Notes under the pieces: model-generated
Seen by the model: only the letters and a program-made list of their open reading frames with translations
The model's database searches: none
What the model was told of the DNA's origin: nothing
Part shown: piece by piece, positions 1 to 64,000 of the stretch
Layout: every line of letters begins with the position of its first letter
How positions within the stretch are numbered: the first letter of the stretch is position 1
NCBI GenBank assembly: GCA_015060865.1
Contig: SUXS01000011.1
Location: 1-64,000 of the forward strand
Length of the DNA: 64,000 nucleotides
Origin: Bacteroidales bacterium
GTDB taxonomy: Bacteria > Bacteroidota > Bacteroidia > Bacteroidales > Bacteroidaceae
Direction: 5' to 3'
Made by a program: the position numbers and the translations under genes

Positions 1-331
1 ATCGATTGTAAAGTATTTATAGGATTAAAAAACTAACCAGTCAACCTAGTATAGGAATAAGACCAAATCGTGTAAACCTGTTATAGGGATTAACCTCTAA
101 ACTGACAACCTAAATCAGGAAACTACAAAAACACTAAATTATGTGTGCAATTTTTACACATGCACCAAAATCGGTACAAACATGCAATAGAATCAGTACA
201 TGCATGTACCGCGCAAAACGCAAGGCTCCGGCAAATTCATCAGAGCCTTTTGATAAAATTATCAGAGCCTTTCGTTAGAAAAAATCTCTTTGTCTGATTT
301 TCCCTATGTAGCTTTAAAGCACTTTACCCAG

Positions 332-476
332 ATAGGTTTTCCGGCTGTCCTTGTAGCGGACAATGTACTGATTATTAATTGATAAACAAGGACAACCCGA
401 GGGCAGCCCAGGTTGTCCTCGTTTGCTGATTGGTATACAGTGTGTTATGCCTTGCAAGGACAGCCGGACAACCTAT
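332..476. repeat. Nested inverted repeats
   Basis: The outer arms at 332-353 and 455-476 are inverted copies of about 22 nt with one mismatch (core CCGGCTGTCCTTG). Inside them a second hairpin pairs 385-397 with 411-423 (core AGGACAACC / GGTTGTCCT) around a 13-nt loop. The inner and outer arms share the word AAGGACA, so alternative pairings are possible. The function is unknown; an RNA structure, a binding site or the remnant of a small mobile element would all fit. Confidence 0.6.
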
Positions 477-863
477 TCCGCAACATCTGTTATATATGGA
501 CGTTTGGGGAGAAAATACTTTTTCGTCGTCGTTAACGTTATCGTACACGCTCCGCGTGTCCTGCTCTAAAACATTAAAAATAATTCACATTTCATAATCG
601 TAATTCAAAATTAAACCGTACATTTGCATATTCTCGCGCCGATACCTTAATTCATTTGTGTGGGTTAAGGTGGCAGGGCGGGGATGACATAATGGAAAAG
701 GCGTTTACTTGACGCTTTGGTTTGACGTCCTTAGAACTTCGCAACTTCTTTAAGATTTGTCAAAAACAAAGCAACGGTGAATGTCTCATGGGTATGTTTT
801 TGCACTCCTTTGTTATATTGGTCGTGATGATTGGTATAATGTAAGGTGCGTATATACATATCG

Positions 864-961
864 GCGTGAGGCTTCGCGTTGCTCGTTTCGACAAATCGGG
901 CAATGCGAAGGCCTTAAGGACGTGGAGCGAGCAACGAGTGACTGGCTTCACGCTTTTTTTT
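864..961 (+). terminator. Long hairpin with T-run before the lipoprotein operon
   Basis: GCGTGAGGC (864-872) pairs with GCTTCACGC (945-953), and inner arms GTTGCTCG (878-885) and CGAGCAAC (928-935) pair perfectly. A run of eight T follows at 954-961. This is the form of an intrinsic terminator on the plus strand, 60 nt before the first lipoprotein gene. It either ends an upstream small transcript or acts as an attenuator of the operon. Confidence 0.6.
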
Positions 962-1021
962 ATACTATAAACGGAACTATAGTTTGCCATTTGAGGCCAG
1001 TGGCACGTATAAACACATAGA

Positions 1022-1573
1022 ATGATTATGAAACGTATGAAAAGTTTCTTTCAGAAGAGCGGTCTTCTGATGATGGTCATGGGCATGGCATTCGTGTCAT
1101 GCAGTGAAGATGACAACAACGGAACAGAGATTCCGGGACAGGATGAGGGCAAGAAGCCTGCAGCTGTAGTCTTCGAGTACACCAACGTAGAGACTGCCGA
1201 CATTATCGAGTATTGCGACATCGTTGTGGAGTATAACGATGGCAGTGGCGTGAAGACCGAAACTGTCACTACCACCGAGTGGAAGAAGACCTTTACTACC
1301 AATCTCCCCTGCACCTACACCTTCAAGAAGACTGTGACACTGAAGGTCGACAAGGATATGGCTGCAGCCGAGAAGATTAGCTATATCAAGAACGGCCATA
1401 TCTACAAGTATACTATCGTGGATACTGATGGGAAAAGTGTGAACAAGACTGGCGGTTCCTCACATGTAGGTACGGCAACCTCGGCGGGCAGCAAAATTGC
1501 CGAAGGCATTACCAAAGGCAGCCTCAATATTGCCAATACATACACCTTCAATGCGGAGGGTAGTTTGAAGTAG
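1022..1573 (+). CDS. Small lipoprotein of unknown function
   Basis: This encodes a 183-residue predicted lipoprotein. The N-terminus has basic residues, a hydrophobic stretch and a lipobox-like AFVSC, followed by an acidic SEDDNN tract typical of surface-exposed Bacteroidetes lipoproteins. The rest is Thr- and Lys-rich and probably beta-structured; I recognise no domain. An alternative start at 1028 (MKRMKSFF) is equally plausible. It is the first gene of a five-gene plus-strand run ending at 7919, with a 35-nt gap to the next gene. Nothing in the sequence gives a biochemical role. Confidence 0.8.
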   Translation: MIMKRMKSFFQKSGLLMMVMGMAFVSCSEDDNNGTEIPGQDEGKKPAAVVFEYTNVETADIIEYCDIVVEYNDGSGVKTETVTTTEWKKTFTTNLPCTYTFKKTVTLKVDKDMAAAEKISYIKNGHIYKYTIVDTDGKSVNKTGGSSHVGTATSAGSKIAEGITKGSLNIANTYTFNAEGSLK

Positions 1574-1608
1574 ACATTCACAAAAATGATAATAGACAAT
1601 AAGAATCT

Positions 1609-3810
1609 ATGAAAAGAAATTTCAAATTAAATGCTTTCTTGATGGCATTGTTGAGTACATTGCTCTTTTCTTGCCAAGAAAGCTTGGATGATCAAGGGGA
1701 ATGGTATGTTCCCGGTGAGTATCATTACTCTTTGTGTGTCCCTAATGCGAACGATGAAATACAGGTTGTACTGGATAGTATAAGCTCTCCTATCAAGAGT
1801 ATCGGAGCCTGCCCTGATTGGGCATCGGTAACAGTGTCATCAAGCACACAAGGTAATCATCCAATTATATGTATTGCATTAAAGGATTGTGGACCAGGAG
1901 TGATGAACGAGGCTGATGTAGAGATATTCTCGGAAAAGAACGACAAAGTTTCATTGTCGCTTAAACAAAGCATCTATATCACCGATAATGAGAACTCCTC
2001 AGATGAGTTTCTTACAGATTGGGAAAACGTGAAGTATGTCAGCATCTATTCTGACCGTTCATACCAGTTGGTTCCTACCCCTTGGGCAGATGAGACGATT
2101 ACCACGTTGCCAGAGTATATACGCTATGACGTAAAGCAAAAGGATGGTTGGGAAATGGCTTTCTCGTTTTTGAATAGAGAAACATTTGATGATTGTAATT
2201 ATTTTGCCTTGTACAACCGCTACCTTGGTATACTACGTGTGTTTCTCTATGTGACGAACACTACGACAAATGGCTCGGAGTATTCTTTCGAGGTAGACAT
2301 GGGATCCATGCTGAAAAACAACAAGTACCCCTTCTACCATTCGTTGGCCTATGGTATTCCATCCAATCATCACTCGTTGCCCAACAATGTGAATCTTTTA
2401 GGTAATGGTATACCTTCACAGTTCACCTTCAAATCGTTCTTCTCACCCTATATTGCCATGTCCTCTACGGCTCTGAGCAAAGGATGGACAGCTTTCGATA
2501 TTGATGCATCGGCCTATTGTCCTAAAGGCAAGAATTGGCTTGAATCTGGTGAACAGATACAGATAGCTTGTCGTACGGAGTTGAGCCAATCAATATCATT
2601 GGCAGGAAGCCTATCGGCTAATATCTCAGGCAAATATTCTTCAGCAGAGCAGAGTGCGTCGGCAGCAAGCGGAGTGAGCAGTATGCTCTCTACTTTAGGT
2701 GCTCTTGCAGGTGATGTGCAAAATTCTGCATTAGCGGCTATAGAACAGCAAGTGACAGGAAATCCCTTGGATACCTATTTTTATTATGCTGGGGTTGCTT
2801 GTAATGTGGCAGCTTTTGCGTATGACTTTATCACTGAGAACCCGTACGAGGAGCATGTCATAGATTCTATGCCTGGCAAGATAGAAATGAGTATGACGGG
2901 GGATATAGAATTGTCGGGGTATATCAAAAGTCTCGCCTCTAATGGAATTTCTCCCATCACCCTAAAGGGGAGTACCATAAAGAGTGCTAATCCAAATTCA
3001 AACTTTGGCAAGGGGGTATGGGGAATCACAACAGATCCTGTAATCTATGTACTGAATGATTGTATGGTGGGCGATGCAAGTCATTTAAACTTGGTTGTTA
3101 ATGGTAACGGCACCTATGGCAACTCTGATGTTGAGGACTATCACCTGCGAATGGTATCATTTTTAGACCCTCAAAGTGTAGATGGCGTAGAAGGTGTGGT
3201 CATCAATAATGAGATATTTCCGGATGCATCGGATATAAAAGTAACATATAGCTATGGCGTATATCCAGATATACCCAAAGGTCATACAACAAAATATGCA
3301 TCTTTATTAGGTCTCTCTCGGCCAACGCTAAAAATAGTGGAGGGGACGGAAAAGTTTGTTTGGCGCTCCAAGAATGGAAATAATAAAATGAAGTATGTTG
3401 AGGTTCCTCATACACAAATCATGTCAAAAAAACTGGATGAGACTGAAGATAATTGTAAAGTCGTAAAGCAGGCTGGCGCCGACTACTCTTATTATGGAAA
3501 AGTGGTGAACTGCGAAGGGAAGAACTTTATTATGGAGCCACAGGTTTATCTTCCCATCAAAAAAACGAGTCAGGGCACAGTCCTGTGTGATGGTGAGATT
3601 CCCGATTTCGTAGTGTTGGTGAATTTGTCATTCAAGTCGAACGGACGCACTTTTGTGTTCAGCCAACGTTACTTGCCTGAGGTTAAAATGGTTAGTTGTA
3701 AAAGCACCAATTACTTAGAATACTTAGAGAATTGTTGCGAATTCATTGATTATCCTCGGGAAGATGCACAGAAGGCTCAGGATATACTTAAATATATATA
3801 TATTAAATAA
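1609..3810 (+). CDS. Large lipoprotein with BACON-like N-terminus
   Basis: This is a 733-residue predicted lipoprotein: a basic start (MKRNFK), a hydrophobic segment and lipobox LFSC. Residues about 55-125 look like a BACON-type beta-sandwich (a Trp, then an S/T-rich strand pattern ending in a repetitive L-x-L-K-Q strand), but this is a pattern impression. The middle (roughly residues 325-400) is Ala/Ser-rich and helical, with a short hydrophobic stretch near 393-405. The C-terminal third looks beta-rich. I cannot assign a family. It is separated from the next start by only 10 nt, so co-transcription is likely. It may be an outer-surface component of the same system as the binding proteins and protease downstream. 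Confidence 0.75.
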   Translation: MKRNFKLNAFLMALLSTLLFSCQESLDDQGEWYVPGEYHYSLCVPNANDEIQVVLDSISSPIKSIGACPDWASVTVSSSTQGNHPIICIALKDCGPGVMNEADVEIFSEKNDKVSLSLKQSIYITDNENSSDEFLTDWENVKYVSIYSDRSYQLVPTPWADETITTLPEYIRYDVKQKDGWEMAFSFLNRETFDDCNYFALYNRYLGILRVFLYVTNTTTNGSEYSFEVDMGSMLKNNKYPFYHSLAYGIPSNHHSLPNNVNLLGNGIPSQFTFKSFFSPYIAMSSTALSKGWTAFDIDASAYCPKGKNWLESGEQIQIACRTELSQSISLAGSLSANISGKYSSAEQSASAASGVSSMLSTLGALAGDVQNSALAAIEQQVTGNPLDTYFYYAGVACNVAAFAYDFITENPYEEHVIDSMPGKIEMSMTGDIELSGYIKSLASNGISPITLKGSTIKSANPNSNFGKGVWGITTDPVIYVLNDCMVGDASHLNLVVNGNGTYGNSDVEDYHLRMVSFLDPQSVDGVEGVVINNEIFPDASDIKVTYSYGVYPDIPKGHTTKYASLLGLSRPTLKIVEGTEKFVWRSKNGNNKMKYVEVPHTQIMSKKLDETEDNCKVVKQAGADYSYYGKVVNCEGKNFIMEPQVYLPIKKTSQGTVLCDGEIPDFVVLVNLSFKSNGRTFVFSQRYLPEVKMVSCKSTNYLEYLENCCEFIDYPREDAQKAQDILKYIYIK

Positions 3811-3820
3811 CTTAATCCGT

Positions 3821-4741
3821 ATGAAAACATTAAAATCTTATATAGTTATAGCAGTAGGTACACTTGCTATGATTGCATGTTCTCCTAACAATGAGGATAT
3901 TCCCGAGATTCCGCAGGAAGAACAGCCAGAACAAGGTGATGTAACCACCTATGATCAAGTAAAGTTTCTACAAAACAATATCGTAGAAGTTGACTCATTG
4001 GGCAATTTTGTACAACGTGTCAATGGTGCTCCACTAAACTCAGCCGACACTACCGAACTCTATATCGGCGTGGCCGACTTGTCTGATGCGGCTGCGATGT
4101 TTCAAGGCTGGTTGTCGCCCGATACAGAGGTGAACCTATCGGCTCCCTCTACCATAGATATGGAGGCCGGGCTGAAAGATGAGGAAGGTCAACTGCAAGA
4201 GACGGTCTATTTCAAGGTAGTAGACGAATCTCCTACATTGGCCGAAGTAACCTTTGCCAAAGGAACAGTGATGAAACATGTGTCTAAGATAATCTTTATC
4301 AAGGATTCTGCATGGCCAGAGAATGACGAATCTCCTTATATGGTGGGAGATTTTGAGACCCGCGATACTTGGAATGAAGGAAAACATTGGTGGCTATGTA
4401 TTCGAGAGGCTAAGAAAGGAGTTTCTGGCATGATGATGTACATTAGCTATCATGCCTGGGAACCTGATATATTAGATGGGAGTAGTGTTTGGGCCTCACC
4501 AGGACTGGCAAAGGAAGCCTCTGAAATACTAAGAGGAAATTGGGATTCTTATGTGGCATTTTTTAAAGAAGCAGACCGCACATTAGATAGTAGTTTCTAT
4601 TGGATAAACGATTATACTTATAGCGTTTTTGTCTTCAATCAATATGCCATCAAGTTGTCTAGTGGAGAGATTGATTGGTTTGATTGTCTTTACCGTAGTC
4701 CTCGCAAACATTTTATTCAGTTAAGAACCTTTGGACTTTAA
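3821..4741 (+). CDS. Lipoprotein of unknown function
   Basis: A 306-residue predicted lipoprotein starting at MKTLKSY, with lipobox AMIAC and an acidic, Pro-rich spacer (residues about 21-45) that suggests surface display. The reading frame is open upstream to 3746, but that part overlaps the preceding gene. The 3821 start gives a proper signal peptide and lies 10 nt after the previous stop. The C-terminal half is rich in Trp and Tyr, as in ligand-binding or carbohydrate-binding folds. I do not recognise the family. It is part of the five-lipoprotein run. Confidence 0.75.
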   Translation: MKTLKSYIVIAVGTLAMIACSPNNEDIPEIPQEEQPEQGDVTTYDQVKFLQNNIVEVDSLGNFVQRVNGAPLNSADTTELYIGVADLSDAAAMFQGWLSPDTEVNLSAPSTIDMEAGLKDEEGQLQETVYFKVVDESPTLAEVTFAKGTVMKHVSKIIFIKDSAWPENDESPYMVGDFETRDTWNEGKHWWLCIREAKKGVSGMMMYISYHAWEPDILDGSSVWASPGLAKEASEILRGNWDSYVAFFKEADRTLDSSFYWINDYTYSVFVFNQYAIKLSSGEIDWFDCLYRSPRKHFIQLRTFGL

Positions 4742-4771
4742 TAAAGGGTGATGTTTATTAACCCTCTAATA

Positions 4772-5791
4772 ATGAAATGTTTCAATGTCTTTAGACTATG
4801 TGTATCCGTGTGTGCCCTATGGGCATGCACGGATATTGAACATATAGACACACCATCGCCTGGGCAGAAGGTTTGTGTCCTCTTTGCACCGAATGGTTTG
4901 GGTGACAATGGATATAATGACCAGATACTTCGGGGAGTGGTGCAATTTGCCAATAATGACGAGTTTGCCAATGTAGAGGTGGATTACTATAACCCGATGT
5001 CATTGAACGACGGTGTGCGCATCATTGATGAATGGTGCGATACGACCCTTGAAGAAAAGAATAGTCTGCTGGTGTTGGCCAGTGCAATCTATAAAGATTC
5101 CCTCACGAGCCGATTGCAGAGAAAGCCTTTGGATACCTCATGCCGACAGGTGCTGATGTTCGAAACGGATGAGGTGAATCTACCGAGTGTAACGACCTTC
5201 AATATGTCGATGTATGGTGTGGCCTATATGGCTGGTGCTGTAGCCAACGAAATGCGCTCAAAACCTCTGATAGCATTGGCCAATCGGGAGGATGAGGTGA
5301 TGACCGTCGTTGCCGATGGATTTAAGGCTGGATTCAATGCCTATAACGATGAGAAAAGAGCGGTGGATGCCGTCTACTTGTCTGATGCAGGAGATGGATA
5401 TGCCATGGCCGACTCGGTGTATCGATTGATGCATGACTGGAGTATGCACTATAGTTTTATATTTCCAGTGATGGGTGGCTCCAACATGGGGGTATTCAGG
5501 TATTTGCGTGAATATCCTCATGGGGTCTCTACGGTGGGGACGGATGTAGACCAGAGTCATCTTTGTAACCCCATGGTGGGCTGTATGGTAAAACATATTG
5601 GTTGGGTGGTAGAGGAGTATCTGGAGAGGTGGACGGCGGGCGAAGAACTGCCCAAACACGTATTGTATGGCTTGGAGAGTGGCTATGTGGATTGGGTGCC
5701 ATCGTACAATTTTGAAGGAGTGTTTGATGAAACACTGATACGTGCGAGAATGGAAGCCATAGAAAAAGAACGAAACTATGGGATGGAATAA
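4772..5791 (+). CDS. BMP/PnrA-like substrate-binding lipoprotein
   Basis: This encodes a predicted lipoprotein of 339 residues (lipobox ALWAC) that resembles the basic membrane protein (BMP, PnrA) class of type-1 periplasmic-binding proteins. Family-like features include the early GLGDNGYNDQ segment, the DAGDGYAMADSVYRL segment and a late VGTDVDQS motif (compare the GxDxDQ of BMP proteins). In that family such proteins bind purine nucleosides or similar ligands, but no permease or ATPase is encoded nearby, so it may sense rather than import. Earlier starts at 4748 (GTG) and 4751 exist; 4772 gives the best signal peptide. Its last 14 nt overlap the start of the next gene, which implies coupled translation. 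Confidence 0.75.
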   Translation: MKCFNVFRLCVSVCALWACTDIEHIDTPSPGQKVCVLFAPNGLGDNGYNDQILRGVVQFANNDEFANVEVDYYNPMSLNDGVRIIDEWCDTTLEEKNSLLVLASAIYKDSLTSRLQRKPLDTSCRQVLMFETDEVNLPSVTTFNMSMYGVAYMAGAVANEMRSKPLIALANREDEVMTVVADGFKAGFNAYNDEKRAVDAVYLSDAGDGYAMADSVYRLMHDWSMHYSFIFPVMGGSNMGVFRYLREYPHGVSTVGTDVDQSHLCNPMVGCMVKHIGWVVEEYLERWTAGEELPKHVLYGLESGYVDWVPSYNFEGVFDETLIRARMEAIEKERNYGME

Positions 5792-7919
5792 AAGCATATT
5801 CGTATGGGTGATGTCGCTGGTGTTGTGCGTATCGTGCAACAAGGAGCAGGGGATATTGCCCGAAGATACCATGCAATGGGAAACACGCAAGGTGGCTGTA
5901 GTATTGCCCATGCAGAATGGACTTGACAAACATTGGAGGCGCACGTTGAACCAATGTGCCGAAGACTTGAAGCAGGCCTTTGCCATGCAGCAGAGAGGTA
6001 TAGCCTTGGAATATGAATGGTATGACGAGGATAGTGAGGACTTGGAGCAACTGGCCGATGAACTATCGAAGCGTAAGGAGGTGGTGGGCGTAATAGGTGG
6101 GTATCATTCGGATAATGCCAAGAAGTTGGCTTCGAGATTCTGCCGTTCACAGGTAAAAAAGACTTTCTTTACCTTGGCTACAACCGAAGAATTGGTACGT
6201 GGCTTCTCCTCGGCTGGCTGTTTGTGGGCAATGACGGAGACGGACATCGCCCAGTGTGAAGTTTTGTTGGCAAAAGCATATGCTTATGGAGCAAAAAGCG
6301 TAGGCTTGATTGCCGATGGAAGTTCCTTGTATGGGAAAACCTTCGTGGATTGGTTTGCCTTTCAAGCTAAGGAGATGGGGATGGAAGTAACAGGTATCTA
6401 TGATTATGCGCATAGCAGTGTGGATAAGGAAGCTGCGAAAGCTGCGGCATCAGGAACCAATTTCTTGATCTGTGCACCCAATGATATTGAAGGTATTCGC
6501 AAGATACAGGAAGCCATGCATAGACAAGCAGCGGGAGGTCTTCCCATACCAAGATGTCTATACTCTGATATCGCCTATGGTGCCGATGTTGTCAAGCTAT
6601 TGGGGGCATCGGCTAATGGACTGGAAGGTGTATGCGTAGGGGCTGATCCTGAGAGCGGATTTGATGTCTGTTACGAAACAACTTATGGAGAGCAGGCTAC
6701 CAACGGGGAGGCACAAGTGTATGATGCTGCAATGATGGTAGGCTATGGATGTTATCTGCAACTGCTACATGAGCATTTATATGATAAACAATTGGCACTT
6801 GACGAAGCACTCAAGATATTAGTTGACGGACGTGGTGATTATCAGCATACATGGTCGACAAAGGGTATGAGCGATTTTATTACGGAACTGACACAAGGGA
6901 AGACACCTGACCTAAGAGGTGTTTCTGGCACTTTGGATTTTGACAAGAAAGTATATACTAATATTTTGAATAGCATATATCATCATTATATGGTATATGA
7001 TGGGCAATACATTATATTGGATTATAATGCGAGTAACAGTTCGGAACGAACCAGTGAGACCTTAGCTGGATGGAATTGGAAAAACGACCGAATGCAAGAA
7101 TTGGAAGAATGTACTTCAACTGATTATACCTATCCTGCGCTGCATGAGAGGTGGGCACTTTTAGTGGCAAGTTCTTCTGGATGGAACAATTATCGCCATC
7201 AGGCAGATGTGTACTATATGTACCAGTTGTTGCGTGGCTATGGATATGAGGATGACCATATAGTCCTTATTGCAGAAGATGACATTGCCTATAACAAGAA
7301 CAATCCGAATCAAGGAATGGTAAATATCCATCTCGGTGGATCAAATGTATATGAAGACTTGACTATAGATTATCATCCCTCAGAGTTGGTGCCCGAGGAT
7401 GTAAAGTCTATCTTGTGTGGAGAAGAGAGCGAACGATTGCCTCATGTGATTTCGGCTGATGAGGATGATAATGTCTTCTTCTTTTGGAGCGGACACGGTA
7501 TTCCTGAACACCTGATGTGGCTGAACAATAGAAGGGGGCTTTCGAGAGAACTAGCCCAAGAGATATTTGCATCCATGCACGAAAAGAAATGCTACAGAAA
7601 ACTATTGTGCCTGATAGAAACATGCTATAGTGGTAGCGTGTTTGATGCTGTAGAGGGATTGCCTGGCATACTCGCTATTACTGCAGCTAATGCCAATGAA
7701 ACATCTAAAGCCGATGTGTATAATTGTGATTTAGAGGTTTGGATGTCAAACCGTTTTACACTGACGTTTCAGGATTGCATAGTAAAGAATCCATCCATTA
7801 CTATGCGCGAGCTATATTACCGCTTATTCAATAACACCGTAGGATCGCACGTCACGGTATTCAACGAAGAGAACTACGGCAATATGTACACCAATACGAT
7901 GCGCGAATTCTTAGAATAA
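5778..7919 (+). CDS. Periplasmic-binding domain fused to legumain-like C13 protease
   Basis: A 713-residue predicted lipoprotein (lipobox CVSC) with two parts. Residues about 35-430 look like a type-1 periplasmic-binding (LivJ-like receptor) domain, with the recognisable segments VAVVLPMQNG, VVGVIGGYHS and SVGLIADGSSLYGK. Residues about 457-713 closely resemble eukaryotic legumain (family C13): a WALLVASSSGWNNYRHQAD start, a DDIAY segment, a WSGHG motif with the predicted catalytic His573, and an ETCYSGS motif with the predicted nucleophile Cys616, then an ITAANANE stretch matching legumain's TTAANP. Both catalytic residues are present, so activity is plausible. In legumain the specificity is for Asn or Asp; whether this holds here is unknown. 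The gene overlaps the BMP-like gene by 14 nt. The architecture suggests ligand-controlled proteolysis at the cell envelope (inference). Confidence 0.85.
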   Translation: MGWNKSIFVWVMSLVLCVSCNKEQGILPEDTMQWETRKVAVVLPMQNGLDKHWRRTLNQCAEDLKQAFAMQQRGIALEYEWYDEDSEDLEQLADELSKRKEVVGVIGGYHSDNAKKLASRFCRSQVKKTFFTLATTEELVRGFSSAGCLWAMTETDIAQCEVLLAKAYAYGAKSVGLIADGSSLYGKTFVDWFAFQAKEMGMEVTGIYDYAHSSVDKEAAKAAASGTNFLICAPNDIEGIRKIQEAMHRQAAGGLPIPRCLYSDIAYGADVVKLLGASANGLEGVCVGADPESGFDVCYETTYGEQATNGEAQVYDAAMMVGYGCYLQLLHEHLYDKQLALDEALKILVDGRGDYQHTWSTKGMSDFITELTQGKTPDLRGVSGTLDFDKKVYTNILNSIYHHYMVYDGQYIILDYNASNSSERTSETLAGWNWKNDRMQELEECTSTDYTYPALHERWALLVASSSGWNNYRHQADVYYMYQLLRGYGYEDDHIVLIAEDDIAYNKNNPNQGMVNIHLGGSNVYEDLTIDYHPSELVPEDVKSILCGEESERLPHVISADEDDNVFFFWSGHGIPEHLMWLNNRRGLSRELAQEIFASMHEKKCYRKLLCLIETCYSGSVFDAVEGLPGILAITAANANETSKADVYNCDLEVWMSNRFTLTFQDCIVKNPSITMRELYYRLFNNTVGSHVTVFNEENYGNMYTNTMREFLE

Positions 7920-7941
7920 GCCATCCGTTGTGCATAAAGAT

Positions 7942-7997
7942 ACTCTATAAGGTCTCAGAAGAATAGGCGTAGACGTACTGAGGAGGTCTTATAGAGT
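7942..7997 (+). terminator. Hairpin after the lipoprotein operon
   Basis: ACTCTATAAG (7942-7951) pairs with CTTATAGAGT (7988-7997), and inner arms CTCAG (7954-7958) and CTGAG (7978-7982) pair as well. It lies 22 nt after the protease stop codon. There is no clean T-run, so it may be a weak terminator or an mRNA-stabilising hairpin. Confidence 0.45.
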
Positions 7998-8403
7998 TGT
8001 CTTGTTCGCAAAAAGTCCCTATAGTATATTGTCCTGTCCTTGTCCTCTTTCCGCCCAATCCCCAAGCCAGCCAAAAAGAACGCAGCCATGAACGATTAGG
8101 AAAAAGCAAGGCGTCAGCAAGAAATAGGGAACGGATGACAATCTGCCACGAGAGCAGAGAAGTCTATACTTCCGATTTCAACACCGCGTAAGCAAACTGC
8201 AGGGTTTGCCTTACAATCTGCTACAAGATTTTTGTACAGGATTTATGTTTGTTTCGTTCGGCTTAGCTCCGCTTTCTTCCTCTTCGCTCGGTATAGCTCG
8301 TGCAAGCACGGCTCTACACTCACTCATTCGTCAGTTGCACTATCTTTAGTGCTTGCTACGCAGGCCCAGAAATTAGGCTGCGCCTCAGAAATATTCAAAT
8401 AAA
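7998..8403. other. Non-coding gap before potD-like gene
   Basis: I see no convincing gene here. Short open frames lack homology and start signals. The stretch around 8245-8360 has the TTCGCTCGGTATAGCTC-like low-information sequence often seen between genes in this genome (compare 42640-42780). An imperfect palindrome around GTGCAAGCAC lies near 8310. Confidence 0.5.
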
Positions 8404-8435
8404 TTTGATATTTCGTTCGGCTTGCACTAATTTTG
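8404..8435 (+). promoter_or_regulatory. Bacteroidetes promoter for potD-like gene
   Basis: TTTG (8404-8407), a 20-nt spacer and TAATTTTG (8428-8435) match the Bacteroidetes -33/-7 consensus. The extended box CTTGCACTAATTTTG is identical to that of mutS2. Confidence 0.75.
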
Positions 8436-8464
8436 TCGCTCTAAATTAAAAGAAAAGTAAAACA

Positions 8465-9793
8465 ATGAAGAAATTCCTGAATCTTAGCCTGCTTGTGGCA
8501 GTGCTGTTCGGGGTACTCCCGACAAACTATTCGTATGCTGCTGACCGCGAGCACACACTGAAGGTGTACAACTGGGCCGACTACATCGACGAGGCTCTGC
8601 TTGATGAGTTTGAGGTATGGTACAAAGAGCAGACCGGCGAGGAGGTAGAGGTTATCTACCAACTTTTCGATATCAATGAGGTGATGCTGGCCAAGCTCGA
8701 GAAGGGTCACGAGGACTTCGACGTGGTGTGCCCCTCAGAGTATATCATCGACCGTATGCTGGCCAATGACATGCTGCTCCCCATTCCCCGCGACTTTGGC
8801 AGCACGCCCGACTACATCAGTTTGGTGTCTCCTTATGTCATTGACCAGTTTGCACGTATGGATAAAGAAGGCAAGCCTGCCAACGACTATGCCGTAGGCT
8901 ATATGTGGGGTACCACAGGTATCCTGTACAACCCCGAGTTCGTGACCGACGAAGAGGTGGACACCTGGGGTATCATCTGGGACGACCGCTTCCAGGGCAA
9001 GATTCTCATGAAAGATGCTTATCGCGACATCTATGGTCCTATGCTCATGTATGCCCGCTATCAGGATATTCTGGATGGCAAGGTAACACGCGAGCAGCTG
9101 ATGAACGACTCGTCTGACGAGGCTATCGCCACCGTGGAGAACCTGCTCAAGGAGGCCAAGAAGAACATCGCCGGATGGGAGGTGGACTTCGGCAAGGAGA
9201 TGATGACCAAAGGTAAGGTGTATATGAACGTGAGCTGGAGCGGCGATGCCGTATGGGCTATCGACGAGGCGGCAGCCATAGGCATGACGCTGAAGTACCA
9301 CGTGCCCCGTGAAGGCTCCAACGTATGGTTCGACGGATGGGTAATCCCCAAATATGCTGTCAATACCAAGGCGGCCTCGTACTTTATCAACTTCATGTGT
9401 ATGCCCGAGAATGCACTGCGCAACATGGACGAGATTGGCTACGTGAGCGTCATCGCTTCGCCCGAAATACTGGAAGCCAAGATTGACTCATCACTGAACG
9501 AATACATCGACCTCACCTACTTCTTCGGCGAGGAGGCCGACAGTGTACCCGTCAACAGTATCCAGTACCCTGACCAGAGCGTCATCGACCGTGCAGCACT
9601 GATGCGCGACTGCGGCAGCCGCACCAAGAACATGCTGGAGATGTGGAGCCGCGTAAAGGGCGACAACCTGGAGTCGTGGGTCATCATCCTCATCGTCGTA
9701 GTACTCGGTGCAGCCATTGCCTGGGGAGTATACAGCAAGGTGCAAGCCAATAAGCGAAGCCAGAAGCGAAAAAAGAAAAGCCAACGCAGATAA
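8465..9793 (+). CDS. potD: PotD-like polyamine-binding protein with C-terminal anchor
   Basis: A 442-residue extracellular solute-binding protein of the spermidine/putrescine (PotD) family. Visible features are an N-terminal signal peptide ending near YSYA, the family-typical opening VYNWADYIDE, the DVVCPSEY segment and a YMWGTTGI segment. In the family this protein delivers polyamines to the PotABC importer. Two oddities stand out. No potA, potB or potC lies in this window. The protein also ends in a predicted transmembrane helix (about residues 405-424) followed by a very basic 18-residue tail, so it is probably anchored in the inner membrane rather than free or lipidated. It has its own promoter and a strong terminator, so it is a single-gene unit. 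Confidence 0.85.
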   Translation: MKKFLNLSLLVAVLFGVLPTNYSYAADREHTLKVYNWADYIDEALLDEFEVWYKEQTGEEVEVIYQLFDINEVMLAKLEKGHEDFDVVCPSEYIIDRMLANDMLLPIPRDFGSTPDYISLVSPYVIDQFARMDKEGKPANDYAVGYMWGTTGILYNPEFVTDEEVDTWGIIWDDRFQGKILMKDAYRDIYGPMLMYARYQDILDGKVTREQLMNDSSDEAIATVENLLKEAKKNIAGWEVDFGKEMMTKGKVYMNVSWSGDAVWAIDEAAAIGMTLKYHVPREGSNVWFDGWVIPKYAVNTKAASYFINFMCMPENALRNMDEIGYVSVIASPEILEAKIDSSLNEYIDLTYFFGEEADSVPVNSIQYPDQSVIDRAALMRDCGSRTKNMLEMWSRVKGDNLESWVIILIVVVLGAAIAWGVYSKVQANKRSQKRKKKSQRR

Positions 9794-9841
9794 AAAAGTT
9801 TTTCTAGGCTATATTGTATATCCTGGAAAGTTTAAGAAATT

Positions 9842-9871
9842 CACATGCTTGATTTCAAGCATGTGTTTTTT
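9842..9871 (+). terminator. Intrinsic terminator after potD-like gene
   Basis: CACATGCTTG (9842-9851) pairs perfectly with CAAGCATGTG (9856-9865) around a 4-nt loop, followed by six T. Confidence 0.9.
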
Positions 9872-9909
9872 CTATGTGTACAAATTAGCCTTTATTCGCT
9901 TGTTTGTTG

Positions 9910-9917
9910 TATCTTTG
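9910..9917 (+). promoter_or_regulatory. Promoter -7 box for uvrD
   Basis: TATCTTTG fits TAnnTTTG, with a weak TTAG 21 nt upstream (9885-9888). Transcription would start around 9922-9926. This favours the 9944 start codon over the one at 9923. Confidence 0.55.
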
Positions 9918-9943
9918 CAGAAATGAAAAGTTCGGATGAAGGT

Positions 9944-12352
9944 ATGCATGATATAAGTGAAGAACTCAATGCAAGTCAGCTCGAAGCTGTGATATATAAC
10001 GATGGTCCATCATTGGTGATAGCTGGTGCAGGATCAGGAAAGACGCGTGTGCTTACTTACAAAGTGGCCTACTTGATGGAACAAGGCTTGGAACCTTGGC
10101 GTATATTGGCGCTTACCTTTACCAATAAGGCTGCTCGTGAAATGCGCGATCGCATTGGGCTTCGGGTGGGTGAACATCGTGCTCGATATCTATGGATGGG
10201 TACTTTTCATAGTATGTTTTTACGTATTCTCCGAGCGGAAGCACAGACAATAGGTTTTGCTCCTAATTTTACGATCTATGATCAAACAGATTCGCGTAGT
10301 CTGCTTAAAACGATCATTAAGGAGATGAAGCTTGATGACAAGGTGTACAAACCCAATGTCGTCCAATGCCGTATCTCGAATGCAAAAAACCGTTTGATGA
10401 CCGCTCAGATGTATGCTTCGGATGCTGTAGCGGTGGCTGATGACCAGTCGGCTAAGGTACCACTGACACGTGATATTTATTTGCGTTACCAAGAACGCTG
10501 TCGCCAGGCAGCGGCGATGGACTTTGATGACATCCTATTGTATACCTATCTGCTGTTCAAGCAGCACCCCGAAGTGTTGGCACGTTATGTCGATCAGTTT
10601 GCTTATGTATTGGTAGATGAATATCAAGATACCAATTATGCCCAGCATAGTATTGTATGGCAACTTACGCAAGGACACCAACGCGTTTGTGTGGTGGGTG
10701 ATGATGCTCAGAGTATCTATTCTTTCCGTGGGGCAAACATTGATAATATATTAGGCTTTACGCGTCAGTATACGAATGCTCGTGTATTTAAACTCGAGGA
10801 GAACTACCGCTCTACGCAAATGATTGTTGGAGCAGCCAATAGCCTGATTGATAAAAATCGTGAGCAGATACACAAGGAGGTTTATTCCCGCAAAGAAAAG
10901 GGAGAACCGCTACAGGTGGTTGAGGCCTATTCCGATGTGGAAGAGGGGGAAATTGTTGCTCGTCGCATACAGGCTCTCATGCGTAGTGAGGGGTTGTCGG
11001 CTAAACATTTTGCTATTTTATATCGAACAAATGCCCAGTCACGTATTTTTGAGGAGGCGCTGCGTAAGAATGGCATTGCTTACCGAATCTATGGAGGATT
11101 GTCATTCTACCAACGTAAAGAGGTCAAGGATGTGATAGCCTATTTCCGTATGGCAATAAATCCGCACGACGAGGAAGCCTTCAAACGTGTAATTAACTAT
11201 CCTGCACGTGGTATAGGTGACACAACGGTGGGTAAGATTATGGCGGCGGCATCGGATTATCATGTCAGTCTATGGACGGTAATAGGGGATCCTGCAGCCT
11301 ATAACCTTGCGGTAAACAAGGGGACGTTGGGCAAACTAAATACGTTCTACAATCTTATAAGCCGTTTTGTCGTGCAGGCTGATAAGATAGATGCCTATGA
11401 GTTGGGCCGTTTGGTAGTACAGGAAAGTGGTGTTATGGCAGATTTGATGCAGGACCATACGGTTGAGGGAGTTAGCCGTCAAGAAAATGTGCAAGAACTG
11501 ATGGACGGTATGTACGATTTTGTCCGTTCGCGTAAGGAGGAGGGGGATGAAGCAGTTTGGTTGTCTGATTTCTTGAACGATGTGGCGTTGCTGACTGATC
11601 AGGATGATGAAGATGACGATGACGATACTGAGAAGGTTACTCTTATGACTGTGCATGCAGCAAAGGGACTTGAGTTTGATACCGTATTTATTGTTGGTAT
11701 GGAGGAGCAGCTTTTCCCTTCTATGCTGTCTTATGATAGTGTGCGACAGATGGAGGAGGAGCGTCGCCTGCTTTATGTTGCTATCACCCGTGCAGAGAAA
11801 CGGTGTTTGCTTTCGTATGCAAAGAGTCGTTTCCGCTATGGAAAAGTGGAATATGGTATGCCTAGTCGATTCCTTCGCGATATTGATGGCTGTTATTTGT
11901 CATCTCCATCTATATCTTCTTCTCTTTTTGGGGTAGCCTCTCATGCCTCTCCGTGGAAAACGTCAGATTACCATGGCTCACCGAGAATGGTACCTAAAGT
12001 GCATGGCGATTCTTCGAGGCAGGGAAATGGTTATTCGGATCAGTGCTCTTCTCGAAGGAAGATGGGAGGGCTTGCTCCCTCTCCCAATAAACCGGGTAGT
12101 CCTGCTATAGAAAAGGGTGGGAGGGAAGTTATCTCTTCTCCACGCCGTTTGGTGTCGATCAATCAAGCACAAGGCGCAACTCGTGTTGCGCAACTTACGC
12201 CCGGTCAGTTTATAGAACATGAACGGTTTGGCGTGGGAGAGGTCTTGCGTGTTGAAGGTATGGATGAGAACTGTAAAGCACTCATTCGTTTTAAGCATGC
12301 AGGGGAGAAACAGCTTCTTCTGAAATTTGCCCGTTTCCGTGTACTGAAATAG
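9944..12352 (+). CDS. uvrD: UvrD/PcrA-type DNA helicase
   Basis: An 802-residue superfamily-1 3'-5' helicase acting in nucleotide-excision and replication-linked repair. Motifs seen in order: Walker A GAGSGKT (about residue 28), the DEXX-box VDEYQDTN, GDDAQSIYSFRGAN (motif III) and the C-terminal LLYVAITRAEKR (motif VI). A basic, Ser-rich linker follows, then a terminal domain (GQFIEHERFGVGEV) typical of PcrA/UvrD tails. The frame is open from 9845 and an ATG at 9923 is possible. I prefer 9944 (MHDISEELNASQ) because it matches the usual family N-terminus and leaves room after the promoter -7 box. It converges with the S41 protease gene. Confidence 0.93.
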   Translation: MHDISEELNASQLEAVIYNDGPSLVIAGAGSGKTRVLTYKVAYLMEQGLEPWRILALTFTNKAAREMRDRIGLRVGEHRARYLWMGTFHSMFLRILRAEAQTIGFAPNFTIYDQTDSRSLLKTIIKEMKLDDKVYKPNVVQCRISNAKNRLMTAQMYASDAVAVADDQSAKVPLTRDIYLRYQERCRQAAAMDFDDILLYTYLLFKQHPEVLARYVDQFAYVLVDEYQDTNYAQHSIVWQLTQGHQRVCVVGDDAQSIYSFRGANIDNILGFTRQYTNARVFKLEENYRSTQMIVGAANSLIDKNREQIHKEVYSRKEKGEPLQVVEAYSDVEEGEIVARRIQALMRSEGLSAKHFAILYRTNAQSRIFEEALRKNGIAYRIYGGLSFYQRKEVKDVIAYFRMAINPHDEEAFKRVINYPARGIGDTTVGKIMAAASDYHVSLWTVIGDPAAYNLAVNKGTLGKLNTFYNLISRFVVQADKIDAYELGRLVVQESGVMADLMQDHTVEGVSRQENVQELMDGMYDFVRSRKEEGDEAVWLSDFLNDVALLTDQDDEDDDDDTEKVTLMTVHAAKGLEFDTVFIVGMEEQLFPSMLSYDSVRQMEEERRLLYVAITRAEKRCLLSYAKSRFRYGKVEYGMPSRFLRDIDGCYLSSPSISSSLFGVASHASPWKTSDYHGSPRMVPKVHGDSSRQGNGYSDQCSSRRKMGGLAPSPNKPGSPAIEKGGREVISSPRRLVSINQAQGATRVAQLTPGQFIEHERFGVGEVLRVEGMDENCKALIRFKHAGEKQLLLKFARFRVLK

Positions 12353-12368
12353 AACTCGTATACATGAA

Positions 12369-12408
12369 GAAGCGGGATGCACCCTCATTGGTTGATGTGT
12401 CCCGCTTC
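12369..12408. terminator. Hairpin between convergent genes
   Basis: GAAGCGGGA (12369-12377) pairs with TCCCGCTTC (12400-12408). It lies between the uvrD stop and the S41 protease stop and can serve both strands. Confidence 0.7.
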
Positions 12409-12416
12409 AATGTGAC

Positions 12417-14018
12417 TTAACGTTCGGTATTCTTGGGGATAGACTCTCCTTTGTCGAGAATTTCTACGGCTTTTAGTACAACAGGATCTGTCTGATTGAG
12501 GAATTTGATGTATTCTTCCATACCTAACATGTTGTAGATGATATTGCCATACAAAATTTCTTCCATTAAGGTACGTGACTTGGCTATGAGGTTGTTGCGC
12601 CTTTTTATCCCTTTTGAAGAGGCATATTGTATAAATTCCTCCATGATGTTGCTGTTCTTGAGGTAGGCTTGAAGCTCTTCCATTGTTTTATAGGGGGCAA
12701 GTACCTGGCGATTCTTGTCGGTATATTGGAATGGAAATTGGGTAAATAGGCGTAACTTGGCTACTGCGGCATAGTATGAGGTATATCCCATCGTGTCTTG
12801 TGGTACAAAAATGTCTGGCATAATACCTCCACCTCCATATACTGTTCGGCCATTCCTGGTTTTGTGTATGTTGCTTTCGTCTTGTTTGATGCTGTCTTCT
12901 GTAAAGAACTCTCCATGTTCGTAACGATTAAGCAGATCCAATTCATATTCCTTATTCTGACCATTGGTGTATGGCTTTTGTATACAACGGCCAGAGGGTG
13001 TGTGGTAGCGTGCAATGGTAAGTCGCACGGAAGAGCCATCGTACATTTCAATAGGCTGTTGGACCAGACCTTTGCCGAATGTTCTACGACCGATAATGGT
13101 ACCTCGGTCGTTGTCCTGTATGGCACCTGCAAAAATCTCGCTGGCTGATGCTGAGGTTTCGTCGGTGAGTACTACTATCGGTAGTTTTTGACATGAACCT
13201 GTGCCACTGGCATACTCTTCAATACGATTGGAGTGCTCTCCTTCGGTGTATACAATCATCTGCCCTTTGGGAAGAAATTCATTGACCATCTGTATGGCTG
13301 CAATCATGTAACCACCAGTGTTTCCGCGTAGGTCAATGATGCATCCCTGCGTCCCTTTTTGTATGCCTTGCGCTAAGGCTAACAACATCTCGGGATAGGT
13401 GGTTTCGCCAAACTTGTTGATTTTCATATAGCACCAACGATTGTCAATCAGATAGGTGGCGTCAATACTCTTTACGGGAATATTTCCGCGCATTATTGTG
13501 AAAGGAAGCAATTCTTTCTCGCCATGACGCTTGATGCCCAATTGAACCTCACTCCCCTTGGGCCCCTTCAAACGTTTCATGGCTCCATCATTGTTAATCT
13601 TCTTACCCACATATAGCGAGTCGTCAATGGTGACAATACGGTCGCCAGCCATGAGGCCTACCTTCTCGGCTGGCCCACCATGAATCACGTCGCTCACATA
13701 AATGGTGTCGTCTTGTATCATGAATTGGATACCAATGCCGCTGAAACTTCCGCGCAGTTCTTGATTAGATTCCTCAGCTTTTTGGGCGGGGATATACACG
13801 GAGTGGGGGTCGAGTTCTGCCAATACTTTTGGTATGGTTTTCTCTACTAATTCATTAATGTTGACTGTGTCAACATACTGTTGGTCGATGATATGTAGTA
13901 AAGTTGACAGCTTGTTGATTGATTGCGATTGCTTGCCTTGATCTGTACAGGCAATAAAAGCTATACCCGTAAGTAGGACGAGCATAGCTAAATGCCATTT
14001 GGTATTTTGATGTCTCAT
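12417..14018 (-). CDS. S41 C-terminal processing peptidase (lipoprotein)
   Basis: A 533-residue carboxyl-terminal processing protease of family S41A with a lipoprotein signal (lipobox FIAC). A PDZ domain (about residues 90-170, with GIGIQF and GLMAGDRI) precedes the protease core. The catalytic dyad is visible: the middle Ser of SASASEIF (about residue 291) and the Lys of RTFGKG, 25 residues later, the same spacing as in E. coli Prc. Family members cut C-termini of envelope proteins. Its ATG overlaps the stop of the dCMP deaminase gene by 4 nt (ATGA), so it is translationally coupled as the last gene of a four-gene minus-strand operon. Confidence 0.92.
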   Translation of the reverse strand: MRHQNTKWHLAMLVLLTGIAFIACTDQGKQSQSINKLSTLLHIIDQQYVDTVNINELVEKTIPKVLAELDPHSVYIPAQKAEESNQELRGSFSGIGIQFMIQDDTIYVSDVIHGGPAEKVGLMAGDRIVTIDDSLYVGKKINNDGAMKRLKGPKGSEVQLGIKRHGEKELLPFTIMRGNIPVKSIDATYLIDNRWCYMKINKFGETTYPEMLLALAQGIQKGTQGCIIDLRGNTGGYMIAAIQMVNEFLPKGQMIVYTEGEHSNRIEEYASGTGSCQKLPIVVLTDETSASASEIFAGAIQDNDRGTIIGRRTFGKGLVQQPIEMYDGSSVRLTIARYHTPSGRCIQKPYTNGQNKEYELDLLNRYEHGEFFTEDSIKQDESNIHKTRNGRTVYGGGGIMPDIFVPQDTMGYTSYYAAVAKLRLFTQFPFQYTDKNRQVLAPYKTMEELQAYLKNSNIMEEFIQYASSKGIKRRNNLIAKSRTLMEEILYGNIIYNMLGMEEYIKFLNQTDPVVLKAVEILDKGESIPKNTER

Positions 14019-14449
14019 TCTTCGTTAGGTAAATATTCTACTGTAACACCTGCCCGCTCAAGTAAATCGATTCCATCAGTTAGCCGGTACTTCTCACCAT
14101 ATACTACACGCTTGATACCTGCCTGAATGATCAGCTTGGCACATTCAATACAGGGCGATGCCGTTACATATAGTGTAGCCCCTTCGCTGTTGTTGTTGGA
14201 GCGGGCAATCTTGGTGATGGCATTGGCCTCGGCATGTAGAACGTAGGGCTTGGTCACGTTGTTCGCATCCTCGCAAATATTCTCGAATCCTGCAGGTGTG
14301 CCGTTGTAACCATCCGATATGATCATTCTATCCTTTACTATCAGCGCACCCACCTTGCGGCGTTCGCAGTAGGAGTTTTCGGCCCAAATGCAGGCCATGC
14401 GCATGTAGCGTTTGTCAAATGCCTCTTTCTTGTTGTCAGTCTCTGTCAT
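14015..14449 (-). CDS. dCMP deaminase (ComEB-like)
   Basis: A 144-residue zinc-dependent cytidine/deoxycytidylate deaminase that converts dCMP to dUMP for thymidylate synthesis. The zinc motifs HAEAN and PCIECAK are both present, and the segment GYNGTPAGFEN is characteristic of the ComEB/dCMP class. The frame extends 10 codons upstream, but that would overlap the preceding lipoprotein gene. The start at 14449 (MTETDNKKEAF) lies 1 nt after that gene's stop. It is coupled on both sides in a minus-strand operon. Confidence 0.9.
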   Translation of the reverse strand: MTETDNKKEAFDKRYMRMACIWAENSYCERRKVGALIVKDRMIISDGYNGTPAGFENICEDANNVTKPYVLHAEANAITKIARSNNNSEGATLYVTASPCIECAKLIIQAGIKRVVYGEKYRLTDGIDLLERAGVTVEYLPNEE

Positions 14450-14450
14450 C

Positions 14451-14930
14451 TTATTTCTTGAATTTTGATAGGTCGCCAAATTGCATGAAGTATCTTCTGC
14501 TACCGTCGAACAGGCGTATGTAGTTCGAGTCGCCTTGGTAGTAGCTTACCTTGAGCAACTCATCATACATCTGCTTGCCGAATTTCGTGAGTCTCTTCGG
14601 ATCGCCTGTTACAGTTTTCCATTCCGAGAAGCTGAATGTGCGGTTCTTCCCGTCAGCCTCCCAGCGTCCCTGCAACTGGCATCCCTCGGGTAGTGTCACT
14701 ACAGCTATGCCGTCGACCATCAACTCTATGTTATATGCCGTGAGGTCGTTATGGCTATTGTAGTCGTTGATGGGTGTACCCATATTCGGATTGTCCCAAT
14801 CTGTCGTACTATAGAATCCTGCCAGATGCCATATCTTACCGGCGAAGATACCTTCGAGGTCATCCTCCTTGTTGCATCCTATGGTGAGCAAGATGCACCA
14901 TGAGGCAAGGAGCAGGCGATGTAATTTCAT
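14451..14930 (-). CDS. DUF4847-like lipoprotein
   Basis: A 159-residue predicted lipoprotein (signal MKLHRLLLASWCILLTIGC). The body carries a beta-rich pattern with GKIWHLAGFYS near the N-terminus and a C-terminal FDGSRRYFMQFG. I associate it with the Bacteroidetes lipoprotein family DUF4847, often next to dCMP deaminase, but from memory of gene order rather than from a clear motif. The function is unknown. It sits 26 nt after the M3 peptidase gene and 1 nt before the deaminase gene. Confidence 0.75.
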   Translation of the reverse strand: MKLHRLLLASWCILLTIGCNKEDDLEGIFAGKIWHLAGFYSTTDWDNPNMGTPINDYNSHNDLTAYNIELMVDGIAVVTLPEGCQLQGRWEADGKNRTFSFSEWKTVTGDPKRLTKFGKQMYDELLKVSYYQGDSNYIRLFDGSRRYFMQFGDLSKFKK

Positions 14931-14956
14931 TGGCTATGTTATCTGGTTATGAGTGT

Positions 14957-17089
14957 TTACTTTACAATACCGTCACGCTTCATCATGGCATCAATGGTGG
15001 CATCCTGTCCGCGGAAACGGCGGTAGAGTTCCTTCGGATGCTCCGAGCTGCCCTTCTCGAGGATATTCTTGCGGAACGATGTGGCTACCTCCTGATTGTA
15101 GATACCCTTCTCCTCGAAGAGCGAGAAGGCATCGGCGTCGAGCATCTCTGACCACTTGTAGCTGTAGTAGCCTGCTGAGTAGCCGCCCGACATGATGTGG
15201 CCGAAACGGGTAGTCATATTGGTACCTTCGGCAGCAGGCAGCAGCTGGGTAGGTGCCCATGCTTCTTGCTCGTAGGCCAACACATCGCCCTCAAATGGTG
15301 TAGTACGTGAGTACCATGCCATATCGAGTAGTCCGAAGCTGAGCTGGCGGATGCACATGTATGCCGCATTGTAGTTCTGGGCACGTACGATGCGTTCGAT
15401 GAGTTCGTCGGGGATGAGTTCGCCTGTCTCGTAGTGGAAGGCGAAGGTGGCGAGAAACTCCTTCTTGGGCAGGAAGTTCTCCATAATCTGCGAGGGCAGC
15501 TCCACGAAGTCGCGGTACACGTTGGTGCCACCCATCGAGGGGTAGTTGGTGGCGGCGAAGATACCGTGCAGGGCGTGACCAAACTCATGCAGGAAGGTCT
15601 CCACCTCGTCCTGTGTGAGCAGCGCGGGTTTGCTCTCGGTGGGCTTGGTGAAGTTCATCGTGATAGACACGTGAGGACGGCTGTCCACACCATCCTTCAC
15701 ATACTGCTCCTTGTAGTTGGTCATCCAGGCACCTGAGCGCTTGCCGGCACGGGGGAAGAAGTCGGTGTAGATGACTGCCAGGTAGCTTCCGTCCTTGTCG
15801 AGCACGTCGTAGGCCTTCACGTCGGGATGGAACACGGCGATGTCCTTGTTCTCCTCGAAGGTGATGCCATACAGACGGGTAGCCAGACCAAATACGCCCT
15901 TGGTCACATTCTCTAGCTTGAAGTAGGGGCGCACCATCTCGTCGTTGAGGCTATACTTCTCGTTGCGCAGCTTCTCTGAGTAGAACGACCAGTCCCAAGG
16001 CATCAGCTCGAAGTCCTTGCCCTCGGTGCGTGCGGCCATCTCCTGCACCGCCATCACCTCCTCCTTGGCTGCGGGGAGGTAGGCCGTGAGCAGCTGGTCG
16101 AGCAACTGGTTCACGTTGGCAGCGTTCTCGGCCATACGGTTTTCGAGCACGTAGTCGGCGTGGCTGTTGTATCCCAGCAATTGGGCGATGGCGAGGCGCA
16201 AGTTGGCAATCTTCTTCACGTTCTCCTCGTTGTTGTATTCGTTGTCCTGTACGTTCTGTGTGTTGTATGCCATGTACAGCTCACGGCGCAGGTCGCGGTC
16301 CTCGCAGTACATCATCAGCGGGCTATAGCTCGGGGCGTGCAGGGTGAATGTCCATCCCTCCTGTCCCTTCTCCTTGGCTGTCTGGGCCGCTGCTTCAAGA
16401 GCCGATTCGGGCATACCCTTCAAGCGGGTCGAGTCGGTCACGTTCAGGGCGTAGCTGTTGGTCGCTTTCAGCATATTCTGGCCAAATGCCAATGTCGTCT
16501 TGCTCAGTTCGGTAGTCAGCTCACGATACTTGGCTTTGTCCTCTTCGCTGAGGTTAGCTCCGTTGCGGGCAAAGCTGTCATACGACTTCTGCAACAGACG
16601 TTGCTGCTCGGTCGTAAGGGTGCTCTTGTCGGTAGTCTCATACACGGCCTTCACGCGGGCAAAGAGCTTCTCGTTGAGGCTCACGTTGTTGGAGTGCTCG
16701 GTGAGCATGGGCGAGAGCTTCTGCGCCAGTGCCTGCATCTCGTCGGATGTCTCGGCGCTATTGAGGTTGAAGAACACGGTGGCTACGCGGTCAAGCATGT
16801 CGCCGGCATAGTCGAGTGCCACGATGGTGTTCTCGAAGGTAGGTGCTTCAGGGTTGTTGATGATGGCGTCCACCTCGGCTTGATGCTGCTTGATACCCTC
16901 CAGGAAGGCGGGTTCGTAGTGCTCCATCTTGATTTTGTCAAACGGGGCAGTCTGATGCGGAGTGGTATACTCGCTGAAGAAGGGGTTATCGTTCTTTTTG
17001 TCCATACAAGAGGTTAAGTTAATGGTTGCGCCTACTACGGCCAGTGTGCCGAGGGCAAGTTTGAATAGGTTTGTCTTATCGTGTCGCAT
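14957..17089 (-). CDS. dcp: M3 family peptidyl-dipeptidase (Dcp-like)
   Basis: A 710-residue zinc metallopeptidase of the M3 family (Dcp/oligopeptidase A type), which removes dipeptides or trims oligopeptides. The HExxH zinc motif is at about residues 501-505 (FLHEFGHALHG), and the downstream helix with the third ligand region (NYPSMGGTNVYRDFVELPSQ) is intact. An N-terminal signal with a lipobox-like LTSC suggests an envelope-attached form. It is the first gene of a minus-strand operon with a lipoprotein, dCMP deaminase and S41 protease. The start at 17089 is 22 nt inside a -7 box TACCTTTG at 17112-17119. Confidence 0.93.
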   Translation of the reverse strand: MRHDKTNLFKLALGTLAVVGATINLTSCMDKKNDNPFFSEYTTPHQTAPFDKIKMEHYEPAFLEGIKQHQAEVDAIINNPEAPTFENTIVALDYAGDMLDRVATVFFNLNSAETSDEMQALAQKLSPMLTEHSNNVSLNEKLFARVKAVYETTDKSTLTTEQQRLLQKSYDSFARNGANLSEEDKAKYRELTTELSKTTLAFGQNMLKATNSYALNVTDSTRLKGMPESALEAAAQTAKEKGQEGWTFTLHAPSYSPLMMYCEDRDLRRELYMAYNTQNVQDNEYNNEENVKKIANLRLAIAQLLGYNSHADYVLENRMAENAANVNQLLDQLLTAYLPAAKEEVMAVQEMAARTEGKDFELMPWDWSFYSEKLRNEKYSLNDEMVRPYFKLENVTKGVFGLATRLYGITFEENKDIAVFHPDVKAYDVLDKDGSYLAVIYTDFFPRAGKRSGAWMTNYKEQYVKDGVDSRPHVSITMNFTKPTESKPALLTQDEVETFLHEFGHALHGIFAATNYPSMGGTNVYRDFVELPSQIMENFLPKKEFLATFAFHYETGELIPDELIERIVRAQNYNAAYMCIRQLSFGLLDMAWYSRTTPFEGDVLAYEQEAWAPTQLLPAAEGTNMTTRFGHIMSGGYSAGYYSYKWSEMLDADAFSLFEEKGIYNQEVATSFRKNILEKGSSEHPKELYRRFRGQDATIDAMMKRDGIVK

Positions 17090-17111
17090 AATCTAAATGA
17101 ATTTCAAACTG

Positions 17112-17119
17112 CAAAGGTA
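17112..17119 (-). promoter_or_regulatory. Promoter -7 box for dcp operon
   Basis: The minus strand reads TACCTTTG, with TTTA 19 nt upstream as a partial -33 box. Confidence 0.6.
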
Positions 17120-17257
17120 CAAATAATTGCGTGAAATATAAAGTGCGCATAGATATTTTATGATATGTACGGATAAGGGATATGGTGACTTATAGGTGTG
17201 GAAAGGCTCATTCATGTGTCGTGTGGTTTTTTTCTTATACTTAACAATGCAAATAAA

Positions 17258-17289
17258 CTTGTTTTTTCTCTCTCCTTGCACTAATTTTG
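17258..17289 (+). promoter_or_regulatory. Promoter for mutS2
   Basis: CTTG (17258-17261), 20 nt, then TAATTTTG (17282-17289). Together with AAATAAACTTG at 17251-17261 it copies the layout of the potD-like promoter. Confidence 0.7.
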
Positions 17290-17309
17290 CATGCTAAAAG
17301 ATACAACTG

Positions 17310-19856
17310 ATGATTTATCCGAACAATTTCGAGCAGAAGATTGGTTTCGACCAGATACGGCACATACTGAGAGAGCGATGCCTGAGCACCTTGGGAAAAG
17401 ACAAGGTGGAAGAGATGCATTTCTCGCATACCTTCGATGACGTGTGCCGCAAACTGGACGAGGTGGAGGAATTTGTACGTATCATCCAAGAGGAGGACAC
17501 ATTTCCTAACCAATACTTTTTCGACGTTCGCCCGGCACTGCATCGCGCCAGCATTGTGGGCATGTATATGGACGAGGGAGAACTTTTCGACCTTCGCCGC
17601 TCGCTCGACACGATAAATCACATTGTACGTTTCTTCTACAGAAACGAGGAGGAGCCAAGCAAGTACCCCAACTTAGAGGCTCTGGCTACAGAAGTGCAGT
17701 CCTTTCCAACCCTCACCCGACGCATCGACGGCATCATCAACAAGTTCGGAAAAATCAAGGACAATGCTTCGCCCGCACTGGCCAATATACGCCGTGAACT
17801 GGCAGCTACTACGGGTAGCATATCGCGCACACTCAACTCGATACTGCGCTCGGCACAAGCCGAAGGTATCGTGGACAAAGACGTGAACCCTACCGTGCGC
17901 GATGGACGATTGGTAATCCCCGTAGTACCGGCACTGAAACGCCGCATCAAAGGTATCGTACACGATGAGTCGGCCACCGGAAAGACAGTTTTCATTGAGC
18001 CTGCCGAAGTAGTGGAAGCCAACAACCGCATTCGCGAGTTGGAGGGCGAAGAGCGCCGCGAGGTGATACGCATCCTCACAGAGTTTACCGAGGAGGTGCG
18101 CCCACAGATTCCCGAGATTCTGGAGTCATATTCCTTCCTTGCCGAGATTGATTTCATCCGCGCTAAAGCACTCACTGCTATCGCTATGGATGCCATCAAA
18201 CCTCAGATGCACGAATATCCCCACATCGACTGGGTAGAGGCCGAGCACCCCTTGCTGCGCATCACGCTGGCCAAGCATCACAAGAAGGTAGTGCCGCTGG
18301 ATGTCAAGCTGAGCCGCGAGCAGCGCATACTCATCATATCGGGTCCGAATGCCGGAGGTAAATCGGTGTGTCTGAAGACCGTGGGCCTACTGCAATACAT
18401 GCTGCAATGCGGCATGCACATTCCCTTGAAGAGGGCAAGTGTAGCCGGTATCTTCAACAGCATATTCATTGATATCGGCGATGAGCAGAGCATCGAAGAC
18501 GACCTCAGCACCTACAGCAGTCACCTGCTGAACATGAAGAATATGATGCGCGAGGCGGGTGGACGCAGCCTCATCCTCATCGATGAGTTTGGCAGCGGCA
18601 CCGAGCCCCTCATCGGAGGCGCCATTGCCGAGGCGGTATTGCGCCGCTTCAACGACAAGCGTGCCTACGGTGTCATCACCACCCACTACTCAAACCTGAA
18701 GCAGTTTGCCGACAGCCACAAAGGCGTGGTCAACGGCGCCATGCTCTACGACCGCCACTTGATGCAAGCACTCTACCAACTACAGATCGGTAATCCGGGC
18801 AGCTCCTTTGCCGTGGAGATAGCCCGCAAGATAGGACTCCCCGAGGAGGTTATCGCCGATGCTTCAGAGATTGTGGGAAGCGAGTACATACAGTCGGACA
18901 AGTACCTGCAAGATATCGTGCGCGACAAGCGCTACTGGGAAACCAAACGACAGAACATACGCCAGAAGGAAAAGCAACTGGAGACACTCATCGCCCAGTA
19001 CGAGGGCGAGATGGAAGAACTGAAGAAATCGCGCAAGAGTGTCATCCGCGAAGCCAAGGAAGAGATGCAACAGCTGCTGCAAGAGTCGAACGCCCGCATC
19101 GAGAACACCATACGCACCATCAAGGAGGCACAAGCCGAGAAGGAGCAGACCCGCCAAGCACGCCAAGAGTTGGCCGAATGGCGCGACACCGTGACTGACA
19201 ATACGGCCGACGAATACGAAGCACGCATACAGCGCAAGATGGAGCAGCTGCGTGCACGGCAGGAGCGTAAGAAATTGAAAATTCAAAATTCAAAATTGAA
19301 AGTTGGCTCCGCTACGAGTACCCAACAAACAAGCACGCCGGATAGTAATAATTCTCAATTTTCAATTTCCAATTTTCAATTTGAGGCAGGTTCTCTCGTC
19401 CGCATCAAGGGCCAGCAGACCATCGGCACCATCGAACAGATTAACGGAAAGAATGCCACGGTAACCTTCGGCATGATGCGCACCGTGACCAAGCTCTCCA
19501 AGCTGGAGTCTGCCACACAGGAGGCTGCACGCCAGCAGGAAGCCGAGCGCCCACGTGCCTATACCTACCTGAGCAAGGAGACACAGGAGGACATCTCGCA
19601 ACGCCGCCTGCAGTTCAAGCAGGACATCGACGTGCGTGGCATGCGTGGCGAGGAAGCCCTACAGGCCGTCACCTATTATATAGACGATGCCGTACTGCTC
19701 AGTATGCCTCGTGTACGCATACTGCACGGGACAGGCAACGGTATCCTGCGCACCCTCATACGCCAGTATCTACAAGCCAATCCCGCCGTAGCAAGCTGTC
19801 GCGACGAACATGTACAGTTTGGCGGAGCAGGCATCACGGTTGTGGAGCTGAATTAG
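17310..19856 (+). CDS. mutS2: Endonuclease MutS2
   Basis: An 848-residue MutS2 protein, an ATPase with nuclease activity that acts on branched DNA or colliding ribosomes depending on species. Visible parts: an N-terminal MutS core, Walker A GPNAGGKS (about residues 345-352), Walker B LILIDEFGSGTEP, a long coiled coil (about 520-660), a KOW-like strand (SLVRIKGQQTIGTI) and a C-terminal Smr domain (DVRGMRGEEA, HGTGNGILR). Between coiled coil and KOW (about residues 654-691), a Gln/Asn/Ser-rich stretch is encoded by an inverted repeat array (19272-19384) that stays in frame. The gene has its own promoter. Confidence 0.95.
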   Translation: MIYPNNFEQKIGFDQIRHILRERCLSTLGKDKVEEMHFSHTFDDVCRKLDEVEEFVRIIQEEDTFPNQYFFDVRPALHRASIVGMYMDEGELFDLRRSLDTINHIVRFFYRNEEEPSKYPNLEALATEVQSFPTLTRRIDGIINKFGKIKDNASPALANIRRELAATTGSISRTLNSILRSAQAEGIVDKDVNPTVRDGRLVIPVVPALKRRIKGIVHDESATGKTVFIEPAEVVEANNRIRELEGEERREVIRILTEFTEEVRPQIPEILESYSFLAEIDFIRAKALTAIAMDAIKPQMHEYPHIDWVEAEHPLLRITLAKHHKKVVPLDVKLSREQRILIISGPNAGGKSVCLKTVGLLQYMLQCGMHIPLKRASVAGIFNSIFIDIGDEQSIEDDLSTYSSHLLNMKNMMREAGGRSLILIDEFGSGTEPLIGGAIAEAVLRRFNDKRAYGVITTHYSNLKQFADSHKGVVNGAMLYDRHLMQALYQLQIGNPGSSFAVEIARKIGLPEEVIADASEIVGSEYIQSDKYLQDIVRDKRYWETKRQNIRQKEKQLETLIAQYEGEMEELKKSRKSVIREAKEEMQQLLQESNARIENTIRTIKEAQAEKEQTRQARQELAEWRDTVTDNTADEYEARIQRKMEQLRARQERKKLKIQNSKLKVGSATSTQQTSTPDSNNSQFSISNFQFEAGSLVRIKGQQTIGTIEQINGKNATVTFGMMRTVTKLSKLESATQEAARQQEAERPRAYTYLSKETQEDISQRRLQFKQDIDVRGMRGEEALQAVTYYIDDAVLLSMPRVRILHGTGNGILRTLIRQYLQANPAVASCRDEHVQFGGAGITVVELN
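19272..19384. repeat. In-frame inverted repeat array in mutS2
   Basis: The left arm (19272-19303) repeats the word AAATTCAAAATTGA. The right arm (19352-19384) carries its complement, TCAATTTTCAATTTCCAA. The centre is a non-repeated 48-nt piece. The insert leaves the mutS2 frame open. Confidence 0.85.
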
Positions 19857-19894
19857 TTTAGAGTAAAACCGTAAATTATAAAATCGCAAATAAC

Positions 19895-20518
19895 ATGATG
19901 AACATCACTTTCGTCGACATCCTTGAATTTGTAGGCACCTTCGCTTTCGCCATCAGTGGTATACGTTTGGCTTCAGCCAAGCAGTTCGACCTCTTCGGAG
20001 CTTTTGTCGTTGGCCTTGTCACCGCCATTGGTGGTGGTACCATCCGTGACCTCCTGCTTGATGTCACTCCCTTTTGGATGAACAATCCCATCTATCTTGT
20101 CATCACCGCATTGGCCCTTTTATGGGTAATGGCATTCAGTAAGTATCTGGTGCACATGAACAACACCTTCTTTTTCTTCGACGCCATCGGCCTTGCCCTA
20201 TTCGCTGTCGTAGGTATACAGAAGACGCTTGATGCAGGCTTCCCTCTCTGGGTAGCTACCATCATGGGTACGATGACCGGTGCTGCAGGCGGTGTGCTGC
20301 GCGACGTATTCATCAACGAGATACCGCTTATTTTCCGAAAGGATATCTATGCCATGGCCTGCGTGATGGGTGGAGTTGCCTATGCCATATGCGGATGGAT
20401 AGGTGCCGACAATATCGTTACGCAGATTGTCTGCGGCATCAGTGTATTTCTCACCCGCATCCTGGCTGTTAAATATCACATCAGTCTACCCACGCTCCGA
20501 GGTGAGGAGCATTCTTAG
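19895..20518 (+). CDS. TRIC-type (UPF0126) cation channel protein
   Basis: A 207-residue membrane protein of the bacterial trimeric intracellular cation channel (YicG/UPF0126) family. It has about seven hydrophobic helices arranged as two similar halves, each with the family's Gly-rich signature: AIGGGTIRDLLL in the first and GAAGGVLRDVFI in the second. Family members form potassium or amino-acid-linked channels; the substrate here is unknown. The start could be 19895 or 19898. It lies 38 nt downstream of mutS2 and is probably in its transcript. Confidence 0.9.
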   Translation: MMNITFVDILEFVGTFAFAISGIRLASAKQFDLFGAFVVGLVTAIGGGTIRDLLLDVTPFWMNNPIYLVITALALLWVMAFSKYLVHMNNTFFFFDAIGLALFAVVGIQKTLDAGFPLWVATIMGTMTGAAGGVLRDVFINEIPLIFRKDIYAMACVMGGVAYAICGWIGADNIVTQIVCGISVFLTRILAVKYHISLPTLRGEEHS

Positions 20519-20549
20519 GGAAACTAACTCTTAGACCGACAGCTGGCTA

Positions 20550-20945
20550 TTAGCTAACGTTGACCAGTTCTATTTCAAATATCAGGGTTGAATGTTTGGG
20601 GATGTCTATCATGTTCATGCTTCCATATCCTACTTCTGCGGGCACAAATATACGCCACTTGTCACCCATGCACATTTGAGTTAGGGCAATCTGCCATCCG
20701 ACGATGAGGTCGGCTAAACGGAAGGCATCAGGATATCCTTGGGCGGTGTTGTCATCAAAAACATTACCATTGATGAGCATTCCTTTATAATAAACCGATA
20801 CTATGCTTCGTGTGGTTGCTTTGGGACCACTGCCCGATTGGAGAATCTCATATAGTACTCCCTGTGCGGTCTTGTGTACCCCTTCTTCTGCGGCTTTTCT
20901 TTTTAGGAACTCGATGTTTTGTTCCTTGTAATTCCCTTTTGACAT
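20550..20945 (-). CDS. FKBP-type peptidyl-prolyl isomerase
   Basis: A 131-residue FKBP-fold prolyl isomerase. The sequence shows the usual core: VLYEILQSGSG, VSVYYKGMLINGNVFDDN, LIVGWQIALTQMCMGDKW and a C-terminal LIFEIELVNV strand. No signal peptide is seen, so it is probably cytoplasmic. The conserved Asp and Trp of the pocket are present (FDDN, GWQIAL). It is a single gene convergent with the TRIC-type gene. Confidence 0.9.
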   Translation of the reverse strand: MSKGNYKEQNIEFLKRKAAEEGVHKTAQGVLYEILQSGSGPKATTRSIVSVYYKGMLINGNVFDDNTAQGYPDAFRLADLIVGWQIALTQMCMGDKWRIFVPAEVGYGSMNMIDIPKHSTLIFEIELVNVS

Positions 20946-21111
20946 TATTGTGTTGGTTTATAGAAATTTATTATCAAGTTCCCATGGTGGATATATATGG
21001 TGAACTTCGTATATGCGAAGGCGAAGATAAATATAAATGATGAAAAAAAGAAGCATTTGGTTGCATAATCCCAAAAATGTGTGTAACTTCGCCGAGCGTA
21101 AAACAAATATC

Positions 21112-21184
21112 GCGGCAGTAGCTCAGTTGGTAGAGCATCAGCTTCCCAAGCTGAGGGTCGCGGGTTCGAGCCCCGTTTGCCGCT
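21112..21184 (+). tRNA. tRNA-Gly (CCC)
   Basis: A 73-nt cloverleaf. The acceptor GCGGCAG pairs with TTGCCGC (one G-U). The D-arm GCTCAGTTGGTAGAGC, anticodon stem TCAGC/GCTGA with loop TTCCCAA (anticodon CCC), and T-arm GCGGGTTCGAGCCCCGT are all intact. CCA is not encoded. An intrinsic terminator follows at 21208. Confidence 0.95.
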
Positions 21185-21207
21185 CTTGTTTGGACCGAGT
21201 GAGAATC

Positions 21208-21242
21208 CTGCAAGAAGCACTAGCTACTTGCAGTTTTTTTTA
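21208..21242 (+). terminator. Terminator of tRNA-Gly
   Basis: CTGCAAG (21208-21214) pairs with CTTGCAG (21227-21233), followed by nine T. Confidence 0.9.
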
Positions 21243-21315
21243 TACAGTGAACAAAGATTATGCCTTGGAAGAACTGACGGGTCTGATGAGGTTTATAGTT
21301 TTTAGGGTACTGATA

Positions 21316-21347
21316 TTTGGCACTTAGCTTGTTTTGTGCTACTTTTG
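21316..21347 (+). promoter_or_regulatory. Promoter for MORN-repeat gene
   Basis: TTTG (21316-21319), a 20-nt spacer and TACTTTTG (21340-21347) give a full Bacteroidetes promoter 34 nt before the start codon. Confidence 0.8.
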
Positions 21348-21380
21348 TGGGTCAATTTCATCAATTTCAAAATTGCAATA

Positions 21381-22544
21381 ATGATGAATGCAACAAAGAA
21401 TATACGCATAGCTGCTTTTATATTTATGGTGATGACCTTAGGGGTGCCTACACCGCTAATGGCAGGGGAAACTCTTGTTGGACAATTTCTGGTTAGCAGA
21501 AAGACTAAGACAAAAACTCTTGCTGATGGATCTGTATATGTAGGAACCATGTTGCTGATGTGGCCACATGGACAAGGGAGGCAGACCCTTGCTGATGGTA
21601 GTGTTTACGAGGGTGCTTTCGTGAGAGGCAAGCGTCATGGAAAAGGAGTCATGGCTTATTTTGACGGAAGGCGATACGAAGGTGACTGGTCAGAAAATGA
21701 AGAGCACGGCAGTGGTACCTTGTATTTCCCTGATAGTAGTAGGTATGAGGGTACCTTCCATGAAGGTTTTATGCAAGGTTTTGGTTCCATGTATTATCCC
21801 AATGGAGATACTTATGTAGGCTTATGGCATGAGAATATACGTCAGGGCAAGGGGGTGTATACTTGGTGGAACAATGGCGCAAATTACAATGGTGATTGGG
21901 TGGCTGATAAGAAAGAGGGGCAAGGCAAAATGTTTTGGTCTGACGGCTCCAACTATAATGGTGAATGGGTAGCCGATGTGCGTAAAGGCGAGGGTACCTA
22001 TTGCTATGCGAATGGTGATGTATATGTAGGAGAGTGGTCTAATGATTTGCAGAATGGCAAAGGTGAATATCGCTTTGCCGGTGGCGACCTGTATGTAGGC
22101 GACTATAAGGATGGCCTTCGTCATGGGCAAGGGGAATATACCCGAATAAGCGGTAGTCGGTATGTAGGTGAATACAGTGAAGGCGATATCAATGGCAAGG
22201 GACGTCTTGAATTGTCTAGTGGTGAGGTATACGATGGGCAGTGGGTTCGCAATGTCCGTCATGGAAAAGGTGTCTGCCACTGGCCCAATGGGGATAAGTA
22301 TGATGGTGATTGGGCCAACAATCTTCCTCACGGTTTCGGTACCATGACGTTGGCTGACGGTACGATTTATGCAGGGGAATATAAAAATGGAATAAAAGAT
22401 GGTGCTATGGTGATGACCCGAAGCGATGGTAGTCGTATTGAGGGTACTTATGCTCAAGGAAAGCAGCATGGGGCATTCAAGGAATATGATGCACAAGGCA
22501 AACTGGTGCGTAGTATTCAGTATGTCAATGGCCTGATGCGTTAA
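21381..22544 (+). CDS. Secreted MORN-repeat protein
   Basis: A 387-residue protein with an N-terminal signal peptide (hydrophobic stretch ending near PLMAG) and then about 14 tandem MORN repeats of 23 residues (pattern YxGxWxxGxxHGxGxxxxxDG). MORN repeats form elongated beta-structures that bind lipids or other proteins in eukaryotes; in bacteria their role is mostly unknown. The start could be 21381 or 21384; the frame opens earlier at 21336, but that lies over the promoter. It precedes the inositol-phosphatase-family gene by 75 nt. Confidence 0.9.
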   Translation: MMNATKNIRIAAFIFMVMTLGVPTPLMAGETLVGQFLVSRKTKTKTLADGSVYVGTMLLMWPHGQGRQTLADGSVYEGAFVRGKRHGKGVMAYFDGRRYEGDWSENEEHGSGTLYFPDSSRYEGTFHEGFMQGFGSMYYPNGDTYVGLWHENIRQGKGVYTWWNNGANYNGDWVADKKEGQGKMFWSDGSNYNGEWVADVRKGEGTYCYANGDVYVGEWSNDLQNGKGEYRFAGGDLYVGDYKDGLRHGQGEYTRISGSRYVGEYSEGDINGKGRLELSSGEVYDGQWVRNVRHGKGVCHWPNGDKYDGDWANNLPHGFGTMTLADGTIYAGEYKNGIKDGAMVMTRSDGSRIEGTYAQGKQHGAFKEYDAQGKLVRSIQYVNGLMR

Positions 22545-22619
22545 CGGATTGGCTTGGACTATCAGCCCCTTACTAAATGGCCTTTGCTTATTATTCTTTT
22601 TTTGATAGGAAAGATAATT

Positions 22620-23435
22620 ATGATAGATTTAGAAGGATTAACCTCTCAAGTTATAGATGTCGCCATCAGTGCAGGGCGCTTCCTCAAGGAACAGCGAGCC
22701 GCATTTGATAGAACTGCCGTACAGGAAAAGGGACCTCACGACTACGTGTCGTATGTAGACAGGATGTCTGAGCAGCGTTTGGTGTCTCAGCTTGGCGCCT
22801 TGCTTCCCGAGGCTGGCTTCATCACCGAGGAGAAAACCACTCGTCAGTGTGATGAGGAAGAATACTGCTGGGTTGTAGACCCTCTTGATGGCACTACCAA
22901 CTTCATTCACGATATGGCTCCCTACTGTGTCAGCATTGCTTTGCGCAACCGTGAAGAGATTCTCTTGGGAGTCGTCTATGAAGTATGCCGTGCAGAATGC
23001 TTCTCGGCCTACAAGGGGGGGGGAGCCTTTCTCAATGGACAGCCCATCCATGTCAGTGCTATTGCCAGCATGGATCAGGCGCAGATTCTTCTCGGTTTTC
23101 CCTACGACAGTGCCCGTTTCCGTCCTATTATCCTTGGCGCAATATCGCAGATGTATGGTGCCGTAGGGGCCGAGCGCTTACTTGGCTCTGCAGCTGTTGA
23201 ACTTTGCTATGTAGCTGCTGGACGTGCCGAGGGACGCATCGAAGGGCTCTTGGGACCCTGGGATGTAGCCGCAGGCACTCTCATCCTTTCCGAAGCGGGT
23301 GGTGTGACTACAGATTTTCATGGTGGTGACACATATCTCACCGGTCGTGAAGTTCTCGCCTCGAACGGACATATCCACGAGCCGCTGATGCAGATTGTCG
23401 GTAGAGCGATTGAGGGGGATATTAGTAGAAGTTAA
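22620..23435 (+). CDS. Inositol monophosphatase family protein
   Basis: A 271-residue Mg-dependent phosphatase of the inositol monophosphatase/CysQ/SuhB superfamily. Both signatures are present: DPLDGTTNF (metal binding) and WDVAAGTLILSEAGG near the C-terminus, plus ITEEKT with the conserved Glu. The substrate could be inositol phosphate, another sugar phosphate or PAP. The frame opens at 22554, but 22620 (MIDLEGLTSQV) matches the family start. Its stop codon overlaps that of the convergent ACT gene by 4 nt. Confidence 0.9.
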   Translation: MIDLEGLTSQVIDVAISAGRFLKEQRAAFDRTAVQEKGPHDYVSYVDRMSEQRLVSQLGALLPEAGFITEEKTTRQCDEEEYCWVVDPLDGTTNFIHDMAPYCVSIALRNREEILLGVVYEVCRAECFSAYKGGGAFLNGQPIHVSAIASMDQAQILLGFPYDSARFRPIILGAISQMYGAVGAERLLGSAAVELCYVAAGRAEGRIEGLLGPWDVAAGTLILSEAGGVTTDFHGGDTYLTGREVLASNGHIHEPLMQIVGRAIEGDISRS

Positions 23436-23842
23436 ATCCTGTTATGGATGTTGCAGTCGCACTCCTTAAGCACCTGGATGCAATGGTCGATGTCGTTGGG
23501 GCGGATGATGACATTGGCTTGGTCGCCCTCGGCAAAGGCATACATGTATTCGATGAAGATGTGCTGCTCGGCCAGGTGGTCGAGGATGTGGGATAGCGAG
23601 CCGGCTACGTTGGGGCAGGTAATCCATACCACATCGGTCAGCATCACGGCAAAATTGGCTTCGCGCAGTACCTCTACGGCTTTGTCGACCTCCGAAACGA
23701 TAAGGCGGAGTATGCCGAAATCTGTGGTCTCGGCCATGCTGAAGGCGTGCATGTTGATGCCGTGCTGGCCCAATATCTTGGTCACTTCGTTGATTCTTCC
23801 TGTCTTGTTCTCGAGGAAGATGGATAATTGCTTGATGGTCAT
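23432..23842 (-). CDS. ACT-domain amino-acid-binding protein
   Basis: A 136-residue protein made of two ACT-type modules (about residues 4-68 and 70-136; for example IFLENKTGRINEVTKIL and DHLAEQHIFIEYMYAF), with no catalytic domain. ACT domains bind amino acids and regulate linked enzymes. It is last in the minus-strand operon with iorA, iorB, an aminotransferase and paaK, so it probably senses aromatic amino acids for that pathway (inference). The stop overlaps that of the inositol-phosphatase-family gene by 4 nt. Confidence 0.88.
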   Translation of the reverse strand: MTIKQLSIFLENKTGRINEVTKILGQHGINMHAFSMAETTDFGILRLIVSEVDKAVEVLREANFAVMLTDVVWITCPNVAGSLSHILDHLAEQHIFIEYMYAFAEGDQANVIIRPNDIDHCIQVLKECDCNIHNRI

Positions 23843-23852
23843 AATCTGATTT

Positions 23853-23930
23853 GAGTTGTGAGTTATGAGTTATGAGTTATGAGTGATGCTGAGCTGTCTG
23901 TTTGATTGGAGCTCAGTGCTCATGACTCGC
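23853..23930. repeat. Degenerate tandem/inverted repeat array
   Basis: Tandem heptamers around GAGTTATGAGTTATGAG (23855-23893) are followed, after a short centre, by an inverted partner GCTCAGTGCTCATGACTC. It lies in the gap between paaK and the ACT gene. Confidence 0.75.
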
Positions 23931-23937
23931 CGCTCCA

Positions 23938-25239
23938 TTATACTAATTTTCTCTTGTCTATCACATGTTTGCCCTTGCCTTGGCTGCGCTCGATGCTGCC
24001 CGGCTCCATGAGTTTTACGTCGGCACTGATGGAGAGCACGCTCTTGAGCTTGTCGGCGAGGGTCTTCTTCATGTTTAACATGCGGCCAATGTCGTCGCCG
24101 AAGAAGTCGCGGCGTACCTCTACTTGCACTTGCAGGGTGTCGAGGTTGTTCACGCGGTCGACGACTAACATGTATTGGGGCTCGAACTCGGGCATCTCGA
24201 GTATGACGCTCTCGACTTGTGAGGGGAATACGTTGATGCCTCGGATGATGAGCATGTCGTCGCTGCGTCCGATGATGCGTCCCATGCGTACAGAGGTGCG
24301 TCCGCAGGCACACTGTCCATCGTACAGGGTGCAGAGGTCCTTGGTGCGGTAGCGGAGCAGGGGCATGCCCTCTTTGGTGAGGGTGGTGAATACCAGCTCA
24401 CCTTGCTGGCCGTGGGGAAGCTGCACGAGGGTCTCGGGATGGATAATCTCGGGGTAGAAGTGGTCTTCGTTGATGTGTGATCCGTCCTGTACCTCACATT
24501 CATAGGAGACTCCGGGCCCCATGATTTCGCTGAGTCCGTAGAGGTTGAAACCCTTCAGGCCGAGGCGCTCCTCAATCTCCTTGCGCATGTTCTCTGTCCA
24601 TGGCTCGGCTCCGAAGGCACCTACTCGCAGGCTGATGTCGTCCTTGGTTAGTCCCATCTTTTCGAGGGTCTCGGCCAGATAGAGTGCGTAGGAGGGTGTA
24701 CAGGCAATGCCTGTGATGTGAAGGTCGCGGATGAGGCGAATATGCTTCTCGGTATTACCGGTTGAGGTGGGGATGACGGTGGCTCCGAGGTTCTCTACGC
24801 CATAGTGTGCTCCCAGTCCGCCGGTGAAGAGTCCGTAGCCGTAGCTCACGGAGAAGGTGTCGTCGCGTGTGATGCCGTAGGCTGTCAGGGCACGTGCCAT
24901 CACTTCGGACCATACGGCAAGGTCCTTGCGGGTGTAGCCCACGATGGTGGGGTTGCCGGTGGTTCCCGATGAAGCATGCACGCGTACAATCTCAGAGGGT
25001 GGGGCGGCCTGCAAGCCGTAGGGATAGTTGTCGCGAAGGTCTTGCTTGGTGGTGAAGGGCAGCTTCACGATGTCGTCGATGCTGTGTATGTCCTCGGGAG
25101 ATAGGCCCATCGCCTGCATCTTGTTGCGATAGAAGGGGACGTTGTGGTACACGTAGGTGACCAATTTCTGTAGCCGCTTGCTCTGCAGCGCGTGCATCTC
25201 GTCGCGGCTCATACACTCTTTGTAGGGATTCCAAATCAT
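23938..25239 (-). CDS. paaK: Phenylacetate-CoA ligase family
   Basis: A 433-residue adenylate-forming arylacetate-CoA ligase. Typical elements are the P-loop-like HASSGTTGNPT, the YGLSEIMGPG segment and the LRYRTKDL motif. In aerobes PaaK activates phenylacetate. Next to iorAB and an aminotransferase it probably works with arylacetyl-CoA made from arylpyruvate, either conserving energy by releasing arylacetate or re-activating it (inference). The frame is open far upstream, over the aminotransferase gene; the start at 25239 (MIWNPYKEC) is the family start and lies 23 nt after the aminotransferase stop. Confidence 0.9.
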   Translation of the reverse strand: MIWNPYKECMSRDEMHALQSKRLQKLVTYVYHNVPFYRNKMQAMGLSPEDIHSIDDIVKLPFTTKQDLRDNYPYGLQAAPPSEIVRVHASSGTTGNPTIVGYTRKDLAVWSEVMARALTAYGITRDDTFSVSYGYGLFTGGLGAHYGVENLGATVIPTSTGNTEKHIRLIRDLHITGIACTPSYALYLAETLEKMGLTKDDISLRVGAFGAEPWTENMRKEIEERLGLKGFNLYGLSEIMGPGVSYECEVQDGSHINEDHFYPEIIHPETLVQLPHGQQGELVFTTLTKEGMPLLRYRTKDLCTLYDGQCACGRTSVRMGRIIGRSDDMLIIRGINVFPSQVESVILEMPEFEPQYMLVVDRVNNLDTLQVQVEVRRDFFGDDIGRMLNMKKTLADKLKSVLSISADVKLMEPGSIERSQGKGKHVIDKRKLV

Positions 25240-25262
25240 GGGGAATATCGTTTTTGTCGTTA

Positions 25263-26576
25263 TTATAGTATAGGATGGTCTTCGTGGAAGGCTCTCATGC
25301 GCTCTTCCATGATGGGGTAGAGGTCGTCTCTCATGCGTGAGGTGCAGGCTCTCACTCCCTGCTGCTCGCTTCCGGTGGTAGAGAGCGATATGCTGCTGAC
25401 TCCATAGTATAGGAGCTCTTTCAGCAGTTCGCCGCTGCTCATGTTGCCATATCCGATGGTGAAGAAGAAGCCGTCGCCCACGGCTTGGGTCACGTCGTAG
25501 TCGTAGACGATATGGAAGCCATTGTCGGTGAAGATCTTTTTCATCTTTTCTGCCCGCAGGGCATATTCTCGGGTGTCCTCCACGAAGTTGATGGTGCCCT
25601 CGGTGGAGAGTCGCAGCATCTCGGCGTAGGCGTATTGGGTGGAGGCGGTGCATCCTGAGGTTATCATATATAGGATAGATGCGATGAGTGTCTGCCCGAA
25701 CACGCCGGCATCGTGGTAGCGTTCGGCAAGAGCGGGGAAGTGGCGGTCGAACAGCTTGTCGCTGATGCATGTCAGGGCCATGCGTTGTCCGGCATAGCTG
25801 AAGATCTTTGAGGCCGACAGCATCAGGATGTAGTTGTCGGTGTATCGGGCTACGGTGGGGGCAAAGGGTGGCTCGAAGGGATGACCCATATCGTGGCGGA
25901 AGTCCATGCAGAAGTAGGCGAGGTCTTCCATGACGATGACATCGTGCTTTGTGGCCAGTTTGCCTATCGTCGCCAGTTCTTCCTCTTCGAGGCAAATCCA
26001 GGCGGGATTGTTCGGGTTGGAATAGATGATGGCTGCTATGTCTCCTTGCTGCAGCATGCTCTCCAGCTTTGCTTCCAGGGCAGCACCACGGTGGAGGTAT
26101 ATGTCAAACTCCACCCATTCGGCTCCGATGACTCTGAGCTGTGACTTCTGAATGGGGAAACCAGGGTCGATGAACAGCACCTTGTTCTTGCCTGGTGTGC
26201 GCTGGGTGCAGGCGATGAACGATCCGAACGATCCGGCTACGCTACCTACGGTAGGTACGCATGAGCGCTCTGATATGTCGATGTCGAGGAATGCCTTGAC
26301 AAAGCGTGAGGCTTCGCGCTTAAGCTCCGGTATGCCGGCTGCAGCGGGATACTGCGAACCTACGCCACGGTCGAGCGCAGCCTTCTCAGCCTCCACGCCG
26401 TAGCGATTGACCGGGAGTCCCGGAGAACCTTGGTCCATGCGGATAAAGGGGATGCCGGTTTCCCTTTCCAAGTATTGAGCTATGAGCAGTATCTCTCCGA
26501 TAGTAGCTGTCGAGAGATTGGCGATGTGGCATGCCTTGGCTGCCTGCTCTACTAATGCTTCGCTGAATATTTTCAT
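25263..26576 (-). CDS. PLP-dependent aminotransferase, class I/II
   Basis: A 437-residue fold-type-I aminotransferase. The motif YSNPNNPAW, the Asp region MEDLAYF and the PLP-lysine segment LSASKIFSYAGQR are all intact. By position between iorB and paaK it probably converts aromatic amino acids to the arylpyruvates used by the oxidoreductase (inference); aspartate- or alanine-type activity cannot be excluded. The frame opens at 26720, but 26576 (MKIFSEALVEQ) is a better start and leaves 73 nt after iorB. Confidence 0.85.
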   Translation of the reverse strand: MKIFSEALVEQAAKACHIANLSTATIGEILLIAQYLERETGIPFIRMDQGSPGLPVNRYGVEAEKAALDRGVGSQYPAAAGIPELKREASRFVKAFLDIDISERSCVPTVGSVAGSFGSFIACTQRTPGKNKVLFIDPGFPIQKSQLRVIGAEWVEFDIYLHRGAALEAKLESMLQQGDIAAIIYSNPNNPAWICLEEEELATIGKLATKHDVIVMEDLAYFCMDFRHDMGHPFEPPFAPTVARYTDNYILMLSASKIFSYAGQRMALTCISDKLFDRHFPALAERYHDAGVFGQTLIASILYMITSGCTASTQYAYAEMLRLSTEGTINFVEDTREYALRAEKMKKIFTDNGFHIVYDYDVTQAVGDGFFFTIGYGNMSSGELLKELLYYGVSSISLSTTGSEQQGVRACTSRMRDDLYPIMEERMRAFHEDHPIL

Positions 26577-26649
26577 TGTCTTTTTTCTTGTTTTCCAGGG
26601 ATATGGATAGTATATGCTAGGATAGCCTAGGTAATCCCAAATCTGTTTA

Positions 26650-27222
26650 CTATACCGCTGCCAGACCCAAGTCAAATGCTCTTTGGTTGGCTTTGACGAC
26701 CTCCTCGCCTTTTCGTGCAAACACGCGGGCTATGCTCTCGCGCAATTGTTCGGGGCTAAGGATTTCGATGAACTTGGCTGCCATGCCCAGTAGAATTACG
26801 TTGGCACTCTTGGGAAGGCTATTCGTCTTGGCTATGTCGTCGATAGGGAGGCTCACGGTGTGGGGCAATGCAGCAAGCTCGGCGGCAATGTCCTGCTCCT
26901 CGGGGTAGTTGGGGATGTTCTTGAAGGGGTGCGAAGAGGTCACCACACTTCCGTTTTCGTGCAGATACTGTACGTAGCGCAAAGCCTCCATCGGCTCCAT
27001 AGAGATGATGAGGTCGGCTGTTCCCTGCTTGATGAGGTCGGAATGGATGGTTTCGGTCGATAGGCGTAGGTTGGACTGTACATCGCCGCCTCTTTGGCTC
27101 ATGCCGTGCACTTCGGCCTGCTTCAGGCTCAATCCTGCCACGGCTGCAGCATCGCCAATGATTGTGGCTATGGTGAGGATTCCTTGTCCGCCCACGCCGG
27201 CTAATATGATATCTTTCTTCAT
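26650..27222 (-). CDS. iorB: Indolepyruvate oxidoreductase subunit beta
   Basis: A 190-residue beta subunit of the oxygen-sensitive indolepyruvate:ferredoxin oxidoreductase. It opens with the family's GVGGQGILTIATIIG motif and contains VHGMSQRGGDVQSNLR. Together with IorA it converts arylpyruvates (indolepyruvate, phenylpyruvate) and CoA to arylacetyl-CoA and CO2, reducing ferredoxin. It starts 1 nt after the iorA stop, so the subunits are translationally linked. Confidence 0.95.
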   Translation of the reverse strand: MKKDIILAGVGGQGILTIATIIGDAAAVAGLSLKQAEVHGMSQRGGDVQSNLRLSTETIHSDLIKQGTADLIISMEPMEALRYVQYLHENGSVVTSSHPFKNIPNYPEEQDIAAELAALPHTVSLPIDDIAKTNSLPKSANVILLGMAAKFIEILSPEQLRESIARVFARKGEEVVKANQRAFDLGLAAV

Positions 27223-27223
27223 G

Positions 27224-28810
27224 TTACTTCTTGTTTCTGAGTTTGCGTTTGAGGGTCTGCATACATTCGCGACGTGGAATGATGACTGAAACTCCCTTAT
27301 ACTCTATCTCTTGGCGTAGAATATTGGTAATCTCTTCCATGTTCTTGGGTAGCGGTACCACTACATGCAGATGTTCGGGCTCTACGCCCAAGCCAAGGCA
27401 TATAGCTTCGAACTTGTTGGTTCCTGCAGAGTCCTGTCCGCCCGTCATGGCGGTGGTCAGATTGTCGGAGATGATGACTGTGATGGGACTATGGTCGTTG
27501 ATGGCATCCAATAGACCTGTCATGCCTGAATGGGTGAAGGTGGAGTCACCAATTACCGCTATGGAGGGATGGGCACCTGCGTCGGCCGCACCCTTGGCCA
27601 TCGTGATGGAGGCACCCATATCTACGCAACTGTCGATGCTACGGAACGGGGGAAGGGCACCGAGAGTGTAGCAACCTATATCACCGAAGATGCGTGCGTC
27701 TTCGTACTCAGCAGCCACCTTGTTCAGTGCATCATATACATCGCGGTGTCCGCAACCTTGGCATAGGGCAGGGGGCCGTGCCACGATATGCTGGGCTGCA
27801 GCGAATGTCGTAGCCTGTTTTATGCCCAATGCTTCGCCCACGCTATCGGGAGTCAGTTCGCCCATTCTTGGGAGGTCGCCGGTGAGTCGGCCCTTGATGG
27901 GGTAGTTGCTTCCCAGCAGACCCTTCACTTGCTCCTCTACCAAGGGCTGTCCATCCTCGGCAATCAACAGCGACTCGCATTGGCTGGCGAGTTCCTTGAT
28001 TAATGTTTCAGGTATGGGGTATTGTGATATTTTCAATACGGGGAAAGCGTTTTCTCCCGGTTGGTTCTCCATAATATAATTATAGGCGATGCCGCAGGCG
28101 ATGATACCGAGTTTGGATTTCTGCTCTCTGAGTAGAGATTTGTTGTAGGGCGACTTCTCCGAGGAGGCCAACAGCAGGGGTTGCTTCTCTACAAGTGAGG
28201 CATATTGGCGTCGGGCATTGCCGGGAAGCAGTACCCAGTGGGTACGCTCATTGTCGAGGTGGAGCGGATTTTGAGGCTGAGCCTGACCTACCGCAACACC
28301 GGCACGAGAGTGGGCCAGACGGGTGACAACACGTAGTAATACTGGAAGCTTCAGCTCTTCAGACAGGCTGAAAGCATAGGGCATGATGTCATAGGCCTCT
28401 TGCTGGGTCGATGGCTCCAGAATGGGAATCATGGCAAACTTGCCATAGAAACGTGAGTCCTGCTCGTTCTGTGATGAGTGCATGGAGGGGTCGTCGGCAG
28501 CCAATACCACTACACCGCCGTTGACACCTGTGATGGCTGAGTTGACAAAGGCGTCGGCAGCAACATTCATGCCTACGTGTTTCATACACACTAACGCTCG
28601 TTTTCCGGCATAAGACATGCCCAAGGCTGCTTCCATGGCCGTCTTCTCATTCGTGCACCAACGGCTTCGCACCTCAGGGGCATGAACCTGTATATACTCA
28701 GTGATTTCTGTCGAGGGAGTTCCTGGGTAGGCATACACTCCGCTGATGCCTGCATGCACTGCCCCGAGGGCTACCGCCTCGTCACCTAAAAGCAATTTTC
28801 TTTCTATCAT
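27224..28810 (-). CDS. iorA: Indolepyruvate oxidoreductase subunit alpha
   Basis: A 528-residue alpha subunit that binds thiamine diphosphate. Visible are the N-terminal pyrimidine-binding part (GVYAYPGTPSTEITEYIQ), ALCQGCGHRDVYDAL and the TPP motif GDSTFTHSGMTGLLDAIN. The protein ends at IPRRECMQTLKRK without the CxxCxxC clusters of the ferredoxin-like tail found in archaeal IorA, so it needs an external electron carrier or another iron-sulfur subunit. The start at 28810 (MIERKLLLGDEAV) is the family start; an open frame continues to 28849. Confidence 0.94.
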   Translation of the reverse strand: MIERKLLLGDEAVALGAVHAGISGVYAYPGTPSTEITEYIQVHAPEVRSRWCTNEKTAMEAALGMSYAGKRALVCMKHVGMNVAADAFVNSAITGVNGGVVVLAADDPSMHSSQNEQDSRFYGKFAMIPILEPSTQQEAYDIMPYAFSLSEELKLPVLLRVVTRLAHSRAGVAVGQAQPQNPLHLDNERTHWVLLPGNARRQYASLVEKQPLLLASSEKSPYNKSLLREQKSKLGIIACGIAYNYIMENQPGENAFPVLKISQYPIPETLIKELASQCESLLIAEDGQPLVEEQVKGLLGSNYPIKGRLTGDLPRMGELTPDSVGEALGIKQATTFAAAQHIVARPPALCQGCGHRDVYDALNKVAAEYEDARIFGDIGCYTLGALPPFRSIDSCVDMGASITMAKGAADAGAHPSIAVIGDSTFTHSGMTGLLDAINDHSPITVIISDNLTTAMTGGQDSAGTNKFEAICLGLGVEPEHLHVVVPLPKNMEEITNILRQEIEYKGVSVIIPRRECMQTLKRKLRNKK

Positions 28811-28859
28811 ATAGGGTAAAGGTTTGTCGTTCTTTTCTGTATATCGCAACTTTGTTACG

Positions 28860-28867
28860 CAAAGATA
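28860..28867 (-). promoter_or_regulatory. Promoter -7 box for iorA operon
   Basis: The minus strand reads TATCTTTG, 50 nt before the iorA start. No good -33 box is visible. Confidence 0.5.
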
Positions 28868-29040
28868 CTCCTTTTTTTTATTCCTGCTTACACTTTGCTT
28901 GTAATATTGCTTTGTGTGTGTGATTTTGTCATTAAAGGTCGTAAAAAGAAGCCTTTATCCGCAGCATTGGGTGCTGAAACTCGATTGGCATTTCTCATGG
29001 GCTACTTATGCTGTTCTTAGTGAAAAAAAACGAAAAACTT

Positions 29041-29071
29041 TTTGTAGTTCAGGGAAATTGTAGTACCTTTG
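29041..29071 (+). promoter_or_regulatory. Promoter for ribosomal protein L31
   Basis: TTTG (29041-29044), a 19-nt spacer and TACCTTTG (29064-29071). The transcript would have a leader of about 70 nt. Confidence 0.8.
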
Positions 29072-29146
29072 CCGTCCGAAACCATTACACATTATTGTTA
29101 CCAGCAATAAACTTGAGTAATAACTAATAAAAAACGAAATAAAACA

Positions 29147-29401
29147 ATGAAAAAAGGTATTCATCCTGAGAACTATCGTCCCGTAGTATTCAAAGATATG
29201 TCAAACGGTGACTGCTTCCTTTCGCGCTCTACATGTGCAACAAAGGAGACTATTGAATTTGAGGGCGAGACTTATCCTTTGGTTAAGCTTGAAATCTCTA
29301 ACACTTCTCATCCCTTCTATACGGGTAAGTCTAAGTTGGTTGACACCGCTGGTCGCGTTGATAAGTTCATGAGCCGCTACGCAAGAGCTCAGAAGAAGTA
29401 A
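29147..29401 (+). CDS. rpmE2: 50S ribosomal protein L31 type B
   Basis: An 84-residue L31 of the zinc-free type B class: it begins [16 protein letters not shown] and ends with the usual [12 protein letters not shown], and the CxxC zinc ligands of type A are missing. It binds the large subunit at the central protuberance. It is a single gene with its own promoter and a strong terminator. Confidence 0.96.
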
Positions 29402-29421
29402 GGATGATTCTATTCTTATAG

Positions 29422-29462
29422 AGAGGTGTATTGGGGTAAGCTCCTCAGTACACCTCTTTTTG
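29422..29462 (+). terminator. Terminator after L31
   Basis: AGAGGTGTA (29422-29430) pairs with TACACCTCT (29449-29457), followed by a T-run. Confidence 0.9.
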
Positions 29463-29471
29463 TATCATTTT

Positions 29472-30416
29472 ATGAAATACCCATTCTCAGTGTTGCCTTT
29501 TCGTCCACATACCGTATTGTGGGTGCTATTATTGCTTGCCTGTGTTGGTTGCGAGGTAGAACAGCCGACTGATACCCTCGATTGGGAGACTGCTGATAAC
29601 TCCAATAGGAATAAGGGCGGATATGCTTCTCGGTTGGAAATGCCTCGCCTCAATGCCTATAACCTGTTTAATAGCTATGTGACTACTTTTCGTGGAGAAG
29701 AGGTGGTGACTTTCAGTATAGAATATGACAAGGAAAAGCGGCATTCCAAGTGGGTGGCTTTTACGTTTGACAATAGAACATCACAAACCAACTGGAATCG
29801 TAACAGATGGGAGTCTACACCACCGTGGTGGGGTGATCCGTTTCAGCCAGATCCATTGTTGCCGTCAGAAGTGCGTATAGGCGACGAAGAGCACAAGAGA
29901 GACCGCTATGATAGGGGGCATCTGTGTGCTTCGGCCGACAGACTGTACTCGAAAGACTCCAATGAGCAGACTTTCTACTACTCGAATATAAGTCCGCAAT
30001 TGGGAGATTTCAATACGGGTATCTGGCTCGATCTCGAGAACAAGGTGCAGAATTGGGGGAGCGATTCCAATATGCGCGATACGCTCTACGTAGTCAAGGG
30101 AGGTACTATCCGTGACGGCGAGTTCTACGACTCACGCGGACAGCATGGGACCATCGTTAAGGATATCAAGCATATGAACGGCATTGTGGTGCCTGCCCAC
30201 TACTTTATGGCGCTTGTGTGCCGTAAGAGCGATAGCTTTTATGGTATTGCCTTCTATTTTGACCATACCTCCTATCATTCAGGAAAATTAGCTGAGTATG
30301 CTATCTCCATTGATGGGCTGGAAGAAAGGACGGGGATAGACTTCTTCTGTAATTTCCCGGATAAGGTGGAGGAGGCCATCGAGTCGAGTTATAATACTTC
30401 GTTGTGGAGGCTGTAA
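29472..30416 (+). CDS. DNA/RNA non-specific endonuclease (lipoprotein)
   Basis: A 314-residue nuclease of the beta-beta-alpha-Me NUC1/NucA family. The signature RYDRGHLCASADR contains the DRGH motif (Asp147-His150), and YYSNISPQ carries the metal-binding Asn. A signal peptide with lipobox ACVGC places it at the envelope or outside, where it could degrade extracellular DNA for nutrition. A TTG at 29460 also opens the frame; 29472 gives the usual signal peptide. Confidence 0.92.
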   Translation: MKYPFSVLPFRPHTVLWVLLLLACVGCEVEQPTDTLDWETADNSNRNKGGYASRLEMPRLNAYNLFNSYVTTFRGEEVVTFSIEYDKEKRHSKWVAFTFDNRTSQTNWNRNRWESTPPWWGDPFQPDPLLPSEVRIGDEEHKRDRYDRGHLCASADRLYSKDSNEQTFYYSNISPQLGDFNTGIWLDLENKVQNWGSDSNMRDTLYVVKGGTIRDGEFYDSRGQHGTIVKDIKHMNGIVVPAHYFMALVCRKSDSFYGIAFYFDHTSYHSGKLAEYAISIDGLEERTGIDFFCNFPDKVEEAIESSYNTSLWRL

Positions 30417-30460
30417 TTCTCATGGATGCCTCTCCGTGTCGTGTGTAGTGTTTATAAAAA

Positions 30461-30499
30461 AAGAAGGGTCAGCAAATGTTTGACCCTTCTTCTTTTTTT
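30461..30499. terminator. Bidirectional terminator between nuclease and gdhA
   Basis: AAGAAGGGTCA (30461-30471) pairs with TGACCCTTCTT (30481-30491), with an A-run before and a T-run after, so it can work on both strands. Confidence 0.92.
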
Positions 30500-30518
30500 G
30501 TCTGTACGGTATGCCCGT

Positions 30519-31856
30519 TTAGTAGATGCCCTGTGCCAGCATGGCATTGGCTACCTTCATGAAGCCTGAGATGTTGGCTCCCTTGACGTAGTTGATGTAT
30601 CCGTCAGGTTGCTTGCCATACTTCACGCACTGCTCGTGGATGGAGTACATGATGTACTGCAACTTCTTGTCCACCTCAGCGGCGCTCCATGAGATGTGGC
30701 ATGCGTTCTGGCTCATCTCAAGTCCGCTGGTAGCCACACCACCTGCATTCACGGCCTTGCCGGGGGCATACAGCATCTTGTGCTCCAGGAAGAGCTCGAT
30801 AGCCTCAGGGGTACATCCCATGTTGGAGATTTCACCCACGCAGATGACGCCATTGTCGATGATGTGCTGGGCATCCTCACCGTTGAGCTCGTTTTGTGTA
30901 GCACAGCAGAGGCAGATGTCCACCTTCTGCTCCCAAGGACGGCGACCGGGATAGAAGGTTGCCGAGGGATATTTCTCTGCATAGGGCTCCACGATATCGT
31001 CGCCCGAGTCGCGCAGTTCGAGCATGTAGTCTATTTTCTCGCCGCTGATGCCGTCGGGGTCGTACACATAACCGTCGGGGCCGCTGATAGTTACCACCTT
31101 GGCACCCAGTTCGGTAGCCTTGAGGGCAGCGCCCCATGCCACGTTACCGAAGCCGCTGATGGCAACGGTCTTGCCGCTGATGTCGAGGCCGCGGGTAGCG
31201 AGCATCTGGTTCACGAAGTAGAGACCGCCATAGCCGGTAGCCTCGGGACGGATGAGCGAACCACCGAAGTCGAGGCCCTTACCCGTCATCACACCCGTAC
31301 ACTCACGCGTGAGCTTCTTGTACATACCCATGAGGTAGCCCACCTCACGACCGCCTACGCCAATGTCACCTGCAGGCACATCGGTATCGGGACCGAGGTT
31401 GTGCCACAGTTCCGTCATGTAAGCTTGGCAGAAGCGCATGATCTCGTTTTGGCTCTTGCCACGGGGCGAGAAGTCCGATCCTCCCTTACCGCCACCCATG
31501 GGGAGTGAGGTGAGGGCGTTCTTGAAGGTCTGCTCGAAGCCGAGGAACTTCAGGATGCTCAGGTTCACTGATGCGTGGAAACGGAGACCGCCCTTGTAGG
31601 GGCCTATAGCGTTGTTGTATTGCACACGATAGCCGAGATTGGTTTGCACCTCGCCCTTGTCGTCAACCCAAGTGACGCGGAAGGTAAGGATGCGGTCGGG
31701 TTCTACCATGCGCTCAATAATCTTTGCTTTTTCAAACTCGGGGTGCTGGTAGTAAACCTCTTCTACGGAGTGTAGCACCTCGGTAACTGCTTGAATGTAT
31801 TCAGGCTCATTGGGATGCTTGCGCTCGAGGTCCTGAATGATTTCGTTAATCTTCAT
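30519..31856 (-). CDS. gdhA: NADP-specific glutamate dehydrogenase
   Basis: A 445-residue hexameric glutamate dehydrogenase that makes glutamate from 2-oxoglutarate and ammonia. The catalytic region LTSLPMGGGKGGSDF and the substrate-binding GPDTDVPAGDIGVG are present, and the nucleotide-binding motif SGFGNVAWGA opens the Rossmann domain. Length and sequence fit the NADP-linked assimilation enzyme of Bacteroidetes. It is a single gene with a -7 box TAAGTTTG at 31906-31913. Confidence 0.96.
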   Translation of the reverse strand: MKINEIIQDLERKHPNEPEYIQAVTEVLHSVEEVYYQHPEFEKAKIIERMVEPDRILTFRVTWVDDKGEVQTNLGYRVQYNNAIGPYKGGLRFHASVNLSILKFLGFEQTFKNALTSLPMGGGKGGSDFSPRGKSQNEIMRFCQAYMTELWHNLGPDTDVPAGDIGVGGREVGYLMGMYKKLTRECTGVMTGKGLDFGGSLIRPEATGYGGLYFVNQMLATRGLDISGKTVAISGFGNVAWGAALKATELGAKVVTISGPDGYVYDPDGISGEKIDYMLELRDSGDDIVEPYAEKYPSATFYPGRRPWEQKVDICLCCATQNELNGEDAQHIIDNGVICVGEISNMGCTPEAIELFLEHKMLYAPGKAVNAGGVATSGLEMSQNACHISWSAAEVDKKLQYIMYSIHEQCVKYGKQPDGYINYVKGANISGFMKVANAMLAQGIY

Positions 31857-31905
31857 AACGCTGCGTTTTTTTAGTTCAACAATAATTAAAACACAATTAC
31901 GGATG

Positions 31906-31913
31906 CAAACTTA
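31906..31913 (-). promoter_or_regulatory. Promoter -7 box for gdhA
   Basis: The minus strand reads TAAGTTTG, about 50 nt before the start codon; no convincing -33 box is seen. Confidence 0.5.
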
Positions 31914-31985
31914 ACAAAAAAATCCTAATTTGTATGAGATTGTCCTTCTTTTTTTATTTGGTGTGTAAGATATGGCGGTTATCTC

Positions 31986-32021
31986 AAAAAAAAGATAGGG
32001 CGACTGGTTTGTCGTCCTATC
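31986..32021 (-). terminator. Terminator after secG
   Basis: On the minus strand a hairpin (arms 31994-32004 and 32011-32021, GATAGGGCGAC / GTCGTCCTATC) is followed by eight T. Confidence 0.88.
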
Positions 32022-32047
32022 CTAGTATGTTCTTTCTTAAAAGAATC

Positions 32048-32389
32048 TTATTCTGCAGTAGTAGGCTCTGTGGCTACTTCGTCATATACGGGCAATGTCT
32101 CGGGGTTGGTAGCATTGTCGTCGATGGCGTTTTGTAGCATTATGCTATCGTCGCTCTGTACTTCGTGGCGAGGAAGCTGCCAAGCTGAAAATATACATAG
32201 CACTGCGATGGTGATAGCCAATCCCCATGTAGCCTTTTCCAGGAAGTCTGTGGTCTTGCGTACACCCATGATTTGGTTTGATGAAGCAAATGATGAAGCC
32301 AAGCCGCCACCTTTGGAATTTTGAATCAAAACAATCAAGCACATCAGTACTGCAACAATGCAGATGATAAAAATTAAAACAATATACAT
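32048..32389 (-). CDS. secG: Preprotein translocase subunit SecG
   Basis: A 113-residue SecG, the small membrane partner of SecYE in protein export. Two transmembrane helices flank the conserved cytoplasmic loop IQNSKGGGLASSF. The C-terminal tail is acidic and Thr-rich, as in other Bacteroidetes. It follows the TPR gene by 2 nt and is the last gene of the operon with the sigma-54 regulator and lptE. Confidence 0.95.
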   Translation of the reverse strand: MYIVLIFIICIVAVLMCLIVLIQNSKGGGLASSFASSNQIMGVRKTTDFLEKATWGLAITIAVLCIFSAWQLPRHEVQSDDSIMLQNAIDDNATNPETLPVYDEVATEPTTAE

Positions 32390-32391
32390 AT

Positions 32392-33192
32392 CTATTTTGA
32401 GTTATTATTTATAATCAATTTTTCCAAAAATCTGATTTGGTCTGCAAAGTAAGCATTTTTTTCTGGATATTTCAAATATAAACTCCTAATAATTTCAAGT
32501 GCACGCGAATATTTTCTCTGTTTGATGTAAATCTTGGCCAATGTTTCGGTGAAATAGTGTTCCTCAAGGTTCTCTTCACCCTCTTCGCCTAATGGGTTGG
32601 TATTCTCTTCGCCTGCATCGGCTTGTGGTGTCTCTTCTTGGGGTAGGGGAGAGATGTGTTCTTTGGGGCGTTCCAGGAAGTCGTTGATGAGGTCAATCGT
32701 ATTCTTTTGCTCTTTGTCTGTCTCGTTGCTATTGTCAGGCGCCTGGCTTTTATCGTCATTCTCCTCCGTGGTAGCCAAGAATGTTTCGGCATAGTTGCCT
32801 ATAGGTGCGCTGTATAGGGGTATGGTGGAGGCTGCGGTGCCTTGGGTGTCATCGCTCGTCGTGTCGCTGAAGGTGTGGTTTTCCAGGAACGAGTCTATCA
32901 GGCAGAGCGTGCGGTCTACGTCGGGCTCCTGCTCCTGAGTGGCAACCGCCATGTCGTCAGTGAAGTATTTGTCTCCTTCTATGAGCCGGAAGAGAACGCG
33001 GCGGTCACGTACGTATAGGGCGGCCTTTCGCAGCTCGTTTCCGAAATCTGTGTCGTGAAGCAAATATAGGTTGCTGAGTAGCAATATGCGTGCCGTATGG
33101 AAATAGGGGTAGCGAGCCACTATGTTCCGTAGCTCGTAGAGGGTCTCGGTGTTGAGTCTCTCGGGATGGTTGATCAGTTCGGTGAGTTTCAT
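32392..33192 (-). CDS. TPR-like protein of the secG operon
   Basis: A 266-residue protein found next to secG in Bacteroidales. The N-terminal half is helical (KLTELINHPERLNTETL), the middle is acidic and low in complexity, and the C-terminus has a TPR-like helix pair (FTETLAKIYIKQRKYSRALEIIRSL). No signal peptide is present. The function is unknown. Its ATG at 33192 overlaps the lptE stop by 1 nt (TAATG), so translation is coupled. Confidence 0.85.
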   Translation of the reverse strand: MKLTELINHPERLNTETLYELRNIVARYPYFHTARILLLSNLYLLHDTDFGNELRKAALYVRDRRVLFRLIEGDKYFTDDMAVATQEQEPDVDRTLCLIDSFLENHTFSDTTSDDTQGTAASTIPLYSAPIGNYAETFLATTEENDDKSQAPDNSNETDKEQKNTIDLINDFLERPKEHISPLPQEETPQADAGEENTNPLGEEGEENLEEHYFTETLAKIYIKQRKYSRALEIIRSLYLKYPEKNAYFADQIRFLEKLIINNNSK

Positions 33193-33716
33193 TACCAATC
33201 TGCCACTGTGGCGTTGAATATCTGTTCTACAATTTCTTTAATGATTTGTGTCACCAATTCTTCTTGCACGTCATTGAGTTGTTGCGAAGAGTCAAAGTCG
33301 CGTGATGCGGTGAATTTCCGTTCAAAGTCTTCCTCGTGGTTGGTCGCGTTCTCAAACCGTACGTTGACGGTCATCTTCAGTTGCATCAAGGAGCTATATC
33401 CGTCTGAAGAGATGGACTTGTTGGTTTGGTCGTATGATAAGATTTCTCCAGATAGTGAGATGTCGCCTCCCCGGTTTACTTGCTGTAGTTTTGTCTGGGT
33501 GGCGTAGATGTCGGTCAGGGCATTGTTGAACATGCTTTCCATGGGTCCCCATTGATATACTGACCGGTTGGGGAAGTTGGCAATGGAGATGGTCTTTATG
33601 ACATCGTAGTTGATGGATGCGCCGTTAAACTTGTACGAAACGGTGCATGCCGCTATGAGGCAGGTGCTGGCTATAACGATGATTGTCTGGTGTATCTTTC
33701 GTCGGAGGTTTGTCAT
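33192..33716 (-). CDS. lptE: LptE-family lipoprotein
   Basis: A 174-residue lipoprotein (signal with lipobox LIAAC) matching the Bacteroidetes LptE family: FNGASINYDVIKTISIANF near the start, GDISLSGEILSYD in the middle and the VEQIFNATVADW end. LptE plugs the LptD barrel in lipopolysaccharide insertion. It lies between the sigma-54 regulator and the TPR gene. A MITE-like element (33738-33925) occupies the gap upstream, 21 nt before its start codon. Confidence 0.9.
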   Translation of the reverse strand: MTNLRRKIHQTIIVIASTCLIAACTVSYKFNGASINYDVIKTISIANFPNRSVYQWGPMESMFNNALTDIYATQTKLQQVNRGGDISLSGEILSYDQTNKSISSDGYSSLMQLKMTVNVRFENATNHEEDFERKFTASRDFDSSQQLNDVQEELVTQIIKEIVEQIFNATVADW

Positions 33717-33737
33717 TGTCAGTGTTTTGCTTTTACC

Positions 33738-33925
33738 ATAGAATCTGTTTTAAAATTATTTCGAGTTTAGCTGAGAGGTCTTTTTGTGTAGATTTGCGCT
33801 GTCAAGACGCAGCAAATAGTGGCCTATTTGCAAGAATTGAGAGTGCAAAGATGCCAAAAAGAACCTCAGATAAACCGAAAAGCAGATCCTAAACATATTA
33901 GCGATAATTTTAAAACAGATTCTAT
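33738..33925. mobile_element. MITE-like element with 22-bp terminal inverted repeats
   Basis: A 188-bp segment bounded by perfect 22-bp inverted repeats (33738-33759 and 33904-33925; ends TAGAATCTGTTTTAAAATTA). Pairing continues inward in a degenerate way (AGCTGAGAGGTCTTTTTG against CAAAAAGAACCTCAG). It contains no gene. The TAG stop codon of the upstream sigma-54 regulator is formed by its outer end. It is probably a non-autonomous derivative of an insertion sequence; no matching transposase lies in this window. Confidence 0.8.
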
Positions 33926-35157
33926 AGGTTGTATTCTTTAATTTTCCGGTACAGTGTGCGTTCTGATATCTTGAGTTCTTCGGCGGCTTTTTTTCGTTTG
34001 CCCCTGCATCGTACTAAGGCATCTTTGATTAGTTTCTTTTCAGCCTCTTCGAGGGTGAGGGTCTCTTCCACATATTCTTCCGTATCTTGGATCTCATGCT
34101 CGTAGGCAGGCTCCTTGTGTGAGGAGATGGATATGGTGGTCGGATGTTGGGGCGAGTGCTCTGTGAAGTCGGAGAAATCACCGTGTATCCTGTTCTGTGC
34201 ACCTGGTGAGGGGATGTTGTTCCCGTTCATCAGGGTGTTTACCTGGTTCCTCAGTTCGGTCATGTCTCTACGCATGTCGAAGAGTATTTGATATAGAATC
34301 TCACGTTCGCTCTCGAATGATTTCCCGCCATTGGTCTCCTTGCTCCTTAATGCTGGCAGCGAGGATCTTATCTCCGGAAGATATTGGCGCAGGATCTCTT
34401 CCGTAATTTCGCGTTGGTCAGACAGGAGTGATATCTGTTCCGTGACATTCTTCAGCTGGCGTATATTGCCTGGCCATGGGTAGGTGGTCAACAGCGTTTT
34501 GGCGCTTTCGGTCAGCTGGACCGGATGCATCCGATATCGTTCGGCCACATCGGAGGCGAACTTGCGGAATAGTAGTGCTGCGTCGCCGCCTCTTTCTCTC
34601 AGTGGGGGTATCTTGATGGGTATGGTGTTGAGGCGGTAGTAGAGGTCTTCTCTAAAGTTCCCATTGCCTATGGCTTCGGTGAGATTTACGTTGGTTGCAG
34701 CTACGATGCGTACGTTGGTCTTCTCTACTTTCGATGATCCCACTTTGATGTATTCTCCCGATTCCAGGACGCGCAGTAGCCTGGCCTGGGTGGATAGGGG
34801 TAGCTCGCCTATCTCGTCCAGGAAGATGGTACCTCCGTTGGCTTCGGCAAAGTAGCCGTTCCGCTCTCCTATGGCTCCGGTGAATGCTCCCTTCTCGTGG
34901 CCGAATAGTTCTGAGTCGATGGTGCCTTCCGGTATGGCCCCGCAGTTTACGGCAATGTACTTGTTGTGTTTCCGTGCGCTGTTCTGGTGGATTATCTGGG
35001 GGAAATGCTCCTTGCCCACACCGCTCTCTCCGGTAATGAGGACCGAAAGGTCGGTAGGAGCCACCTGCATGGCTATGTCGATTGCCCTGTTCAGTTCCTC
35101 GGCGTTACCGATGATTCCGAAGCGTAGCTTTATTTTCTGTATCTCCTTATTGTCCAT
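33922..35157 (-). CDS. Sigma-54-dependent Fis-family regulator
   Basis: A 411-residue bacterial enhancer-binding protein. The AAA+ domain has Walker A GESGVGKE (residues 43-50), the sigma-54 contact loop GAFTGA (90-95), Walker B GGTIFLDEIGEL and the R-finger region FREDLYYRLN. A C-terminal Fis-type helix-turn-helix (KKAAEELKISERTLYRKIKEY) binds DNA. There is no receiver or other sensing domain at the N-terminus. It leads the lptE-TPR-secG operon. The stop codon is TAG at the edge of the MITE-like element. Targets are unknown. Confidence 0.93.
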   Translation of the reverse strand: MDNKEIQKIKLRFGIIGNAEELNRAIDIAMQVAPTDLSVLITGESGVGKEHFPQIIHQNSARKHNKYIAVNCGAIPEGTIDSELFGHEKGAFTGAIGERNGYFAEANGGTIFLDEIGELPLSTQARLLRVLESGEYIKVGSSKVEKTNVRIVAATNVNLTEAIGNGNFREDLYYRLNTIPIKIPPLRERGGDAALLFRKFASDVAERYRMHPVQLTESAKTLLTTYPWPGNIRQLKNVTEQISLLSDQREITEEILRQYLPEIRSSLPALRSKETNGGKSFESEREILYQILFDMRRDMTELRNQVNTLMNGNNIPSPGAQNRIHGDFSDFTEHSPQHPTTISISSHKEPAYEHEIQDTEEYVEETLTLEEAEKKLIKDALVRCRGKRKKAAEELKISERTLYRKIKEYNL

Positions 35158-35186
35158 TGTACACTCTTATATCTTTTTCTTGCTGA

Positions 35187-35194
35187 CAAAATTA
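35187..35194 (-). promoter_or_regulatory. Promoter -7 box for the lptE/secG operon
   Basis: The minus strand reads TAATTTTG, about 30 nt before the regulator's start; TTTG lies 23 nt further upstream. Confidence 0.5.
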
Positions 35195-35251
35195 CAATAA
35201 AAGTTGCAATAAACAGACAAAATTGCAGAATTTTAACCTATCGTAGCTGAT

Positions 35252-35920
35252 TTATAGGCTTCGGATAAACGTTTCCCCTTTCTCTACCATGAGGTCGTGC
35301 CCGGCATTGTTGAGGTGTGCTTGGTCTCTCGGGCCTTGGAAGTATTGTTTTCGGAAGGCTGAGTCGGCCACGATGATCCCGCTTTGGGTAGCTGCGTTGT
35401 ATACGGGTATCTCATATCCCTTGCATATTTCGTGGATGAGGGCGTTGACCTCTTTGAACCCCTCTTCCGGTACGTCCCATGGTGTGACGAAGCCAATGCG
35501 TGCTTTGGGGTAATGGGTGCGGAGGCCCAGGCATAGTGAGTCGAGCCTTTGGCGGAAGATGTGCAGTGTGTCGGGTTTGCCTGCTACCTTGCGTGCATCA
35601 TTGTGTCCTGCAATTACGAGGATATAGTCTGTAGAGTCGGGCATCTGCCGATATCGTTCAAGCAGTGACGGTCCGAACCCCTCCTTGTCGCGGTTGAAGG
35701 CGATGCATGAGCCGTTGCGGCCATAGTTGTGGTAGGTCATGTTGAGTTTGTTGGCCGCTTTGTAGTGCCAGGTCTCTTCTACGGGGCGTCGATGGTTGCG
35801 TACGTAACTGTCGCCGATGATGCAGATGGTTTTCCCTTCCGGTGTTGATGGGGTCTGGCACGACTGCATGGTGAGTAGCGATAAGGCTAAGAGGGTGGCT
35901 GTTCTGATAAGGTGTTTCAT
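35252..35920 (-). CDS. SGNH/GDSL-family hydrolase (lipoprotein)
   Basis: A 222-residue lipoprotein hydrolase (Cys21 after LLTMQS). SGNH block I is GDSY with nucleophile Ser38, block II is NYGRNG, block III is AGHND and block V is DQAHLNNAGH with the catalytic Asp and His. Such enzymes remove acyl or acetyl groups from glycans or lipids; the substrate cannot be told. It is probably a single gene, followed upstream on the plus side by a repeat array. Confidence 0.88.
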   Translation of the reverse strand: MKHLIRTATLLALSLLTMQSCQTPSTPEGKTICIIGDSYVRNHRRPVEETWHYKAANKLNMTYHNYGRNGSCIAFNRDKEGFGPSLLERYRQMPDSTDYILVIAGHNDARKVAGKPDTLHIFRQRLDSLCLGLRTHYPKARIGFVTPWDVPEEGFKEVNALIHEICKGYEIPVYNAATQSGIIVADSAFRKQYFQGPRDQAHLNNAGHDLMVEKGETFIRSL

Positions 35921-35927
35921 GTTCTTA

Positions 35928-36003
35928 TGGGTTTAGTGTTTAGTGTTTAGAGTTTAGTGTTTAGGGTTGAACGTCTGTTGCCTGTTGTCCGTTGTCTGTT
36001 GTC
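35928..36003. repeat. Degenerate tandem repeat array
   Basis: Copies of GTTTAGTGTTTAG (35930-35967) are followed by copies of CTGTTGTCCGTTGT (35970-36003). They fill the gap between the FAD oxidoreductase and the SGNH gene. Confidence 0.8.
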
Positions 36004-37621
36004 ATTTAACAAACTCCGCTGCTGCTTCGGCACACCGCTCGCCGTCGATGGCTGCCGACACGATGCCACCGGCATATCCGGCCCCTTCGCCACAGGGGAA
36101 GAGTCCGCTCACGGTGATGTGCTGTAGGGTCTCTCTGTCGCGGATGATGCGCACGGGGGCCGAGGTGCGTGTCTCTACGCCTATCACCGTGGCCTCGTTG
36201 GTGAGGAATCCGCGTGAGGTGCGTCCGAAGTGTTCGAAGCCGCGTTGCAGGCGGCTGCTGATAAATTCCGGCATCCAGAAGTGTAGGGGCGAGGAGATGA
36301 GTCCTGGCGAGTACGATGAGGTGGGCAGGTCGTACGACAGCTTCTTGCGCGTGAAGTCCACCATGCGTTGTGCCGGTGCCGTCTGTCTTCGGTTGCCCTG
36401 CATCCAGCACTGCCGCTCCAGCTCTTCCTGGAAATGGAGCATCTTTAAGGAGTTCTGAATTTTGAATTCTGAATTCTGATCCTCTTCATGGAACATACTG
36501 TTGTCCGTTGTCCGTTGTCCGTTGTCAACGAAAGGTATATCTTCCGGCCTAATCTCCACCACCATGCCCGAGTTGCTCCAGCGTGAGTTGCGGTGCGAGG
36601 CCGACATGCCGTTCACCACAATCTGCTCGGGGCCGCTGGCAGCAGGCACCACGGCACCTCCGGGGCACATGCAGAAGCTGTATACGCCGCGCCCGTCTAC
36701 TTGTGTGACGAAGCTGTACTCGGCGGCAGGCAGATAGCGTCCGCGTCCGTTCCTGTTATGGTATTGTATCTGGTCGATGAGTTCGGCCGGATGTTCCAGA
36801 CGTACGCCTACGGCTATTCCCTTCGCCTCAATGTCGATGCCCGATGCGCATAGATGCCGGTACACGTCGCGTGCCGAGTGGCCGGTGGCCAGGATGACGG
36901 GGCCGCGGAACGTGCGCCCCGTGTTGGTCTCGATACCTATCACGTGGTTGTTCTCTACGATGAGGCGGTCCATGCGTGTCTCAAAGTGCACCTCACCGCC
37001 ACAGCGGCGTATGGTCTCGCGCATGTTTTCAATCACGCGGGGCAGCTTGTCCGTGCCGATGTGTGGGTGTGCATCGCTCAGTATGGTTGTCGATGCGCCA
37101 TGCTGGCAGAACACGTTGAGAATCTTTTCCACGCTGCCGCGTTTCTTGCTGCGTGTATATAGCTTGCCGTCCGAGTAGGCTCCTGCGCCCCCTTCGCCGA
37201 AGCTGTAGTTGCTCTCGGGGTCTACGGTATGTTCGCGCGATATGCGTGCAATGTCGCGCTTGCGGGTGTGCACGTCCTTGCCGCGTTCCACCACGATGGG
37301 GCGGCATCCTAGTTCAATGAGTCTCAATGCAGCAAACAGTCCTCCCGGTCCTGCACCCACCACGATCACCTCAGGGCCGTCGTCCACCATCGGGTAGTAG
37401 GTCTCGGTGTATTCGTCATCGGTAGGCAACTCGTTGACGTACAGGCGCACGGTCAGGTTCACGTAGATGGTGCGTTGCCGTGCATCGATGCTCCGCTTCA
37501 GTGTGCGCACCGCCTGTATGGTCCGCACGTCCAGTCCCTTCTCGCGTGCCACATACTGTTTTATACTCTGTTCGTTGGCTGCCTGTTCGGGCAGAATCCG
37601 TAGTTGTAGTTCTTGAATCAT
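36002..37621 (-). CDS. FAD-dependent dehydrogenase
   Basis: A 539-residue FAD/NAD(P)-dependent oxidoreductase of the widespread cytoplasmic family with an N-terminal alpha/beta extension (QSIKQYVAREKGLDVRTI). The dinucleotide motif is VIVVGAGPGGLFAALRL (about residue 85), then the long NYSFGEGGAGAYSDGKL stretch and a C-terminal GLFPCGEGAGYAGGI FAD motif. Its substrate is unknown. Residues about 364-391 are an insert (GQRTTDNSMFHEEDQNSEFK) encoded by a repeat array at 36450-36531; the flanking sequence is conserved and in frame. Confidence 0.9.
   Translation of the reverse strand: MIQELQLRILPEQAANEQSIKQYVAREKGLDVRTIQAVRTLKRSIDARQRTIYVNLTVRLYVNELPTDDEYTETYYPMVDDGPEVIVVGAGPGGLFAALRLIELGCRPIVVERGKDVHTRKRDIARISREHTVDPESNYSFGEGGAGAYSDGKLYTRSKKRGSVEKILNVFCQHGASTTILSDAHPHIGTDKLPRVIENMRETIRRCGGEVHFETRMDRLIVENNHVIGIETNTGRTFRGPVILATGHSARDVYRHLCASGIDIEAKGIAVGVRLEHPAELIDQIQYHNRNGRGRYLPAAEYSFVTQVDGRGVYSFCMCPGGAVVPAASGPEQIVVNGMSASHRNSRWSNSGMVVEIRPEDIPFVDNGQRTTDNSMFHEEDQNSEFKIQNSLKMLHFQEELERQCWMQGNRRQTAPAQRMVDFTRKKLSYDLPTSSYSPGLISSPLHFWMPEFISSRLQRGFEHFGRTSRGFLTNEATVIGVETRTSAPVRIIRDRETLQHITVSGLFPCGEGAGYAGGIVSAAIDGERCAEAAAEFVK
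36450..36531. repeat. In-frame repeat array in the FAD dehydrogenase
   Basis: TTCTGAATTTTGAATTCTGA units (36450-36480) and CTGTTGTCCGTTGTCCGTTG units (36499-36530) flank a 17-nt centre. The same words occur at 35970-36003, so the array belongs to the same repeat family. Confidence 0.85.
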
Positions 37622-37637
37622 TTTGTTTATTTCTTTT

Positions 37638-37770
37638 ATGGTCGACAGTCAACAGTCAACGGCCAATGAGGACAGCTTGTTTAGTGTTTATTGTTTAGCG
37701 TTTAGTGTTTGTCTAATGTTTGGCATGTCATCTCGAACTTCGAAATTCGAACTTCGAACTTCGTTTTCGT
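37638..37770. repeat. Degenerate repeat arrays between FAD and DUF554 genes
   Basis: Successive short arrays: CAGTCAACAGTCAACGGCCA (near 37645), GTTTAGTGTTTATTGTTTAG (37678-37710) and CGAACTTCGAAATTCGAACT (37735-37765). Confidence 0.75.
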
Positions 37771-37814
37771 ACACGCATGCATGTTCTTTCTCGTCCCTCA
37801 ACCCCCATCCGTTA

Positions 37815-38498
37815 TCAGGTGAACACGAGAAACCACACCACGGGCACGAGCAGTGCGGGCAGCATGTTCAGTGTCTTGCAGTCCTTCAGCTTGAGCAGCG
37901 ACAGCCCCGAGGCCACGATCATCAGTCCGCCCACGATGAGCAGCTCCGCCATGAGTGCCTCGCTGATGGCTGTGCTCGATATCTTTGCCACCATGTAGAA
38001 CATCCCCTGCCAGCAGAAGAGCACCGGCGCGGCAAGTATCATCCATATGCCATACGTGCTGGCAAATACGGTGGAGGTCACCAGGTCGAGCGTCGCGTTG
38101 GTGTAGAGGAAAGTGTTGTCGCCCTTCAGGGCGCTTATCACGGGTCCGAGCATGGCCAGCGGACCTATGCAGTAGAGCAGGATGGCGGTGGAGAGGCCGT
38201 CAGCCAGATTGGCGCTCCCACTCTTCTTCGAGCGTTTGTTGATCAGTCGGGCAAACCGTCCGTCGAGGTCCAGCGCCGTGCCCGCGATGCTTCCCAAGGC
38301 TATCGACACGATGAACAGTACCGGGTATTCGCTCTTGCCGAAGTTGCTGATCACGGCATTGAGTCCGATGCCCAGGCACGCCAGCCCGAGGCCTGTGTAG
38401 AGGGTGTCCTTGTACTTCTCCTTTATGCCCCTGTTCATCACGGCGCCCACGATGCTGCCCACGATTATCGTGCATGTATTTACGATGGTTCCTATCAT
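37815..38498 (-). CDS. DUF554 family membrane protein
   Basis: A 227-residue membrane protein of the DUF554 (YdfK/YqgA) family with about seven hydrophobic helices. The family N-terminus MIGTIVNTCTIIVGSIVGAV and the segments LGLACLGIGLNAV and ADGLSTAILLYCIGPLAMLG are recognisable. The function is unknown, possibly transport. The frame is open to 38657, but 38498 is the family start. A -7 box TACCTTTG lies at 38522-38529. Confidence 0.88.
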   Translation of the reverse strand: MIGTIVNTCTIIVGSIVGAVMNRGIKEKYKDTLYTGLGLACLGIGLNAVISNFGKSEYPVLFIVSIALGSIAGTALDLDGRFARLINKRSKKSGSANLADGLSTAILLYCIGPLAMLGPVISALKGDNTFLYTNATLDLVTSTVFASTYGIWMILAAPVLFCWQGMFYMVAKISSTAISEALMAELLIVGGLMIVASGLSLLKLKDCKTLNMLPALLVPVVWFLVFT

Positions 38499-38521
38499 TG
38501 TTTTCCTAAATAATTTTGTCG

Positions 38522-38529
38522 CAAAGGTA
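38522..38529 (-). promoter_or_regulatory. Promoter -7 box for DUF554 gene
   Basis: The minus strand reads TACCTTTG, 24 nt before the start codon; no clear -33 box. Confidence 0.5.
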
Positions 38530-38648
38530 GTAAATAATATGCAATAGAGAGAAAAAGCGAGGATACTTTTAATATTTAGGGGGATAGCATTGCGGAGGTC
38601 TGTTTCATCCGCCTTATTGTCATAGACGCTCTGATAATCTATATGCCA

Positions 38649-39039
38649 AAAGTTCATAAATAGGTTGGCATTGGCAACGCAGCTGTGAGCATGTTGAAAA
38701 GCCGATGCGTAGGAACATTCTTCTCATTAGGAAAATGCGGATGTCGGGTACTTTTATTATTTGCCAATCAGTGCTTTGAAACGCTTGGGTTGCAAAAGCA
38801 AATGCACTTGTCATCGCGGTGATATCGAATTGTCTCCGCGGTGAAAATATGTTGTCTTCGCGGTGAATAAAACACGTCACCGCGGTGGCGTTAGAAGGAA
38901 TCGCAATCTTACAGGAAAGATGCATTCTAAAAAAGTATTTAATGAAAGCGTTTAACTAATTGTTCCTCTATAAACGGAGGGGAGAGTTGGCAAACTGCGA
39001 GCGTTTATCGCTGCCAATGCCAACCGATTTATGAACTTT
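38649..39039. mobile_element. MITE-like element with 28-bp inverted ends
   Basis: A 391-bp segment bounded by inverted repeats of about 28 bp (38649-38676 and 39012-39039; 1 mismatch; core GGTTGGCATTGGCA). It has no gene, but carries four 22-bp repeats at 38810-38897. It looks like a non-autonomous mobile element; no clear target duplication is visible. Confidence 0.65.
38810..38897. repeat. Four 22-bp tandem repeats with CCGCGGTG core
   Basis: Copies begin at 38810, 38832, 38854 and 38876, each GTCnyCGCGGTG followed by ten variable bases. The last contains the palindrome CACCGCGGTG. The 22-nt period equals two helical turns, as expected for a protein binding on one face of DNA. It is not a CRISPR: units are adjacent and the variable parts are too short. 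Confidence 0.8.
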
Positions 39040-39200
39040 CGCCAATAGGGAAAAGATGAAAAACGGGTTGGATTTTACTGTAAATAATGTCTATAGCACT
39101 CGACTCGTTTGAGAAACTTGTTTTTCGCTCGCCACTAAATTTCTTGTGCTCAACAATGTAAATAAACTTACATTGTCTTCGCATAATCGAAATTTTGCAC

Positions 39201-39208
39201 TAAATTTG
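39201..39208 (+). promoter_or_regulatory. Promoter -7 box for candidate RNA
   Basis: TAAATTTG, preceded by TTTGCAC as in the potD-like and mutS2 promoters; TTCG 19 nt upstream is a partial -33 box. Confidence 0.55.
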
Positions 39209-39210
39209 CA

Positions 39211-39400
39211 CCATCCGAGGGGAGAAATCCTCGGGTCAAGAATGCGTTTCTTGCTTTATCCCGTGATCCGAAATCGCCAATTTCAAGCAAAAGGGATGGA
39301 GTATTAGAATACGCTCATTCTGTTTCGTATATATGAAGTACGCGTACAGCCCACGCTGTGCATTGTCAATGTATATACAACAGCGTGGGGTATTTGTTTC
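39211..39400 (+). ncRNA. Candidate structured RNA of about 190 nt
   Basis: Immediately after the -7 box the sequence folds into CCAT (39211-39214) with ATGG (39296-39299), enclosing hairpins CCGAGG/CCTCGG (39215-39234) and CAAGAA/TTCTTG (39237-39253). A GTATT/AATAC hairpin follows, then a terminator-like stem CCCACGCTGT (39350-39359) / ACAGCGTGGG (39380-39389) with a T-rich tail. Promoter, compact folds and terminator with no coding frame suggest a small RNA, or a long leader of the gene at 39544. I cannot place it in a known RNA family. Confidence 0.5.
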
Positions 39401-39543
39401 TCTGTTCATTTTTTGCGAGGTGTTTGGCGATACCTGGAATCACAATGAGCGTGACAAGTCTCTACGCTTTTCTTGTATCCGTTAATCAAATACATTATTA
39501 ACGCTGACTTTGGGAGACTTGCAAGCACTAAAAACATAGGGCT

Positions 39544-39960
39544 ATGTATAATATGCAGGATGTTGCTTTTCAGATGCGTGAGGCATTGAAGAAAAAGAAA
39601 GTTTTAAGCATTGGCTTTTATCTTGGAGATAGTAATTCGTTTGATAAGATTCTTAAAAATCAAAAGAAGGCATCAAATAAAATATTCTATCCCGATATGT
39701 CATCACTAAGAGCGAGGGAAGTGGCATGTGAAACAATTAATACTCTCTTCCCTGGTGGAGTAAAGAATATAGCGCTACCGTTTATATTGACATTTGACTT
39801 TAGTGATAGAAATCATTTTGTCATAAGATTATGCACGTCTAGAAATACAACAAAAATAGATATTCAAAAGAACGATTCTGATGATTTTGAAGAACTACTG
39901 AATGACATAATGACGATTCTTGATTGTAACTTTGATGGCATTGTTGATATAATAATGTAA
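39544..39960 (+). CDS. Small protein of unknown function
   Basis: A 138-residue protein, AT-rich compared with its neighbours, without signal peptide or membrane segment. It starts MYNMQDVAFQMREALKKKK and has a central beta-rich part (IALPFILTFDFSDRNHFVIRL) and an acidic helical end. I recognise no family. It precedes the first BspA-like gene by 57 nt and follows the candidate RNA. The base composition suggests recent acquisition or weak selection on codon use. Confidence 0.6.
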   Translation: MYNMQDVAFQMREALKKKKVLSIGFYLGDSNSFDKILKNQKKASNKIFYPDMSSLRAREVACETINTLFPGGVKNIALPFILTFDFSDRNHFVIRLCTSRNTTKIDIQKNDSDDFEELLNDIMTILDCNFDGIVDIIM

Positions 39961-40017
39961 GTTGATAAAAGATTATTTTTTTTTAGAAAAATTGAATTAG
40001 AAAAATATACAAGTATT

Positions 40018-42273
40018 ATGAAACAATTGAAACATTTTCTATTGATGGCAGCTATGCTAATGTGCAGCTTCGCGGCGAGTGCTCACGATTTTGTGAAGAA
40101 CGGAATTTATTACGAACTTCCTGATCAGATAGACTTTGCCAATCTCACGGTATCGGTTACCTATATGGGTGGAGACTATTCTGATTACACCAATGAATAT
40201 AGAGGGCATGTGGTAATTCCCTCGACAGTGACATATAGAGGAACAACCTATCGTGTAGTGCATATTGGAGCTGATGCTTTTGCTTGTTGTGATGCATTGA
40301 CGTCGGTCGTTATTCCAAGTACTGTGACGAGTATTGGAGAGTATGCTTTCTGGAATTGCAGCAGCCTCATCTCCATTAATATACCGAAGGATGTAACAAG
40401 CATTGGAGAGTCGGCTTTCTCTGGTTGCGGTAGCCTATCCTCCATTGTAGTCGCTGGAGGGAATCGGGTATACGATTCACGCGATAATTGTAATGCCATC
40501 ATAGAGACAAGAAGCAATACCTTGATTCGAGGTTGTGGCAAAACAATCATCCCCGCGAGTGTGACGAGTATTGGAAGCAGGGCTTTCGAGAATTGCAGCA
40601 GCCTCACCGCCATCAACCTCCCCGAGAGTGTGACGAGTATTGGACGCGGGGCTTTCCGTAGTTGCAGTAGTCTCACTTCGGTTGTCCTTCCCAAGAATCT
40701 GAGAAGGATTAAAGAATTGACTTTCTATGAATGCAGTAGCCTTGCCTCCATCACTATCCCTGATGGTGTGACGCATATTGAACAGGAGGCTTTCCATGAT
40801 TGCAGCAGCCTCACCTCCATCATCATCCCCGCGAGCGTGACGCGCATTGGTGCTTATGCTTTCGATGGTTGTCGTAGCCTCACCTCTGTCAAATGTCCTA
40901 GACAATTCAAATATCTATTTCCTAAGGCGGGCTTTGATAAAGTTGGTGACTTTGTCTTCTATGAAAACACTTTGATAGGTTATGTGGGGAACAGTAGTGA
41001 TGTAGTATTGCCTAAAAGTTTTGATGGAAAGAACTATGTCGTAGGGGAACGGGCATTTGAGAATAGTTTGGTTAAGGTTACCTCTATTTCCATTCCCGAA
41101 GGTGTGACGAATATTGCTGACGGTGCTTTCTCGGGTTGTGGCGACCTTAAGCGAGTAACAATCAATTGTGCTCATGTTGGGGATTGGTTTAGACAGAATA
41201 GCTCTATTAAAGAGATTACTTTGGGAGAAAGTGTGAAGAGTATTGCTGACGGTGCTTTTAATAGTTGCAGCGGACTCATTGCAATCCGCATCAATGACAT
41301 AGCGTCTTGGTGTAATATAGATTTCGGTAATCAATACTCCAATCCCTTGCTCTATGCCTCAAATCTATACCTGAACGGCAAACTTGTGACAAAACTGACG
41401 ATCCCCAATACTGTAACGGCCATTAAAGATTACGCTTTCTTGGGTTGCAATCTCACCTCCATCACTCTCCCCGAAAGTGTGACGAGTATTGGACTCGGAG
41501 CTTTCGCTTATTGCAGAAACCTCACTTTCATCACCCTTCCCGAGGGTGTGACGAGCATTGGAACCAGTGCTTTCTATGATTGCGATCGCCTCACCTCCAT
41601 CACCCTTCCCATGAGTGTGACGAGCATTGGAAGCAGTGCTTTCGAGAGTTGCAGTAGCCTCACCTCCATCAACATCCCCGAGGGCGTGATGAGCATTGGA
41701 ACCAGTGCTTTCTCTGGTTGCCGCAACCTCACCTCCATCACCCTACCCGAGGGCGTGGCGAGAATTGAGAATTTGGCTTTCTATGGTTGTAACGGTCTTA
41801 AGCAAGCAACAATCAATTGCGTTCATGTTGAAGACTGGTTTAGGGGTAACACTTCCATCAAGGAAATCGTCTTAGGCGAGGGCGTGACGAGTATTGGAGC
41901 CGGCGCTTTTTCTGGTTGCAGCAGCCTTACTTCCATCAGCCTTCCCAAAAGTTTGAAGAGCATCGGAAGCAATGCTTTCTGTGAGTGTAGCAGCCTCACC
42001 TCCGTCACCATTCCCGAAAGTGTGACGAGTATTGGAGACTATGCTTTCCGGAGTTGCAGTAGTCTCGCTTCCGTCACTGTTTCTCAGGGTGTGACGAGTA
42101 TCGGTCGCAATGCTTTTATTTGGTGCCGTAGTCTCACCTCCATCACCATTCCTAAGGAGAGAGCAAAACTGCTCAATGGAACCTTTGGCGATGAAAATGT
42201 CAAATTGAAGGTTAATGGAAAGACAAGAACTATCAAACCTCAAAAAAACATCACAAAATTCTATAAGAGGTAA
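40018..42273 (+). CDS. BspA-like leucine-rich-repeat surface protein (first copy)
   Basis: A 751-residue secreted protein with an N-terminal signal peptide (MKQLKHFLLMAAMLMCSFAA) and about two dozen TpLRR (LRR_5) repeats of 23 residues, pattern LTSIxIPExVTSIGxxAFxxC. Such proteins (BspA of Tannerella, Treponema LrrA) mediate adhesion. Repeats are interrupted by non-LRR spacers (for example KYLFPKAGFDKVGDFVFYEN and NCAHVGDWFRQNSSIKEI, the latter twice). The end (GKTRTIKPQKNITKFYKR) has no recognisable secretion tail, unlike the second copy. The N-terminus is related to that of the second copy, so they are paralogs. Confidence 0.92.
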   Translation: MKQLKHFLLMAAMLMCSFAASAHDFVKNGIYYELPDQIDFANLTVSVTYMGGDYSDYTNEYRGHVVIPSTVTYRGTTYRVVHIGADAFACCDALTSVVIPSTVTSIGEYAFWNCSSLISINIPKDVTSIGESAFSGCGSLSSIVVAGGNRVYDSRDNCNAIIETRSNTLIRGCGKTIIPASVTSIGSRAFENCSSLTAINLPESVTSIGRGAFRSCSSLTSVVLPKNLRRIKELTFYECSSLASITIPDGVTHIEQEAFHDCSSLTSIIIPASVTRIGAYAFDGCRSLTSVKCPRQFKYLFPKAGFDKVGDFVFYENTLIGYVGNSSDVVLPKSFDGKNYVVGERAFENSLVKVTSISIPEGVTNIADGAFSGCGDLKRVTINCAHVGDWFRQNSSIKEITLGESVKSIADGAFNSCSGLIAIRINDIASWCNIDFGNQYSNPLLYASNLYLNGKLVTKLTIPNTVTAIKDYAFLGCNLTSITLPESVTSIGLGAFAYCRNLTFITLPEGVTSIGTSAFYDCDRLTSITLPMSVTSIGSSAFESCSSLTSINIPEGVMSIGTSAFSGCRNLTSITLPEGVARIENLAFYGCNGLKQATINCVHVEDWFRGNTSIKEIVLGEGVTSIGAGAFSGCSSLTSISLPKSLKSIGSNAFCECSSLTSVTIPESVTSIGDYAFRSCSSLASVTVSQGVTSIGRNAFIWCRSLTSITIPKERAKLLNGTFGDENVKLKVNGKTRTIKPQKNITKFYKR

Positions 42274-42394
42274 AAGAGAATAGAATTAAAGAATGGGCAA
42301 GCCCAAGTATGCCTACTGGCGTAGGTGTTGGACGTGTAGTCGGTAGTGCCGTAGGCAGTGCCAACTGATACAGCTCCAGCCTGTATGTAACCTA

Positions 42395-42418
42395 AAAGCC
42401 TGCCGCGAGGCAGGCTTT
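42395..42418 (+). terminator. Terminator after first bspA gene
   Basis: AAAGCCTGCC pairs with GGCAGGCTTT around GCGA. The second copy is at 45292-45315. Confidence 0.8.
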
Positions 42419-42531
42419 ACTGTTTCTAATCCCCGCGGGCAACAGGCAACGCTGGGCAACAGGGAAAATGGGGTGGTTGATGGTTAACGACTTTGTCGAT
42501 TTATGGATTTCTTGCCAATATATAAGAAAGA

Positions 42532-42559
42532 AAAAGGACACCCTTTGGAGTGTCCTTTT
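42532..42559. terminator. Bidirectional terminator in the direct repeat
   Basis: AAAAGGACAC (42532-42541) pairs with GTGTCCTTTT (42550-42559), flanked by A- and T-runs. Confidence 0.85.
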
Positions 42560-42785
42560 CTTTATTGCCTGCTATGCAAACATCAGTGTCGTCTGCCTGC
42601 ATACAATTAGTTATGTCGGCTTCGCAGCATTATACTCCTTTGGAGACCTAAAGGTCTCGTCGTCGCAACCGACGCTATCATACCGCGTCGGCACTTCGCT
42701 GCTTAGTTATGTCGGCTTCGCAGCCATGACTAATTGCTTGCTCGGCAATGATTGAGCAAGCTCATCATTGCTCTCGCTTCGCTGC

Positions 42786-42825
42786 TTAGTTGTTCTCGGG
42801 ACGGAGCTTGCGCACTACGGCACCA
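42786..42825 (-). pseudogene. Detached 3' end of ilvC
   Basis: On the minus strand this 40-nt piece encodes the last 12 residues of IlvC (AVVRKLRPENN plus a stop) with one silent change relative to the intact gene at 45683. It is part of the 435-bp repeat and marks how the duplication arose. Confidence 0.85.
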
Positions 42826-42988
42826 CCCTCCCTCTCCTCCCCCAAAAGAAAAAGCGTCCCACTTGATGGCGTTTGTAAAATAATGTGTACCTTTACTCAT
42901 TCATGCTGATTTTTTGTTCCTAATGCGTACGAATACACGGAAGAAGGGAGCTAACATGATGTAACAACAGGAGTATAAATTATAAAAT

Positions 42989-45256
42989 ATGATTATGAAA
43001 CACGCAAAACATTTTCTATTGATGGCTACTATGCTGTTGAGCAGCCTTTCGGTGATTGCCCACGATTTTGAAGTGAACGGCATCTACTACAACATCACTT
43101 CTGAAGAGGTCAAGCAGGCCGAGGTGACCTTCAAGGGAGACTCATACAATAGTTACTCCAATGAATACTCCGGCTCCATCACCATCCCCGCCACCGTCAC
43201 CTACGGGGGCGTAGCGTATAGCGTGACGAGTATTGGAGAGTATGCTTTCAGGGAATGCACCAGCCTCACCGCCATCACCCTCCCCGAGAGCCTGACGAGC
43301 ATTGGAGACTATGCTTTCCGGAGTTGCAGCAGCCTCACCTCCATCACCATTCCCGAGAGTGTGACAAGAATTGGATACGCATCTTTCTATGGCTGCAGTA
43401 GTCTTACTTCTATTACAATTCCCGAGAGTGTGACGAGCATTGAAAACGATGCTTTCGATGGTACAGCATGGTACGACAGTCTACCTGATGGCTTAGTCTA
43501 TATCGGTAAAATGCTCTACGAATACAAAGGCACAATGCCAGCGAACACCTCCATTGAGGTCAAAGAGGGTATAGTAAGTATATCCCCCTACGCTTTCTAT
43601 AATTGCAGCAGCCTCACCGCCATCACCATCCCCGAGAGTGTGACGAGTATTGGAAAATATGCTTTCTATGGTACAGCATGGTATAACAGTTTGCCTGACG
43701 GCTTAGTCTATATCGGTAAAGTGCTCTACAAATACAAAGGCACAATGCCTGAGAATACCTCCATTGAGGTCAAAGAGGGTATAGTAAGTATATCATCTCA
43801 AGCTTTCTCAGGTTGCACCAGCCTCACCGCCATCACCCTCCCCGAGGGCGTGACGAGCATTGGAGAGTATGCTTTCTCAGGTTGCACCAGCCTCACCGCC
43901 ATCAACATCCCCGAGGGTGTGACGAGCATTGGATACTATGCTTTCAAAGGTTGCAGCAGCCTCACCGCCATCGTTGTGGCAGAAGGGAACAAGGTATACG
44001 ATTCGCGTGGTGGCTGCAATGCCATCATTAAAACCAGTACCAATACCTTGCTTCAAGGTTGTTCTTCCACCATTATCCCCGAGGGTGTGACGAGCATTGG
44101 AGATTATGCTTTCTCTAGTTGCAGCAGCCTCACCGCCATCACCCTCCCCGAGGGCGTGACGAGTATTGGAGACTATGCTTTCTATGCTTGCCGCAGCCTC
44201 ACCACCATCACCCTCCCCGATGGTATGACGAGTATTGGAGACTATGCTTTCGAACTTTGCACCAGCCTCACCGCCATCACCCTCCCCGAGAGCGTGACGA
44301 GTATTGGAGACTATGCTTTCTGGAGTTGCAGCAGCCTCACCGCCATCAACATCCCCGAGGGCGTGACGAGTATTGGAAAATATGCTTTCAATGGTTGTAG
44401 CAGCCTCACCGCCATCAACATCCCCGAGAGTGTGACGAGCATTGGGAGCGCAGCTTTCAGGAATTGCATCAGCCTCACCTCCATCACCTGCAAAGCAGTA
44501 ACACCTCCAACAATTGGTGATTCCAATACATTCTTTAATGTCAACAAATCCATCCCCGTCTACGTACCTGCAGCTTCAGTGGAAGCCTACAAGTCGGCTG
44601 AATATTGGAGTGCGTTTACCAATATCCAACCCTTGCCTAATGAGTATATCCTCACGGTATCGTCAGCTGGGTATGCATCGCTCTTCCTTGACTATGCTGC
44701 AGCGATACCCGAGGGCGTGGAGGCATACATCGCTACCAGCGTAGAGGGCACCAGCTTGATAATGAACCGCGTGGAGGGCGTGCTGCCTGCCAACACAGGC
44801 GTGATTGTGATAGCCAAGGAGGGTACTTATACCTTTGTGGAGTCTGAGGATACTCCTGCCGATGTGGAGGGCAACTTGCTGAGCGGTACGGCGACCGATA
44901 CCTATATCACAGCCCAGAAGGGATATGCCTACTATGTACTGGCCAGGAAGAATGGCCTCGTAGCTATGTATCACCCCACACTTACCGACGGACAGTTCCT
45001 CAATAATGCTAACAGGGCCTATCTGGCACTCGACCAAAGCAACTTCGGCATCTTTGACGAGGAGGTTGACACTGGCGATGATGGCATACAGCTGAGCAAC
45101 GGCTTACGTTTCGACTTTAGCGGGACTACTGATATAGCTCCCTCAACCCTCAACAGTCATCCCTCAACCCTCATCTACGACCTGCAAGGCCGCCGTGTAG
45201 AGAACCCCACGAAAGGTATCTACATAATAAACGGGAAGAAAGTGGTGTGGGAATAA
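42989..45256 (+). CDS. BspA-like leucine-rich-repeat surface protein (second copy)
   Basis: A 755-residue secreted TpLRR protein (signal MKHAKHFLLMATMLLSS; alternative start 42995). The LRR part (about residues 70-520) includes an internal duplication of about 80 residues built around GTAWYxSLPDGLVYIGK (about 155-275). After the repeats come a beta-sandwich-like part (ILTVSSAGYASLFLDYAAA) and a C-terminal secretion-tail-like end (IYDLQGRRVENPTKGIYIINGKKVVW), so export by a type-9-like system is probable. The linker PSTLNSHPSTL is encoded by a short repeat array (45140-45172). The gene lies between the two 435-bp direct repeats. Confidence 0.92.
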   Translation: MIMKHAKHFLLMATMLLSSLSVIAHDFEVNGIYYNITSEEVKQAEVTFKGDSYNSYSNEYSGSITIPATVTYGGVAYSVTSIGEYAFRECTSLTAITLPESLTSIGDYAFRSCSSLTSITIPESVTRIGYASFYGCSSLTSITIPESVTSIENDAFDGTAWYDSLPDGLVYIGKMLYEYKGTMPANTSIEVKEGIVSISPYAFYNCSSLTAITIPESVTSIGKYAFYGTAWYNSLPDGLVYIGKVLYKYKGTMPENTSIEVKEGIVSISSQAFSGCTSLTAITLPEGVTSIGEYAFSGCTSLTAINIPEGVTSIGYYAFKGCSSLTAIVVAEGNKVYDSRGGCNAIIKTSTNTLLQGCSSTIIPEGVTSIGDYAFSSCSSLTAITLPEGVTSIGDYAFYACRSLTTITLPDGMTSIGDYAFELCTSLTAITLPESVTSIGDYAFWSCSSLTAINIPEGVTSIGKYAFNGCSSLTAINIPESVTSIGSAAFRNCISLTSITCKAVTPPTIGDSNTFFNVNKSIPVYVPAASVEAYKSAEYWSAFTNIQPLPNEYILTVSSAGYASLFLDYAAAIPEGVEAYIATSVEGTSLIMNRVEGVLPANTGVIVIAKEGTYTFVESEDTPADVEGNLLSGTATDTYITAQKGYAYYVLARKNGLVAMYHPTLTDGQFLNNANRAYLALDQSNFGIFDEEVDTGDDGIQLSNGLRFDFSGTTDIAPSTLNSHPSTLIYDLQGRRVENPTKGIYIINGKKVVWE
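45140..45172. repeat. In-frame short repeat in second bspA gene
   Basis: Two copies of TCCCTCAACCCTCA separated by ACAGTCA, encoding PSTLNSHPSTL just before the C-terminal tail. Confidence 0.65.
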
Positions 45257-45287
45257 TGTGACCGCCATTTCCCATCTATCTTCATAT

Positions 45288-45722
45288 CCTAAAAGCCTGC
45301 CGCGAGGCAGGCTTTACTGTTTCTAATCCCCGCGGGCAACAGGCAACGCCGGGCAACAGCGAAAATGGGGTGGTTGATGGTTAACGACTTTGTCGATTTA
45401 TAGATTTCTTGCCAATATATAAGAAAGAAAAAGGACACCCTTTGGAGTGTCCTTTTCTTTATTGCCTGCTATGCAAACATCAGTGTCGTCTGCCTGCATA
45501 CAATTAGTTATGTCGGCTTCGCAGCATTATACTCCTTTGGAGACCTAAAGGTCTCGTCGTCGCAACCGACGCTATCACACCGCGTCGGCACTTCGCTGCT
45601 TAGTTATGTCGGCTTCGCAGCCATGACTAATTGCTTGCTCGGCAATGATTGAGCAAGCTCATCATTGCTCTCGCTTCGCTGCTTAGTTATTCTCGGGACG
45701 GAGCTTGCGCACTACGGCACCA
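45288..45722. repeat. 435-bp direct repeat, copy 2
   Basis: This is the partner of 42391-42825. Its right end overlaps the 3' end of the intact ilvC gene. The bidirectional hairpin at 45429-45456 can serve as the terminator of the ilv operon on the minus strand. Confidence 0.92.
45429..45456. terminator. Terminator of ilv operon and second bspA
   Basis: AAAAGGACAC pairs with GTGTCCTTTT. On the minus strand it is followed by a T-rich run, 227 nt after the ilvC stop. Confidence 0.75.
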
Positions 45723-46726
45723 GTCTGCCACATCTCGCTCTCACGGAGGGCACGGAGTTCCTCTTCGAGCTTCTCGCGGTAGTCGGGCTTAGAGTTGCTG
45801 TCGATAGAGATCTGAGCCTCGTTGCCGGTCTTCACGCTCTCGTAGAGCTGCTCCATGACGGGCTTGATGGCATCGTGGAACGGACCCATCCAGTCGAGGG
45901 CACCACGCTGTGCGGTGGTAGAGCAGTTGGCATACATCCAGTCCATACCGTTCTTGGCGAAGAGGGGCATGAGCGACTGTGTGAGCTCCTCAACGGTCTC
46001 GTTGAAGGCCTCAGAGGGGGTGTGGCCATTCTCGCGGAGCACCTCGTACTGAGCAAGGAGCAAGCCCTGGATAGCACCCATCAGTGAACCGCGCTCACCG
46101 GTGAGGTCAGAGTATACCTCGCGCTTGAAGGTGGTCTCGAACAGGTAGCCTGAGCCTACGCCGATACCGAGGGCGATGCAGCGCTCGAAAGCGCGGCCGG
46201 TAGCGTCCTGGAAGATGGCGTACGATGAGTTCAAGCCACGACCCTCGAGGAACATGGTGCGCAGTGAGGTACCCGAGCCCTTGGGGGCGATGAGGATAAC
46301 GTCTACATCGGCGGGAGGAATGATGCCGGTGCGCTCCTTATAGGTGATGGCGAAGCCGTGTGAGAAGTACAGTGCCTTGCCGGGGGTGAGGTGCTTCTTG
46401 ATGGTGGGCCAGCAAGCGATCTGGGCTGCATCAGAGAGCAATACCTGGATGATGGTGGCACGCTCGCAAGCCTCCTCGATGCTGAAGAGGGTCTCGCCGG
46501 GTACCCAACCGTCGGCTACTGCCTTGTCATAGGTCTTGCCTTCGCGCTGACCTACGATCACATTGAATCCGTTGTCGCGGAGGTTGAGCGACTGGCCGGG
46601 GCCCTGTACGCCATAGCCGATAACGGCGATGGTCTCGTTCTTCAATACCTCGCGGGCTTTCTCCAAAGGAAATTCTTCACGTGTTACGACGGTTTCTTCT
46701 ACACCGCCAAAATTCATTTTTGCCAT
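45683..46726 (-). CDS. ilvC: Ketol-acid reductoisomerase
   Basis: A 347-residue NADPH-dependent enzyme for the second step of valine and isoleucine synthesis. The nucleotide motif GYGVQGPGQSLNLRDNG and the metal-binding C-terminal knotted domain (ERGSLMGAIQGLLLAQYEVL, DWMYANCSTTAQRGALDW) are intact. It is the last gene of the ilvB-ilvN-ilvC unit, 126 nt after ilvN; that gap holds a repeat array. In many Bacteroides an acyl-ACP thioesterase gene lies between ilvN and ilvC, and it is absent here. Its 3' end is part of the 435-bp direct repeat. Confidence 0.96.
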   Translation of the reverse strand: MAKMNFGGVEETVVTREEFPLEKAREVLKNETIAVIGYGVQGPGQSLNLRDNGFNVIVGQREGKTYDKAVADGWVPGETLFSIEEACERATIIQVLLSDAAQIACWPTIKKHLTPGKALYFSHGFAITYKERTGIIPPADVDVILIAPKGSGTSLRTMFLEGRGLNSSYAIFQDATGRAFERCIALGIGVGSGYLFETTFKREVYSDLTGERGSLMGAIQGLLLAQYEVLRENGHTPSEAFNETVEELTQSLMPLFAKNGMDWMYANCSTTAQRGALDWMGPFHDAIKPVMEQLYESVKTGNEAQISIDSNSKPDYREKLEEELRALRESEMWQTGAVVRKLRPENN

Positions 46727-46731
46727 AACTT

Positions 46732-46822
46732 TTTAGTTTTTAAGTTTATGAGTTATTGAGTTTGTTTTTTGTTTAGTGTTTAGAGAATTGTCAACAGACA
46801 ACAGTCAACGGACAACAGTCAT
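46732..46822. repeat. Degenerate repeat array between ilvN and ilvC
   Basis: GTTTATGAGTTATTGAGTTT-type and TGTTTAGTGTTTAGAG units (46745-46788) followed by CAACAGACAACAGTCAACGG units (46790-46820). Confidence 0.75.
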
Positions 46823-46852
46823 TGCTGCTTTGTCACGGTTAATGTTTATCTC

Positions 46853-47386
46853 CTAACTTCTATTTATTCTTTCCAAATACTCGTTCACATGCTCCTCGGT
46901 GTCGCGGGTCACGGCGATACGGCCCGAGCTCACGTATTGCAACACGCAGTCGAAGGCATCGAGCTCGGTGCGCAGGGCGATAATCTCGTCTGTCACGCCC
47001 GACTTCTCCACCACGGCATATACGGCGTTGGCCTCCATGATGCGGGCACCGTAGCGGCGGATGGTCTTCGAGATGAGCGGATTGTCCAGCAGCTTGGGAG
47101 TCGATATCTTGAGCAGCGCTACCTCCTGCATGAATATCTCATCGTCGAGGAAGTAGTGAGCCTGCACCACGTCGATCTTCTTCTCTATCTGCTTGGTCAC
47201 CTTGATGATGGTGTCCTCGTCGCTCCATGTGGTAATGGTGTATCGGTGTATGCCCTTGATGGACGAGGCCGATGCGTTGAGGCTCTCGATGTTGAGCTGG
47301 CGACGGGTAAACACGGCGGTGATCTGATTGAGCAGACCGGCAATGTTCTCCGAGTGTACAATAAGCGTATATAGTTTCTTTTCCAT
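46853..47386 (-). CDS. ilvN: Acetolactate synthase small subunit
   Basis: A 177-residue regulatory subunit that binds valine and controls IlvB by feedback. The N-terminal ACT domain (LYTLIVHSENIAGLLNQITAVFTRRQLNIESLN, split over residues 5-38) and the C-terminal subunit domain (LRTELDAFDCVLQYVSSGRIAVTR) are present. The start at 47386 (MEKKLYTLIV) lies 10 nt after the ilvB stop; the open frame upstream overlaps ilvB. Confidence 0.93.
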   Translation of the reverse strand: MEKKLYTLIVHSENIAGLLNQITAVFTRRQLNIESLNASASSIKGIHRYTITTWSDEDTIIKVTKQIEKKIDVVQAHYFLDDEIFMQEVALLKISTPKLLDNPLISKTIRRYGARIMEANAVYAVVEKSGVTDEIIALRTELDAFDCVLQYVSSGRIAVTRDTEEHVNEYLERINRS

Positions 47387-47396
47387 ATATATACAT

Positions 47397-49091
47397 TTAA
47401 CAGTCCATAGCATTCATCATCATCACATTCACAGCACCTCCCGGAGGTGTCATGGGCATCACGTTCTCATTCTCCATGATGGCCACCTCGAGCAGGAAGG
47501 GGCCGTCGGTAGCGAGCATGGTGTCGATGGCACTGGCCAGTTGACTGCGCTCTACCACGAGCTGTGAGGGTATGCCATAGGCCTCGGCTATCTTCATGTA
47601 GTCGGGGTTGAGCATGGGCGTGCATGAGTAGCGCTTGCCGAAGAAGAGCTCCTGCCACTGGCGCACGTTGCCCAGGTAGTTGTTGTTGAGCAGGATCATC
47701 TTCACCGGTGCACCCGTCTCCATAATGGTGCCAAACTCCTGGATGCTCATCTGTATGCCGCCATCGCCCATGAACACGCACACCGTGCGGTCGGGAGCGC
47801 CGAAGGTGGCACCTACGGCAGCGGGAAGTCCGAAGCCCATCGTGCCCAGTCCGCCCGACGTGATGATGCTGCGCTTCTGCGTGTATTGGAAGTAGCGGGC
47901 CGACATCATCTGATTCTGGCCTACATCGGTCACCAGGATGGCCTTGTTGCCCGAAGCCTCGCTCACGGCGCGGGCTACCTCGCCCATGCGCAGTGGTCCC
48001 TCCTCGGGGTGTATGGCCTCACGGATGACCTCGTTGTACTCCTTCTCCTCGTAGGGGGCGAAGCTGTCGATCCACTCCGTATGCTTGGCGGCGCTGATGG
48101 CCTCGGTGAGTCGGGCCAGGGTATCCTTGCAGTCGCCCAGCACGGCTACGTCGGCATGTACGTTCTTGTTGATCTCGGCAGGGTCGATGTCGAGGTGTAT
48201 CACCTTGGCCTGCTTGGCATAGGCATCGAGGCGACCGGTGACGCGGTCGTCGAAACGCATACCCACGGCGATGAGCAGGTCACACTCGTTGGTCTTCACG
48301 TTCGGGCCCAAGTTGCCGTGCATACCCAGCATACCCTTGCGCAAGCGGTGCCCGTGAGGCAGGGTAGAGAGTCCCAGCAGGGTACATCCCACGGGGATAT
48401 CGGCCTTCTCCACGAAGGTACGCAGCTCCTCGGTGGCATTGCCCAGCTCGATGCCCTGGCCAGCAAGCAGCAGCGGGCGCTCGGCAGCGTTGATGAGGGC
48501 AGCAGCCTCCTCTATGCTCTTGGGGTCGGTGTCGGGCACAGCGATATATCCGCGCTCCACATCAATGGTGGCAGGCTTGAAGTCCACCATACCCACCTGC
48601 GCATTCTTGGCAAAGTCGAGTACCACGGGCCCGGGGCGTCCGGTACCTGCAATATGGAAGGCGCGTGCTACGGCCCAAGCGATATCCTCGGGGCGGCGCA
48701 CCTGATAACTCCATTTCGTGATAGGCTGCGTGATACCCACGAGGTCTACCTCCTGGAAGGCATCGGTGCCGAGGAAGTTGGCCGCCACCTGTCCGGCAAT
48801 GACCACGATAGGCGTACTGTCGAGCATGGCATCGGCCACGCCCGTTATGGTGTTGGTGGCACCGGGGCCACTCGTCACGATGCACACACCCACCTTGCCC
48901 GACGCACGGGCATAGCCCTGCGCAGCGTGGGCGGCACCCTGCTCGTGGCGCACAAGTACCTGCTTGAAATCATTCTGATGGTCATACATGGCATCAAACA
49001 CGGGCATGATGCTGCCGCCGGGGTAGCCAAACACGGTGTCTACGCCCTCGTGGATGAGTGCCTGCATGAGTGCTTCTGAACCAGTAATCAT
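47397..49091 (-). CDS. ilvB: Acetolactate synthase large subunit
   Basis: A 564-residue thiamine-diphosphate enzyme for the first common step of branched-chain amino acid synthesis. Visible are GYPGGSIMPVFDAMYD at the N-terminus, the catalytic Glu in RHEQGAAHAAQGYARA, and the TPP/Mg motif GDGGIQMSIQEFG followed by LLNNNYLGNVRQWQ. It heads the ilvB-ilvN-ilvC unit. A long leader with a branched-chain leader peptide and an attenuator (49261-49394) precedes it. This strongly suggests control by aminoacyl-tRNA supply. Confidence 0.96.
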   Translation of the reverse strand: MITGSEALMQALIHEGVDTVFGYPGGSIMPVFDAMYDHQNDFKQVLVRHEQGAAHAAQGYARASGKVGVCIVTSGPGATNTITGVADAMLDSTPIVVIAGQVAANFLGTDAFQEVDLVGITQPITKWSYQVRRPEDIAWAVARAFHIAGTGRPGPVVLDFAKNAQVGMVDFKPATIDVERGYIAVPDTDPKSIEEAAALINAAERPLLLAGQGIELGNATEELRTFVEKADIPVGCTLLGLSTLPHGHRLRKGMLGMHGNLGPNVKTNECDLLIAVGMRFDDRVTGRLDAYAKQAKVIHLDIDPAEINKNVHADVAVLGDCKDTLARLTEAISAAKHTEWIDSFAPYEEKEYNEVIREAIHPEEGPLRMGEVARAVSEASGNKAILVTDVGQNQMMSARYFQYTQKRSIITSGGLGTMGFGLPAAVGATFGAPDRTVCVFMGDGGIQMSIQEFGTIMETGAPVKMILLNNNYLGNVRQWQELFFGKRYSCTPMLNPDYMKIAEAYGIPSQLVVERSQLASAIDTMLATDGPFLLEVAIMENENVMPMTPPGGAVNVMMMNAMDC

Positions 49092-49107
49092 ATTTATCTT
49101 TTTGTCT

Positions 49108-49234
49108 TGGAGTTAAAAGGAGTAAGAGGGAGATACCACTTCGCTTCCGCTTCGTTAAGGAGGCAAAGGCCATTAGCTCTTTCGCGCGTAATAACTATTG
49201 GCATTTATCTCCATTTACCTCCATTTATCTCCTA
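49108..49234. repeat. Inverted repeat array in the ilvB leader
   Basis: GGAGTTAAAAGGAGTAAGAG (from 49110) faces TTTATCTCCATTTACCTCCA units (49203-49233). It is the same type of array as elsewhere, here in the ilvB untranslated leader after the attenuator. Confidence 0.7.
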
Positions 49235-49260
49235 TAAAACTATCTCCATCAATATTTATC

Positions 49261-49289
49261 AAAAAACCTTCCTCCACAAGTGAGAAAGG
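49261..49289 (-). terminator. Attenuator terminator of ilvB
   Basis: On the minus strand CCTTTCTC and GAGGAAGG form a stem with one mismatch around a 7-nt loop, followed by six T (plus 49261-49266). The upstream arm (49278-49286, minus TTCTCACTT) can instead pair over nine bases with AAGTGAGAA (49323-49331) at the leader-peptide stop codon, giving the antiterminator. Confidence 0.8.
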
Positions 49290-49325
49290 CCGTCTTCTTA
49301 TTACTAAACTAATACCATACGATTC

Positions 49326-49394
49326 TCACTTCCGTCCCTTTTCAAAGACTAGACCATCGACAATGACCAGGTGAAGAATCGAATTTGCTTTCAT
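49326..49394 (-). CDS. ilvB leader peptide
   Basis: A 22-residue open frame, MKANSILHLVIVDGLVFEKG plus RK, with eight Ile, Leu or Val codons in the 11-codon stretch ILHLVIVDGLV. It lies just after a promoter -7 box (49412-49419) and its stop codon lies inside the antiterminator arm (49323-49331). This is the classic layout of transcription attenuation: when charged branched-chain tRNAs are scarce, the ribosome stalls in the codon run and the antiterminator forms. When they are plentiful it reaches the stop, covers the arm and the terminator forms. It is too short for most gene callers. Confidence 0.8.
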   Translation of the reverse strand: MKANSILHLVIVDGLVFEKGRK

Positions 49395-49411
49395 ATCTCG
49401 CTATTTGGCTG

Positions 49412-49443
49412 CAAAAATAGATATAAAATCCCGTTCCTACTAA
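49412..49443 (-). promoter_or_regulatory. ilvB promoter with 20-nt element shared with ilvD
   Basis: On the minus strand TTAG, a 20-nt spacer and TATTTTTG. The plus-strand segment 49425-49444 (AAAATCCCGTTCCTACTAAT) matches 51540-51559 upstream of ilvD in 17 of 20 positions at the same distance from the -7 box. Confidence 0.75.
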
Positions 49444-49545
49444 TAATTTATCATCTTTTTTCGCCGATTTGTATTTTTTTGTTTGCCAACCTCCTCGCGA
49501 ACAAGGAAAAGTGTTACGCCAAACAAGGCCGTTTTACCAAACAAC

Positions 49546-49574
49546 TGCGGAGGCCAGTATTACCGGCCCCCGCA
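49546..49574 (-). terminator. Hairpin after ilvD
   Basis: TGCGG-GGCC pairs with GGCC-CCGCA with one mismatch around a 9-nt loop. It lies 26 nt after the ilvD stop. A clear T-run is missing. Confidence 0.55.
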
Positions 49575-49599
49575 ATGGTCACTATGGTACTTTTGATGC

Positions 49600-51468
49600 T
49601 TAGTCGATCAGGCGTATGGCTCCCTTGTCGGCCGAGCTCACGAGCGAGGCGTATGCCTTGAGGGCTTTCGACACTTCGCGCTGGCGAGTCACAGGTGTCA
49701 TGGGACGTGCAGCAAGCTCCTCATCGCTGAGGCGCACGTTGATGGTGCGGTTAGGGATGTCGATGTCGATGATGTCGCCTGTAACAATCTTGCCGATGTT
49801 GCCGCCTGCTGCTGCCTCGGGAGAGATGTGGCCGATGCTGAGGCCCGAGGTGCCGCCCGAGAAGCGGCCGTCGGTGATGAGGGCGCAGGCCTTACCCAGG
49901 TGCTTCGACTTGATGTACGAGGTGGGATAGAGCATCTCCTGCATGCCGGGGCCGCCCTTGGGACCCTCATGTGTGATGACCACCACGTCGCCTGCCACGA
50001 TATCGCCCCCGAGGATGCCCTCTACAGCTGCATCTTGCGAATCATATACTTTGGCGGGACCAGAGAACTTCCAAATGCTCTCGTCCACACCCGCGGTCTT
50101 TACTACGCAGCCATCCTGGGCGATGTTGCCCTTGAGCACGGCCAAGCCGCCATCCTTAGAGTAGGCATGGGCAAGGTCGCGTATGCAGCCCTCGGCACGG
50201 TCGGTATCGAGTTCCTTATAATAGGACTCCTGCGAGCCCATCACGTTGCTGAACTTGCGGGCAGGGGCGCTGGTGTAGATGCGCTGCGCGTCTAATTGAA
50301 AGTTGACAGATGAAAGATGACCGTTTTCTGCAGTATTATCGCAACTTTCCACTTTCATCTTTCCACTTTCATCTTGCGTAATATCATATCTGGCAATAGC
50401 CTCGGTAAGGGTGAGTCCGTCTACACGCTTCAGGTCGGTATGGAGCAGATTGCCCTTGGCCAGTTCGCCCATGATGCCGAGGATACCGCCTGCGCGGTTC
50501 ACATCCTCGATATGATATTTCTGCGTGGTGGGGGCCACCTTGCAGATACAGGGTACGCGGCGTGAGAGGGCGTCGATATCGTCCATCGTGAAATCCACCC
50601 CAGCCTCATGGGCTATTGCGAGCAGATGGAGCACGGTATTGGTAGAGCCACCCATGGCAATGTCCAGTGTCATGGCATTGAGGAAGGCTTCGCGTGTGGC
50701 GATGCTCTTGGGGAGCACGCTCTCGTCGCCCTGCTCGTAGTACTTATAGGCATTCTCCACAATGAGGCGGGCAGCCTCCTTGAAGAGCTGTATGCGGTTC
50801 TTGTGCGTAGCCACGATGGTGCCGTTGCCGGGGAGGGCCAGGCCGATAGCCTCGTTGAGGCAGTTCATCGAGTTGGCGGTAAACATGCCCGAGCAGCATC
50901 CGCATCCGGGACATGCCGTACGCTCGATAGCCTCCACCTCTTCGTCGCTGACGGTCTCGTCGGCCGACTTGATCATCGTGTCGATGAGGTCGAGGTGAGC
51001 ACCACGGAGCTCGCCTGCCTCCATAGGTCCGCCCGACACGAATACCGTGGGGATATTGAGGCGCATCGACGCCATGAGCATACCGGGAGTAATCTTGTCG
51101 CAGTTGCTGATACACACCAGCGCGTCGGCCTTGTGGGCATTGCACATATACTCCACGCTATCGGCAATGATGTCGCGTGAGGGCAGCGAGTAGAGCATGC
51201 CATCGTGGCCCATGGCGATGCCGTCGTCGATGGCTATGGTGTTGAACTCGGCGGCATAGCAGCCCAGCGCCTCGATTTCGCGTTTCACAATCTGGCCTAT
51301 CTCGTGCAGGTGCGTGTGGCCCGGCACAAACTGGGTAAACGAGTTGGCGATAGCAATGATAGGCTTGCCCATCATCTCGCGCTTCATGCCGTTGGCAATC
51401 CACAGGGCACGGGCGCCCGACATGCGGCGGCCCTCGGTGCTGGTAGCGCTTCTAAGTGCGTGTTTCAT
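49600..51468 (-). CDS. ilvD: Dihydroxy-acid dehydratase
   Basis: A 622-residue iron-sulfur dehydratase for the third step of valine and isoleucine synthesis. Conserved parts are the N-terminal [20 protein letters not shown], the cluster-binding Cys regions [11 protein letters not shown] and [19 protein letters not shown], and the C-terminal [20 protein letters not shown]. Residues about 361-394 (between the ITQDESG segment and IYTSAPA) are an insert rich in Glu, Asn and Ser encoded by an inverted repeat array; the protein is correspondingly longer than usual. The gene is separated from ilvB by 508 nt with its own terminator hairpin, so two transcripts are likely. Confidence 0.95.
50287..50385. 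repeat. In-frame inverted repeat array in ilvD
   Basis: AATTGAAAGTTGACAGATGA (from 50296) faces CAACTTTCCACTTTCATCTT units (50340-50380). It adds about 30 codons without breaking the frame. Confidence 0.82.
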
Positions 51469-51526
51469 ATCTTTACTTCTTTTGTTGTTACTAATAGGGT
51501 TGTTCCCAAAAACTGGAAATGGGTTA

Positions 51527-51558
51527 CAAAAGTAAAGAGAAAATCCCGTCTGTACTAA
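51527..51558 (-). promoter_or_regulatory. ilvD promoter with shared 20-nt element
   Basis: On the minus strand TTAG, a 20-nt spacer and TACTTTTG (51527-51534). The spacer and -33 region (51540-51559) are AAAATCCCGTCTGTACTAAT, nearly identical to the ilvB promoter. Confidence 0.75.
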
Positions 51559-51647
51559 TGAAATGCTGTCTTTTTCCGCCTTTTATGTAAAAAATGCTTC
51601 TTCTGCTCTCTTGGTCGTGTAAGCATCATTGCATATAGCCCTCGTGG

Positions 51648-53705
51648 TTATGCCTTTTGTTTCAGTATCTCCTCCAAACGGAACATTTCGTCGCGGTATT
51701 GTGCGGCCTCGGCAAAGTTGAGCTGCTTGGCGGCCTCTTGCATGAGTTTCTTGGTGCGGGCGATGCTCTTCTCCAGCTGGCTACGCGACATGTATTCCAC
51801 AATGGGGTCGGTAGCGATGTTGAGTTGTGAGTTGTGAGTTGTGAGTTGAGAGTTGGCCTCACCATATTGCCTATTTCCCTTATTCTCTGTATCAACTGTC
51901 AATTGTCCATTGTCCATTGTCAATTGATTCCTGATTTCCTTCTGTATCTGCTTGGGGGTGATGCCATGGGCCTCGTTGTAGGCGAGCTGCTTCTCGCGGC
52001 GGCGGTTGGTCTCGTTGATTGTCTTCTCCATGCTCTCCGTAATCTTGTCGGCATACATGATGACACGGCCATTGACGTTACGGGCAGCACGTCCGGCTGT
52101 CTGTGTCAGTGAGCGATGATTGCGCAGGAATCCCTCCTTGTCGGCATCGAGGATAGCCACGAGAGATACTTCGGGGAGGTCGAGACCTTCGCGCAAGAGG
52201 TTCACACCGACAAGCACGTCGTACTCGCCACGGCGTAGGGCGTTCATGATCTCTACGCGCTCCATCGTGTCTACATCGCTATGTATGTAGTTGCAGCGCA
52301 CCTGATGGTTGAGCAGGAATTCAGTGAGTTCTTCGGCCATGCGTTTGGTGAGGGTGACTACCAATGTACGTTCGTCGCGCTCGGCACGCACCAGTATCTC
52401 CTCCATGAGGTCGTCAATCTGGTTCAGGCTGGGGCGAACGTCGATAATAGGGTCGAGCAATCCCGTAGGACGAATCACCTGCTCCACGACAACTCCCTCG
52501 CTCTGCACCAGCTCGTAGTCGGCAGGAGTGGCACTGACATAGATGATTTGGTTGGTCATCTCCTGAAACTCCTCGAACTTGAGGGGGCGGTTGTCCATGG
52601 CAGCGGGCAAGCGGAAGCCATACTCCACGAGGTTGATTTTGCGGGCACGGTCGCCACCATACATGGCATGTATCTGCGGTACACTCACATGGCTTTCGTC
52701 GATGACCATCAGGTAGTCCTTCGGGAAGAAGTCGAGCAGGCAGTAGGGACGAGTACCGGCTTCGCGTCCGTCAAAGTAGCGCGAATAGTTCTCGATGCCC
52801 GAGCAGTGGCCCAGTTCGCGCAGCATCTCCATATCATAGGTGACGCGTTCGTGTAGGCGCTTGGCCTCAAGGGGCTTACCTATCTCACGGAAATACTCCA
52901 CCTGCTTGGCGAGGTCGTCCTCAATCTGATAGATGGCCTGCAGCGTACTCTCCTTACTGGTCATGAAGAGGTTGGCAGGATATATCTTGTAGGCATCGTA
53001 TGAGTGCATGCGTATGCCGCTCACAGGATCAATCTCCTCGATGGCATCAATCTCATCGTCCCAGAACTGTATGCGCAGTGCATCATCGGCGTAGGCCAGG
53101 TATATATCCACCGTGTCGCCCTTGACACGGAAGTTGCCACGCCCGGGGTCAAGGTCGTTGCGCACGTAGAGACTGTCCACCAAGCGGCGAAGCAGCACGT
53201 TGCGGTCGAGCTTCATGCCCACGTGTACCTCAATCATGCTGTTGTAGAACTCGGCGGGGTTGCCCATACCGTAGATGCACGAGACGGACGATACCACAAT
53301 CACATCCTTGCGTCCCGAGAGCAGGGCCGAGGTGGCCCGCAGGCGCAGCTTGTCGATCTCGTCGTTGATGGCAAGGTCCTTCTCTATATACGTATCGGTA
53401 GAGGGTATGTATGCCTCGGGCTGGTAGTAATCGTAGTACGACACGTAGTACTCTACGGCATTGTTGGGGAAGAAGCTCTTCATCTCGCTGTAGAGCTGGG
53501 CGGCCAGCGTCTTGTTGTGGCTGAGGATGAGGGTGGGGCGGCCTACGTTCTTGATGATATTGGCAATGGTGAATGTCTTGCCTGAACCCGTCACGCCAAG
53601 CAATGTCTGTGCAGGCACACCGCTCAGCACTCCTTCGGTGAGCTGTGCGATAGCTTCGGGCTGGTCGCCCATGGGCTGATAGTCAGATACGAGTTCAAAA
53701 TCCAT
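51648..53705 (-). CDS. uvrB: UvrABC excinuclease subunit B
   Basis: A 685-residue UvrB, the damage-verifying helicase of nucleotide-excision repair. Seen in order: Walker A GVTGSGKTFTIAN, the beta-hairpin YYDYYQPEAYIP, VIDESHVSVPQ, the helicase motifs and the C-terminal UVR motif (IARTKKLMQEAAKQLNFAEA). The start at 53705 (MDFELVSDYQPMGDQPEAI) is the family start; the upstream open frame is not conserved. Residues about 590-630, between the helicase core and the UVR motif, are an insert of QLT/NSQ-type sequence (NSQLTTHNSQLN) encoded by a repeat array. Confidence 0.95.
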   Translation of the reverse strand: MDFELVSDYQPMGDQPEAIAQLTEGVLSGVPAQTLLGVTGSGKTFTIANIIKNVGRPTLILSHNKTLAAQLYSEMKSFFPNNAVEYYVSYYDYYQPEAYIPSTDTYIEKDLAINDEIDKLRLRATSALLSGRKDVIVVSSVSCIYGMGNPAEFYNSMIEVHVGMKLDRNVLLRRLVDSLYVRNDLDPGRGNFRVKGDTVDIYLAYADDALRIQFWDDEIDAIEEIDPVSGIRMHSYDAYKIYPANLFMTSKESTLQAIYQIEDDLAKQVEYFREIGKPLEAKRLHERVTYDMEMLRELGHCSGIENYSRYFDGREAGTRPYCLLDFFPKDYLMVIDESHVSVPQIHAMYGGDRARKINLVEYGFRLPAAMDNRPLKFEEFQEMTNQIIYVSATPADYELVQSEGVVVEQVIRPTGLLDPIIDVRPSLNQIDDLMEEILVRAERDERTLVVTLTKRMAEELTEFLLNHQVRCNYIHSDVDTMERVEIMNALRRGEYDVLVGVNLLREGLDLPEVSLVAILDADKEGFLRNHRSLTQTAGRAARNVNGRVIMYADKITESMEKTINETNRRREKQLAYNEAHGITPKQIQKEIRNQLTMDNGQLTVDTENKGNRQYGEANSQLTTHNSQLNIATDPIVEYMSRSQLEKSIARTKKLMQEAAKQLNFAEAAQYRDEMFRLEEILKQKA
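51818..51936. repeat. In-frame repeat array in uvrB
   Basis: GAGTTGTGAGTTGTGAGTTG units (51822-51857) and AATTGTCCATTGTCCATTGT units (51894-51935) flank a 36-nt centre. The same words occur in the arrays at 23853 and 36499. Confidence 0.85.
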
Positions 53706-53725
53706 ATTATACCAATATTTAGGTA

Positions 53726-53733
53726 CAAAAGTA
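53726..53733 (-). promoter_or_regulatory. Promoter -7 box for uvrB
   Basis: The minus strand reads TACTTTTG, 21 nt before the start codon. Confidence 0.55.
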
Positions 53734-53797
53734 CGTAATTCTTTTATAGCATGTGAATTTTTTTCTCGTTTTGTTGTTTGATTTGTTATTTTTTGCA

Positions 53798-53805
53798 TAG
53801 ATTTG
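53798..53805 (+). promoter_or_regulatory. Promoter -7 box for the 1006-residue protein gene
   Basis: TAGATTTG, with a TTTG 17 nt upstream (53777-53780); the spacing is slightly short. Confidence 0.5.
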
Positions 53806-53837
53806 CAACAAATTATAACTTAAATTATCATAGGTTT

Positions 53838-56800
53838 ATGAGAAGAATCTTTACATTGAAAAAATTATTTGTGACAGGTATGCTCCTTTCGGCTGGAGCG
53901 AACTTGTTCGCAGAGGTAGAGCGTCCGCCATTGCCAACGCAAACGTTGACTTCGGGCGAGAAATACGTAATGTTTAACTATGCCCGTCCTGATGGTTATA
54001 TGAGTCGTACGGGTTGGGACGGTGCCTTGTATCTCTTGGGACCCGATGACTCGGCTTATGCGAACCACCAGTTGGAGGCTGAACAGAATGAAGATGGTAC
54101 ATGGCTGTTCAAGCAGGTGACTCCATCGCAAGTGGAAGGTGGGGAGCCGACGGTGAACTATATGATATTGCCCAGTGGAAGCGGTAATGTAAACCTTAAA
54201 CCTGACAGTGCCGTGTGGCATGTAAAACCGGGCTCTCAAGAGGGCTATTATTGGCTGAAACCGGGCGAAGGTAATAATGTGAGCATTTTAGAGCAAGACT
54301 GCTATCATATACACCTTAACGCCGGACAGCAATATGTAGTGGCTTCGTACCATGGTGATAGCTGGTATCCCGATTTTGCTCTGAAGACCGATGCTGACAC
54401 TACGGTATATGAGTATATCAATGTGGGAGCTCAGCTGTATCAGATATGGCATATGGCCGATAGTACCTCGCTCAATTGGGGATTCGTGAATGTGGATGAT
54501 GTGCCTTTGTATACAGCAACGTATAATGCCTGGAAGGCCCTGAACGATTATGAGCTGACCTATTTGGGACTTGAAGGCTATGAAAATGGTTTACAGAACG
54601 GTTACGATGCTGCACTTGCCATTTACAACAATGGGGTAACTTCGCAGGACATCGCTGAGGCAATCGTGGCAATCCTCGAAGAAAAAATAGCTCTTTATAA
54701 TGAAATAGAAAATGCCATCTATCTCAATGAAGAGGGTGATGCCGTGCTTGAAAATGCTATAGAAGCAGCTTTTGCCGTATTTGATACGTCGGTAGATGCT
54801 GCTGAGCTGGCTGCTGCCTGTGAAGCACTAAAGGTGGCCGAAGAGAATTTCAAACAGGGACTCGGCGACTATACAGGTAAAGGTGTGAATATGAGCTTTG
54901 AGGACCTGTCGGCGCAGAACGGTAATGTTACTACAGGGCTGGCTGCTCCTCCTGTGGGATGGACACTCATACTCAATGGCGATACGGTGACTACTGTTGA
55001 TGAAATCAGAGCGCATGGGGTAGCTAACTGGTGTGGAGTGAATGCCGATTGCGCTGGAGAAACGAAGGATGGAAACTACGGATTCGGTATATGGACTTCT
55101 GGATTCCCCACAGTGCAATTGTCTCAGACGATCGAAGGATTGGAGAATGGTACCTATGTCGTAAATGCAGCTTTGATGGTAGGAGCCAACAATAATGGTT
55201 CGCGTCGTACTACACAGCGCATATTCGCTAATCTCAACTCGACCTATTACGGTAGTGAAAGTGAATATGACTTGAACCTTCTGGATAATTCGGAGGTGTA
55301 TGCATTTGCAGAGCATATGGAACCCGTGACAGATACGGATATGTATCCGGTGAGTGTGCGTGCATACGTCTATGATGGCACACTGACTATCGGTCTTCGT
55401 ACGGATAATAATATTGCTGCTGCGCTGCGTAGCACGTCGAACTCGGCTGGTGGCGACGGATGGTTCAAGGTGGATAACTTTACCATTACCAAGGAAGCTT
55501 ATATTGCTGAGGATGCAGTAGCTATTCTGGAGTATTACTTGAACTTGATTTATGACTATAGTAGTGCTGACTATCTAAAGTATGAAGGAACTCAGGAAAT
55601 GCTTGATGAGGAACTGGAAAAGTACGAAAACATTACTGTAGAAAGTAGCCAGGAAGATATCAATGCGGCTATCCTGGGAGCAAGAGAATTGCTTATCGTG
55701 GCACGTGAGGCTGTACAGGCCTATGAGCGTTTGGGTGACGCTATCATGAAGGCATATGAGAATTACGAAACTTATCTGGACTTCCCCGGTAGCGAGGAGT
55801 ATGGAGATATCATTAGTGATATCGAGTCTAACTACGAAGATGGACTTTATACCGAGGCTGAAATTGATGGTGTGATAGCTCAGCTGGATGAGGCTCTGGA
55901 GAATTGTAAGAAGTCTGAAATCCTTGTAGGTAAATATATTACCTATATTCTCAGAAATCCGAGTTTTGAAGATATGTCATCTCAGCCTACGGGTGATTCG
56001 GGAGGTGTGGCAAATGCTCCCGCTGGATGGGATTTGATTATTGATGGTGACACTTGCCGCACGGTGGCCGATATTAATACAGTGGCTTCGTTGGGTTGGT
56101 GTGCAATCAATTCAGGCGATCCTATTGGTGTGACATTGGAGGATGGTACGTATGTGGAAAAGCAACCGACCGATGGTGATAAACTGTGGGGTATATGGGC
56201 AGAGACACTTCCAGAAGTGGAACTCTCGCAGACACTCACGGGACTTCCCATGGGTACATATGTCCTTACAGTGGATGTTGGCGTGCAGAACAACTGGGCC
56301 AACGATAATATCACTACACAGCGTATCTTTGCCAATAGCTATGTACAGATGTTTGCAAGTGAGGAAGCGCATAGCTTGAACTTGCCGGAAGATGCGCAGG
56401 AAGCCGCAGAACGTGATGCCGCTTATCCCGATGCATCGGTTCCCTTCTTGACCTATGCGGATTATACTTGTGAAACGGGTGATCGTCTTACAGATCTGCT
56501 TCATACGATGACCGTGACCTTTGGAGTAGATGACTCCGGTATTGCCAAAATAGGTTTCCGTACCAATGATGTTAATATTCATGGTTACTCGCGTGAGGTT
56601 GGTGATACGGACGAAACTGGCGAGAATACCCGTGGGCAGGGATGGTTCAAATTGGATAACTTTACTCTCTATTATTTGTCGGAAGAGCTTCCTACATCTA
56701 TCGAAAGCTTGGAAAACTTGGAGGCTGTAACCGTAGTGGCACGTCAGTATTTCAATGCTGATGGTGTGAAGGTGTCTGTTCCGCAGCGCGGTGTGAACAT

Positions 56801-56858
56801 CGTGAAGACTATCCTTGAGGATGGTAGCGTAAAAGTAACAAAGATGTTGGTGAAGTGA
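53838..56858 (+). CDS. Large secreted protein with two carbohydrate-binding-like domains
   Basis: A 1006-residue exported protein (signal peptide ending near ANLFA). Residues about 35-210 form an N-terminal beta-rich part. Two related beta-sandwich-like domains follow, about 351-556 and 707-948. Each starts with a N-x-SFEDxS motif, has a W(T/D)L...GD..RT segment, then LSQT...G.Y and TTQRIFAN, and ends G-WFK-(V/L)DNFT; they look like duplicated ligand-binding modules. Helical FIVAR-like stretches lie before and between them (about 235-345 and 570-700). The end (YFNADGVKVSVPQRGVNIVK) is a secretion-tail-like domain. No enzyme motif is seen; it may bind glycans at the surface. The frame extends upstream to 53778, but 53838 fits the promoter. 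Confidence 0.85.
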   Translation: MRRIFTLKKLFVTGMLLSAGANLFAEVERPPLPTQTLTSGEKYVMFNYARPDGYMSRTGWDGALYLLGPDDSAYANHQLEAEQNEDGTWLFKQVTPSQVEGGEPTVNYMILPSGSGNVNLKPDSAVWHVKPGSQEGYYWLKPGEGNNVSILEQDCYHIHLNAGQQYVVASYHGDSWYPDFALKTDADTTVYEYINVGAQLYQIWHMADSTSLNWGFVNVDDVPLYTATYNAWKALNDYELTYLGLEGYENGLQNGYDAALAIYNNGVTSQDIAEAIVAILEEKIALYNEIENAIYLNEEGDAVLENAIEAAFAVFDTSVDAAELAAACEALKVAEENFKQGLGDYTGKGVNMSFEDLSAQNGNVTTGLAAPPVGWTLILNGDTVTTVDEIRAHGVANWCGVNADCAGETKDGNYGFGIWTSGFPTVQLSQTIEGLENGTYVVNAALMVGANNNGSRRTTQRIFANLNSTYYGSESEYDLNLLDNSEVYAFAEHMEPVTDTDMYPVSVRAYVYDGTLTIGLRTDNNIAAALRSTSNSAGGDGWFKVDNFTITKEAYIAEDAVAILEYYLNLIYDYSSADYLKYEGTQEMLDEELEKYENITVESSQEDINAAILGARELLIVAREAVQAYERLGDAIMKAYENYETYLDFPGSEEYGDIISDIESNYEDGLYTEAEIDGVIAQLDEALENCKKSEILVGKYITYILRNPSFEDMSSQPTGDSGGVANAPAGWDLIIDGDTCRTVADINTVASLGWCAINSGDPIGVTLEDGTYVEKQPTDGDKLWGIWAETLPEVELSQTLTGLPMGTYVLTVDVGVQNNWANDNITTQRIFANSYVQMFASEEAHSLNLPEDAQEAAERDAAYPDASVPFLTYADYTCETGDRLTDLLHTMTVTFGVDDSGIAKIGFRTNDVNIHGYSREVGDTDETGENTRGQGWFKLDNFTLYYLSEELPTSIESLENLEAVTVVARQYFNADGVKVSVPQRGVNIVKTILEDGSVKVTKMLVK

Positions 56859-56897
56859 TTGGACCGATAGGCTAAATCTTAATTCGCTAGAATGGAG

Positions 56898-56936
56898 TGG
56901 GGCGTCACTGTAGAAAGGTGTCGCCCCAACCTTTTT
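56898..56936 (+). terminator. Terminator after the secreted protein gene
   Basis: TGGGGCGTCAC (56898-56908) pairs with GTGTCGCCCCA (56918-56928) with one mismatch, followed by a T-run. Confidence 0.88.
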
Positions 56937-57001
56937 CTGGCATTTTTGTTTTTTTTGCATTAAAAAAACGAGATTTGTGGGGATATTTCATAGTTTATCC
57001 T

Positions 57002-57009
57002 TAACTTTG
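57002..57009 (+). promoter_or_regulatory. Promoter -7 box for bamD
   Basis: TAACTTTG, 31 nt before the start codon; a TTTG lies 24 nt upstream. Confidence 0.5.
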
Positions 57010-57039
57010 CACGATATTATGATAAATTGTGTGGATAGG

Positions 57040-57837
57040 ATGAAGAAGCTAGCAATACTTTTGCTCACAGGGGTGCTTTTGGCGGGTTGTACCCAATTTG
57101 CCAAGGTGCAGAAGTCGGGCGACTATGACTATAAGTATGAGTTGGCCAAGGTGTACTTTATGGAAGGAAAGTATAGCCAGGCCTCATCTCTGCTTGAGGA
57201 TGTGTTGGCTTTCATGAAAGGTACCATCTATGCAGAGGAATCACTTTATATGCTTTCCATGTGTTATTATCATATGGGAGATTACGTGACGGCCTCGCAT
57301 TATTTATCAACCTACTACAATACATATCCGAGTGGCGTATACAATGAAGTGGCGCGTTTCTATTCAGCAAAGGCTCTTTATCTTGACACCCCAGACCCGA
57401 GGCTTGATCAGTCGAGCACCATCCGGGCGGTAAGTGAGATACAGGTGTTTATGGAATATTACCCTTATTCAGAGTATAAGCGAAAGGCTCAAGACATGTT
57501 GTATGAGTTGCATGATCGTCTTGTAGAAAAGGAGTACCGGTCGGCTCAACTCTATTACGACTTGGGAAACTATATGGGCAATAACTATTTGGCATGTGTC
57601 ATTACGGCGCAGAATGCCTTGAATGACTATCCTTATACAAAATTGCGGGAAGAATTGTCTTTCCTGATTCTGAAAGCACGCTATGGAATGGCTAAAGAGA
57701 GTGTGCAGGATAAGCAACTTGATAGATATCGCGACACTATTGACGAATATTATGCTTTTAAGAATGAGTTTCCTGAGAGTAAGTATCTGAAGGAGGCTGA
57801 AAAGATGTATAGAGAGTCGCAAAAAGCAATTAAGTAA
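57040..57837 (+). CDS. bamD: Outer membrane assembly lipoprotein BamD
   Basis: A 265-residue lipoprotein (lipobox LLAGC) of the BamD/ComL family, part of the BAM complex that folds outer membrane proteins. It is built of TPR-like helix pairs, for example YELAKVYFMEGKYSQASSLL and YMLSMCYYHMGDYVTASHYL. The start at 57040 gives a clean signal peptide; starts at 56977 and 57019 exist in the same frame. It leads the bamD-rpoZ-DUF4293 cluster typical of Bacteroidetes. Confidence 0.94.
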   Translation: MKKLAILLLTGVLLAGCTQFAKVQKSGDYDYKYELAKVYFMEGKYSQASSLLEDVLAFMKGTIYAEESLYMLSMCYYHMGDYVTASHYLSTYYNTYPSGVYNEVARFYSAKALYLDTPDPRLDQSSTIRAVSEIQVFMEYYPYSEYKRKAQDMLYELHDRLVEKEYRSAQLYYDLGNYMGNNYLACVITAQNALNDYPYTKLREELSFLILKARYGMAKESVQDKQLDRYRDTIDEYYAFKNEFPESKYLKEAEKMYRESQKAIK

Positions 57838-57862
57838 AAACAAACAAATCAAAATAAGAACT

Positions 57863-58186
57863 ATGGATTATAAGAAGACTAATGCACCGACGAACACTGT
57901 AACACGTGATATGGTGGATTTTAGAGAAGAAACAGGTAATGTGTATGAGGCGATAGCTATCATTGGCAAACGAGCCAATCAGATATCTGTTGAGATGAAA
58001 GATGAACTCAAGAAAAAATTAGAGGAATTCAGCTCTTCGTCTGACAATCTCGAGGAGGTATTTGAAAACCGCGAACAAATAGAGATTTCGCGCTATTACG
58101 AACGTCTCCCTAAACCCACTTTGATTGCAACCCAAGAGTTTACAGAGGGAAATGTGTATTATCGTAATCCCCTAAAGGAAAATTAG
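57863..58186 (+). CDS. rpoZ: RNA polymerase omega-like subunit (Rpb6 family)
   Basis: A 107-residue protein of the Bacteroidetes omega/Rpb6 class. The helical segment TGNVYEAIAIIGKRANQIS is the omega-like fold, and the tail carries PKPTLIATQEFTEGNVYYR. It stabilises the beta-prime subunit. It lies 25 nt after bamD, in an arrangement conserved across the phylum. Confidence 0.9.
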   Translation: MDYKKTNAPTNTVTRDMVDFREETGNVYEAIAIIGKRANQISVEMKDELKKKLEEFSSSSDNLEEVFENREQIEISRYYERLPKPTLIATQEFTEGNVYYRNPLKEN

Positions 58187-58316
58187 GCGATTTCTCTCTA
58201 ATATACTTTTCGAGGTAAGAGGTTGAAATCGGGAAGATGAAGGCTCTATGTATATTTAATATCTGTAGGGAATGTAGCTTTCATCTTTCTTGTAATGTAA
58301 ATAAATATTCTTTTCA

Positions 58317-58805
58317 ATGAAGTTTTATATTCATCATCTTTATCTGTTGCTGGCCTTTGTCGCTGTAATCATTTGCTTGTGCTCATCTGCACTGGTGACG
58401 TTTGGTTACACTGATATGTCGATGGTAACAATGGGAAACTTTACATTGCGTAGTATCACTATGCCTTCTGGCGAAATGACTTCTTCTGTAGCATCTTGTG
58501 CGTTGGGTATTCTGCTCATTGTTTCTACGCTAATCAATGCTTTTACGGTCTTTGTAAGTCTGTTTCAGAATTTTACGTTGCAGAAGCGTTGTTCGGTGCT
58601 GAATACAATTTTGCTCGCAGGGTACTATATCGTTTTGCTGGTCATAACATTGATTATGAAGGTTGATACATCTTATGTAAATGTTGATTGGAAAGTTGCA
58701 TTGCCTCTGATTGCTTTGATTCTTACGGTGATGAGTTTCTATTCTATTCGTATGACTGAGGCTAAACGAATAGCTGCTGCTACAAACTTTCGTCTGCGGG
58801 ATTAA
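58317..58805 (+). CDS. DUF4293 membrane protein
   Basis: A 162-residue membrane protein with four predicted transmembrane helices, positioned after rpoZ as is usual for the DUF4293 family in Bacteroidetes. The signature is weak and the assignment rests on length, helix pattern and neighbourhood. The function is unknown. A gap of 130 nt separates it from rpoZ. Confidence 0.8.
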   Translation: MKFYIHHLYLLLAFVAVIICLCSSALVTFGYTDMSMVTMGNFTLRSITMPSGEMTSSVASCALGILLIVSTLINAFTVFVSLFQNFTLQKRCSVLNTILLAGYYIVLLVITLIMKVDTSYVNVDWKVALPLIALILTVMSFYSIRMTEAKRIAAATNFRLRD

Positions 58806-58876
58806 GGGTTTTTAATGCGGTTGATAAGTGAGTGGTATATAGATCTGATGACATATAAAAGTACTAAGTAAGTATT

Positions 58877-60082
58877 ATGAAAGTCTGTTTTATGGGATTG
58901 GGGTATATAGGCCTCCCCACTGCTATTATAGCGGCTAAGCATGGAGTTGATGTTGTAGGTGTTGATGTAAATGCTGAAGTAGTAGAAAAAACGAATTTAG
59001 GTAAGTTGCATCTTGTGGAAGACGGCTTGGAAGAGTTGTTGCATGAGGTGATATCTAATGGCTCGTTCAAGGCTCATACTGAACCTCAGGAAGCAGATGC
59101 TTATTTTATAGTGGTTCCAACTCCTTTTAAGGGTGACCATGAACCAGATATTTCGTTTGTAGAGGCTGCTACCCGTATGGTGTTGCCTTTATTGCGTGAA
59201 GGTAGCCTTTTTGTTATAGAATCAACGTCGCCTGTTGGAACTACCGAAAAAATGGCGGAGTTGATTTATAGTGAACGGCCGGAATTGGAAGGTAAGATTT
59301 ATATTGCCTATTGTCCGGAGCGTGTACTTCCTGGAAATATTATTTATGAATTAATAAATAATGACCGTGTAATAGGTGGTATTAATGAGGAGTCTACGTG
59401 TAAGGCTATTGAATTCTATGCAACTTTTGTAAAAGGGCAACTACATGCTACCAACTGCCGTACTGCAGAAATGTGTAAATTGACAGAGAATGCATCGCGT
59501 GATGTGCAAATTGCATTTGCCAATGAGTTGTCATTAATATGTGATGCTGCAGGAATTAATGTTTGGGAATTGATAGAACTTGCAAACAAACATCCTCGTG
59601 TAAATATACTTCAACCAGGGTGTGGAGTGGGTGGCCATTGTATAGCAGTTGACCCATATTTTATATCTTCAGCCTATCCTTCGGAAAGTCGTATTATATC
59701 TTTGGCTCGTGAAATTAATAATCATAAGTCGATGTGGTGCGCTGAAAAGGTACGTCGTATGATGCTTGAATTTGAATTGAAGTACCATCGTGTGCCTCAT
59801 GTTGCAATGATGGGACTTGCATTTAAACCAAATATAGACGATTTGCGTGAATCACCGGCGAAGTCCATCACCTCAAAAGTACTACAGTCTTCCAATAGAG
59901 GAAATATTATGGTTGTAGAACCTAATATTACTGAACATAACGTTTTTAAGCTAACAAATTATAGAACCGCATACGAAAAAGCCGATATTGTCGTTTTCTT
60001 AGTAAACCACCGAGAATTTGCCGAATTGAATTATCGTTCGGATGTGGAAGTCCTCGATTTTTGTGGTGTATTTAAGAAGTAA
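58877..60082 (+). CDS. wecC: UDP-N-acetyl-D-mannosamine dehydrogenase
   Basis: A 401-residue nucleotide-sugar dehydrogenase of the UDP-glucose/ManNAc family. The Rossmann motif GLGYIGLPTA opens the protein, FIVVPTPF follows, and the catalytic Cys255 lies in GCGVGGHCIAVDPYF. It most resembles WecC, which oxidises UDP-ManNAc to UDP-ManNAcA for surface polysaccharide. It is separated from the glycosyltransferase gene by 2 nt. Confidence 0.9.
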   Translation: MKVCFMGLGYIGLPTAIIAAKHGVDVVGVDVNAEVVEKTNLGKLHLVEDGLEELLHEVISNGSFKAHTEPQEADAYFIVVPTPFKGDHEPDISFVEAATRMVLPLLREGSLFVIESTSPVGTTEKMAELIYSERPELEGKIYIAYCPERVLPGNIIYELINNDRVIGGINEESTCKAIEFYATFVKGQLHATNCRTAEMCKLTENASRDVQIAFANELSLICDAAGINVWELIELANKHPRVNILQPGCGVGGHCIAVDPYFISSAYPSESRIISLAREINNHKSMWCAEKVRRMMLEFELKYHRVPHVAMMGLAFKPNIDDLRESPAKSITSKVLQSSNRGNIMVVEPNITEHNVFKLTNYRTAYEKADIVVFLVNHREFAELNYRSDVEVLDFCGVFKK

Positions 60083-60084
60083 AT

Positions 60085-61278
60085 ATGAAGGTACTCATCG
60101 TCTCATTTTACTATGAACCCGAGCTGGGAGCAGCCCCAAGCCGTATCGCTAACTTGGCTAAAGGACTGAAGAACTTGGGAACAGACGTTGATGTACTTAC
60201 ATGTTTGCCTAATTACCCCAAAGGGGAGATTTTCGAAGGGTATCGTAGGCGATATTCGATGAAGGAGTGTATTGATGGTATAAATGTATATCGTTATTGG
60301 ACCTATGCTACGGTGTCGAAGAATCCCATCAAGCGTGTCCTTGCCATGACGGCTTTTGCCTCAACACTTTGGAACTTTGGATTCAAACGGCGTTTGATAA
60401 GGCAATATGATCATGTGATTATACAATCTCCACCGATATTGGTGGCTGCCTCTGCGCTCTTGCTGATGAAGAAGGTCTTTCGTAGGCACACCATTCTCAA
60501 TGTTTCGGATTTGTGGCCCATGTCTGCTGTTGAACTGGGCTTTGTTCGTCAGGGTAGTCTTTCGTATAAGGTGTTGAGTTGCCTGGAACGTTTTATGTAC
60601 AAGACAGCAGATGCTGTAATGGGACAATCCAATGAGATTATTGAGCATGTACATGGTATGTTCTCGGGAAAGCCTGTTTTTCTATATCGCAATCTGCAGC
60701 CCATGAAGCAATGTGAAGGTGAAGTTTTGCGTGTGCGTAAACGTGGTAAGGTATTGAAAATCGTCTATGCCGGTCTTTTCGGAGTGGCGCAAGACATGTA
60801 TTCGTTGCTGCGTTCGATTGATTTTGCGGCTCTGGGGGTTGAAATGCATCTTTATGGTGGAGGAAATCAGGTGGAGGATATTCAGAAGTATATAGCTTCT
60901 GGTGATAAGAATATTTTTTATCATGGATTTGTCTCAAAGCAGCAGATGGCTTCCGAATTGAGTCTGTATGACCTTTCCATTATCCCTCTTGTGACGCATA
61001 TTCACGGAGCTGTCCCCTCGAAGATTTTTGACCTTTTGTCCGAGGGTATTCCTATATTATTTAGCGGTGAAGGTGAAGGTGCTCGTATTGTGGAAGAGTA
61101 TGAAATTGGTTTAGTCTCGGCTCATGGAGATTATAATGTGCTAGCCGGCAATATTGGTAAATTTGTCAGGATGTCGGATGCTGAATATGAAGGATATGTT
61201 TCTCGTTGTTTGCAGGCATCCTGCAATGATTTCTCATTTATAAAGCAGATACATCGTTTCTCTGACTTCATGAAATGA
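60085..61278 (+). CDS. Glycosyltransferase family 4 (WbuB/WcaI-like)
   Basis: A 397-residue GT-B glycosyltransferase. The N-terminus VLIVSFYYEPELGAAPSRI and LPNYPKGEIFEGY are typical of the WbuB/WcaI group, and the C-terminal part has the nucleotide-binding E-containing segment (KIFDLLSEGIPILFSGEGEGA). It probably adds a sugar to a surface glycan such as an O-antigen or capsule, perhaps the ManNAcA made via WecC (inference). A perfect palindromic terminator follows. Confidence 0.88.
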   Translation: MKVLIVSFYYEPELGAAPSRIANLAKGLKNLGTDVDVLTCLPNYPKGEIFEGYRRRYSMKECIDGINVYRYWTYATVSKNPIKRVLAMTAFASTLWNFGFKRRLIRQYDHVIIQSPPILVAASALLLMKKVFRRHTILNVSDLWPMSAVELGFVRQGSLSYKVLSCLERFMYKTADAVMGQSNEIIEHVHGMFSGKPVFLYRNLQPMKQCEGEVLRVRKRGKVLKIVYAGLFGVAQDMYSLLRSIDFAALGVEMHLYGGGNQVEDIQKYIASGDKNIFYHGFVSKQQMASELSLYDLSIIPLVTHIHGAVPSKIFDLLSEGIPILFSGEGEGARIVEEYEIGLVSAHGDYNVLAGNIGKFVRMSDAEYEGYVSRCLQASCNDFSFIKQIHRFSDFMK

Positions 61279-61296
61279 GTCATTCTTTAGGAAAAT

Positions 61297-61326
61297 AAAA
61301 AAAGCGTACGCATGCGTACGCTTTTT
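61297..61326. terminator. Perfect palindromic terminator
   Basis: AGCGTACGCATGCGTACGCT (61303-61322) is a perfect palindrome flanked by A- and T-runs. It serves the glycosyltransferase and the convergent lyase gene. Confidence 0.92.
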
Positions 61327-61343
61327 CTGTAATAGGTGTGATA

Positions 61344-62792
61344 CTAAAGAGATTCACCGAAGTCTTCACGGAACTTGGCTGCTAATTTCTCTTGCCAATC
61401 ACCGATGGGCTGTAGGCGACCGAAGAAGAAACGAAGCACTTTGGGCTCGTCTTCCCATTTGAGGCCACCGATAAGTTCGCGATTATCGTAGAGCCACTTC
61501 ACACGATCAGCACAATATTTTACTTGAGATAGGGTAAACACGCGGCGGGGCATTGCAAGGCGTACCAACTCCATATCTGCATAGCGCTCTGAACCGTCGG
61601 GGTTACGCTGCTCGGACAGAGTCCCACGCTCCATACCACGTACACCGCTGGCGATGTAGAGTGCTGTGGCTAAGGCGGCTGCAGGATATTGGCTCTGTGG
61701 AATATGGGGAAGGATAGCGCGAGCATCAATATGGGCGCCAAGTCCTCCTGCAGGTTTAACTACGGGTATGCCGTATTTGTCCAGTTCGTTGACAAGATAT
61801 TGAATGAACTGCGGGCCTTGACAAATATACTCGATGTCGAGGGTCTCTCGTAGACCTACAGCCATTGCTTCCATAGAGCGAACCTCCATTCCTCCGTAAG
61901 TTAAAAATCCCTCATAGAGCGGAATAAACTCCTTCATCTTCAGAATGTAATTCTCGTTGTTCGAGATAATGGCACCACCGCGAGCGAAGCTCAGCTTACG
62001 TGCCGAGAAGTAGATGATGTCCATAACCTCCCCTAACTTGTGCATGATATCTTTTATGCTCATATCCTTGCACATGGCCTCGCGGGTCTTCATGAAATAG
62101 AGGTTGTCTTGCAATAGTGAGGCGTCCAAAATGCTCATAATGCCATTTTCCTTACAGATTTGCGCTACCTCGAGCATGTTTTCTAGACTCACAGGTTGAC
62201 CTCCGATGAGATTGGTGCCAGCCTCGATGCGTACGAATGCAATGTTCTTCGCTCCTAGTTCCTTGATAATCTGCTTCATGCGGGGAATGTCGAAATTTCC
62301 CTTGAATGGTTCTGTACTGTTGGGCTCTAAACCTTCAGGGCGGACAAGCTCAATGACGCTACCTCCCATACGGGTAATGTGGGCTTTGGTAGTGGTGAAG
62401 TGGAAGTTCATCAAGGTAAATTGTCCGGGTTTCACAAAGGTTTCGGCAAGGATGTTTTCACATGCTCTTCCTTGATGGGCAGGTAAGAAATATTTGGTGC
62501 CAAATACCTCTTCAATAGCCTTGATAAGTCGGTTACAGGTCTCGGAACCTGCATATGAGTCATCGGCGATGGACATCGCTGCAACTTGATTGTCACTCAT
62601 GGCATTCACGCCAGAGTCGGTAATCATGTCCATGAACACATCCTTGTTTTGTAGCAGGAAGGTATTATTGCCAGCTTCTTTGATACATTGTAGCCGCTCT
62701 TCAATGGGGCGGAGGAAAAGTTTTTGTACTACGCGTACTTTGTGCATCTCCAAAGGTACTTGTTCTTCTTCTTGGTAAAATTTGATTTGCAT
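61344..62792 (-). CDS. Tryptophanase/tyrosine phenol-lyase-like beta-eliminating lyase
   Basis: A 482-residue PLP enzyme of the beta-eliminating lyase family. Family segments are present: NNTFLLQNKDVFMDMITDSG, DDSYAGSETC, PAHQGRACEN and the C-terminal RLAMPRRVFT. The PLP lysine is Lys266 in FSARKLSFARGG, where typical tryptophanases have SAKKD or SKKD, so the pocket differs and substrate (Trp, Tyr, another amino acid) is uncertain. It would release indole or phenol, pyruvate and ammonia. The neighbouring SNF-family transporter suggests uptake of the amino acid substrate. Confidence 0.82.
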   Translation of the reverse strand: MQIKFYQEEEQVPLEMHKVRVVQKLFLRPIEERLQCIKEAGNNTFLLQNKDVFMDMITDSGVNAMSDNQVAAMSIADDSYAGSETCNRLIKAIEEVFGTKYFLPAHQGRACENILAETFVKPGQFTLMNFHFTTTKAHITRMGGSVIELVRPEGLEPNSTEPFKGNFDIPRMKQIIKELGAKNIAFVRIEAGTNLIGGQPVSLENMLEVAQICKENGIMSILDASLLQDNLYFMKTREAMCKDMSIKDIMHKLGEVMDIIYFSARKLSFARGGAIISNNENYILKMKEFIPLYEGFLTYGGMEVRSMEAMAVGLRETLDIEYICQGPQFIQYLVNELDKYGIPVVKPAGGLGAHIDARAILPHIPQSQYPAAALATALYIASGVRGMERGTLSEQRNPDGSERYADMELVRLAMPRRVFTLSQVKYCADRVKWLYDNRELIGGLKWEDEPKVLRFFFGRLQPIGDWQEKLAAKFREDFGESL

Positions 62793-63040
62793 GATGATTA
62801 TTCTTATGGTTTTGTCATTCTTTTATTGTTTTTGGTTGCGAAGATACATAATATTTGTAGGATTATGTGACAAATTGTAATGAAATATCAATATTGAACG
62901 ATATTTTTGTTTAATCCTTGCTAATTCGTAGATGAATTTCCCTGTCACTGCTTTGACGATGAGGTATTCCGAATCTGATGCTCTCATCAAGGTTATGACT
63001 GACCCCTTCCTTATGAGAGCCAAACATTGAGTTTGCTTTA
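62793..63040. other. Non-coding gap before the lyase gene
   Basis: An AT-rich 248-nt gap. A -7-like TATCTTCG occurs on the minus strand at 62839-62846. An open frame here (62823-63023, minus) has no family features and overlaps this box, so I do not call it. Confidence 0.5.
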
Positions 63041-64000
63041 TCAGAAAAACTTAAAAATACCCAATTGGTTCAACAATATAATGGCAATGGCTATTGGAGC
63101 AATATAGCGTAAAACAAAAATTACGAGTTTAAGATAATGTATGCGTAATGTTCCATTGTTTGAAATTTCATTTTTAACTATCTGTTTATCGAGATACCAA
63201 CCAGTAAAGATTGCTATAAACATGCCTCCAACTGGAAGGAATATATTGGATGAAATATAATCGAAGAGGTCAAAAATGCTCATGCCAAATAGTTGAATTC
63301 CATTAAGGGGACCAAACGATAGTGAACAGAATATACCTATAGTAGAGCAAGCTGCAGTAACCATTAAGGCTGCTTTATGGCGCGAAAGGTTAAACTCTTC
63401 GCTGAGATAGGCTGTAACTACCTCGTGCATTGAAATGGTTGAAGTGAGGGCTGCAACTACGAGCAATAGATAGAATAGGATGGATACGATATAGGATAGT
63501 AATGGAATGTTCCCAAACGCTTGTTGAAATACATTTGGTAGTGTAATGAACAATAAAGAGGGACCGATATCATTGCTGTTAAGAGTATATCCGGCATTGA
63601 AAACAGCAGGAAAAATAATGAATCCCGACATGATAGCTACAAAGGTGTCAATGATGGATACGTTAAGGGCGGTTTTTCCGATATTGGTGTCGCTACGGAA
63701 GTATGAGGCATAGGTGCATAGGCAGCCTAAACCTAAGCTTAACGAAAAGAAGGCTTGTCCCATGGCGCTGAGTATGGTTGAACCATTTATTTTGCTGAAG
63801 TCGGGCTTTAGCAGAAACTCCAATCCTTGTGATGCACCAGGAAGAGATATTGAGCAGATAGCCAATACCATCATGATGATAAAGAGTGCTGGCATCATAA
63901 TTTTAGAGAACTTCTCAATTCCGCCTTTCACGCCGCGTATTACGATTATATGAGTCACTATCATGAATAAAAGCATCCAAATAAGTGGCTTCCATGGATT
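63041..64000 (-). CDS. SNF-family sodium-dependent transporter, partial
   Basis: The C-terminal 319 residues of a neurotransmitter:sodium symporter (SNF) family protein; the gene runs off the window at 64000. It has at least seven hydrophobic helices and the segments GQAFFSLSLGLGCLCTYASYF and FFYLLLVVAALTSTISMHEVVTAYL-like parts (helices 6 and 8 of the fold) that line the substrate and sodium sites. Next to the tryptophanase-like gene it resembles TnaT-type tryptophan transporters (inference). The stop is clear; the start is outside. Confidence 0.88.
   Translation of the reverse strand, partial: NPWKPLIWMLLFMIVTHIIVIRGVKGGIEKFSKIMMPALFIIMMVLAICSISLPGASQGLEFLLKPDFSKINGSTILSAMGQAFFSLSLGLGCLCTYASYFRSDTNIGKTALNVSIIDTFVAIMSGFIIFPAVFNAGYTLNSNDIGPSLLFITLPNVFQQAFGNIPLLSYIVSILFYLLLVVAALTSTISMHEVVTAYLSEEFNLSRHKAALMVTAACSTIGIFCSLSFGPLNGIQLFGMSIFDLFDYISSNIFLPVGGMFIAIFTGWYLDKQIVKNEISNNGTLRIHYLKLVIFVLRYIAPIAIAIILLNQLGIFKFF

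Follow-up and report, generated by a model that had tools for sequence, protein, structure and literature searches.

A conserved Bacteroidales lipoprotein family joining a type-1 periplasmic-binding domain to a putative C13 protease, with a Bmp/PnrA-like partner

Introduction

Peptidase families C11 and C13 belong to the same clan, CD. In legumain, a C13 enzyme, the S1 pocket consists of Arg44, Glu187 and Asp231, and a C-terminal prodomain lies behind the catalytic domain. Among the Bacteroidales, the described lipoprotein cysteine proteases closest to our subject are the C11 enzymes fragipain and the doripains. According to the available portions of two reports, toxins activated by C11 lipoprotein proteases include the CDCLs, on the target cell, and BcpT, inside the cells that make it; DpnB acts on CDCL at the target cell and not the producer (PMC11169675, PMC9308784). 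As far as the accessible text goes, AEP/legumain cleaves the MACPF protein perforin-2 in dendritic cells and contributes to its maturation, the cut being dispensable for pores in vitro (PMC7614779). The BSAP proteins of the Bacteroidales are antibacterial lipoproteins with a MACPF domain; in the part of the source available, substitution of the supposed protease sites of the MACPF toxin BSAP-1 is reported as without effect, and neither C13 nor legumain is named there (PMC12853789).

The locus considered here lies in a window of 64,000 nucleotides, i.e. the whole stretch of DNA analysed, from a Bacteroidales bacterium (family Bacteroidaceae), and encodes a fusion of a type-1 periplasmic-binding (PBP1) domain to a C13 domain. 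The fusion resembles fragipain and the doripains as a predicted lipoprotein cysteine protease of the same order, but it belongs to another family and has a receptor half, a Bmp partner and an adjoining presumed substrate gene. At some loci tandem MACPF genes adjoin the fusion, a feature that sets them apart from the BSAP system. As with perforin-2, a MACPF protein here meets a C13 protease, but the perforin-2 system is that of the eukaryotic lysosome, whereas the tie between fusion and MACPF is known from gene linkage alone.

Results and discussion

The fusion protein and its C13 domain

The fusion gene (5778..7919; all features given here are on the forward strand) is an intact reading frame with an ATG start that encodes 713 amino acids, and is the single match to the fusion in the window's assembly, where the frame runs for 718 codons without a stop. 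A lipoprotein signal (5778..5837) carries the lipobox VSC, with Cys20 expected to be lipidated. The periplasmic-binding half (Peripla_BP_6/ANF_receptor; 5889..7097, about residues 38-440) matches Peripla_BP_6 over residues 38-321 (E 3.8e-11, 43.7 bits against a Pfam cut-off of 31.7), and the Peptidase_C13 domain (7149..7889, residues 458-704) matches PF01650 with 173.1 bits against 22.8 (E 1e-50; profile positions 1-251 of 258), with no match to PF03415 (C11) in the fusion at E<=1. The reading of this gene in the preliminary description, as one lipoprotein with type-1 periplasmic-binding and C13 domains, is thus borne out. Searching the halves separately, as that description had advised, led from the C-terminal half to C13 and human legumain chains, and from the N-terminal half to Peripla_BP_6 and the LivJ-type structure 3td9.

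Human legumain chains are the closest solved relatives of the C-terminal half (E 1.3e-33). The domain had been called strikingly close to legumain, and this stands for the family but not for the percentage, identity to human legumain being 31% in the window and 25-35% over 35 members. The proposed catalytic residues, His573 (7494-7496) and Cys616 (7623-7625), align with legumain His148 and Cys189, and each is kept in 34 of 35 members; loss of the Cys or His in orthologs, named beforehand as evidence against a C13 protease, is confined to one member, L082, which lacks both. The fusion therefore belongs by sequence to peptidase family C13 and is a putative protease.

The substrate pocket follows legumain in part. 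The equivalent of Arg44 (Arg473, 7194-7196) is present in 35/35 members, and the Glu187 site (Glu614, 7617-7619) is Glu in 29 and Asp in six. The Asp231 site (Asn658 in the window, 7749-7751) is Asn in 24/35, Asp in 10/35 and Thr in 1/35, so that the legumain S1 set is not kept as a whole across the family, and specificity for Asn is therefore not assured. This S1 wall residue, unlike that of legumain, would suit a transamidase that cuts surface proteins and re-joins them to another molecule, in the manner of GPI transamidase or the plant asparaginyl ligases, and the solved relatives do include chains of GPI transamidase (E 2.6e-28) and of peptide asparaginyl ligase; legumain is nevertheless the nearer relative, and we regard such a function as very unlikely.

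The likeness to legumain thus comprises an almost full-length catalytic domain, the His/Cys dyad and equivalents of Arg44 and Glu187, while the fusion differs by its N-terminal periplasmic-binding half, its lipoprotein signal and the Asn at the Asp231 site. It also ends at residue 713, nine residues past the C13 match, and therefore has no C-terminal prodomain of the legumain type. The preliminary description was silent on this missing regulatory domain.

Distribution of the fusion family

The fusion occurs at 35 loci spread over several Bacteroidales families and many assemblies. A count of genomes with the fusion, proposed earlier, gave 19 of the 151 sampled from the family of the window. 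A single profile, built from these same 35 proteins, spans both halves at 35/35 loci, and the fusion is therefore no accident of assembly; an assembly artefact or gene-calling error is ruled out as its source by the 35 loci across many assemblies. A lipobox was found by a simple rule in 33 of the 35 members. In the C13 search of the family sample, 12 of 35 places were weak; the 11 of these with loci gave no match to the periplasmic-binding half at 1e-3 (a check that left out the twelfth place and the weak phylum-sample matches L059-L079), and none of L087-L092, i.e. four weak family-sample places and two from the order sample, matched the fusion profile over both halves. A plasmid- or phage-borne fusion was also considered, and there was no match among 72,556 plasmid and 50,697 phage records.

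We therefore regard the PBP1-C13 fusion as a conserved Bacteroidales family, patchy but established in gut Bacteroidales, with 5/7 named records coming from the gut of sheep, roe deer or horse. The architecture had been presented as without precedent; we found no description of a PBP1-C13 fusion in the openly licensed papers searched, but with 35 loci it is not a unique protein. Of the 151 family genomes 142 encode C11 proteases, and each of the 19 fusion genomes is among these, which rules out the C13 domain as a stand-in for a missing C11 enzyme. The C11 proteases of these genomes could do the same job as the fusion.

The Bmp/PnrA partner and the receptor half

Directly upstream in the window lies a gene for a Bmp/PnrA-like lipoprotein (4772..5791; the reading frame is listed from a GTG at 4748, with a Met at 4772), the end of which overlaps the start of the fusion by 14 nt (PF02608, E 4e-13, 49.5 bits against a cut-off of 24.1). 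Such a gene precedes the fusion on the same strand in 32/35 loci, overlapping it in 30 as judged by the first start codon, and is missing from L055, L057 and L082. Within the family sample 18 of the 19 fusion genomes have it, against none of the 132 others, and all 21 Bmp matches sit at a fusion locus. The Bmp/PnrA gene is thus an obligate partner of the fusion. Two copies escape the Pfam search, that of L045 having no match at E<=0.1 and that of L058 none at E<=0.01.

The partner profile matches TmpC (2fqw, 2e-14) and Lbp (7x0r, 1.7e-17). The available part of PMC13325309 names Phe27, Phe176, Asp225 and Lys242 as nucleoside pocket residues of BmpA; at these sites, placed by eye via TmpC and BmpD alignments, the partner has an aromatic residue in 30/32 and 31/32 copies, Asp in 30/32 and Lys or Arg in 27/32, respectively. 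With its pocket largely kept, the partner is a predicted nucleoside receptor. In these respects it resembles the PnrA/TmpC/Bmp lipoproteins, from which it differs in being tied to a protease and in that no transporter gene was seen to recur at its loci.

For the N-terminal half of the fusion, a profile of 30 of the 35 members matches the LivJ-type 3td9 (E 1.2e-12), and at E<=0.001 ANF_receptor was matched by 25/30 members and Peripla_BP_6 by 23/30. The positions that we take to form a LivJ-type amino-acid pocket are partly kept (Ser111 in 25/35, Thr/Ser135 in 34/35, Tyr185 in 35/35), and Glu84, Arg141, Asp156 and Tyr185 are invariant (35/35). This half evolves faster than the C13 domain (0.337 against 0.442, with the periplasmic-binding half lower in 581 of 595 pairs). 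Across 32 loci the identity matrices of the parts correlate strongly (periplasmic-binding half with Bmp, r=0.935; with C13, 0.93; C13 with Bmp, 0.90), and none of 2000 permutations reached such values, although the loci are related and so not independent.

The covariation with Bmp is what one would expect of an interface, and together with the imperfect LivJ-type pocket and the lack of a common candidate substrate at 21/35 loci (see below) it fits a constitutive surface protease, in which the periplasmic-binding half would be a scaffold or dimerisation domain for Bmp, with no ligand gating and general trimming of lipoproteins. That the nucleoside pocket of the partner is largely kept, and that four residues are invariant despite the faster evolution of this half, argue against such an enzyme, which we consider unlikely, if still to be taken seriously.

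MACPF, c4 and c3 in the fusion modules

All five products of the window module carry a lipobox. Its first gene, as in L002-L004, encodes a small lipoprotein (1022..1573; a profile built from it drifted onto other lipoproteins during iteration), followed by c4 (1609..3810, 733 aa, with a BACON-like N-terminal part) and c3 (3821..4741; frame listed from a TTG at 3746, Met at 3821), a lipoprotein with no Pfam family at E<=1. Clustering of neighbours at 28 loci recovered Bmp (24 loci), c3 (10) and c4 (7) as the recurring genes, all other clusters being limited to five loci or fewer; no recurring transporter was seen among the annotated neighbours.

The lipoprotein c4 occupies the place held at other loci by MACPF genes. 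In 25 fusion genomes none of the 16 Pfam MACPF matches is more than 7.5 kb away from the C13 domain, and each of the six c4 matches above 1000 bits sits at a fusion locus. MACPF is not confined to fusion genomes (6/15 family-sample matches are in fusion-free ones), and nine c4 matches lie outside fusion loci, six of which (five distant proteins and the G115 copy) have no Pfam match over the cut-off, the sole listed E being 0.052. Neither MACPF nor c4 was found at 21/35 loci, some with stretches of only 1.5-2.5 kb upstream, and therefore neither can be shown as a general substrate. The window's c4 has no Pfam match at E<=1, to MACPF or any other family, and its profile gave two matches only in the PDB (E 0.25 and 0.32). 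The idea of c4 as a hidden MACPF protein is not supported, since in the comparison of profiles the alignment is limited to the signal and the BACON-like part.

On the fusion tree MACPF needs two changes and c4 at least four, and c4 has therefore joined or left modules repeatedly; in L058 it lies downstream of the fusion instead of upstream. The c4-c3 cassette has been exchanged between lineages. This exchange, the MACPF/c4 linkage and the Bmp partner were all absent from the preliminary description.

These neighbourhoods bear on whether the system serves nutrient acquisition, with the protease digesting protein from the diet or the host on the cell surface and both receptors capturing the amino acids and nucleosides set free, for uptake. 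Both receptor folds come from solute-binding families, and the origin of most named records in the gut of sheep, roe deer or horse would fit. Against this, the recurring neighbours in the clustering of 28 loci are Bmp, c3 and c4, the MACPF/c4 linkage would be left unexplained, and the Bmp protein is found only with the protease in the family sample; we think such a role quite improbable.

A proposed mechanism

For the surface exposure, proteolysis, gating, substrates and purpose of the system we infer the following. The fusion would be a lipid-anchored C13 cysteine protease at the cell surface, in which the N-terminal amino-acid-type binding domain may be the regulatory part in place of the legumain C-terminal prodomain, and it would act together with the co-encoded PnrA/Bmp-type, nucleoside-receptor-like lipoprotein. 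That it is an active surface protease working with Bmp is likely. Ligand bound to one or both receptor domains may then switch or position the protease, a gating that is plausible at not quite even chances. The protease would in turn cut co-encoded surface lipoproteins, i.e. MACPF proteins in one clade and c4 in others including that of the window, and this would serve to activate or free them, or to regulate them, in conflict with bacterial competitors. Toxin activation by C11 lipoprotein proteases and the part of AEP/legumain in perforin-2 maturation are precedents for such cleavage. A role of MACPF and c4 as substrates is rather doubtful, the more so as two published results speak against obligatory cleavage. 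Taken as a whole, the system is best read as a receptor-protease pair at the cell surface by which co-encoded surface lipoproteins would be processed, a view tentatively held and somewhat short of an even chance.

A more specific and distinctly unlikely form is danger-sensing, where the surface nucleoside and amino-acid-type receptors would detect metabolites leaking from neighbours that have lysed and turn on the legumain-like protease, to mature or control the MACPF pores or c4 effectors encoded next to it; cassette exchange would then renew the effector and leave the sensor-protease unchanged.

If the receptor-protease pair does act on the adjoining MACPF or c4 proteins, it would provide a receptor-controlled route for deploying surface effectors. 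The toxin activators in the available parts of PMC11169675 and PMC9308784 are C11 enzymes, in contrast to the C13 fusion. The fusion and Bmp form a directly testable gene pair, for which nucleosides are a class of candidate ligands and the candidate substrates are encoded within the same operon.

Flanking elements

Upstream of the module lies a conserved, covarying long-hairpin RNA element (630..968), present in multiple copies in the genome; Rfam gave no match over window positions 1-8600 at E<=1. A simple scan returned 34 promoter-like sites (19.7 in shuffles) and two terminator-like sites (5.3 in shuffles). The right end of the module is marked by a dispersed repeat of about 220 bp (8024..8258).

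Architecture and conservation of the fusion protein

To the forward-strand ORF at 5778–7919 (713 aa), the only match to the fusion protein in its assembly, the preliminary description had assigned a type-1 periplasmic-binding (PBP) domain joined to a legumain-like C13 protease, and Pfam matches to Peripla_BP_6 (aa 38–321, 3.8e-11) and Peptidase_C13 (aa 458–704, 1e-50) bear out this architecture. The proposed kinship with legumain also held, as human legumain chains rank first among the solved relatives of the C13 part (1.3e-33), followed by plant asparaginyl endopeptidases and ligases and GPI transamidase. When aligned to human legumain, Asn42, Arg44, His45, His148, Glu187 and Cys189 correspond to Asn471, Arg473, His474, His573, Glu614 and Cys616 of the fusion, confirming the catalytic pair named earlier (His573 and Cys616), and the Asp231 position is occupied by Asn658; for all seven positions we assume the functional roles known from the human enzyme. 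Because the protein ends nine residues past the C13 match, the legumain-type C-terminal prodomain is missing. The nearest solved relatives of the PBP half are LivJ-type amino-acid-binding proteins (1.2e-12), and of 30 scanned members 25 matched ANF_receptor and 23 Peripla_BP_6.

PF01650 was found at 35 places in 30 of the 151 genomes sampled from the window's family. The fusion accounts for 23 of these places (19 genomes), and the remaining 12 are weak matches (2.5e-18 to 2.4e-4), with seven falling in frames no longer than 270 codons. Nine of 393 genomes in the order sample had a C13 match at 1e-10, seven of which, including the window's own, carry fusions; of the 395 genomes in the phylum sample, 19 had a C13 match, none better than 2.3e-12 apart from the window's own. 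A scan of named contigs gave seven loci. Once duplicates were merged (L003 and L004, contigs of genomes G120 and G148), 35 fusion loci were available (the window, L002–L008, L039–L058 and L080–L086), which are related rather than independent: the fusions of the window and L002 are 99% identical, and L039, L040 and L043, as well as L084 and L085, are close kin.

The fusion is real and conserved, with one profile, built from these same proteins, spanning both halves at all 35 loci. The PBP half is the more variable (mean pairwise identity 0.337 vs 0.442 for the C13 half). His573 is kept in 34 of the 35 fusions, as is Cys616, and the loss of either residue in orthologues, which had been set as evidence against the protease, was seen in L082 only; the fusion is probably an active protease. 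The L082 protein (L082:8344–10557) is a paralogue lacking a Bmp gene, with His changed to Asn and Cys to Ser, and is perhaps a decoy or sensor-only form; its genome (G792) holds a second fusion copy (L081) with both catalytic residues.

By a simple rule, 33 of the 35 fusions have a lipobox, 25 of them with at least two acidic residues right behind the Cys, and the neighbouring gene products show a similar pattern. PMC9308784 takes acidic residues at this position to indicate export to the surface; the fusion and its neighbours are candidate surface proteins.

The Bmp partner

Directly upstream of the fusion, overlapping it by 14 nt, lies a Bmp gene (Met at 4772, stop at 5791; PF02608, 4e-13). 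A profile made from 28 of the 32 Bmp family members matches the solved structures of TmpC/PnrA (2e-14) and Lbp (1.7e-17). The nucleoside-binding residues of BmpA, as named in PMC13325309, are mostly retained in the partner, with sites placed by eye via TmpC and BmpD alignments.

In 32 of 35 fusion loci, the gene immediately upstream, on the strand of the fusion, is a Bmp homologue. The profile gave 21 matches in 18 of the 151 family-sample genomes (E 1e-5), all 21 at fusion loci, so that Bmp is present in 18 of 19 fusion genomes (the exception being G068, locus L055) vs none of 132 non-fusion genomes. Although derived from the fusion partners themselves, the profile picks up remote PnrA proteins of the PDB and would be expected to detect ordinary Bmp proteins. 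Identity matrices for PBP, C13 and Bmp correlate at 0.90–0.935. The obligate Bmp partner is a new fact, as are the MACPF and c4 neighbours; ligand gating, and what the protease would cut, we infer. In three related genomes a DUF4421 protein immediately precedes the Bmp gene (L043:5172–6368, 398 aa, Pfam on this copy; those of L039 and L040 cluster with it).

MACPF, c4 and c3 neighbours

Upstream of the fusion, seven of the 35 loci carry three MACPF-family ORFs each by our own profile (21 in total, some truncated at the end of the fetched stretch), some with BACON-like domains. The lipoprotein family c4 (1609–3810 in the window), for which Pfam gave no family, occurs in seven further loci, upstream of the fusion in six and downstream in L058, and neither was found within the stretch fetched in 21 of 35. 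In profile comparison, c4 aligns with the MACPF proteins over the signal and BACON-like part only.

Pfam MACPF was found at 16 places in seven of 25 fusion genomes (excluding those of L002 and L005–L008), none of the 16 lying more than 7.5 kb from the C13 domain of the fusion. The family sample gave 15 MACPF matches in 10 of 151 genomes, nine at the fusion (four genomes) and six in fusion-less genomes. The c4 search hit 15 places in 14 of these 151 genomes: six above 1000 bits, all at fusions; one of 533 bits in G115, on a 3.4-kb contig beside what by eye is a c3 gene; and eight partial (44–148 bits), none in fusion-bearing genomes. The lipoprotein gene c3 follows c4 in all seven c4 loci, lies among or behind the MACPF genes in four of seven MACPF loci, and is also present in L044. 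The c4 gene of L048 (G069:C3:86285–88513) contains one in-frame stop.

C11 lipoprotein proteases are the activators of CDCL toxins, on the target cell, and of BcpT, in producing cells (PMC11169675; PMC9308784), and perforin-2 maturation involves AEP/legumain (PMC7614779). Altering supposed protease sites of BSAP-1 was reportedly without effect (PMC12853789, which treats C11, not C13), and the AEP/legumain cut of perforin-2 is stated to be partly replaceable and not needed for pores in vitro (PMC7614779). These results speak against obligatory MACPF cleavage in general, making such a step less likely. Searches of openly licensed papers gave no description of a PBP–C13 protein, which is weak evidence of absence.

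Movement of the module

The midpoint-rooted tree of the 35 fusions joins members across host families, grouping L049 (f1) with L080 (f161) and L050 (f1) with L086 (f110), each at 100/100; L055, L082, L081 and L054 sit on long branches, leaving deep placements unsure. MACPF requires two changes on this tree (a single clade with one c4 member within) and c4 four.

DNA identity between the window and L002 is 97–98% over 600–1500, falls to 63–76% over about 1500–4500 (c4 and c3), and climbs to 97–100% over 5100–7800 (Bmp end and fusion), a pattern indicating that the c4–c3 part was exchanged or diverged and the sensor-protease was not. Past the fusion stop, identity is 83% through a repeat up to 8258, with little similarity beyond. 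The L002 flanks resemble contig C15 of the window's genome (95% and 91%), so the module occupies different places. The repeat at the module's right end (8024–8258, about 220 bp) is dispersed, with about 20 genome copies, including partial ones, 69–87% identical to that of L002.

A conserved hairpin element

A conserved RNA element, about 330 nt in length and folding mainly into one long hairpin, lies at 630–968 of the window. Copies precede the module in L002, L003 and L004, and others occur in L093, L094, L096 and L099. The structure, derived from these same eight sequences, has 115 pairs with 95.6% of cells paired; 29 pairs changed on both sides, against 0 of 500 shuffles and 4–8 in slid controls. 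A motif resembling TAnnTTTG, the Bacteroidales promoter motif, precedes the element and a T-run closes it. Rfam gave no match at E ≤ 1, and the element may be a structured leader or small RNA not yet described. Matches to it occur in 49 of 101 family genomes, and it precedes several different operons, one of which encodes a protein of 278 aa that by eye is caspase-like (L094:15555–16391).
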